Below are positions 1 to 32,160 of a DNA stretch of 32,160 nucleotides, one piece after another. The notes under the pieces were generated by a model that was not told the origin of the DNA, did no database searches, and saw nothing but the letters and a program-made list of their open reading frames with translations. Every line of letters starts with the position of its first letter. The first letter of the stretch is position 1. Source of the stretch: Cytophagaceae bacterium (GTDB taxonomy: Bacteria; Bacteroidota; Bacteroidia; Cytophagales; Flexibacteraceae); the NCBI GenBank assembly GCA_027490155.1, contig JAIXYP010000044.1, positions 1 through 32,160 of the forward strand, read 5' to 3'. The translations under genes were made by a program, and so were the position numbers.

Positions 1-600
1 GGCAATGGGTTTGATGCAATTTTTGAGGCGTACAAGGTCAACAATGCGAATGGGTTGAACTTTAGCTTTATCAATCAACAAGATCAGTTGGCTGTCCTAG
101 CTGACAACTACCCAACAACCACAACCACCTATCCATTAACGCTATCTGTCCCACAAGCTGGCACCTATACCATTAGCTTCGAGGGTCTAGCTAGCCTCAG
201 CAATCCACAATGGTCGCTCTACTTGCTGGATAGCCAAACAGGTATCAGCACGCTGGTATCGGATGTCGCAACCTACAGCTTCACAGCTGCTCAAGGTGCC
301 AAAAATGGTCGCTTTAGCCTTGTGGTTAACCCAGCTGGTGTGACAAGCCTTGCTACATCTATCAGCAACAAGGTCTTTTTGTCGCCTAACCCAGCCAGCA
401 ACAAGGTAATGCTCCAAGTCGCTACAGCCATCAGCCAAGCCACTACAATCCGCATTTCCAACGCCATCGGCCAAGTGGTCCTAACCGCCACTTTGCCTGC
501 CAACACCTCCGAGCTCAGCCTAGACCTATCTGCCCTAGCCAATGGTGTCTATATGGTACAGGCAGAAGGGTTTGCTGTGACCAAGTTGGTGAAGGAGTAA
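1..600 (+). CDS. T9SS C-terminal sorting domain protein, 3' end only
   Basis: The reading frame is open from base 1, so the gene begins outside the window; 199 codons and a TAA stop are visible. The last 80 or so residues form a T9SS type A sorting domain: an SPNPASNKV motif, then short beta strands, an NGVY turn and a C-terminal TKLVKE. Such domains direct a protein through the Bacteroidota type IX secretion system across the outer membrane, after which they are cleaved. The upstream 100 residues are Ser/Thr/Ala-rich beta-type sequence, including a YTISFEGLA segment, consistent with the end of an extracellular beta-sandwich module. The catalytic or binding part is not visible, so the cargo's function cannot be named. 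A clear terminator follows directly. Confidence 0.85.
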   Translation, partial: GNGFDAIFEAYKVNNANGLNFSFINQQDQLAVLADNYPTTTTTYPLTLSVPQAGTYTISFEGLASLSNPQWSLYLLDSQTGISTLVSDVATYSFTAAQGAKNGRFSLVVNPAGVTSLATSISNKVFLSPNPASNKVMLQVATAISQATTIRISNAIGQVVLTATLPANTSELSLDLSALANGVYMVQAEGFAVTKLVKE

Positions 601-623
601 CTTTGATCTGATCTTACCATTAA

Positions 624-657
624 AGCCTCGATGTCATAACAACATCGGGGCTTTTTT
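624..657 (+). terminator. Rho-independent terminator after the T9SS gene
   Basis: An 11-bp stem (624-634 with 642-652, one T-G pair) closes a 7-nt loop and is followed by a run of six T. It starts 24 bases after the stop codon at 600. Confidence 0.85.
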
Positions 658-701
658 GCATCGAATCCCAAACATCTAACGTCAATCGATTAAATAGATA
701 C

Positions 702-1169
702 CTACCCCCAATACCCCTTATAAACGCTTCCCCGCATCTGCATTTGGCCTAGGAAACCCAGGTAGTTGACCATAGTTATCAGCCAATTGCCGCCGGCTAG
801 GGTGATGTCCTCGCAAATGGTGGTGGTGGTAGGGCTGCTGGCAATCAGGTGGTGTTTGTGGCGGAAATAGGTCATGCCGAGGGGTAGGATGGTGCCTTCA
901 TCCACAAACCAGCAGGCCTCGGGGCCCACTACTTGTTCGGTTACGATGCTTTGCCAATGGCTGGTCCAGAGGCCGAATTGTAGGTCCAGCTCTACCTTGG
1001 CGCCCACCGTTGTGCCACCAAAGGTCTTGAGCTTAGCAGCTGGAAAAGGGGGCGATAGGGCCTTGAATAGATCTTCAGGGTGCTTGGCAAAGGTGTTCCA
1101 GACACGGGCGAGGGGGGCATTGACCTCATGGCGGACGATGAAGTGGCGTGCATTTGTGGGGGCTGTCAT
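702..1169 (-). CDS. SRPBCC-fold (START-like) protein
   Basis: A 155-residue cytoplasmic protein with no signal peptide or membrane segment. The N-terminus (HFIVRHEVNAPLARVWNTFAKHPEDLFKAL) has the pattern of SRPBCC / polyketide-cyclase-like ligand-binding proteins: a first beta strand, then a helix that starts with the P-x-x-x-V-W motif. Several strands follow (GAKVELDLQFG, HWQSIVTEQ, WFVDEGTILPLGMTYFRHKHHL) and a long C-terminal helix with NYLGFLGQMQMRGSVYKGYW. The length fits a single domain. The family binds hydrophobic ligands in a cavity, but the ligand cannot be read from the sequence. The gene lies alone on the minus strand and converges on the T9SS gene. The fold is fairly secure, the function unknown. 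Confidence 0.65.
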   Translation of the reverse strand: MTAPTNARHFIVRHEVNAPLARVWNTFAKHPEDLFKALSPPFPAAKLKTFGGTTVGAKVELDLQFGLWTSHWQSIVTEQVVGPEACWFVDEGTILPLGMTYFRHKHHLIASSPTTTTICEDITLAGGNWLITMVNYLGFLGQMQMRGSVYKGYWG

Positions 1170-1419
1170 CAGTTATGGGGTATCAAAAATGTGTTATTCG
1201 GTCGCGGTAATGCTAATAGGCTATCTGGACAACCTCCTAGGGGCTGATTTGTTCGGTCGTTGCCAGATATCAGTGGTGGCATCTGGCGGTGCCTAGCGTA
1301 TTGACCCTAGCCAGGCGTTATATTACGTCCTGCTTTTGCTGACCTTTGCCGTGTTGCCAAATCTGATCCATATCCGCTTGTTGCTATGCAGACAGTCCGC
1401 TGGGCTGGGGGCTGGTGGT

Positions 1420-3228
1420 ATGTGGCTGCGGATCGGCCTATTTAGGGCGTTCCTGACCATGCTAGTTGTGTTTGGGGCCTGCTCTGGGTTATTGGCACAG
1501 CGACTAGGTGATCGTCCTAGTTGGGTGATTAGCCCTGTTATGGCTGGTCCCGCTGCCGAGGTAGGCAATCCTAAGGCGGCTATTGCTGCACTAATCCCGA
1601 TGGTCGGGGTAGGGGATAGCACCATGCGGCAGGAGACACTAAAGCGGCAACAGACGGAGCTTTGGGCGAAGGGCTACCTCGAGGCGCAGGCAGGGACTTA
1701 TCGGGGCAGCCATGATACCATCTACCAGAGTTGGCATCTGGGCCCAGGGTATCAATGGGCGAGGCTAGGGGCTGGCAACGTGCCACAATCTTGGCTGGCA
1801 GAGATCGGGGTGATCCCGACGAGGCTGATGGGTGAGCGCATCAAACCGAGCGAGATTGTGTCGATTCAGCGGCGGCTGGTGGAGCATGCGGATCATCAGG
1901 GTTACCCCTTTGCTACGCTGTCGTTGGACTCTTTGCGGCAGGTGCAGGATGTGGGCAAACCTAGTCCTGATATCGCCTTGGCTGCGAATTTGCGGCTCAT
2001 TACAGGCCCACTGATCAGGTATGATACGATGCAGATTGCGGGTGACCTCAAGGTGGAGCTTAGCTGGCTAGAGCGCTATTTGCGGATGGCACCCAATACG
2101 CCATTTAGCAGCCAGCGGGTGTTGCAGGCCAACAATGCCCTATCCCAACTGCCCTGGCTTAGCACCACCCAACCGATTGAGATTCGGTTCAGGAACCGCA
2201 TTGCCCAGCCGACACTTTATGCCAATAACCGAGCCTGTAATCAGGTGGATGGGGTAGTGGGGCTACTACCCAATGAGGTCAATCAGGGCCAATTACTGGT
2301 CACGGGAGAACTACGGTTGCAACTCCATAACCTGTTCAGGACGGGCAAAACGATGATCTTGGACTGGCAGAGCATCAAACCCGAAAGTCAAAGGCTCAAC
2401 ATCAGGTATGACCACCCGGGGCTGTTCGGCACACCGTTCGAGCTGGGTTTGCAGTTTAATCTACTCAAAGAAGATAGCACCTTCCTTAACCGCATGATCA
2501 GGGCACAGCTGCAATACCGCTATCCGAACGGGAGCAAATTGGGCTGTTTTGTTAGCAATACCAGCTCGGATGTGTTGTTAACCAACCCCAGCGAAAGCGG
2601 CGCGACGGGCCTTGCCAGCAGCAGTGTCATCAACTATGGGCTGCTGTATCAGTACCAAAATCTGGATGATGCACTCTATACGCACCGCGGCTGGATGATC
2701 AAGGCGGAGGCAGCAGTGGGGCAGAAGACTATGCGGGCGCCTACCAATGCCATTGCAGCCTGGCGGGACTCGTTGGCGGGGGCGGGTTTGCAGTACAGTG
2801 CCACCTTGCGGGTCGAGCACTTCAGCCCTGTGAGCAAACGCTGGGTTTGGTATAATAGGGCAGCGATGGCCACCTTGGTCAACAATCGGTTGGTGCGGAA
2901 TGAGCTCTACCGCCTTGGTGGACTGCTGAGCCTGCGGGGCTTCAATGAGAACTACTTTTTCAGCAGCCAATATGCCATCCTGACCACAGAGATGCGCTAC
3001 TTTGCCGATGCTACGACTTACTTCTCGCTGTTCCTGGATCAGGGTGTGGTCAGCACGCAGGTCTTGGGCGATTCACCAACGGACTACCCCACGGGCATTG
3101 GCATCGGGACCAATTTTACGACTGGGACAGGGGTTTTTAGCATCAATTATGCGCTGGGTCGTGACAGGTTTAGTATCTTTGATTTGGCCACCAGCAAAAT
3201 CCATATTGGTGTGGCTGCCCGTTTCTGA
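1420..3228 (+). CDS. Omp85/BamA-superfamily outer-membrane barrel protein
   Basis: The ATG at 1420 is chosen because it directly begins a signal peptide (MWLRIGLFRAFLTMLVVFGACSG, then LLAQ); the frame is open to a TTG at 1336. The mature protein of about 575 residues has an N-terminal part with POTRA-like alternation (IKPSEIVSIQRRLVEHADHQGYPFA, and SWLERYLRMAPNTPFSSQRVLQA) and a C-terminal beta-barrel. The barrel carries the LRGF motif at residues 505-508, matching the VRGF/Y loop of Omp85 proteins, and the protein ends in an aromatic residue (VAARF), as beta-signals do. Omp85 proteins insert or translocate proteins at the outer membrane. It is shorter than BamA, with room for only one or two POTRA domains, so it is more likely a TamA-like or accessory member. 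Substrates are unknown. Confidence 0.75.
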   Translation: MWLRIGLFRAFLTMLVVFGACSGLLAQRLGDRPSWVISPVMAGPAAEVGNPKAAIAALIPMVGVGDSTMRQETLKRQQTELWAKGYLEAQAGTYRGSHDTIYQSWHLGPGYQWARLGAGNVPQSWLAEIGVIPTRLMGERIKPSEIVSIQRRLVEHADHQGYPFATLSLDSLRQVQDVGKPSPDIALAANLRLITGPLIRYDTMQIAGDLKVELSWLERYLRMAPNTPFSSQRVLQANNALSQLPWLSTTQPIEIRFRNRIAQPTLYANNRACNQVDGVVGLLPNEVNQGQLLVTGELRLQLHNLFRTGKTMILDWQSIKPESQRLNIRYDHPGLFGTPFELGLQFNLLKEDSTFLNRMIRAQLQYRYPNGSKLGCFVSNTSSDVLLTNPSESGATGLASSSVINYGLLYQYQNLDDALYTHRGWMIKAEAAVGQKTMRAPTNAIAAWRDSLAGAGLQYSATLRVEHFSPVSKRWVWYNRAAMATLVNNRLVRNELYRLGGLLSLRGFNENYFFSSQYAILTTEMRYFADATTYFSLFLDQGVVSTQVLGDSPTDYPTGIGIGTNFTTGTGVFSINYALGRDRFSIFDLATSKIHIGVAARF

Positions 3229-3305
3229 GCATGATTTGGGTCTTAGGGCCTCATGAATGTTGCTTTTTTTGATCGATCCGTCTCAGTCTTGAGTTTAAAT
3301 CGCGT

Positions 3306-4643
3306 ATGTCGAAGCTATTGAACCTGAAATCTGCCATTGTTTTTGTACTAGTCCTGACCCTGTTTGCCGCACAGGTTTCGGTAGCGCAATCTGCCGACCA
3401 GCAAGGAGCAAACAAGGCCACCTCAGCAGCCAAACCGAAGCCAACTGATAAGGGTAAGGCCAACAAACAAGCGCAGAAACGCGAAGGCAAAGCGGCCAAA
3501 AATGAAGGTATCAATCAGGGCATCAACTTTGGTAAGTACGACTTTGAGGGTCTGAAGGCAGAGGCTGCCAAGACCGGCAAATTTATCCTGATCGACTGCT
3601 ATACAACTTGGTGTGGTCCCTGCAAACAGATGTCTCGGACTGTGCTGCGCGACTCTGCCGTTGGGGCATTTTACAATGCAGCTTTTGTCGCCACCGATCT
3701 GGATATGGAGGCTGGCGAAGGCCCTGCAATCGGCACGCAATACAACATCAAAGCCTATCCGACCTATTTATTGCTGGATGCACAGGGGACCCTGTTACAC
3801 CGTGGTGTAGGTGCCATGTCCGTCGAGCGATTCATCAACCTAGGCAAGGCTGCACTAGACCCTGCCAAACGTCTCACCACTTGGCAAGCCCGTTTTTCGG
3901 CTGGCGAAAGGTCGGTTGGTTTCTTTAGTCAGTATGCGGATTTATTGCACGAGTGTGGCCTCCCTGCCAATGCCGAATATCGGTCATTTACCGCTACCAT
4001 CGCCCCCGATAGCCTGAGCAAAAAGCCCTATTGGAAACTCTATGCCAAACTAGGAGACCTGAGCCTTAAGACAGAGCTAGCCTACGTCATCGCCAATCTT
4101 AAGGCACTGAAGCGGATATATGGAGCTAATGCGGTCGAGGCCAAAATCTCGGGGATGTACTGGCAACCGTTGCTTAAAGCTTATCAGGTTGGTGGGCCTA
4201 AAAGTCCCGACTTTCTGAAACTTGACAGTGCATTTCGGAAAACCAAAATCACGAATGCAGACCTGATTGCGGATGGGGTGATCTATAGTGCCGTTGACAT
4301 CGAGGCGGACCCCATGGCCTACCTCAAGGCGGTGGATATGTTCTATAAAAAACAACCCAATCAGCTGGACCCATGGTGGCTAGAGCGTGCCAATGATCTG
4401 ATCCTGAAAACTGACAACAAAGTAGCCCTGACCAAAGCCTATACTTGGGTGGATCGGGCAGTGGAGCACCTGCCTGACCTATTCTTTGCCCAATACCTTA
4501 ATGCGCGGTATCAACTAGCCCTTGGCCGGAAAGCAGCAGCCCAGAAGTCCCTAGTACTAGCGCAAAAGCTGGCCGAACCAGACTCACCCGATGCGGAATT
4601 GGTGCGGGTGTTGGCCTTGCGGGTTAAGCAGGCGAAGAAGTAG
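3306..4643 (+). CDS. Secreted thioredoxin-fold protein
   Basis: A 445-residue protein with a signal peptide (MSKLLNLKSAIVFVLVLTLF, cleavage near VAQ-SA, residue 28), a Lys/Ala-rich linker (about 31-70), then a thioredoxin domain with the redox motif WCGPC at residues 102-106 and the cis-Pro region AYPTYLLLD. This domain resembles the DsbD-gamma / thioredoxin_7 type. The C-terminal 250 residues are helical and TPR-like (DLFFAQYLNARYQLALGRKAAAQKSLV). The likely role is thiol-disulfide exchange in the periplasm, with the helical part as a protein-binding scaffold; the partner is unknown. It begins 77 bases after the Omp85-like gene on the same strand and may be co-transcribed with it, which would fit a role in envelope protein folding. 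That link is inference. Confidence 0.8.
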   Translation: MSKLLNLKSAIVFVLVLTLFAAQVSVAQSADQQGANKATSAAKPKPTDKGKANKQAQKREGKAAKNEGINQGINFGKYDFEGLKAEAAKTGKFILIDCYTTWCGPCKQMSRTVLRDSAVGAFYNAAFVATDLDMEAGEGPAIGTQYNIKAYPTYLLLDAQGTLLHRGVGAMSVERFINLGKAALDPAKRLTTWQARFSAGERSVGFFSQYADLLHECGLPANAEYRSFTATIAPDSLSKKPYWKLYAKLGDLSLKTELAYVIANLKALKRIYGANAVEAKISGMYWQPLLKAYQVGGPKSPDFLKLDSAFRKTKITNADLIADGVIYSAVDIEADPMAYLKAVDMFYKKQPNQLDPWWLERANDLILKTDNKVALTKAYTWVDRAVEHLPDLFFAQYLNARYQLALGRKAAAQKSLVLAQKLAEPDSPDAELVRVLALRVKQAKK

Positions 4644-4656
4644 GAAACTGCAATAC

Positions 4657-5154
4657 TCAGGCAGTTACAGCTCTGTTCGCAACCACGGCTTTCCACCCCG
4701 CCACATCCTTGATGCCCAACATCAGGATATGGCCGTCGGTATGGGTGATGCGGAGGCCATCTTCGCCGCTGACGTTGTAGATCCAGCCTGATTTGCCTCG
4801 TTTGACGCCCCAGCCGCCATAATCGCTTAAGGGGTCATACTTACAGACCTCTAGCTGCTGGATGGACGCCCACGGGATTAGGCGCCAACGTATAAATGGC
4901 ACAAACCGATACCGAATGCCATCGGCTCTGACCTCAACATCTAGCCACATCAACCTTGTGGTAATTAGCATCAGCGTTGGCCCTATTAAAACTGCCAGCA
5001 TCGGCCAGCTAAAGCCATGTTTGCTGTAGTAATCATAGACAAAGGTGCAGGGCAGCACAAAGGTCGTGACCATCAGGATATAGAGCCAAGCTTGGTCAAA
5101 ACGTTGGCGTTCGCGGAATTGAAGTTCTGTGTCAGCAGTAATGGGGTTAGCCAT
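4657..5154 (-). CDS. Membrane protein with bacterial PH-like domain
   Basis: A 165-residue protein with two hydrophobic segments (about residues 22-42 and 50-68) followed by a soluble C-terminal domain. That domain has strands typical of bacterial PH-like domains (WLDVEVRADGIRYRFVPF, WRLIPWASIQQLEV), then a conserved-looking YDPLSDYGGWGVKRG segment and the closing strand GLRITHTDGHILMLGIKD. The pattern matches small uncharacterised Bacteroidota membrane proteins with two helices and a PH-like fold. The function is unknown. It converges with the thioredoxin gene, leaving 13 bases between the stops. Confidence 0.6.
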   Translation of the reverse strand: MANPITADTELQFRERQRFDQAWLYILMVTTFVLPCTFVYDYYSKHGFSWPMLAVLIGPTLMLITTRLMWLDVEVRADGIRYRFVPFIRWRLIPWASIQQLEVCKYDPLSDYGGWGVKRGKSGWIYNVSGEDGLRITHTDGHILMLGIKDVAGWKAVVANRAVTA

Positions 5155-5257
5155 GGCATCGATGGGGCGTCAGTGATGGGGCTGAAGCCGTTGTATTGCT
5201 ACAAAAAATATGCCTAAGTAGCTACCATCAACCACGAATAAAACTAGTATCCAGTAC

Positions 5258-6559
5258 CTACATCAGCACACCAAGAGCGACCTCAAAACAAGCACTGGTG
5301 ATGTCGGTGCGGCTAGGGTGCGATTGATGGACTTTGGTTAGGGCCTCGCGGATGACCTCGCTGGTATCATTGAAGATGGCCTGGTCGGTAATTTCGGCTT
5401 TAGGCTGCATCAGGTAGGCGAAAACCCGTGCCATGCCGCAGTTGGCTACAAAATCTGGTATGACGGACACGTGTGCATCGGCATACTCGCCAATCGGTCC
5501 CATGAAGATCTCGGCATCGGCAAAGGGTACATTGGCACCCGAGCTGATGACCTCTAAGCCCGCCTTGATCATGCGGCTGACTTGGTCTTGTGTTACCAAG
5601 CGACTGGCGGCACCGGGTACAAATATCTCGGCACCCATATCCCAGACCTTCGTCATGGCCTCGTCGAGGGGGATGAGACCATCGGCCACCAAGGTGTTGT
5701 GTTGGCGGTTCAGGAACAGTTGTTTGATGGCTTGGTAGTCTAGGCCCTCAGGTACCAACAAGGCGCCTTGACGATCCAAGATGCCGACAATCTTGACGCC
5801 AAGCTCGGCAAGATAAAGCCCAGCAGCAGCAGCGACATTGCCCCATCCTTGGATGATGGCCCGTTTGCCTGCCAATGGTTGACCGCTAGTAGGGTTTGCG
5901 ACCTGCCCTTGGCCATGCCATAACTGATAGTAATGCGCAACAGACATCGCGACTCCCCAACCAGTGATCAGGTCCGTGACGGTGTATTTGCGGTCTGGCT
6001 CGGGGGTGTAGCGGGCATCTTCAACGACTTTGCTGACACCAGCCCTTAACTGACCTACGATCTTGATTTTGGTCGGTTTGTTGGGTTTCAGGTTGCCGAC
6101 CACGATGCCCTCTTGCGGGTGCCAAAGGCCAAACTCTTCAGTGATCGGGATTACCTCTTCAAAGCCATCGACATTGAGGTCGCCCCCTGTGCCATAATAG
6201 CTTTTGAGCATCGGGTACACAGCCTTAAACCAGCGTTGGAGGACTTCCTTCTTGCGCGGGTCCGACGGGTCAAAGTTGATGCCTGACTTGGCTCCACCGA
6301 TAGCAGGTCCGCAGACGGTAAACTTGACCTCCATTGTTTTGGCAAGGCTCTCGACTTCGCGACGGTCTAGGCCCTTACGCATCCGGGTACCACCACCAGC
6401 GGCACCACCCCGCAGACTATTGATCACGACCCAGCCCTCGGCATCGGTTTCGCTGTCTTTCCACTCGAAGACGATGTGGGGGCGTTTGGCTTCGTATTGG
6501 GCTAATAGGGCCTTGGTGTTGGCCTGCTTGGCAGACTCGTTGCTGAGGTTGGTTGACAT
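5258..6559 (-). CDS. Glu/Leu/Phe/Val dehydrogenase family enzyme
   Basis: A 433-residue cytoplasmic enzyme of the amino-acid dehydrogenase family (oxidative deamination of an L-amino acid to the 2-oxo acid with NAD(P), and the reverse). Visible elements are the substrate-binding segment GGAAGGGTRM (residues 51-60), two lysines in the active-site region (K79 in EVKFTV, K91 in GGAKSGI), the catalytic-Asp motif GTGGDLNVD (D127), and a Rossmann nucleotide-binding motif GWGNVAAAAG near 238-247. The length is typical of glutamate dehydrogenases, but the GGGTRM segment is closer to leucine dehydrogenase (GGTRM), so the substrate is left open. A possible promoter element lies at 6636-6643. The assigned start is the ATG at 6559, just before the family-like N-terminal region. 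Confidence 0.88.
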   Translation of the reverse strand: MSTNLSNESAKQANTKALLAQYEAKRPHIVFEWKDSETDAEGWVVINSLRGGAAGGGTRMRKGLDRREVESLAKTMEVKFTVCGPAIGGAKSGINFDPSDPRKKEVLQRWFKAVYPMLKSYYGTGGDLNVDGFEEVIPITEEFGLWHPQEGIVVGNLKPNKPTKIKIVGQLRAGVSKVVEDARYTPEPDRKYTVTDLITGWGVAMSVAHYYQLWHGQGQVANPTSGQPLAGKRAIIQGWGNVAAAAGLYLAELGVKIVGILDRQGALLVPEGLDYQAIKQLFLNRQHNTLVADGLIPLDEAMTKVWDMGAEIFVPGAASRLVTQDQVSRMIKAGLEVISSGANVPFADAEIFMGPIGEYADAHVSVIPDFVANCGMARVFAYLMQPKAEITDQAIFNDTSEVIREALTKVHQSHPSRTDITSACFEVALGVLM

Positions 6560-6635
6560 CGGGTGGTTGTCGAGAGGGTAATTGCTTTGGTGTAGATCTT
6601 GGTGGTGCTGCCAGACCTAGGGCCCAGCAGCGGTG

Positions 6636-6643
6636 CAAAGGTA
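6636..6643 (-). promoter_or_regulatory. Possible -7 promoter element of the dehydrogenase gene
   Basis: Read on the minus strand this is TACCTTTG, an exact match to the Bacteroidota -7 consensus TAnnTTTG. It would give a 5' leader of about 70 bases. No TTG is present at the usual distance, so support is moderate at best. Confidence 0.35.
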
Positions 6644-6841
6644 AGCCTAGTATAAGATTGGTGGATTGATGGGTGGGGGAAAATGTGGGGGGGGAACACT
6701 TTATAGACCCCAACTGTGGTGATGGGCCTGAATAAAAAGCCGTTTTCATGAGGTCTTCGACACTAAGTATGGTCTATACTAGCTTATGGATACATTGGCC
6801 GGTTTCTCAGATGGAATTACGAAATCCTTTACATTTGAAGT

Positions 6842-7921
6842 ATGATACTCTCGGAACTATATAACTTCTTACCCATAGTGCTCGGCTTAAGTTTCTCTCT
6901 AGGTTGGGACAATGAGACAAAGCCAAGCGTGACCTTTAGAGGACATACCAAGGGATTATTGTCGGCAGTATTCTCGCCAGATGGCAGCAGGGTTTTGACT
7001 AGCTCTTATGACAACACGGCACGACTTTGGGATCTGAAGGGCAATACAATCGCAATTCTAAAAGGACATTCAAACTATATCAGGACTGCTATTTTTTCAC
7101 CTGATGGCAAACACATTCTAACTGCTTCTGATGATCATACGGCACGTCTCTGGGACCTCAAAGGCAAACCGATTACCCTTTTTAAAGGTCATAAAGATTT
7201 GGTGACATCTGCTGTTTTTTCCCGCCAAGGTGATAAGGTACTGACTGCCTCATGGGATAAGACTGCTTGCCTCTGGGACCTGAAAGGTAATAAACTAACG
7301 ACATATTCTGGTCATGACGAGGGGGTCTTATCGGTTGCATTTTCGCCTGATGGCAACAAGGTCTTGACAGGATCTGGCGATAATTCCGCCCGGTATTGGG
7401 ATCTTAATGGCAAAAACCTAGCTGTTTTCACAGGACATAAAAAGAGGATTAATTCTGCGGTTTTTTCGCCACAAGAACATAACATATTGACTTCATCCTT
7501 TGACAAGACCGCGCGTCATTGGGATCTTGAAGGAAATTGTTTATTGACTTTTGAGGGCCACGAAGGAAATGTGCGTTCCGCCATTTTTTCCCCAGATGGC
7601 ACTAAAGTTTTGACAAACTCTTGGGACGAAGAGGCCTACCTCTGGGATCTAACCGGCAATAAAGTGGCCTATCTAGACCGCCATGGTGATTTTGTGAATT
7701 CTGCAAACTTTTCTGCTGATGGCAGCATTATTCTGACTGCATCACGTGACCTTTCGGCTCGCCTTTGGGACCTGGAAGGGACAATGATTGCCATATTTAC
7801 CGGGCATGAAGATAATGTAACTTCAGGGGTAATATCCCCAGATGGCAGTAAGGTTCTGACGGCATCAATGGATAAAACAGCTCGTCTATGGGAAATACCT
7901 ATTGAATATCGACCTAAATAA
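6842..7921 (+). CDS. WD40 repeat protein (eight repeats)
   Basis: A 359-residue protein made almost entirely of eight consecutive WD40 repeats of 41 residues each (residues 31-358). Each repeat has the GH...FSPDG...VLT.S.D.TARLWDL pattern and is strongly similar to the next. Eight repeats would form one closed beta-propeller, a protein-binding platform with no catalytic activity of its own. The first 22 residues (MILSELYNFLPIVLGLSFSL) are hydrophobic and could be a signal or anchor, but lack the usual positive charges. No effector domain (kinase, protease, TIR) is fused to it. The gene is AT-richer than its neighbours and stands alone between a divergent dehydrogenase gene and a gene-poor gap, which suggests accessory DNA. 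A TACATTTG sequence at 6830-6837 is too close to the ATG to be its promoter unless translation starts further in. Confidence 0.9.
   Translation: MILSELYNFLPIVLGLSFSLGWDNETKPSVTFRGHTKGLLSAVFSPDGSRVLTSSYDNTARLWDLKGNTIAILKGHSNYIRTAIFSPDGKHILTASDDHTARLWDLKGKPITLFKGHKDLVTSAVFSRQGDKVLTASWDKTACLWDLKGNKLTTYSGHDEGVLSVAFSPDGNKVLTGSGDNSARYWDLNGKNLAVFTGHKKRINSAVFSPQEHNILTSSFDKTARHWDLEGNCLLTFEGHEGNVRSAIFSPDGTKVLTNSWDEEAYLWDLTGNKVAYLDRHGDFVNSANFSADGSIILTASRDLSARLWDLEGTMIAIFTGHEDNVTSGVISPDGSKVLTASMDKTARLWEIPIEYRPK
6932..7915 (+). repeat. Eight tandem 123-bp WD40-coding repeats
   Basis: The DNA repeats with a period of 123 bases for eight units inside the WD40 gene. Units keep the WDL-core codons and a TCGCCAGATGG-like block (FSPDG) but differ elsewhere, so the array is old enough to have diverged. 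Confidence 0.85.
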
Positions 7922-8000
7922 TTGCAACAGAATAGGGGTTTTTTTGTCTGAACTAGGATTAAACGGTTTGCAAGGATTAAATGGATTAGTGTATTCACTC

Positions 8001-8027
8001 CCAAAAAAAGAAGGCAGTCTGCCTTCT
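8001..8027 (-). terminator. Hairpin with T-run on the minus strand
   Basis: A 19-base perfect inverted repeat (8009-8027, arms AGAAGGCAG / CTGCCTTCT) is preceded on the plus strand by seven A. On the minus strand it reads as a GC-containing hairpin followed by seven T, the form of an intrinsic terminator. No minus-strand gene is evident to its right, so it may stop antisense transcription or be a relic. Confidence 0.4.
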
Positions 8028-8053
8028 GATGGGGATGAACAAACCCAACTTGA

Positions 8054-8245
8054 AATTTCAGCATCTTAGGCCATGACCTTGTCCTTGACTTTGCCGATAC
8101 CCTTATCGCTAATACTCCCTTACACATCACCTATTTGACAAGCAACTCCTTTATCGTCAAGCGGTTTGCCGTCCCGACTGACACCCTAGACAATGTCCTC
8201 GAAATTCGGTTTGTGCGTACGGCCTTGAATGGGGGCGGGAACTAA
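8054..8245 (+). pseudogene. Start-less open frame, possible gene remnant
   Basis: Between a TGA at 8051 and a TAA at 8243 a 63-codon frame stays open. It encodes protein-like sequence (HDLVLDFADTLIANTPLHI, then ITYLTSNSFIVKRFAVP, then LDNVLEIRFVRTALNGGGN) but contains no usable start codon. An ATG at 8035 in another frame opens 13 codons (MNKPNLKFQHLRP) that would join this frame after a single-base shift near 8055. The strand-like LDNVLEIRFV end resembles the end of a beta-sandwich domain of the malectin type, but this is only an impression. It could be the remnant of a frameshifted or truncated gene, or chance. The rest of the gap 7922-8395 shows nothing else beyond the hairpin at 8001-8027. 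Confidence 0.25.
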
Positions 8246-8395
8246 GGTGCGGGTTGTTGTAGGCATAGGATCAAGTCGGGTAGTTGTGCCTAGGTGGTTT
8301 CGGGCGTAATATTGTGCTGACGATCGGGTAGGTGATTGGGCGGTAAGCTCGGCACCTAGGTCGTTGGCAGATCCCGAATTCCCCATCTACTGACT

Positions 8396-9691
8396 ATGAA
8401 AATCACGCATCTCTGTACCTATCCTTCTGGTGGCGCTACCATTGCCTGTCTGCGCTTACACCAGGCATTGCTTGGGCTTGGGCACGATAGTCGGGTGGTT
8501 TTCAGGCGTATTGGGGCTGATGCTGCCAAAGGTCATAATGCCGTCATGGTGCCAGAAACATCCAAACAGAAACTCAAGGGCAAGCTGGACAGGATTATGA
8601 TGGAGCTGCGGCTGAAGCCTTATGCAATGCCTCCATTGCCAGAAATTGCGGCCCGAAATGCGGTTTTGGCTGGTCGGAAAGCCATACATCAATACTACAG
8701 TCTTGTAGAGAGTGAATACCGACCGGAAGATCATCCTTGGGTGCAGGAGGCAGACATAGTGCATCTGCATTGGGTGGCTGACTTTGTTGACTACAAGCGG
8801 TTTTTCGGGCAGATCAAGCAGCCAATTGTCTGGACCTTCCATGACGAAAATGCCTATACCGGTGGCTGTCACTACGCACTAGATTGCGCTCAGTTTCGGT
8901 CTGGCTGTGGTGTGGCCTGCCCACAACTTGAGGGGGCCGTTCGGCCAGACTATGCGGCTTTTGCTTGGGGTCAGAAACAGGCGGCCTACCAACAGTTGGC
9001 GGCTAGCCAGCTTCATATCATTGGCATTACGCACTGGATTGCTGACCGGGCTCGGAACTCGGCATTATTAGGTAAGGTGCCTAGCTCTGTGATCCGGAAT
9101 TGTATTGACCCTATTGCTTATCAGCAGATTGCGCAGGCAGAGGCGCGCAAGTTTTTTCCTAGCATTCCGACGGGTGCCAAGGTCTTGGTCTTTATCGCCA
9201 ATGAGATTGCCTCGTTTGTCAAGGGGTATTCCTTACTGTGTGCTGCACTTGCCAAGCTGAAGGACCAGCATGTTTTTCTGTTGGTTGTTGGGTCTGTGGA
9301 GTCGGATACGATTCCGCCGCCTATTCCGCATAAGTTCTTGGGTTTCTTGAGCAATGCGACCCTGATGAATATGGCCCTTTGTGCGGCAGACTACTTCGTG
9401 ACCCCATCATTGGCAGACAACTACCCCAACGTCATCTTGGAGGCTCACCTGAGTGGCACGCCGACCATAGGTCTGCCCATTGGTGGTATCCCCGAAATGA
9501 TTCTAGAAGGTCAAGACGGCTATATCGCTGCAGAGGCCACCCCTGCCGCCCTATCCACTACCATCGACCATGCCTTAGAGCACGGTGTCAGTTGGTCGCC
9601 TGCGGAAATCCGCCAATATTGTATTGATGCCCACTTGCCCGCCAAAATTGCGGGGCAACATCTGGAGCTTTATCAAAAGCTATTGGGATAA
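8396..9691 (+). CDS. GT4 family glycosyltransferase
   Basis: A 431-residue cytoplasmic or membrane-associated enzyme with the two-Rossmann GT-B layout of family GT4. The N-terminal domain begins MKITHLCTYPSGGATIACLRLHQAL (acceptor side, with a Gly-rich turn) and has a Cys-rich segment (GGCHYALDCAQFRSGCGVACPQL) seen in some polysaccharide-type GT4 enzymes. The C-terminal donor-binding domain has TPSLADNYPNVILEAHLSG followed by GGIPEMI; E349 and the D341 eight residues before it occupy the EX7E position, with Asp in place of the first Glu. It transfers a sugar from a nucleotide donor to an acceptor, probably a glycan or lipid-linked glycan; the sugars cannot be read off. It stands alone, converging on rho across a shared terminator. 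Confidence 0.85.
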   Translation: MKITHLCTYPSGGATIACLRLHQALLGLGHDSRVVFRRIGADAAKGHNAVMVPETSKQKLKGKLDRIMMELRLKPYAMPPLPEIAARNAVLAGRKAIHQYYSLVESEYRPEDHPWVQEADIVHLHWVADFVDYKRFFGQIKQPIVWTFHDENAYTGGCHYALDCAQFRSGCGVACPQLEGAVRPDYAAFAWGQKQAAYQQLAASQLHIIGITHWIADRARNSALLGKVPSSVIRNCIDPIAYQQIAQAEARKFFPSIPTGAKVLVFIANEIASFVKGYSLLCAALAKLKDQHVFLLVVGSVESDTIPPPIPHKFLGFLSNATLMNMALCAADYFVTPSLADNYPNVILEAHLSGTPTIGLPIGGIPEMILEGQDGYIAAEATPAALSTTIDHALEHGVSWSPAEIRQYCIDAHLPAKIAGQHLELYQKLLG

Positions 9692-9754
9692 ACCTAGCTT
9701 AATCCTGATCCTGAGGATCTTGGTAGTATCATCATCTGGAAGTACCACAAAAAT

Positions 9755-9790
9755 AAAAGCCACCCCGTCATTGTGCAGGGGTGGCTTTTT
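9755..9790. terminator. Bidirectional terminator between the GT4 gene and rho
   Basis: A perfect 12-bp stem (9755-9766 with 9778-9789, AAAAGCCACCCC and its complement) has an 11-nt loop and A/T tracts on both sides, so it can end transcription of the GT4 gene (plus) and of rho (minus). Confidence 0.9.
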
Positions 9791-9827
9791 GGTGTGTTGC
9801 TTATGCTGCAATACCTAAGCAAGTTGC

Positions 9828-12032
9828 CTAGCTGTTCATGCTAAAGAGGAACTCGGTATTGTTACGGGTATTTTTGATGCGGTCCTTCAGGAACTCCATG
9901 GCCTCGACTGAGTTCATGTCGTTCATGTGTTTGCGCAGGATCCAGACCCTTTGTAGCTCGTCACGCGACATCAGGAGGTCTTCACGACGGGTACCAGAGG
10001 CTGGCACGTCGATGGCAGGGTAGACGCGTTTGTTGGCCAAGCGACGATCGAGCTGCAGCTCCATGTTGCCAGTACCTTTGAACTCTTCGAAGATAACCTC
10101 GTCCATTTTGGAGCCGGTATCGATGAGTGCGGTAGCGATGATGGTAAGCGAACCGCCGTTTTCGACATTACGGGCTGCACCGAAGAAACGTTTGGGTTTG
10201 TGCAAGGCACCAGCATCGACACCACCAGATAGGATCTTGCCAGATGCCGGCTGGACGGTGTTGTATGCACGGGCAAGACGGGTGATGGAGTCCAACAGGA
10301 TAACGACGTCATGGCCACACTCGACTAGGCGTTTGGCCTTTTCGAGTACGATGGTCGAGACCTTGACATGGCGGTCGGCTTGTTCGTCGAACGTGGAGCT
10401 GACGACTTCGCCCTTAACAGAGCGCTGCATATCGGTAACTTCCTCGGGCCGCTCGTCGATCAGGAGAACGATAAGATAGACTTCTGGGTGGTTAACAGCG
10501 ATGGCATTAGCGATCTCCTTAAGCAGGACAGTCTTACCCGTTTTAGGCTGAGCGACGATCATACCCCTTTGTCCTTTGCCTATGGGTGCGAAAAGGTCGA
10601 GGATACGTGTGCTGAGCTCAGCAGGGTCGTGGCTGAGGTTAAGGCGCTCTTGCGGGAAGAGGGGTGTCAGGTACTCAAACGGGATGCGGTCCCGGATTTG
10701 GTCTGGTGTGCGGCCATTGATGGTGATGGCCTCGTGCATGGCAAAATACTTTTCGCCTTCTTTTGGAGGGCGGATTTTGGCACGAACACTATCGCCGGTG
10801 CGGAGACCGATGTTTTTGATCTGGGCCTGGGTCAGGAACACATCATCAGGGCTGGCCAAGTAGTTGTAGTCAGGCGAGCGTAGGAAACCAAATCCTTCGG
10901 GCATGATCTCTAACACGCCATCGTTCTCGATGATACCGTCGAAATCACGGAAATTGAAAGTAGGTCGTTGCGGTTTCTGGAATCGATCACGTGGTTCGCG
11001 GTCGCCTCTATCATGTCGATCGTTGCGATCACTACGTTCGCCTCGGGCTTCGCGGGCCTCTCTTGCTTCGCGTTGTTGACGCTCGAACCTGTTTTCGCGC
11101 GGGGTGAAAGCAGGTTGGGTACTGGCAGTGGTTTCGGTTCCGGTAGCAGATCCTTCAGCCGCCTCTGTGGACTTAGTTACGGATTGGTCACTGCCAAGGA
11201 CTGCGTCCTGACGAGCAGGGCGGTCTTGGCGATTGAAGCGATCCTGACGGTCGTTTCCGTTGCGGTCGCGCCGATCGAAGCGGTCGTTCCGGTCCTGACG
11301 TTCTGGCCTAGCTGTATTGTCTGTTCCGTTTGTTGTGGCTGCGTCAGTACGTTCTGGGCGGTCGTTTCCGTTGCGGTCGCGCCGATCAAAGCGGTCATTG
11401 CGATCGTTTCGGTCAAACCGATTGTTCCTATTCGTCCTGATGTTGTCCTCGTTGGGGTGGTTGCTCCGACCTTTTCCGACAACTGGAATCGCAATCTGGG
11501 CACCGGAGGCAGAGGTGATGTAGTCAACCTGTGCTGGTGCATTCTCTGTTTCTTTCAGGAATGCCTCGACATTAGCGTCGGCGACATTGCCAGCAGCTTC
11601 TGCCAGGACCCTGCTGATCCGGCCGCTATCGGCACCGTCTTCTGGTGTGGATTGGACCTGTGGGCGGCTTGGTTGAGGGCTTGAGGCAGTTGGCTGATCT
11701 TGATCCGGCAAAATGGGGCTACCATCACGTCTGATGCGCTGGCGACGCCGAGGTTCGGCATTGTCACTATTGTCATCACCAGACTGTTCGCTGGGCTTGG
11801 CTGCCTGCTCTGCCTGCGGGGCTGGCGGGGCTGGGCTAGGCTCAGGTGTAGGCTGGGATGGGGCCGGCGGCCGGACGATCCGGATTTGTTGGATCACGGG
11901 TGGGGCTTCGCCAAGGATGGCTGCTATGAGCACATCTTTGGGCATCTTGGCCGCTCCGGTGATGTTTTGTTGCTCGGCAAGCTCGCGCAACTCGTTTACT
12001 TTGAGGGTCTTAAGTTCTTTGAAGCTGGGCAT
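9828..12032 (-). CDS. rho: Transcription termination factor Rho with long disordered insert
   Basis: A 734-residue hexameric RNA-dependent ATPase that ends transcription by pulling RNA from RNA polymerase. Domains in order: a Rho_N helical domain (residues 1-43); a Pro/Ala/Gln-rich and then Arg/Asp/Asn-rich disordered insert (about 44-360, with [12 protein letters not shown]-type units at 199-275 and [17 protein letters not shown]-type sequence at 311-352); the RNA-binding cold-shock-like domain ([17 protein letters not shown] from 372); and the RecA-type ATPase with Walker A AQPKTGKT near 494-501, the [10 protein letters not shown] and [15 protein letters not shown] motifs and the Q-loop [11 protein letters not shown]. 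coli Rho is about 420 residues; the excess is almost all insert. Long basic inserts occur in Rho of other Bacteroidota, and that of Bacteroides thetaiotaomicron drives condensate formation. The gene converges on a terminator and has a candidate promoter about 430 bases upstream. Confidence 0.97.
11248..11396 (-). repeat. Near-identical 38-bp direct repeats inside the rho insert
   Basis: Positions 11248-11285 and 11359-11396 match at 37 of 38 bases and lie 111 bases (37 codons) apart. They encode the [12 protein letters not shown] unit of the disordered insert, showing the insert grew partly by duplication. Confidence 0.8.
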
Positions 12033-12444
12033 ACATTGCTTTGGGCTACGTGTCTCAACATTGGTGGTGGGGCCTCCGGAGGGGCGCCTTTGCCATTGGT
12101 GGATCTTAGTAGCTGGGTATGTTGAGGGTGCTTTGGGGGTCGTGCCATGCGTGTTGTTGCTTGTCGTCTGGCCACAAGGGCACTCCCATATTTTTGATTG
12201 TGGAAGTTGCCTAAAAAGGTGACCAAAACGTCAATCCAGAATCAAGACCAAAGTCCTGTATGGATGGCGGGCACGATGTGCTTGTCTTGGGGTTGTAATG
12301 GATGCGAAAGAGCAGTGTTGCAGCTATATCAGGTAGTTGATACCGTAAGGATATGCCAGGCCCAATGCGAACTCTCGGGGTGTTGGTTGCGGGAGGATTG
12401 ACGCTCGAACTGCGCCAAAGACTACTGCCATTGATACGAACAGG

Positions 12445-12555
12445 CCATGTAGTACGTGCAAATATAACCCCTGATTGTATACGGGGCAATAATATTTGTA
12501 GGTGGGGTGGAGGGGCGATCCACCTGTGTCATGTAGGCTGAGGGGTACTACATGG
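12445..12555. repeat. 11-bp inverted repeat enclosing smaller stems
   Basis: CCATGTAGTAC at 12445-12455 and GTACTACATGG at 12545-12555 are perfect complements 89 bases apart. Between them lie a 9-bp stem (12457-12465 / 12492-12500), a CCCC/GGGG stem (12468-12471 / 12483-12486) and a GGTGGA/TCCACC hairpin (12506-12511 / 12519-12524). A second CATGTAG at 12530-12536 could pair instead with CTACATG at 12548-12554, so two folds are mutually exclusive. Confidence 0.45.
12459..12489 (-). promoter_or_regulatory. Candidate rho promoter
   Basis: On the minus strand TTG (12489-12487), a 20-base spacer and TATATTTG (12466-12459) fit the Bacteroidota consensus. Transcription would begin near 12452 and give rho a leader of about 420 bases. 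The site overlaps one arm of the 9-bp stem described for this region. Confidence 0.4.
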
Positions 12556-12890
12556 ACCTTTGCCGGTGGGTAGGAGCTATGCATAGCAAACGGTGTTTGG
12601 GGTGTGGGCTGCATAGGGCTTGTGCAGATCTCGGGCAAAGATGATCCTCTTGGCCTTGGTTAGCCACACCATGAGCAAGCAGGGATGAAGGCCATGCTTG
12701 TGATACAGGTCGTTTTTTTACGTTCATTGTTGACAACACTCGAAACGGTGTTTTAATAGTATCAATGATCATGGATCCTATTAGTTAATCGCAATCTGAT
12801 TTCATAGCCTTTGTAATTAGATTTCTTTCAGCAACTTGTGTTGGCCAAGTTACTGATAGGCAATGATATCTGCTATACTAGATAGTTTCA

Positions 12891-12926
12891 TTTGCGTCAA
12901 AGTTTATGTGCTGATAATTATTTTTG
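12891..12926 (+). promoter_or_regulatory. Candidate promoter of the Rieske gene
   Basis: TTTG at 12891-12894 and TATTTTTG (exact TAnnTTTG) at 12919-12926 are 24 bases apart, slightly longer than the usual spacing. Transcription would start near 12933 in AT-rich DNA, 3 bases before a 10-bp stem. Confidence 0.35.
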
Positions 12927-12935
12927 CATTTTGAA

Positions 12936-12988
12936 AGGTGTAATTAATCACAAATTATCTCAACAAAAATTAGCATTGAATTACACCT
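12936..12988 (+). repeat. 10-bp inverted repeat at the predicted 5' end of the Rieske transcript
   Basis: AGGTGTAATT (12936-12945) and AATTACACCT (12979-12988) are perfect complements with 33 bases between them. The position directly after the predicted start of transcription suggests a 5' stem-loop in the leader or an operator. Confidence 0.4.
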
Positions 12989-13149
12989 AGATATGCTTGA
13001 TCTATGGACATGAAAATCGGCTTACTACCAATCGCTTCATCCAAAGCCATAACCAGTCCATGCGTATATTTACTGCTAGGTTGTTTCAGAATCGCTATAT
13101 TAGCCACTGTATAGGTCATGTTGTTTGGCCTTCAGGACCACCACACCTC

Positions 13150-13653
13150 ATGAAAGACCTCGTCAAGACCAATTCAGACACCTTAAATGCCCAACCCGTT
13201 GCTGTGGTTGACACCAACCGCCGCCAGTTCCTAGATGCTGCCTGCAAGGTCTGCGGCATGTTTGCGATCGGCTCGGTGGCGACGGTGTTGGCAGCTTGTG
13301 CAGGCACTAAAACCTATAAGGGAACGGTCGTCAACAAACAGATCATGGTGCCGCTATCGGCTTGGCCTACCAAGGACGGGACCCCGACCAATCTGATGCT
13401 GACCTCGGTGGCGGAGTTGCCCCACAATATTGCCTTATTTCGGCAGAAGGATGGGACGTATTATGGCCTGTATATGCAGTGCACCCATTATGACTATGGC
13501 CTAGACTTGAACAAGGAGGAGGGTTTCCGCTGCCATGAGCATGGTAGTATGTTCGACCAAGAGGGCAAAGTGATCAAAGGCCCTGCAGCACAGTCAATGC
13601 GTCGTTTTGTGGTAACCCAGAAGGACCAGAACTTGGTGGTGCAGTTGTCTTAA
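13150..13653 (+). CDS. Rieske [2Fe-2S] lipoprotein with Tat signal
   Basis: The ATG at 13150 is chosen because the export signal follows it; the frame is open further up to 12997. The 167-residue protein has twin arginines (NRRQFL, R24-R25), a hydrophobic stretch and a lipobox-like LAAC (Cys50), so it is probably exported folded by the Tat system and lipid-anchored. The Rieske cluster ligands are present in the normal order: C111-T-H113 and C128-H-E-H131. The proteins of this fold pass electrons in respiratory complexes or oxygenases. No cytochrome b or cytochrome c gene is adjacent, so its partner is unknown; the small size and lipobox set it apart from the bc1 Rieske subunit. It converges on the cyclo-ligase gene, with 4 bases of overlap. 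Confidence 0.85.
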   Translation: MKDLVKTNSDTLNAQPVAVVDTNRRQFLDAACKVCGMFAIGSVATVLAACAGTKTYKGTVVNKQIMVPLSAWPTKDGTPTNLMLTSVAELPHNIALFRQKDGTYYGLYMQCTHYDYGLDLNKEEGFRCHEHGSMFDQEGKVIKGPAAQSMRRFVVTQKDQNLVVQLS

Positions 13654-14264
13654 TTGAACTCGGGAGGTGCCAACTCCATCCCCCCATCCACATAAACCCC
13701 TAAAGGGTAATCCCACGGATCCACATCGCTGATTGGTGGGACCTGTGCCCAATAACCTACGCCAATCGTCAGTACATCAGGGCGGCAGGTAGTCAGGAAT
13801 CGATCATAATAGCCTTTGCCATAGCCGACACGGTTTCCGTTAACATCCACTACCAGGGTTGGGGCTATCACAACATCAATCAATTGGGGATCAATAGCCT
13901 GATAATCGGCTGGCTGTGGCACTCGGAATGGCCCTGTTGTTAGGTTGGGCTCCAGTGGGTGGAATGCAGCGGCAGTCATATCAGGGTTACCGCGCTCAAG
14001 ATAGGGTACACAAAAGGTCCAGTCAGGATGGGCGGTTGCTAAAAGTTCCGCCCATGGCAATAGGTCGATCTCGCCACTTTGCGGGATTGCGAGGTAAATC
14101 ATGACCTGGAGCGATGACCTACTCCCAAATTGATCCTCTAAATATTCTGTAAGGGCTGTCCATACCCGCTCGGTAGCCTTGGCCTGATCGGCTGGGTTGA
14201 GGGTGGCACGTTTGGCCAAGGCAAGGGTTCGGTACTGTTGTTTGGTCATGGGGCTCAACATCAA
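13650..14264 (-). CDS. 5-formyltetrahydrofolate cyclo-ligase
   Basis: A 204-residue cytoplasmic enzyme that uses ATP to convert 5-formyltetrahydrofolate to 5,10-methenyltetrahydrofolate, recycling a dead-end folate. The signature RVGYGKGYYDRFL is at residues 145-157, preceded by the VIAPTLVVDVNGN strand-turn. The N-terminal helix (KQQYRTLALAKRATL) and the segment YLAIPQSGEIDLLPW are also typical, and the length is normal. An alternative start is Met6. The stop codons of this gene and the Rieske gene share the palindrome TTAA at 13650-13653. An ftsH terminator lies 50 bases upstream of its start, so this gene is expected to use its own promoter, which I could not identify. Confidence 0.93.
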   Translation of the reverse strand: MMLSPMTKQQYRTLALAKRATLNPADQAKATERVWTALTEYLEDQFGSRSSLQVMIYLAIPQSGEIDLLPWAELLATAHPDWTFCVPYLERGNPDMTAAAFHPLEPNLTTGPFRVPQPADYQAIDPQLIDVVIAPTLVVDVNGNRVGYGKGYYDRFLTTCRPDVLTIGVGYWAQVPPISDVDPWDYPLGVYVDGGMELAPPEFN

Positions 14265-14313
14265 CTAGCAGTCGGCAGGTGGGCAAATTAGTCAGATCAT
14301 CAGCTAAGAAAAG

Positions 14314-14351
14314 CAAAAACCCTAGCACTTTGGATCATGCTAGGGTTTTTG
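14314..14351 (-). terminator. Terminator after ftsH
   Basis: A perfect 14-bp stem (14314-14327 with 14338-14351) has a 10-nt loop and T-tracts on both strands. It lies 25 bases past the ftsH stop on the minus strand and separates ftsH from the cyclo-ligase gene. Confidence 0.9.
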
Positions 14352-14376
14352 TGTTAAAAGCTAATGGTATCAGGTC

Positions 14377-16749
14377 TTAGACCTCATCCTCTTCGCGGAG
14401 CCATTTAGGGCGGTTGTCAAACGTAGCCGAAAGGTCCTCGTCCGATTTCGCTGGTTTGTTGCCAGTAACAGGTGTGGACTTGGATTTGACACCAGGCTCG
14501 ACGGCGAGGCCAGGAAGCAAAGCTTGTCCGTCGGCATCTAGAGTGGGTGCTGCGTTGGCAGGAGCCTCTGCAACTGCGTCCGATGCAACTGTTGGTGCTG
14601 CTTGGGCGGCAGGTGGCGTGGTGTCAGCAGGTGCTACAGGCACGGCAGGTGGCGTCGGCAGCGCATTTAGCGCATCTGTGATGGCGGCCAAGGTTACATC
14701 AGCAGCCAATGGTGGTGGGATGACGGCACTTGGGTCTGGCCGATTGGTAAAGGCCTCGTAGGTGGTCTCCTGATCAAACGGGCGGACACCGATTAGGCGG
14801 GTCAAATCTTGTTGGAACAGGATTTCCTTGTCCAACAGCTCTTTAGCTAGGATCTCGAGCTCGGCACGTTTGTCGGTCAGGAGGTCTCTGGTGCGTTTGT
14901 AGGCGATCTCGACGATGAGGCGGACCTCTTCGTCAATGGTTTGGGCGGTGGCTTCCGAATACGGCTTGTTGAAACTATACTCGCTGCTTTTGCTGTCGTA
15001 GAAGCTGATGTTACCGATCCGCTTGTTCATGCCATAGATCGTGACCATGCCATAAGCCATCTTGGTGATGCGCTCAAGGTCACTAAGGGCACCGGTGCTG
15101 ATGCGGCCGAAAACGAGGTCCTCGGCAGCACGACCACCAAGGGCCATACACATTTCGTCTAGCAGCTGCTCTGTGGTGTACAGGAACTGCTCCTTAGGCA
15201 AATATTGGGCGTAACCTAGTGCCGCAACACCCCGTGGGACGATAGATACCTTGACCAATGGGTCGGCATGCTCTAGGAACCAGCCAGCAACAGCATGGCC
15301 TGCTTCGTGATAGGCGACGATTTTTTTCTCCTCTGGGGAGATGAGTTTGTTTTTCTTCTCAAGGCCACCAATGACACGGTCAATGGCGTCTTGGAAGTCT
15401 TGCATGCCGATGGCGTCTTTGTTGCGGCGGGCAGCGATCAGGGCAGCCTCGTTACAGACGTTGGCTATCTCGGCACCAGCGAAACCTGGGGTTTGGGCTG
15501 CAATCTTCTTGGCATCGACACTATCGTCCAACTTTAGGTTGGTCATGTGGACCTTGAAGATGGCCTCACGCCCAATGATATCGGGTTTGTCGATCGAGAT
15601 CTGGCGGTCAAAACGACCGGGGCGCAACAGGGCACTATCCAACACGTCTGGGCGGTTGGTAGCAGCCATGATGATGACACCAGAGTCGGTGGCAAAACCA
15701 TCCATTTCGACCAGCAAGGAGTTGAGGGTGTTCTCACGCTCGTCATTTGAGCCTGGCATTTGGCCTTTGCCTCGGCTACGGCCTACGGCATCGATCTCGT
15801 CAATAAATACAATACAAGGGGCTTTCTCTTTGGCTTGTTTGAAGAGGTCACGGACACGGGCAGCACCCACACCGACGAACATCTCGACAAAATCAGAGCC
15901 ACTAAGGCTGAAGAACGGTACACCTGCCTCACCTGCGACGGCTTTAGCTAACAAGGTTTTACCAGTCCCCGGAGGGCCTACTAGCAGGACACCTTTCGGG
16001 ATTTTGCCACCTAGGCGGGTGAATTTGCCGGCGTTTTTGAGGAACTCGACGACTTCTTGAATTTCTTCTTTGGCTTCTTCGAGGCCTGCGACGTCGCTAA
16101 AGGTGATTTTGACTTTGTTGTCGGCATCAAAGAGGGCAGCGCGGCTTTTACCGATGTTAAAGATCTGACCACCGGGGGCACCACCTGTCATACGGCGGAA
16201 CAACAGCACGATCAGGAACATCACACCGACCATGACCACTAGCTGGATCAGGAACCCTGAGATGTTTTCACGGTTATCGGGGTGGAGCTCAAGCCGGTCT
16301 GCTTTGTCCGAAAACTTTTTGTTGATTTCCTTGAGGTCGTTCTCGAATCCTTCGATGCTGTTGATCGGCATCTTGTAATGTGGGCCAGCCACACCGGGGT
16401 TCATGATGCCGTTGGATTTGAGGTCTTGGGCGTAACGCTCGTTTTTGAGGGCGGCTTCCTTGAGGGTGATCTCGACCTGATAATCGCTCCGGATGAGGGT
16501 CAGCTTTTTGATGTCATGAGCCAATGCCATCTCTTCGAATGTGCCGTAGGTGACCTCTTTAGGGCTGCCATTGCGCAACAAGAAGGTGAACAAGAAGACC
16601 AAGAATAGGGCACCGGAGATGATCCAGACGCTATATCCTGGTTTGGGCACTTGTGGTTTTGGTACTTGGCGCCTTGGGTTGGGCTTCGGTGGCAACACGG
16701 GTCCCTTGGCAGGTTGCGGTGGGGGCGTTACGTTGTTAGGTTGACTCAT
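14377..16749 (-). CDS. ftsH: ATP-dependent zinc metalloprotease FtsH
   Basis: A 790-residue inner-membrane AAA+ protease that degrades membrane and short-lived cytoplasmic proteins. Visible in order: a Pro-rich N-terminus; TM1 (residues 41-59); a periplasmic domain; TM2 (165-184); Walker A GPPGTGKT (258-265); Walker B IVFIDE (313-318); the second region of homology ending [10 protein letters not shown]; and the zinc motif HEAGH (481-485) with [11 protein letters not shown] downstream. The C-terminal part beyond about residue 680 is a low-complexity Pro/Ala-rich tail that ends in the acidic [11 protein letters not shown]. The total is about 100 residues more than typical FtsH, mostly through this tail. 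It follows rsfS on the same strand, 269 bases apart, and ends before a strong terminator. Confidence 0.97.
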
Positions 16750-17002
16750 AAAGTGGTTTATCAGAGCGCAGATGGCAAGTGTGGAGTGACTTGTACGGTT
16801 GGTTTGGTAGGTCAGATGGCTAGTTGATCATCAAACGATGTCAGCTGAGCCGCTTGTCATCCACAGGACTAAAAGTGGTTTGCTGCAATAACTAGGCTAA
16901 AGGGTGATAAGTTGTCATATTATCAGGCCTCGGTGGTCAGCGGCCTAAAATTAGTGATGATCGATCAAAAAACGAGGCAGAATGGTACGCTGAACTGGCA
17001 GT

Positions 17003-17029
17003 CTGACCTCCGATGGTCCTAGAGGTCAG
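17003..17029 (-). repeat. 8-bp inverted repeat at the rsfS 3' end
   Basis: CTGACCTC at 17003-17010 and GAGGTCAG at 17022-17029 are perfect complements around the rsfS stop codon. There is no T-run, so it is unlikely to end transcription; it may slow decay of the 3' end or be chance. The remaining 16750-17002 region between rsfS and ftsH holds only a weak AGGCC/GGCCT hairpin (16925-16946). Confidence 0.35.
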
Positions 17030-17393
17030 CGATGTGGTTGATGTCGGCATCGCCCCAGAGGTCCTCAAGGCCATAGTGTTGGCGTTTTTCCTTCTTGAAG
17101 ACGTGTGCCACGATGTCGGCATAATCCAGCAAGATCCACTCTCTGTTGGCTTTGCCTTCCCGACGCCAGACGTTTAGCTGGGAGCCTTTATAGACTTCGT
17201 CCTCGATTGAGTTGGTGATGGCATCGACTTGGGTATCACTACTGCCGCTACAGATGACCATAAAATCTGCAAAGGAGTTCTGGATGGTGCGGAGGTCAAT
17301 GACGGCAATGTCAGTGGCTTTTTTCTCTTGCATCCCCCTCACGATCAGTTGTTTGATGGCTTCGGTGTTATAGACGGCGGTGTTTTCTGTCAT
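17019..17393 (-). CDS. rsfS: Ribosome silencing factor RsfS
   Basis: A 124-residue cytoplasmic protein of the RsfS / YbeB / iojap family, which binds large-subunit protein uL14 and blocks subunit joining when nutrients are low. The family pattern is clear: KKATDIAVIDLRTI, FADFMVICSGSSDTQVDAI, WRREGKANREWILLDYADIVAHVF and the closing YGLEDLWGDAD. The length is full for the family. The order birA, rsfS, ftsH, with birA divergent, is known to me from other Bacteroidota, which supports the assignment. It is probably co-transcribed with ftsH; a minus-strand promoter candidate lies at 17569-17599. Confidence 0.95.
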   Translation of the reverse strand: MTENTAVYNTEAIKQLIVRGMQEKKATDIAVIDLRTIQNSFADFMVICSGSSDTQVDAITNSIEDEVYKGSQLNVWRREGKANREWILLDYADIVAHVFKKEKRQHYGLEDLWGDADINHIADL

Positions 17394-17568
17394 GCGGTGA
17401 AGGTGGTTTTGATGCCTTTGGGTTTGGTGGTTGTGTTGGTTATTAGTGCGATAAGCTGGGGCGGTGCGGTATGACCAATGCCCAGATTTGGTAAATTTTG
17501 GGGTTGGCCATTGGCTATTGCAGCCGACTGGTGCTTACTTGCTGGCTATAACGTCAGCCGGCTCAAAA

Positions 17569-17599
17569 CAAACATACTTGATCGTGAAGCAAATACCAA
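17569..17599 (-). promoter_or_regulatory. Candidate rsfS-ftsH promoter
   Basis: On the minus strand TTG (17599-17597), a 20-base spacer and TATGTTTG (17576-17569) match the Bacteroidota consensus. The leader would be about 170 bases. It overlaps the start region of birA, which supports a birA start near 17584 rather than 17464. Confidence 0.35.
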
Positions 17600-18354
17600 C
17601 CCAAGCCTTGTTTCTGGGTCAAAAACTAATTTGGCTGCCACAATGTCAGAGCACCAATGCCGAAGCTATGGATTTGGTGCGCAAAGGGCAGGCAATCGAG
17701 GGGCTGGTAGTTGGCACGGATCACCAGACGGCGGGGCGTGGCCAACGGGGCAATACTTGGGAAAGCGAACCCGGGCAAAACCTGACGGTGAGCTGGGTTT
17801 TGCGGCCTCAGCACCTGCCATTGGGGCAACAATTTGCGCTCAGCATGGCAATGGCCAACGGGGTGCGGGCGGCCTTGGCCCAACTGACGAGCCACGCGGT
17901 GACGGTCAAGTGGCCCAATGATATCTATGTCCATCAGCGGAAGATTGGTGGCCTGTTGCTTGAGTCCATCGTCCAGACTGGGAAACTATCGGCAATGGTG
18001 GTGGGGCTAGGGCTCAATATCAACCAGCTGGATGGCCTGCCACCCAACGCCACTAGCCTCGTGATGCTGACAGGGGCACATCATCCGCTGGACCAAGTCC
18101 TGGGGCTGATCTGCCACAAGGTGGAGCAGGAGTACCTTGCATTGCGACAGGTAAATGGTATCGGGGGCATCAAGCAGCGGTATATGGTGCATTTGTTGGG
18201 CTATGGGCAGCTGCGCAACTACCGCATCGCCCTCACGGGTGAGCACTTCAGCGCTATGTTGGTCGATGTATTGCCGTCGGGCAGGGCTGTCTATCGGGAG
18301 TCCGACGGGCAGCACCGCAGCTATGACCTCAAGGAGGTGGAGTGGCTTTGGTAG
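17584..18354 (+). CDS. birA: Biotin--[acetyl-CoA-carboxylase] ligase (BirA catalytic type)
   Basis: The enzyme activates biotin with ATP and attaches it to a lysine of the biotin carboxyl carrier protein. From the GTG at 17584 the protein has 256 residues. It begins near FLGQKLIWLPQCQSTNAEA, as in Bacteroidota ligases that lack the N-terminal DNA-binding domain, so it should not be a repressor. Key motifs are GRGQRGNTW (51-59), KWPND (109-113) and KIGGLLLES (120 on). There is no ATG at the family start. A TTG at 17578 or a GTG at 17464 are alternatives; the longer form would add 40 residues not expected in the family. It is divergent from rsfS and 57 bases before the methyltransferase gene on the same strand. 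Confidence 0.9.
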   Translation: MKQIPTQALFLGQKLIWLPQCQSTNAEAMDLVRKGQAIEGLVVGTDHQTAGRGQRGNTWESEPGQNLTVSWVLRPQHLPLGQQFALSMAMANGVRAALAQLTSHAVTVKWPNDIYVHQRKIGGLLLESIVQTGKLSAMVVGLGLNINQLDGLPPNATSLVMLTGAHHPLDQVLGLICHKVEQEYLALRQVNGIGGIKQRYMVHLLGYGQLRNYRIALTGEHFSAMLVDVLPSGRAVYRESDGQHRSYDLKEVEWLW

Positions 18355-18411
18355 GGTAGGTCCTTCTTGTTGCCATTTATTTTCTACCACCAATATTTCC
18401 CCCTTACGATC

Positions 18412-19194
18412 ATGTCGATTCCGCCAGACTATAAAGCTATTGTGCAAGAGGCCCAAGCCTTGGTGCGCGGCCAACTGGAGGAAGAGGGCATGACAACGGG
18501 CCATCAGGACCATGCGCATTTTGTGGCATGGGAGTCCAGCAAGATGCAGTACCAGCAATTTGACCAGTTGTTGGAGATGGTGGAGCCAACCGTCGAGCGG
18601 ATACTGGCGGCTGGCCAAAAGGTGCGTTTCCTAGACTATGGCTGTGGAGCTGCGGACCTATTGCACTACCTAGATAGCCAGCTAGAACCCGATTCGTTTA
18701 CCTATTTGGGCGTGGATATTCTGGAAGGGATGGTGCAGGAATCACAACGACAACTGCAGCAACGAAAACCCGGCATGGCCAAAGCTCAAGTACAATTGAT
18801 TGCGGCAGGTGCGGATTTCGGGGTCTATGCTGTTGGTGGTTCGATTGACCAATCATTTGATGTAGTGATTGCCTCGGGTGTATTCTCGTTGGTGGTGGAC
18901 CATACCGACGTGCTACGATTTATGCATTGTTTTGCGGGTGCACCAGCAGTGGTGCTGAACGTCTTTGCGCATGGCAAACAGGGGCCTATCAGCGCACAGG
19001 ATGACCGCTATGCCATTTATACCCTCTATGACCCCGTGCTGCTACTGGCTTACCTGCAACAAAGTGACCTGGCCACCACCCACACCATCCAGATGAAGGT
19101 CTATGACCATGAAACGGATGAAGTGGTAGGGGCACATTTGGCGCGGGATGGGGATACGGTGGTGGTGTATAGCGGGCGTTTGGTGCGGGAATAA
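18412..19194 (+). CDS. Class I SAM-dependent methyltransferase with T9SS-like tail
   Basis: The ATG at 18412 is chosen over a TTG at 18367 because MSIPPDYKAI begins the plausible protein. It has 260 residues: a helical N-terminus and a Rossmann methyltransferase core with motif I VRFLDYGCGAAD (71-82), the acidic motif LGVDI (99-103), FDVVIASGVFSLV, and a strand before the end. It should transfer a methyl group from S-adenosylmethionine; the acceptor is unknown. The last eight residues, YSGRLVRE, and the following stop region are the same as the end of the T9SS sorting domain of the gene ending at 22113. The coding DNA 19164-19194 lies inside a 48-bp direct repeat. The normal end of the methyltransferase probably lies near GDTVVV, and the tail was gained by recombination. 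Confidence 0.82.
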   Translation: MSIPPDYKAIVQEAQALVRGQLEEEGMTTGHQDHAHFVAWESSKMQYQQFDQLLEMVEPTVERILAAGQKVRFLDYGCGAADLLHYLDSQLEPDSFTYLGVDILEGMVQESQRQLQQRKPGMAKAQVQLIAAGADFGVYAVGGSIDQSFDVVIASGVFSLVVDHTDVLRFMHCFAGAPAVVLNVFAHGKQGPISAQDDRYAIYTLYDPVLLLAYLQQSDLATTHTIQMKVYDHETDEVVGAHLARDGDTVVVYSGRLVRE

Positions 19195-19211
19195 AAGTTT
19201 GTATCTTTAGG
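19164..19211 (+). repeat. 48-bp direct repeat, left copy
   Basis: It matches 20471-20518 at 47 of 48 bases; the single difference is GAA/GAG, both Glu. It covers the last codons for VYSGRLVRE, the TAA stop, and a promoter. The first 31 bases also match the end of the T9SS gene at 22083-22113. Confidence 0.9.
19180..19209 (+). promoter_or_regulatory. Candidate promoter of the two-gene cassette
   Basis: TTG (19180-19182), 19 bases, then TATCTTTA (19202-19209), one base from TAnnTTTG. The upstream element lies inside the codons of the methyltransferase tail. The ATG at 19229 is 27 bases from the start of the -7 element, the same distance as for the right copy and its ATG at 20536. Confidence 0.5.
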
Positions 19212-19228
19212 CTTCCATGTAAGTTTTA

Positions 19229-19618
19229 ATGACTATTGCTGATACGAGAATGATGATGGATAAACCTGAGGACATCGTTTTGTGGGAGTTTAATATTTGC
19301 GATGCGATTGATAGTGTCGCTGATATTGAATTTCAGAGGAAGGTTTGGCTAGGTTTGGACTTACGTTATTGTTCGTCATTCCACGAAGTTATCATGATCC
19401 TTTATGATGATTGCTGTTTTGAAGACTACATCGTTTATCGAAAGCAAACATACGGCATTGATATTTTATGGGTTCTTATGTGTGACCTTGATAAACTAAT
19501 GTCTGCTTATGATCCAGATAATGTCTATACTGATAAATTTGTTTTGACTGACCCAGAATGGTGGAAAATTACGCTTTTAGCAAAAGCCGTTCTGGAGGAA
19601 ATGAAGCGCTATGTATAG
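19229..19618 (+). CDS. Acidic small protein of unknown function
   Basis: I do not recognise this 129-residue protein. It has no signal peptide or membrane segment, is rich in Asp and Glu, has a YDDCCFEDY stretch with paired Cys, and ends with a helical DPEWWKITLLAKAVLEEMKRY segment of the general kind seen in small immunity-like proteins, though no family can be named. The gene is clearly AT-richer than the methyltransferase gene before it. It starts 18 bases after the left 48-bp repeat, whose promoter should drive it. Its stop codon overlaps the start of the next gene by 8 bases (ATGTATAG), so the two are probably translated together and may act as a pair. A toxin-immunity or defence role is possible but not shown by sequence. 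Confidence 0.65.
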   Translation: MTIADTRMMMDKPEDIVLWEFNICDAIDSVADIEFQRKVWLGLDLRYCSSFHEVIMILYDDCCFEDYIVYRKQTYGIDILWVLMCDLDKLMSAYDPDNVYTDKFVLTDPEWWKITLLAKAVLEEMKRYV

Positions 19619-20279
19619 TCTATCTAAATATCTCCTATTTGGACTTCTGAGTATGCTTGTCATCATATATGTTCTAGGCTGGCATGATATGATCGCAAAC
19701 GGCATGTTGAGTAAACATCCACTTGACAATATTAGAAGGTCATTTAAGGATTATCTGGGAGCTATTTATTACTTCAAATACATAGTACTTATAGGTACTG
19801 CAATGATCGCTTTAGCACTTTATGGGCTAAGAAGTCTTGTTAAAAGTGCAAGGAAATCTTTGCTTTGGGTTGTATTTTTCGGCTATTGCCTTGCGGTAAT
19901 TCCTCACCTAATTGTTTGGCCGTTATGGATTTATGGAACCGATCCGCTTGATCATTTACCTCATTGGGAGTTTTTGTATACAGCATTTTTTCTGCCGATT
20001 TGTCTAATTATTTTAGCGACTGGATACCATAAGAAGTATGGACATAGTGTCGTTGAATTGCTTATTATCTATTTGGTGTTTTTGACTTGTATATGGCTAT
20101 CTTGTTCTATAGGATTTTTTGTTTGGGTCCATGCAATGGGCACAGGTTTTATAAATGATAGCGAAACTTATGGAGTTTTGACTTTTATGCGATTTTTGGG
20201 CTGTATGGTTATTACTATTGGGTTTTTATTTGTTTACTTTTCGTCTAGAAAGAGAAGGATAGATAAACCTAATGTCTGA
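19611..20279 (+). CDS. Six-helix membrane protein of unknown function
   Basis: A 222-residue protein with about six membrane segments (roughly residues 7-25, 50-70, 77-100, 115-137, 145-172 and 185-210) and a basic C-terminus (SSRKRRIDKPNV), likely on the cytoplasmic side. No catalytic motif or known family is recognised. It overlaps the upstream acidic protein gene by 8 bases, so it is probably made by translational coupling. The DNA is AT-rich like its partner. Its TGA stop (20277-20279) is followed in the same frame by the orphan T9SS sorting domain, separated by only four codons from the homologous part. The gene therefore sits directly against that domain's broken edge. Confidence 0.7.
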   Translation: MYSLSKYLLFGLLSMLVIIYVLGWHDMIANGMLSKHPLDNIRRSFKDYLGAIYYFKYIVLIGTAMIALALYGLRSLVKSARKSLLWVVFFGYCLAVIPHLIVWPLWIYGTDPLDHLPHWEFLYTAFFLPICLIILATGYHKKYGHSVVELLIIYLVFLTCIWLSCSIGFFVWVHAMGTGFINDSETYGVLTFMRFLGCMVITIGFLFVYFSSRKRRIDKPNV

Positions 20280-20501
20280 ATCAAGGGTGCCAACCCCTTC
20301 CAAGATCAGTTTACCCTTGCCACAAAGTCTGGTGCTACGGAGGTGGGGCAGCTGTACCTCTTTAATCTACTAGGGCAACAGGTGTACCAATCCCCCTACA
20401 CCACTGGGGAGCCGATGCGCACCCCACCCATCAAACCAGGTATCTACCTCTGGCGCTTTGTGGGTAAGGAGGTGTATAGCGGGCGTTTGGTGCGGGAGTA
20501 A
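20280..20501 (+). pseudogene. Orphan T9SS C-terminal sorting domain fragment
   Basis: The frame directly after the TGA at 20277 encodes IKGA and then a complete T9SS sorting domain (NPFQDQFTLATKSG ... PGIYLWRFVGK ... YSGRLVRE) with a TAA at 20499, but it has no start codon, signal peptide or cargo part. Over 20291-20501 it aligns without gaps to 21903-22113 in the next gene: 13 differences in 211 bases, 12 of them synonymous, and 69 of 70 residues identical. The bias to synonymous change indicates that both copies were under protein-level selection, so the fragment was probably part of a working T9SS gene until recently. The cargo part appears to have been replaced by the AT-rich gene pair. 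Confidence 0.85.
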
Positions 20502-20518
20502 AAGTTTGTATCTTTAGG
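20471..20518 (+). repeat. 48-bp direct repeat, right copy
   Basis: The partner of 19164-19211, 1307 bases downstream. It covers the end of the orphan sorting domain, its stop codon and the promoter of the next gene. Recombination between the two copies would remove exactly the two-gene cassette and the orphan domain, leaving the promoter in place. Confidence 0.9.
20487..20516 (+). promoter_or_regulatory. Candidate promoter of the T9SS gene at 20536
   Basis: TTG (20487-20489), 19 bases, then TATCTTTA (20509-20516). It is identical to the promoter of the left repeat except for one spacer base. Confidence 0.5.
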
Positions 20519-20535
20519 TCCTAAATCTCCCTCAA

Positions 20536-22113
20536 ATGCAAACATTTAGACCTAGGGCTAGTTTTGGCGCAATTATGAAGGTACTGTTTACCTTGGCTTG
20601 TGTTTTGGTGTTGCTCGGGGTGAATGCCCAACAACTTCTGTGGCATAAAACATATCCATTCACTCAATCTCATGGGACACCAATTGGTATGGCATTGAAT
20701 AGTAATGGTGATTTATTTACCTTTAACAATAGTGAGCCTAGACTAGTTGATTCTGCAAACAACAATACTTTGTCAAACTCGATACTTAGGTTTTCTAAAT
20801 CTGGTGATTCACTAAGTTTTGACGTAAAGCAGCCCGGCATACTTAGGGGCTTCGCCTCGATCAATACTCTTTCAAATAAAAATGTAGTCGCATTAGGTTT
20901 AATGCGCCAAAGACCATTCTACTATGGGGAGAATCATCTGGACTATTGGACTGCCTTTATATTCGACTCAACAGGTCGGATAACTAAGAAAGCGATTCCA
21001 TTTAATAAGTATATTTATACAGCGACGATAGGCAACGTCGGCGGGATTTTGCCAGGCAAGAATGGTAGTTTCTGGATATATGGTACTAGGGACGATAGTA
21101 CTGTCCGTGATCATTACAAACCCTACCTTTATTTATTTGATAGTGCTGGACATCAAGTTTATGACCGAGAATATGCCGACTCTGGATTTTCTAATGTTCG
21201 ATCTATGATCAAATTGCCGAATGGTAATTTAATGATGTTTGGCCTCAGACAAATCCAGGTGATTCGTGGGACTCGATATTATAATGTTGGTAAGTGTTTC
21301 TTGATGGAATTGGATACCTTGGGCAACTTGCTCCGTCGTCGTTATTTTGACCTCGATAATCGCCCTGGTTCCACGTTTACTGTAGATGGGTCGTTTAATA
21401 CGCAATTATTTGGCACTGTCCATTCTGACAGTTCTTATTTGTTATATGGTCATAATGACCGTGGTGGTCTAAGAGATAGTACTGGCTTCATCACTAAGCT
21501 TGATACCAACCTTACAACCACTCATTGGTTACAACGCATAGATCCATTATTTAAGCTACGTTTGCTGGAGGACGGTTCCTCATTTATTGCTGGCTATGTA
21601 TTTAGCCGTCAAGCTAAGTATCTGTATCTAAGACGATATAATTCTCTTGGTCAATTATTCCAAGACGTTAGGATTGCCGCACCACAAGGCACCTTGCCTT
21701 CAGGTCAATACCTGCTAAGTGAAGGTAATTATGAATTTGCAGGGGATTCTTCAGTTGTTTTTGTAGGTAATGTAGCTGCTTTATCGACGGGTAGAACTAT
21801 CCCCTACCTCTACATCGCCAAAATAGGTGGCTACCCCAACCCTTACAACCCTTTGGCATTGCCGCTGGATCGGCGTATGATGGAGGAAACGTATGTCTAT
21901 CCCAACCCCTTCCAAGACCAATTTACCCTAGCGACAAAGTCTGGTGCTACAGAGGTGGGGCAGCTGTACCTGTTTAATCTGCTAGGCCAACAGGTGTACC
22001 AATCCCCCTATACCACTGGGGAGCCGATGCGTACCCCACCCATCAAACCAGGTATCTACCTCTGGCGTTTTGTAGGTAAGGGGGTGTATAGCGGGCGTTT
22101 GGTGCGGGAGTAA
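20536..22113 (+). CDS. T9SS-secreted protein, probable beta-propeller cargo
   Basis: A 525-residue protein with an N-terminal signal peptide (MKVLFTLACVLVLLGVNAQQ from Met14; the ATG at 20536 adds 13 residues and sits at the same distance from its promoter as the ATG at 19229). The body (about 30-435) has repeated blade-like strands (NSNGDLFTF, KNGSFWIYGTRDD, LPNGNLMMFGLRQ, LEDGSSFIAGYVF), suggesting a beta-propeller of the kind common in T9SS cargo; no catalytic residues are recognised. Residues from about 447 are a T9SS type A sorting domain (YVYPNPFQDQF to YSGRLVRE). The body is AT-rich while the sorting domain is GC-rich, as if different cargo had been joined to a resident domain. The stop codon is 21 bases from the convergent GT2 gene. 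Confidence 0.88.
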   Translation: MQTFRPRASFGAIMKVLFTLACVLVLLGVNAQQLLWHKTYPFTQSHGTPIGMALNSNGDLFTFNNSEPRLVDSANNNTLSNSILRFSKSGDSLSFDVKQPGILRGFASINTLSNKNVVALGLMRQRPFYYGENHLDYWTAFIFDSTGRITKKAIPFNKYIYTATIGNVGGILPGKNGSFWIYGTRDDSTVRDHYKPYLYLFDSAGHQVYDREYADSGFSNVRSMIKLPNGNLMMFGLRQIQVIRGTRYYNVGKCFLMELDTLGNLLRRRYFDLDNRPGSTFTVDGSFNTQLFGTVHSDSSYLLYGHNDRGGLRDSTGFITKLDTNLTTTHWLQRIDPLFKLRLLEDGSSFIAGYVFSRQAKYLYLRRYNSLGQLFQDVRIAAPQGTLPSGQYLLSEGNYEFAGDSSVVFVGNVAALSTGRTIPYLYIAKIGGYPNPYNPLALPLDRRMMEETYVYPNPFQDQFTLATKSGATEVGQLYLFNLLGQQVYQSPYTTGEPMRTPPIKPGIYLWRFVGKGVYSGRLVRE

Positions 22114-22134
22114 TTGGTGGGCAATCTATTTGCC

Positions 22135-22866
22135 TTATTTCCCCCAAGTATTGTACTTCAGGATGCAATAAAGGGCACGGAAGGCGTCCTTCATGCCGAT
22201 TTTTTTGCCTTCCTCATACGTGCGGCCATAATAGCTGATGCCAACTTCATAGATCCTGATTTTGGGTACTTGGCTGATGCGGGCGGTTACCTCGGGCTCA
22301 AAGCCAAACCGTTTTTCGCGCAGTTTGATGCCCTGGATGGTTTTGGTATGGAACAGCTTATAGCAAGTTTCCATATCCGTTAGGTTGAGGTTGGTGAGGG
22401 CATTGCTGGCCAGGGTCAGCCACTTGTTACCGATCGAGTGCCAGAAGAACAAGATGCGGTGTGGGCGCCCCCCCATAAACCGTGATCCGAAGACGACATC
22501 GGCAAAACCAGACAAAACAGGTTTGAGCAGGATGTTATACTCTTCGGGGTCATACTCAAGGTCTGCATCCTGAATGATGAGATACTCGCCCGTGGCTTTG
22601 CTGATGCCAGTATGCAGTGCGGCACCTTTGCCTTGGTTAACCGCATGTTTGAAGTACTGAATGTTGAGCCCCGGGTTGGCACTTTTGTAGCGCATGATGG
22701 CCTCCTCGGTATCGTCCTTGCTGCAATCATTGACGATGATCACCTCTTTGCTGATGTCCCCTACGAGTTGCACGGCCTGTACCTTGTCCAGAATGCGGTG
22801 GATGGTTGGCCCCTCGTTATAGGCAGGGATCACGATCGAGAGGGTAGTAATGATGGGTGCAGTCAC
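22135..22866 (-). CDS. GT2 family glycosyltransferase (DPM1-like)
   Basis: A 243-residue GT-A enzyme of family GT2. It has the nucleotide-sugar motifs IPAYNEG (13-19), VNDCSKDDT (45-53) and QDADLEYDP (99-107, containing the DxD-type metal site), and a later RFGFEPEVTARI segment. The whole is close in layout to dolichol/polyprenyl-phosphate mannosyl- or glucosyl-transferases, without the membrane helices some carry at the end. It would transfer a sugar to a lipid-phosphate carrier or other acceptor on the cytoplasmic side; the exact sugar is unknown. It is a single gene converging on the T9SS gene, with a TACCTTTG promoter element 58 bases upstream. Confidence 0.88.
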   Translation of the reverse strand: MTAPIITTLSIVIPAYNEGPTIHRILDKVQAVQLVGDISKEVIIVNDCSKDDTEEAIMRYKSANPGLNIQYFKHAVNQGKGAALHTGISKATGEYLIIQDADLEYDPEEYNILLKPVLSGFADVVFGSRFMGGRPHRILFFWHSIGNKWLTLASNALTNLNLTDMETCYKLFHTKTIQGIKLREKRFGFEPEVTARISQVPKIRIYEVGISYYGRTYEEGKKIGMKDAFRALYCILKYNTWGK

Positions 22867-22923
22867 GAGGGCAGGGTTATTGTGGCAGGCGGTGCTATGC
22901 CTGTGGTCAGATCAATCAGCTGG

Positions 22924-22931
22924 CAAAGGTA
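22924..22931 (-). promoter_or_regulatory. Possible -7 element of the GT2 gene
   Basis: On the minus strand this reads TACCTTTG, the exact consensus and the same octamer as upstream of the dehydrogenase gene and the LysM gene. No TTG lies at the usual distance. The leader would be about 50 bases. Confidence 0.4.
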
Positions 22932-23320
22932 CCAAAAAAGGCCTAGTAATGGCAGGCGTCCTCAGTGTGGTAAGCCCTTGTCGATCTATTCGGGTTTGGC
23001 ACCACATCTTATATGTATAGGGCCCAATGAAGCCTAGGGACAAGCAAAATGTGCCAGTTTGGGTTCGCCAATGGGTAGAAAATAGGTCGTGGTCCTTACT
23101 TTTGGTGGACAGGATCAGGACTGTGGGGCGGTGCCTTTTTTGCTAAGCAATGCTAGTTAAAGCTGGGTATCCATTGACAAAGTCCCTGATGCTGACCCTA
23201 CCCGTGTTTATGGCTCAGATGCCAGATACAGATATCGAGGCTATTCAGGTTTAAGGGGGCGTTTTAGCGGAGGGAGTTGTGTACTACTTGCTAGTGGTAG
23301 GGCGGATCTGATTTATCTTG
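22932..23320. other. Gene-free interval between the GT2 and LysM genes
   Basis: No convincing gene is visible. A frame open for 81 codons (23161-23403, plus strand) lacks a start codon and shows no family-like content. The interval separates two divergent promoter candidates. Confidence 0.5.
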
Positions 23321-23351
23321 TTGCCCATCAGGGGACTTATGCTTACCTTTG
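23321..23351 (+). promoter_or_regulatory. Candidate promoter of the LysM gene
   Basis: TTG (23321-23323), 20 bases, and TACCTTTG (23344-23351) form a full match to the Bacteroidota consensus. Transcription would start near 23358, about 107 bases before the ATG at 23465. A small hairpin (AGGCA/TGCCT, 23376-23388) with flanking A and T tracts lies in this leader and could act as a weak attenuator. Confidence 0.5.
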
Positions 23352-23464
23352 CGGCCTTATACTAGTCAAAAAAACAGGCATTTTGCCTTTTACCCTCTCT
23401 AGTTGATCACCGATTTGGGTTAGCCAAGGGCCTTTTGTGCCATCTGGCTGTACGGATATACCGA

Positions 23465-24199
23465 ATGTATCAGAACACAAGTTACAGGACAAGTGGGGGC
23501 AATAACTTTCTGTGGGTCATCCTATCGACTCTCATCATCGTTATTCTCCTTTTTGCCGTCTATATCAACAACCGCAACAGCCTAGGCCCTGTCATTGCGG
23601 AGGTCAACAGCGTGGGACCAGCTAACCTTGCCGACAGCACCGATGCTGCCGACTCAAGTGTGGTGGTTAACCCTGCGGAGCCAACTGTGAAGCAGCCTGA
23701 GCCGGAGCCCGCCAAAGCCGAGCCTGCACCAACTACAACTGAGCCAGTAACCACCGAGCCAGCCAAAACAGAGCCAGCCAAAACCGAGCCTAAGGCTGAA
23801 ACTAAATCAGAAGCCAAGGTCGAACCTAAGGCAGACGCTAAAACCACCACTAAGGCAGATGCTAAAGCTGAGGCTAAGACCGCCGCTCCAGTAAGCGGTA
23901 AAGGCATCATGGTCGACTATGAGATTAAGAAGGGGGATGTGATGGGCCGTATTATATCGCGCTACAACAACTCGAAGGACGAGATCATGAGTGCTAACAA
24001 GCTCGAGAACCTCGACAAAATCAAACTTGGGCAGGTGATCAAGTTGCGGATTTTGGCCAAACACAAAGTTGGCAAAAATGAAACCGTTGGCACCTTAGCG
24101 GCCAAGTACAAAGTCGATGCTGAGCGTATCCGTAAGGTTAACGGCATCAAGGAGGACAAACTCAAGGCCGACGAAGTGGTTATGATTCCACTACCGTAA
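23465..24199 (+). CDS. Membrane-anchored protein with two LysM domains
   Basis: The ATG at 23465 is chosen; a TTG at 23435 would add ten residues. The 244-residue protein has one membrane segment (14-34, NNFLWVILSTLIIVILLF), an extracytoplasmic linker (70-142) built from Glu/Pro/Ala/Lys/Thr repeats such as AKTEPAKTEP, and two C-terminal LysM domains (152-196 and 200-243; each with the YxVKKGD...I...N...L...KI..GQ.I.I pattern). LysM domains bind peptidoglycan or chitin-type N-acetylglucosamine chains, so the protein probably links the inner membrane to the cell wall. No catalytic domain is present. It has its own promoter and no operon partner. Confidence 0.88.
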   Translation: MYQNTSYRTSGGNNFLWVILSTLIIVILLFAVYINNRNSLGPVIAEVNSVGPANLADSTDAADSSVVVNPAEPTVKQPEPEPAKAEPAPTTTEPVTTEPAKTEPAKTEPKAETKSEAKVEPKADAKTTTKADAKAEAKTAAPVSGKGIMVDYEIKKGDVMGRIISRYNNSKDEIMSANKLENLDKIKLGQVIKLRILAKHKVGKNETVGTLAAKYKVDAERIRKVNGIKEDKLKADEVVMIPLP

Positions 24200-24418
24200 G
24201 CAGGCACCGAAAAAGTGCTTAACTGGCTCAAAATGCCTTCTTAGCCTTCAAGAGGCCCAATACAAACTAGTTGGTATGTGATGCCAGCCGTCCTCAATAC
24301 CATTTGATCAGGTGGTTTAGACATAGGCTGCAACAATGGTCAAGGGCTAGGCGTTTATGGATGTGTTGGCGTTAGGCAGCCCAAATCCTGCTACCTTGCC
24401 AATCGTTTCGTAGTCCTA

Positions 24419-25837
24419 ATGCAGGCGTACCCTTTGGGCTCTGCATCCGGATTGCTTGCCAACCAAACCACCACTATGTTTTTTCTATCGTTGGCAGCTG
24501 ATAAGCTGACTGCTTTGCCCCATCTGGGTCTTATTTTCCTGCAGCGGGTGGCCACTGCGCCCGTTCCCGAGCCGCCTGCCGATCGCACTAGTCTGGAGCT
24601 CAAGATCATCGCCGGGCTTTTTGTGCTGGTAATGCTCCTGCTTGATCTCTATGTTTTTCAGGCGATCAGGACGGCGTTCGGGAAACTCGCAGCCAAGAAA
24701 CGAACCTACATCTATGGGGTCTATTGGTCGCTGACCGCTATTACAGTCGGTTTGCTTGTTGCCATGGCCTTAATCCCTGCCCCTGAAGTCTCGCGGTCGT
24801 TCCGCTGGGCGGTTACGGGTTGGGTTTCGATCTGGGTGCCTGCTAAGCTGATTGTGGCATTCTTCCTCACCGTAGATGACTTAATCAGGCTGGCCCGCTG
24901 GGTGAAGTCTTGGTTTGTGCCTGCACCAACTGGTATGGGTGGCGAGACCATCAGCCGCAGTCAGTTTATCGCCCAGGCAGCCTTGGTTACGAGTTCTATC
25001 CCTGTTTTGGCCACTAGCTGGGGCATTTGGCGTGGGGCTTATGCCTATCGGGTCGAGACGGTTGAGGTGCCGATCAGAGGCCTACCAAAAGGATTTGATG
25101 GTTACCGCATTGTTCAGCTCAGTGATGCGCATACCGGTAGTTTCAACAAACACGAGGCCGTTGCCAAAGGGATTGCCTTGGCCAATGCACAGAAGCCTGA
25201 TGTGATTTTCTTTACGGGTGATCTGGTCAACAATGTGGCCGACGAGGTTGCTGACTATTTTGACCTTTATGCCCAGCTGAAGGCTCCGGGAGGGGTATAT
25301 AGTATCTTGGGTAACCATGACTATGGCACCTATGCCCAATGGATCCCGAAAGAGGCGCGTGTGTTTTTGGTAAATGATGTCATCGCGATGCACAAGAAGC
25401 TAGGCTGGGATATCTTACTCAACGAGCACCGCACCCTGAGCCGGAATGGCGATCAGATTAACCTCCTAGGGGTTGAAAACTGGGGTACAGGTCGTTTCCC
25501 ACGCAAGGGCGACATGCAGAAGGCCAAGGCCAATATGCCAAACCTGCCTGTCAACATTCTGATGAGCCATGACCCTAGCCATTGGGATGCGCAAATCCGT
25601 CCCGAACACCCTGATATCAATCTGACCTTAAGCGGCCATACGCATGGTATGCAGTTCGGCGTTGAGATCCCCGGCTTTAAGTGGAGCCCTGTGCAATACC
25701 GCTACAAACAATGGGGTGGTCTCTATACCGAAGGCGATCAACACCTGTATGTTAACCGTGGGTTTGGCTTTATTGGTTTCCCGGGCCGCATCGGCATGCC
25801 GCCAGAGGTAACGGTATTGGTGCTACGCCAAGCCTAA
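24419..25837 (+). CDS. Membrane-bound metallophosphoesterase
   Basis: A 472-residue protein with three hydrophobic segments at its N-terminus (about residues 60-82, 97-118 and 128-150), a loop with an SRSQFIAQAALV segment, and a calcineurin-like phosphoesterase domain from about 220. The metal-binding motifs are complete: D236-A-H238, GD (267-268), GNHD (298-301), a downstream SHDP, and SGHTHG. The family hydrolyses phosphomonoesters or phosphodiesters using two metal ions; membrane-linked forms often act on lipid or nucleotide substrates, which cannot be told here. An alternative start is the ATG at 24476 (Met20). The 219 bases before it hold no clear element apart from a short hairpin near 24202. 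Confidence 0.88.
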   Translation: MQAYPLGSASGLLANQTTTMFFLSLAADKLTALPHLGLIFLQRVATAPVPEPPADRTSLELKIIAGLFVLVMLLLDLYVFQAIRTAFGKLAAKKRTYIYGVYWSLTAITVGLLVAMALIPAPEVSRSFRWAVTGWVSIWVPAKLIVAFFLTVDDLIRLARWVKSWFVPAPTGMGGETISRSQFIAQAALVTSSIPVLATSWGIWRGAYAYRVETVEVPIRGLPKGFDGYRIVQLSDAHTGSFNKHEAVAKGIALANAQKPDVIFFTGDLVNNVADEVADYFDLYAQLKAPGGVYSILGNHDYGTYAQWIPKEARVFLVNDVIAMHKKLGWDILLNEHRTLSRNGDQINLLGVENWGTGRFPRKGDMQKAKANMPNLPVNILMSHDPSHWDAQIRPEHPDINLTLSGHTHGMQFGVEIPGFKWSPVQYRYKQWGGLYTEGDQHLYVNRGFGFIGFPGRIGMPPEVTVLVLRQA

Positions 25838-25852
25838 GATCTGTCAGACCTT

Positions 25853-27010
25853 TTACCTGTTGGCATAGGCCATGATCTTGTCTGCTGCGGCTTGCATTAG
25901 GGCCTCGTCCTTCGCAAAGCAAAAACGCAAAAGCCGTTGGTCGTTCCCCTGATGGTAGAAACTAGACACGGGTATTCCTGTTACGCCTGCCGCCGTCGTT
26001 AGCTCGATGGCAAAGTCTTTGTCGGGTAGATTACTCAGGGCCGTGTAGTCATAGAGTTGGAAGTAGGTGCCCTCGCAGTCCAAAGGCACTAGCGGAGTAG
26101 GTGCAAAGGCCGATAACATCTGGTCCCGTTTCGTTTGGTAGAATGCCGAAAGCCCTAGGTAGTGTTCCGTTTGGCCTAGGAATGTTGCCAAGGCATGTTG
26201 CAGGGGTGTGAAGCTCGCAAACGTGAGGTATTGATGGATTTTGCGCAGCTCGGCCGTTAGGTGGGCTGGTGCCAAGGCATACCCCAACTTGAATCCCGTG
26301 GCGTGGTAGGTCTTGCCAAAACTATGGATGACAATCGCCCGCTCATAGAGATCTGGATACCGCAGGATACTTTCGTGTTGTCGACCGTCAAACGTGATGT
26401 GTTCGTACACCTCGTCCGCGATGATGATCAGGTCATGCGCCTCGGCCAATCTACCTAGCTGCTGGATGTCATCCGTGGACCAGATCGTGCCCGTTGGGTT
26501 GTGGGGCGTATTGATGACTATTGCCTTCGTTTTGGGGTTGATCAGCTGGCGGATGTGGTCCCAATCTGGGCTATAAGTAGGGTAGAGCAGGTCCGAATAG
26601 CGAGGCACGCCACCGTTCAGCAAAATGGCAGGTCCGTAGCTATCATAGCAGGGCTGCAATAAAATTACCTCATCCCCTGGGGCTGTGATGCAAGTCGCAA
26701 TGGCTGCAAACAGGGCCTCAGTCCCACCACTACAGACCGTTATCTCACTGACCGGATCTGGCTGGTAACCATAGCCAAGCAAATTTTTGTTGCTGATCGC
26801 CTCGCGCAAAGTCATTAGGCCTTCCATGGGGGCGTATTGGTTATGGCCGGCCACCATCGCCTCTGTGACCAGCGCTATCAGGTCTGGGTGCGGCTGGAAA
26901 CTCGGGAATCCCTGCCCCAGGTTGATCGCCCCATGCTGCTGCGCCAATCGGGACATGGTCGTGAATATGGTGGTTCCGATGTGGGGGAGGCGGGACTGGA
27001 TTGGTGGCAT
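25853..27010 (-). CDS. Class I/II pyridoxal-phosphate aminotransferase
   Basis: A 385-residue cytoplasmic enzyme with all residues of fold type I aminotransferases: the N-terminal INLGQGFPSF, the PLP-phosphate region SGGTEAL (94-100), N171-P-T-G, D199 and Y202, and the Schiff-base lysine K233 in SFGKTYHATGFKLGY. That last motif and the ending resemble methionine aminotransferase (YbdL) and kynurenine aminotransferase III, so methionine or a related keto-acid exchange is the likely activity. The length is normal. It converges on the phosphoesterase gene, with 15 bases between them, and is divergent from the xerD gene. Confidence 0.92.
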   Translation of the reverse strand: MPPIQSRLPHIGTTIFTTMSRLAQQHGAINLGQGFPSFQPHPDLIALVTEAMVAGHNQYAPMEGLMTLREAISNKNLLGYGYQPDPVSEITVCSGGTEALFAAIATCITAPGDEVILLQPCYDSYGPAILLNGGVPRYSDLLYPTYSPDWDHIRQLINPKTKAIVINTPHNPTGTIWSTDDIQQLGRLAEAHDLIIIADEVYEHITFDGRQHESILRYPDLYERAIVIHSFGKTYHATGFKLGYALAPAHLTAELRKIHQYLTFASFTPLQHALATFLGQTEHYLGLSAFYQTKRDQMLSAFAPTPLVPLDCEGTYFQLYDYTALSNLPDKDFAIELTTAAGVTGIPVSSFYHQGNDQRLLRFCFAKDEALMQAAADKIMAYANR

Positions 27011-27149
27011 TGGGGTGGGTTGGGGACAAGGATTCTGACGCTGAAGTGGCCTAATCTAGGGCAAGATAATCTACCCTTGTTCTACAAAGATCTATTCAGG
27101 ATTAACTTGCTGCAAAGTCAGATGTTATTGCCTCCAAAGCAATCCGCCA

Positions 27150-27159
27150 AAACTAGTTT
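27150..27159. promoter_or_regulatory. 10-bp palindrome directly before the xerD ATG
   Basis: AAACTAGTTT is a perfect palindrome abutting the start codon at 27160. On the minus strand it contains part of TAGTTTTG (27155-27148), a -7-like octamer. Its role is uncertain. Confidence 0.25.
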
Positions 27160-28185
27160 ATGCCCACCCCCACCTGGCGCTTAGCCCTATCGTCCTACCT
27201 GATGCACTTGCGGCTAGAGCGTGCCTTGGCATCTAATAGTCAGGAGGCCTATCAGCGGGATTTGGTGGTGCTGGCCGAGTTTTTAGCCACCTTCCCGGAG
27301 TTGGTGGAGGATACAAATACGAGTGACATTTCTAGTTCTGTTTTGGTATCGACCCAAGAGCCATCCACCCAATCTGAAGGTGTGCAGGCAGAGCCAGTGG
27401 TGGCTATAAAGCTGGGCATGGTGGATCAGGCACACCTAGGGGCATTTCTGGTATATCTGAATGAGCTGGGGTTGGCAGCTAGTTCACAAGCGAGGATGCT
27501 ATCCGCTATCAAGTCCTTCTTTCGGTATGCTTATCAGGAGCAATGGACCGGTACGGATCCATCTGCTGGCATCAGTACCCCAACTACGGAGCGTTATCTA
27601 CCTACCGTGCTTGAGGTGGAGGAAGTTAATGCAATGATCGAGGCCATCGACCTAAGTCTGCCAGAAGGTATCCGTAACCGAGCGATGGTCGAAACGCTCT
27701 ATGGATCTGGCCTGCGGGTGTCGGAGCTAACAGGTTTGCGGCTGACTCAGTACTTTCAGGATCTGGATTTGCTGCGTGTGATCGGCAAACGCAACAAAGA
27801 GCGTTTGGTACCGATCAGCCCGGATTGCGCCAAGTACATCGGTCAATACTTAGAGTATGTCCGTCCTAAGCTTGTACCAACTAAAGGTAGCGAGGATATC
27901 ATGTTCCTGAATCGGCGTGGGGCAGGGCTCACACGGGTGATGGTCTTTATCATTATCAAAAAGTTGGCAGCACAGGCTGGCATCACCAAGACCGTGAGTC
28001 CGCATACCTTGCGGCATAGTTTTGCGACCCATTTGCTAGAAGGTGGAGCCTCTTTGCGGGTTATCCAGGACCTATTAGGGCACGAGTCCATCACCACCAC
28101 CGAGATCTACACCCACCTTGACATGGGCTACTTGCGCGATACCATCAGCCGATTTCATCCACGGGGTCAGGCCATTGGCTCATAA
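27160..28185 (+). CDS. xerD: Tyrosine recombinase, XerC/XerD type
   Basis: A 341-residue recombinase with an N-terminal SAM-like core-binding domain and a C-terminal catalytic domain with all active residues: R186 (SGLRVSEL), K210 (IGKRNKER), H282 and R285 (HTLRHSFATHL), H308 (LLGHES) and the nucleophile Y317 (EIYTHLD). XerCD proteins resolve chromosome dimers at dif during division. The C-terminus is close to XerD, but XerC cannot be excluded without an alignment. A 40-residue Ser/Thr/Glu-rich insertion (about 48-86) in the N-terminal domain makes it longer than the usual 300. No integrase-type neighbours or attachment sites are seen, so a housekeeping role is more likely than a mobile one. 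Confidence 0.88.
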   Translation: MPTPTWRLALSSYLMHLRLERALASNSQEAYQRDLVVLAEFLATFPELVEDTNTSDISSSVLVSTQEPSTQSEGVQAEPVVAIKLGMVDQAHLGAFLVYLNELGLAASSQARMLSAIKSFFRYAYQEQWTGTDPSAGISTPTTERYLPTVLEVEEVNAMIEAIDLSLPEGIRNRAMVETLYGSGLRVSELTGLRLTQYFQDLDLLRVIGKRNKERLVPISPDCAKYIGQYLEYVRPKLVPTKGSEDIMFLNRRGAGLTRVMVFIIIKKLAAQAGITKTVSPHTLRHSFATHLLEGGASLRVIQDLLGHESITTTEIYTHLDMGYLRDTISRFHPRGQAIGS

Positions 28186-28355
28186 TCTTGCCCTAATACC
28201 GATATTTGCCTATCTTGATCTTGGTCGTGGAGCTTAAGGTTTTACAAACTAACAGCCTTGCGATCAGGAGCTATACCTGAATAGCATCTCCCCAAACGGC
28301 AACATATTGCCTCTTGACCATTACCTATTATCACCATCAATTACTACCTGCCATC

Positions 28356-28976
28356 ATGGCCAGTACAACCACTCACGTCGACAAGGCACTCTTGGCCAAC
28401 CCAATGACCTTTGAGGCCTACTATCAACTGAGTCAAGATCGCTTTGCGGAGGGGCGCACAACCAGCGAAGATCCACACTACAACACAGACGAAATCCTTG
28501 ACTATGCCAAGGTCAATTTGGCCCGTATGAAACGCCTGCTCAAGACCATTGACCTAAGCCCAGGACTTGAGGCCGCCTTGGCCAAAATCAGCAAACCGCA
28601 AACTTGGGTGTTGCTCACCGAAAGCTGGTGTGGGGATGCTGCCCAGCTGGTGCCACTTATCGCCCAGATGGCCGAGGTCAACCCTCTAGTAACCCTGCAA
28701 GTCTATCTGCGGGATCAAAACCTAGGCTTGATGGACCAGTTCTTGACCAATGGCGGTCGTTCAATCCCGAAGCTCATCGCCCTAGAGCCTGATACTTTTA
28801 CCATCCTAGGTACTTGGGGACCGCGCCCTGCTGCAGCCCAGTACTTGATGGACGAGCTCAAAAAACAGCAGCTGCCCTTCCCCGAGCTGGCCACCAAGCT
28901 GCACAGCTGGTATGCCGACGATCAGACCATGTCGGCCCAGGCAGAGCTAACAATGGCTATTGATTCGTGGGCCTAA
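28356..28976 (+). CDS. Thioredoxin-fold protein with WCGD motif
   Basis: The ATG at 28356 is chosen over an upstream TTG at 28314. The 206-residue cytoplasmic protein has an N-terminal helical part and a thioredoxin fold (WVLLTESWCGDAAQLVP, with cis-Pro in RSIPKLIAL). The usual CxxC is replaced by C92-G-D-A, so the second Cys is absent. This WCGDAAQ pattern is a known feature of a thioredoxin-like family (thioredoxin_9), whose activity is poorly known. Classic disulfide exchange is unlikely; one-Cys redox chemistry or binding is possible. It lies alone, 170 bases after xerD. Confidence 0.85.
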   Translation: MASTTTHVDKALLANPMTFEAYYQLSQDRFAEGRTTSEDPHYNTDEILDYAKVNLARMKRLLKTIDLSPGLEAALAKISKPQTWVLLTESWCGDAAQLVPLIAQMAEVNPLVTLQVYLRDQNLGLMDQFLTNGGRSIPKLIALEPDTFTILGTWGPRPAAAQYLMDELKKQQLPFPELATKLHSWYADDQTMSAQAELTMAIDSWA

Positions 28977-29033
28977 TTTTGTCCTGCAACTGGTCTATAC
29001 TACAAAATTTAATGCCCCACTAATGGCCAAAAT

Positions 29034-29063
29034 CGGGCCGTTTGTCAAGTTTCGGGTCGTTTG
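29034..29063 (+). repeat. Direct repeats upstream of the GEVED gene promoter
   Basis: CGGGCCGTTTG (29034-29044) and CGGGTCGTTTG (29053-29063) lie 19 bases apart, about two helical turns, and just upstream of the promoter candidate at 29087. They could be regulator half-sites. Confidence 0.3.
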
Positions 29064-29086
29064 GGCAGGTTTTAACAAGCCTGTGG

Positions 29087-29119
29087 TTGCGCATTTCGAG
29101 GCTGAACCCCTTATATTTA
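29087..29119 (+). promoter_or_regulatory. Candidate promoter of the GEVED-repeat gene
   Basis: TTG (29087-29089), 22 bases, TATATTTA (29112-29119). Transcription would start near 29126, 28 bases before the ATG at 29154. Confidence 0.45.
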
Positions 29120-29153
29120 CGACTTGACATCTTTTTTAGTCAGCTATATACCA

Positions 29154-31511
29154 ATGAAAAAACTCTTACTCCTAGCTCTAGTTTGCTGTTTCGGCATCCT
29201 AAAGGCTAATGCGCAGTATTGCACCGCCGCACAAACCAATACCTGCGGTGCGACGACCATCATCCCTGCCATGTCAGCAACAGGTTCCACATTTGCTCCG
29301 AACCTTCCGACTGCCTGTACAGGGACGGTGCCAATCTTTACCTTAGGCACGACTGGTACGGACGTTCTGGCGCTTGCACCGGGCTCGACCTCAACCTTCA
29401 CCGTCACAAATACGGGAGCATCGTCTGACTTGTCGATCTGGATAGATTTTGATAACAACCAATTGTACGATGCCACTGAGTGGTTTGATCTTGGCCGGGG
29501 TGTGGCCGCCAATGCGGTTACAAGTGCAACCATCGTTGTGCCAGCCAATGCTACCGGAACAGTAGGGGCGCGTATCCGTGTCCGTGGTGCCACCTTTGGC
29601 AACAATGCTACAGATGCTTGTACTAGCTTCCTGTCTGGTTGCTCTTATGACCTGACCGCAAGTTTTACCCCGCTTACAGCTTGTAGCAGTGCACCAGCTA
29701 CCCCTATCCTAAATAATACCTCACTTGCGATTTGTGCTGGTGACAGTGTTAACCTACGCTATACCAATGCACCAGCCGAGTCTGGTCTGGTAACGTTGTG
29801 GGAGACTTCTACCGACAATGGTTCCACTTGGCTTCCTGCCCCAGGCAACAATACTAACTTTGTCTATAACGTCAAAGGACGCAATGGTGCTGCTCAATAT
29901 CGCATCAATGTGCGTTGTGGCATTGGTGGCACAGCCTCTGTTAGTGCAGGTGTGCCTGTTACGATCAATGACCCTAGCGCTTGTTATTGTACCCCATCGC
30001 ATGGTGCCAACTGTGGCGATGCCCAACTTTTTACGGCCGTCACCGCTCCTGGTGGTTTTGCTCCGATTATGCCAACCGTATGTTCAGGAACTGGCGGTTA
30101 CACTTCTGCTCCGTTTGGTCGCTCTGCTGATACCTTGGTTCTGACTCAGGGGGCATCTACGACAATTGACTTTACTACTGGTACTGCTGCTATCATGGGT
30201 TCCTTCTGGATTGATTTCAACCGTAACGGATCTTTTGAGGCTTCTGAGTGGTTTGATATTGGCCGTACTTTGGCAGCAAGCAGCACTACGCCACTGACAG
30301 TCTTAGTGCCTGGCACTGGCCCAACAGGTACAACCCAAGCACGTGTGCGTACACGCCTAACCGGCAACATCAACGGTGCAGGTGATGCTTGTAACACAAC
30401 ATTCGGCTCTGGTGGTAGCATTGACTTTAATGTCATCATCAAGGCTGGTACCCCATGTGCTGGTACGCCATCTGCTGCTACCATTACCTCTGACTCTACT
30501 AGCCTTTGTGCTACACAACAATCCGTCCTGCGTGCCGCTAACCTGTCATCAGGATCTGGCCTTGCGTTCGAGTGGCAAGTTTCTAACGATGGTGGTGCTA
30601 ACTGGGCGGCCGCTCAAGGTACCAATACCAATCCTACCTATACCTTCCTAGGTTCTTACCTTACAGGTGCTGGTTCTGTCCAAGTACGTTTCGCTTCTAC
30701 CTGTGCTGGTGTCACGACCAACTCAAACGTGGTCACCATTGCTGCCAAGTCTGTTTCTGCTTGTATTTGCAAACCTACGCACTCAGCCTGTACAGCTAAT
30801 GATCTGGTCAGCTCGATGTCTGTCAGTGGTCAGGCCTTCAGTCCTACTTTGCCAGTTGACTGCAGTGGTAATACCAACGGCTTCTTTACCCTTGCTGGTA
30901 CTAGGGCGAGTGATACGCTTGTATTGCCAATCGGTATTCTTACAACACTTACAGTAGCAACCTCTGCATCATCTACTGGTGACGTCAATGGCTCTGTCTG
31001 GATTGATTATAACAACAACGGATCACTAGAAGCTTCTGAGTGGACTGACCTTGGTCGTACCATCACCGCTGGTTCTACTGTCACCGCTGACCTTACGGCC
31101 CCTGCTACTTATGCTGGTGTTGTCCTAGGTCGCGTTCGTACACGCGCTGCTGCATCTCCTAATGCTGCGATAGATGCATGTACCGGATTCGGCTCTGGTG
31201 TTGGTTATGATTTCCCTGTCCTTATCACTGGTACTGTAGGCCTAAGGCATAACATGACCCTCCAGAATGCTATCCGCGTCTATCCTAACCCAGCTAACAA
31301 GCAGGTTAGCGTCTCGATGCCAACATTGACAGACGGTAAGGTTACCTTCACGATCACTGACCTTAGCGGACGTGTTGTTAGCCAACTGAGCCCTGCAAGC
31401 GTTAGCAATGGTACGTATGTCCTTCCGCTTGACCTAGCCCCAGGCGCCTATCAGCTGAGCACCATCACCACCAACGGTGTGGCGCATACCAAGCTCGTCG
31501 TACAGCAATAA
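29154..31511 (+). CDS. Large T9SS-secreted protein with three GEVED modules
   Basis: The ATG at 29154 starts a signal peptide (MKKLLLLALVCCFGILKANA, cleavage at AQ), so it is preferred over an upstream alternative. The 785-residue protein has three similar modules (about 22-172, 278-432, 538-692), each beginning with a Cys-rich YCTPxH-like segment and containing the GEVED-type core WIDFNxNGxxxxxEW.DLGR and a following R-V-R strand. Two Ig-like segments (178-272 and 435-531; each with a WE(T/V)S.DGG.W pattern) lie between them. A T9SS type A sorting domain ends the protein (704-785: RVYPNPANKQV to LVVQQ). It is probably a surface or extracellular adhesin or structural protein; no catalytic site is visible. 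A strong terminator follows. Confidence 0.9.
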   Translation: MKKLLLLALVCCFGILKANAQYCTAAQTNTCGATTIIPAMSATGSTFAPNLPTACTGTVPIFTLGTTGTDVLALAPGSTSTFTVTNTGASSDLSIWIDFDNNQLYDATEWFDLGRGVAANAVTSATIVVPANATGTVGARIRVRGATFGNNATDACTSFLSGCSYDLTASFTPLTACSSAPATPILNNTSLAICAGDSVNLRYTNAPAESGLVTLWETSTDNGSTWLPAPGNNTNFVYNVKGRNGAAQYRINVRCGIGGTASVSAGVPVTINDPSACYCTPSHGANCGDAQLFTAVTAPGGFAPIMPTVCSGTGGYTSAPFGRSADTLVLTQGASTTIDFTTGTAAIMGSFWIDFNRNGSFEASEWFDIGRTLAASSTTPLTVLVPGTGPTGTTQARVRTRLTGNINGAGDACNTTFGSGGSIDFNVIIKAGTPCAGTPSAATITSDSTSLCATQQSVLRAANLSSGSGLAFEWQVSNDGGANWAAAQGTNTNPTYTFLGSYLTGAGSVQVRFASTCAGVTTNSNVVTIAAKSVSACICKPTHSACTANDLVSSMSVSGQAFSPTLPVDCSGNTNGFFTLAGTRASDTLVLPIGILTTLTVATSASSTGDVNGSVWIDYNNNGSLEASEWTDLGRTITAGSTVTADLTAPATYAGVVLGRVRTRAAASPNAAIDACTGFGSGVGYDFPVLITGTVGLRHNMTLQNAIRVYPNPANKQVSVSMPTLTDGKVTFTITDLSGRVVSQLSPASVSNGTYVLPLDLAPGAYQLSTITTNGVAHTKLVVQQ

Positions 31512-31565
31512 ATAATTGCAGCCCTCCCAGTGTTGCTGGCGGTCTAGCATAACAATAAGTACCCC

Positions 31566-31610
31566 AAGCCACCCTAGTTGCCTTCAGAAGCAGCTAGGGT
31601 GGCTTTTTTG
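31566..31610 (+). terminator. Rho-independent terminator after the GEVED gene
   Basis: A perfect 12-bp stem (31566-31577 with 31594-31605), extended by four further pairs inside (one a T-G pair), closes an 8-nt loop and is followed by six T. Confidence 0.92.
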
Positions 31611-31611
31611 G

Positions 31612-32114
31612 TGCTTGTCTGAACCTGTCTGACCTGGGATTAGTGGATTGCTTTTGTCAGAGCTCCGGTTCTAGGCATTCGTTTGTACTGACTTGCCCAT
31701 AACACCTTAAGGTACTATTGTACAAGAGTGCGAAAGGCTCTGTTCAGTGGGCTAGCATGTGGTGTCAAGGCTGCTACTGTATAGCATTGTGGCCCTACCC
31801 ATCAGCTGTTGCCTCGTGATGGCCTTAAACTGCCTAGGTTGGTGCACCAGGTCAGTAGGTAGCGGTTTATCGCATTAGGCATCGTGCATTGCCCAAAGAA
31901 GCGCTGCAGGTAATTGTGGCAGGACTTTTCGTTTTTTGGGGTCTGGCGAAAAAAATATCAGATCTGCATTTCGGGCCTCTTTTAAGCGTGATTGACCCAT
32001 TAGGTTCCGGCAGGATTAAATGCCCGAAAATACTTCTGCCCCAATAACCCCCTGAAAATGAGTCTACAGGGACCAACTCATAAAAATTTCTACAATTATT
32101 TTTGCGGTTAGTGC
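31612..32114. other. Gene-free stretch at the right end
   Basis: No convincing gene is seen on either strand. A 69-codon minus-strand frame (31867-32076) has no family-like content. A loose pairing of ATTTCGGGC near 31972 with GCCCGAAAAT near 32022 is the only other structure noticed. The region becomes AT-rich towards the end. Confidence 0.5.
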
Positions 32115-32144
32115 TTGCAAATCAAAACTGATCCTGCATCTTTG
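32115..32144 (+). promoter_or_regulatory. Promoter candidate pointing out of the window
   Basis: TTG (32115-32117), 19 bases, CATCTTTG (32137-32144), one base from the consensus TAnnTTTG. A gene on the plus strand should start shortly after base 32160. Confidence 0.4.
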
Positions 32145-32160
32145 CAATCCCAAACGGAAA

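Follow-up and report, generated by a model that had tools for sequence, protein, structure and literature searches.

Organization of the locus

The window, i.e., the whole 32,160-nt stretch of Cytophagaceae DNA analyzed here, carries at 18412-19194 (+ strand) a gene for a class I SAM-dependent methyltransferase, hereafter MT. Its product has 260 aa when read from the ATG and ends in GDTVVVYSGRLVRE, the translation of 18412-19194 closing with DGDTVVVYSGRLVRE before the stop codon; a TTG at 18367 is the alternative start of the mechanically called open reading frame. A methyltransferase domain was recognized above curated cut-offs by PF08242 (38.5 bits; cut-off, 30) and PF13847 (36.9 bits; cut-off, 27), with the Pfam matches falling within residues 70-171. 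As judged by eye, the N-terminus MSIPPDYKAIVQEAQALVRGQLEEEG has no evident signal peptide. No Por_Secre_tail match was detected in MT with Pfam and NCBIfam at an E value of 0.001: the protein shares its last residues alone with the sorting domain and falls outside the T9SS type A sorting domain family (TIGR04183), which spans a whole C-terminal domain of ~70 residues. Comparison with solved structures returned three weak matches (E 0.15-0.44), and the structure model obtained from a two-row alignment was too poor for use (mean pLDDT, 34.3).

On the left side of MT lie ftsH, rsfS, and a BirA-like biotin-protein ligase gene (17464-18354, + strand; TIGR00121, 114.8 bits; cut-off, 83.1). The latter was matched in 11 of 11 family genomes, once partially. 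Around BirA in nine other family genomes, FtsH, RsfS, and BirA were the only ones of the 17 window proteins to be matched, within stretches of 3.0 to 5.6 kb, several of which end at contig ends.

On the right side, a low-GC two-gene cassette (19212-20289, + strand; GC content of 0.361 versus 0.534 for MT) stands where the congeneric genome described below has a T9SS gene. It contains two overlapping reading frames: orf129 (19229-19618, + strand), a weak match to the SCO4402 family (NF047838; E 6.1e-9; 36.1 bits, below the cut-off of 50), and orf222 (19611-20279, + strand), a hydrophobic protein with about six possible membrane segments by hydropathy. Only sub-threshold matches were obtained for orf222, and no family was found for it at E 0.001 in Pfam or NCBIfam. 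Relatives of orf129 occur in 4 of 389 other genomes of the order. The pair ends 10 nt before an orphan T9SS C-terminal sorting domain (CTD; 20290-20501, + strand) that is devoid of head and body, directly follows an in-frame stop codon, and is 94% identical to 21902-22113. The cassette sits exactly between a promoter-like box, described below, and this headless CTD. The orphan CTD is also in the frame of orf222, from which only the stop codon splits it, a situation that could arise by chance (1 in 3).

Next comes gene B (20536-22113, + strand), a T9SS cargo gene of 525 aa with a signal-like N-terminus, judged by eye, and a CTD at 21902-22113 (+ strand) that repeats the orphan CTD. Gene B belongs to the sorting-domain family by TIGR04183 (35.2 bits; cut-off, 23; residues 454-523), and its PF18962 score of 25 bits is just below the cut-off of 27. 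A glycosyltransferase gene (22135-22866, - strand), identified by glycosyltransferase models none of which passed its cut-off, forms the right border of the array both here and in the congeneric genome described below.

The end of the methyltransferase gene repeats the end of sorting domains

The original prediction held that MT ends in YSGRLVRE and shares 31 coding bases with two T9SS sorting-domain ends nearby, with one synonymous difference. This was confirmed for the last 31 nt (19164-19194; GAA/GAG), and the match proved to be longer. The 30-mer GTGTATAGC...GAATAA at 19165-19194 recurs with one mismatch each at 20472-20501 and 22084-22113, and the repeat with the nearer copy, in the orphan CTD, covers 51 nt, 49 of which are identical (96%). 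The first copy (19161-19211, + strand) comprises the CTD-type tail of MT, the stop codon, and a promoter-like box, while the second (20468-20518, + strand) comprises the orphan CTD end, its stop codon, and the same box; the similarity thus continues 17 nt past the MT stop codon and takes in GTTTGTATCTTTAGG. Of the two predicted sorting-domain ends, that of gene B closes a whole gene, and the one at 20290-20501 belongs to a CTD with neither head nor body. Upstream of GGTGTA, no similarity between MT and the CTDs was found in the 90 nt compared.

A chance match was rejected, as 100 dinucleotide shuffles of the sequence gave no match to the 30-mer. A repeat common across the genome was rejected as well: a 24-nt version of the tail, searched with up to three mismatches in the whole genome, was found at four places only, namely, the three window copies and a T9SS gene on contig C47. 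One of the five CTDs compared ends in YSGRLVWE.

Distant homologues lack the SGRLVRE ending

Full-length matches to MT were found in 2 of 11 family genomes, both from this genus, and in none of the other nine, where a single partial match (E 0.003, 34% over part) was regarded as a distant methyltransferase and excluded from the ortholog count. From searches of 390 genomes of the order, 395 genomes of the phylum, and the family, we retained 16 distant homologues, which are 24-36% identical to MT over parts of their length and have C-terminal ends of varied length. The SGRLVRE ending is absent from all 16. In 11 of these homologues, we read the last core strand as [DE][FY][TCA]-hydrophobic-[YFRKQ], which matches GDTVVVY of MT; the other five were left out, as their last strand was not confidently recognized. 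The residues past the equivalent of Tyr253 number 1, 1, 3, 6, 6, 7, 9, 20, 2, 1, and 2 in these proteins and 7 in MT. The proposed check of whether homologues end shortly after GDTVVV therefore gave a mixed answer: because they stop 1 to 9 residues (in one case 20) past this tyrosine, the tail cannot be called extraneous from its length alone, and it is its sequence that is diagnostic. By our reading, the conserved part of MT would stop at about Tyr253, where the shared DNA begins. In a MAFFT alignment of the C-terminus, LVRE of MT was forced to pair with LVRK of the homologues by means of a long gap; we favor matching the last strand without gaps, a judgment that comes from reading the sequences and was not computed.

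A congeneric genome carries the same ending before a T9SS gene

The sole other genome of this genus among those searched, G001, contains the only ortholog found, which is 90% identical in protein over all 260 residues. It lies on contig CANHWS010000382 (C382) of a MAG labelled Cytophagaceae. The G001 protein also ends in YSGRLVRE, and its gene is directly followed by TAATTGTTTGTATCTTTAGG and then by a gene starting with MQTFRPRASSGAILK; both the spacer and the head, MQTFRPRAS, are those of the T9SS array. The body of this gene, gene C, is unlike that of gene B, and the contig ends inside gene C, leaving its own CTD unseen. Another G001 contig, C221, carries a partial T9SS gene A, the same junction, gene B, and the glycosyltransferase gene. 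Joining both contigs was considered and rejected, as C221 contains no match to the end of C382; we infer a full G001 array in the order MT-C-...-A-B. No match to orf129 was found in G001. Within G001, 109 of the 120 nt compared are identical between the MT/C junction and the A/B junction. Tail, stop codon, spacer, and head thus make up one repeated array junction, with MT occupying the position of an array gene.

These observations bear on the prediction that the 3′ end of MT was rewritten by recombination. The proposed origin is supported by a CTD-type ending found in 0 of 16 homologues, and the timing has to be revised: since the G001 ortholog has the same tail with a T9SS-array gene behind it, the graft would predate the split of the two species. 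An ortholog ending in YSGRLVRE away from T9SS neighbors, which would count against the prediction, was not encountered, the G001 ortholog itself preceding an array gene.

Of the 30 sites in the tail, three differ between the two MT genes. As all three differences are synonymous, the tail may be under ordinary constraint. At each of these sites, one MT keeps the CTD consensus base, so that by parsimony the ancestral MT tail would equal the CTD consensus at 30 of 30 sites. Over the whole gene, 90 of 783 sites differ, and 49 of the 74 changed codons are synonymous. Taken together, the sequences suggest that the graft already existed when the two species split and that it may have been recent at that time. 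Over the 47 nt of tail and spacer, MT of the window differs from its own orphan CTD at one position and from the G001 MT at five. As it is closer to the orphan CTD of its own genome than to its ortholog, the MT tail may have been overwritten again later in this genome.

Sorting domains are nearly identical beneath diverged bodies

Sorting-domain matches of the T9SS type number at least 150 in the genome of the window and at least 148 in G001. In the subfamily of interest, bodies are ~48-82% identical in protein, and the CTDs (window 20290-20501 and 21902-22113; loci L003 and L044) show much higher similarity at synonymous sites than the bodies do. Gene B and the C47 gene are located on separate contigs; identical bases occupy 34 of 39 fourfold sites in their CTDs versus 35 of 92 in their bodies, and identical amino acids 69 of 72 versus 205 of 424 positions. 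Across the ten pairs formed by the five CTDs, fourfold agreement ranges from 25/35 to 32/37. Synonymous similarity confined to the CTD segment of otherwise diverged paralogues is a mark of conversion or recombination, and the comparison of gene B with C47 displays it. Codon preference could also raise agreement at fourfold sites. Given that CTDs are far more alike than bodies, even at fourfold sites and across two contigs, recombination at the CTD is likely frequent. CTDs may have been copied between genes or bodies swapped beside CTDs, and either process would put breakpoints at the CTD.

Between the window and G001, gene B occupies the same place and has 274 of 438 identical residues in its body and 71 of 72 in its CTD. 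Its last 30 nt show no difference between genomes, compared with 18 differences at the 182 other CTD sites, a contrast that is not significant (Fisher P = 0.083). Two further 3′-only remnants were noted: the orphan CTD of the window and a CTD end of ~67 nt beside rlmN on G001 contig C194, the latter being excluded from the tail and CTD counts. At this rlmN site, C47 of the window's genome (L003/L051) carries a whole T9SS gene of 514 aa, and C194 of G001 (L050, ~1134-1200) carries only the 3′ remnant.

A promoter-like element overlaps the shared tail

Promoters recognized by sigma-A in Bacteroidota have a -33 box at a fixed spacing from the -7 box. The junction holds a hypothetical promoter-like element, TTTG-N19-TATCTTTA (19179-19209, + strand), with TTTG located inside the Arg-Leu codons of the tail. 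One may thus tentatively propose, with less than even odds, that the next gene is driven by TTTG, within the final codons, and TATCTTTA, past the stop codon, so that whichever gene lies upstream keeps these codons. In agreement with this possibility, the element is kept in 4 of 4 junctions compared, and related boxes are enriched before genes: upstream of 307 crude gene calls, TAnnTTTG occurs 85 times versus 21.8 expected (antisense, 38) and TAnnTTTA 21 times versus 11.1 expected (antisense, 13). In Flavobacterium psychrophilum, the -7 consensus of sigma-A is TAnnTTTG (PMC9723704). However, TATCTTTA differs from TAnnTTTG at its last base, and no clear -33 spacing peak emerged in the 307 upstream regions. 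TTTG precedes boxes at a spacing of 19 in 3 of 106 cases, equal to the count at a spacing of 13 and without a clear peak, and two of these three cases are the junction copies themselves. Furthermore, 15 of 100 in-window shuffles gave two or more TTTG-N19-box matches. With no clear peak at spacing 19, support is limited to the -7-like box, whose use as a promoter is hypothetical. Such a module would account for the retention of the tail and not for its origin, and is compatible with a recombination scar.

A more elaborate version, which we consider unlikely, is that the last ~30 nt of the CTD and the box constitute a recombination and expression module. Variable gene bodies or whole cassettes would then be swapped in and out, flanked on the left by an invariable tail carrying the promoter and on the right by an invariable CTD, with MT acting as a fixed left anchor whose coding end is part of the next gene's promoter. 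If this were true, Bacteroidota would have a simple route to swap secreted cargo beside a fixed promoter.

The tail resembles sorting-domain ends in general

The collections searched provide no outgroup for the ancestral 3′ end, as they contain only two MT orthologs. The direction of transfer was addressed with a position profile of the C-terminal octapeptides of 39 CTD proteins from the window's genome lying outside this subfamily (L102 left out). YSGRLVRE scored 10.7 bits, above 23 of the 39 CTD ends when each was scored with itself left out. Among 288 gene ends in which a crude motif did not mark a CTD, the median score was -9.6; two of them reached 10.7, and both (L140 and L143) are above the TIGR04183 cut-off. 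In total, 8 of 296 sampled protein ends reached 10.68, namely, MT, gene B, four others that were tested and all found above the TIGR04183 cut-off, and two members of the profile itself, taken from TIGR04183 matches. MT is the only one of these eight without a sorting domain, the other seven having one. Since YSGRLVRE scores like an ordinary CTD end of this genome, MT is the sole exception, and the tail is missing from all 16 homologues, transfer from CTD to MT is the supported direction.

In the opposite scenario, the octapeptide would be native to MT, the first T9SS gene would have been duplicated in tandem, connecting its CTD with the end of MT, and gene conversion would have carried this ending to the other CTDs of the subfamily. 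The extent of the junction repeat, from the MT tail over the stop codon and spacer into the head of the following gene, is what one would expect from a tandem duplication, and the subfamily CTDs are homogenized. By our reading, Tyr is also found at the equivalent position in some MT relatives, and one relative has a tail of the same length. We nevertheless find this scenario distinctly unlikely, as the octapeptide fits the profile of unrelated CTDs, MT is the sole exception among the eight ends with such a score, and extra spreading steps would be needed, among them transfer to the distinct C47/C194 locus of both genomes. Finally, reads collapsed or wrongly joined at the repeat can hardly explain the tail: the window copies are nearly identical and both genomes are draft assemblies, but the tail is joined to MT in a separately deposited congeneric assembly with its own substitutions, although an artefact is possible at the cassette junctions of this genome.

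The tail as a probable scar of recombination with a T9SS array gene

We propose, with a probability of about 75%, that the 3′ end of MT is a recombination scar from a T9SS array gene that is older than the split of the two congeneric genomes. This proposal starts from the repeat and its limits, the tail shared with G001, the CTD-like nature of this tail, and the alike CTDs over diverged bodies. The scenario begins in a common ancestor of, at minimum, both congeneric genomes sampled: there MT would have become the immediate neighbor of a T9SS cargo-gene array, and the end of one array gene would have taken the place of the codons with which MT originally ended. The join is in frame, at the short shared stretch GGTGTAT, which provides the codons V-Y in both MT and the CTD. 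MT would thereby have acquired SGRLVRE and the array gene's stop codon, followed by the spacer and box that lead into the next gene of the array. A single deletion or replacement removing a first array gene down to its last ~30 nt would be the simplest way to this arrangement. A second event, in the window's genome and not in G001, would have placed the low-GC cassette between the box and the start of a CTD, replacing one or more T9SS genes and leaving the orphan, headless CTD behind. The order of these events, like the direction of transfer and the deletion route, is deduced from sequence comparison.

The mechanism behind such a scar is ordinary, and its outcome is modestly unusual. For T9SS sorting-domain recombination, the MT tail would represent a clean, small fossil, indicating that sorting-domain ends can be grafted onto unrelated genes. 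The locus also indicates that the cargo of different secreted proteins within one genome can diverge with their sorting domains remaining almost the same. For annotation, it calls for caution, as a CTD-like C-terminal peptide alone does not mean secretion.

Comparison with known systems

Class I SAM-dependent methyltransferases of ~210 aa from other Bacteroidota belong to the same domain family as MT and have a similar last strand before the tail; they differ by their size, MT being longer with 260 aa, and by the SGRLVRE end, present in 0 of 16. The T9SS type A sorting domain (TIGR04183/PF18962), of which gene B is a member by TIGR04183, would be the donor family of the MT tail, although MT shares only its last residues and yields no domain match.

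Among open-access titles and the beginnings of abstracts on T9SS recombination and domain shuffling, no title dealt with CTD ends grafted to other genes, and the consulted part of PMC5714932 holds nothing on CTD recombination. The closest parallel is offered by the T9SS surface proteins of Porphyromonas gingivalis, for which the consulted part of PMC5266723 describes domain rearrangement and allelic exchange. Like the products of the array studied here, the gingipains and HagA are modular surface proteins in which a conserved C-terminal domain accompanies variable adhesin parts and which are diversified through recombination and allelic exchange. As far as this part of the source goes, exchange in P. 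gingivalis involves alleles and domains between strains, whereas here the CTDs are alike across paralogues on two contigs. Moreover, unlike in the P. gingivalis case, a CTD end is found here on a methyltransferase without sign of export.
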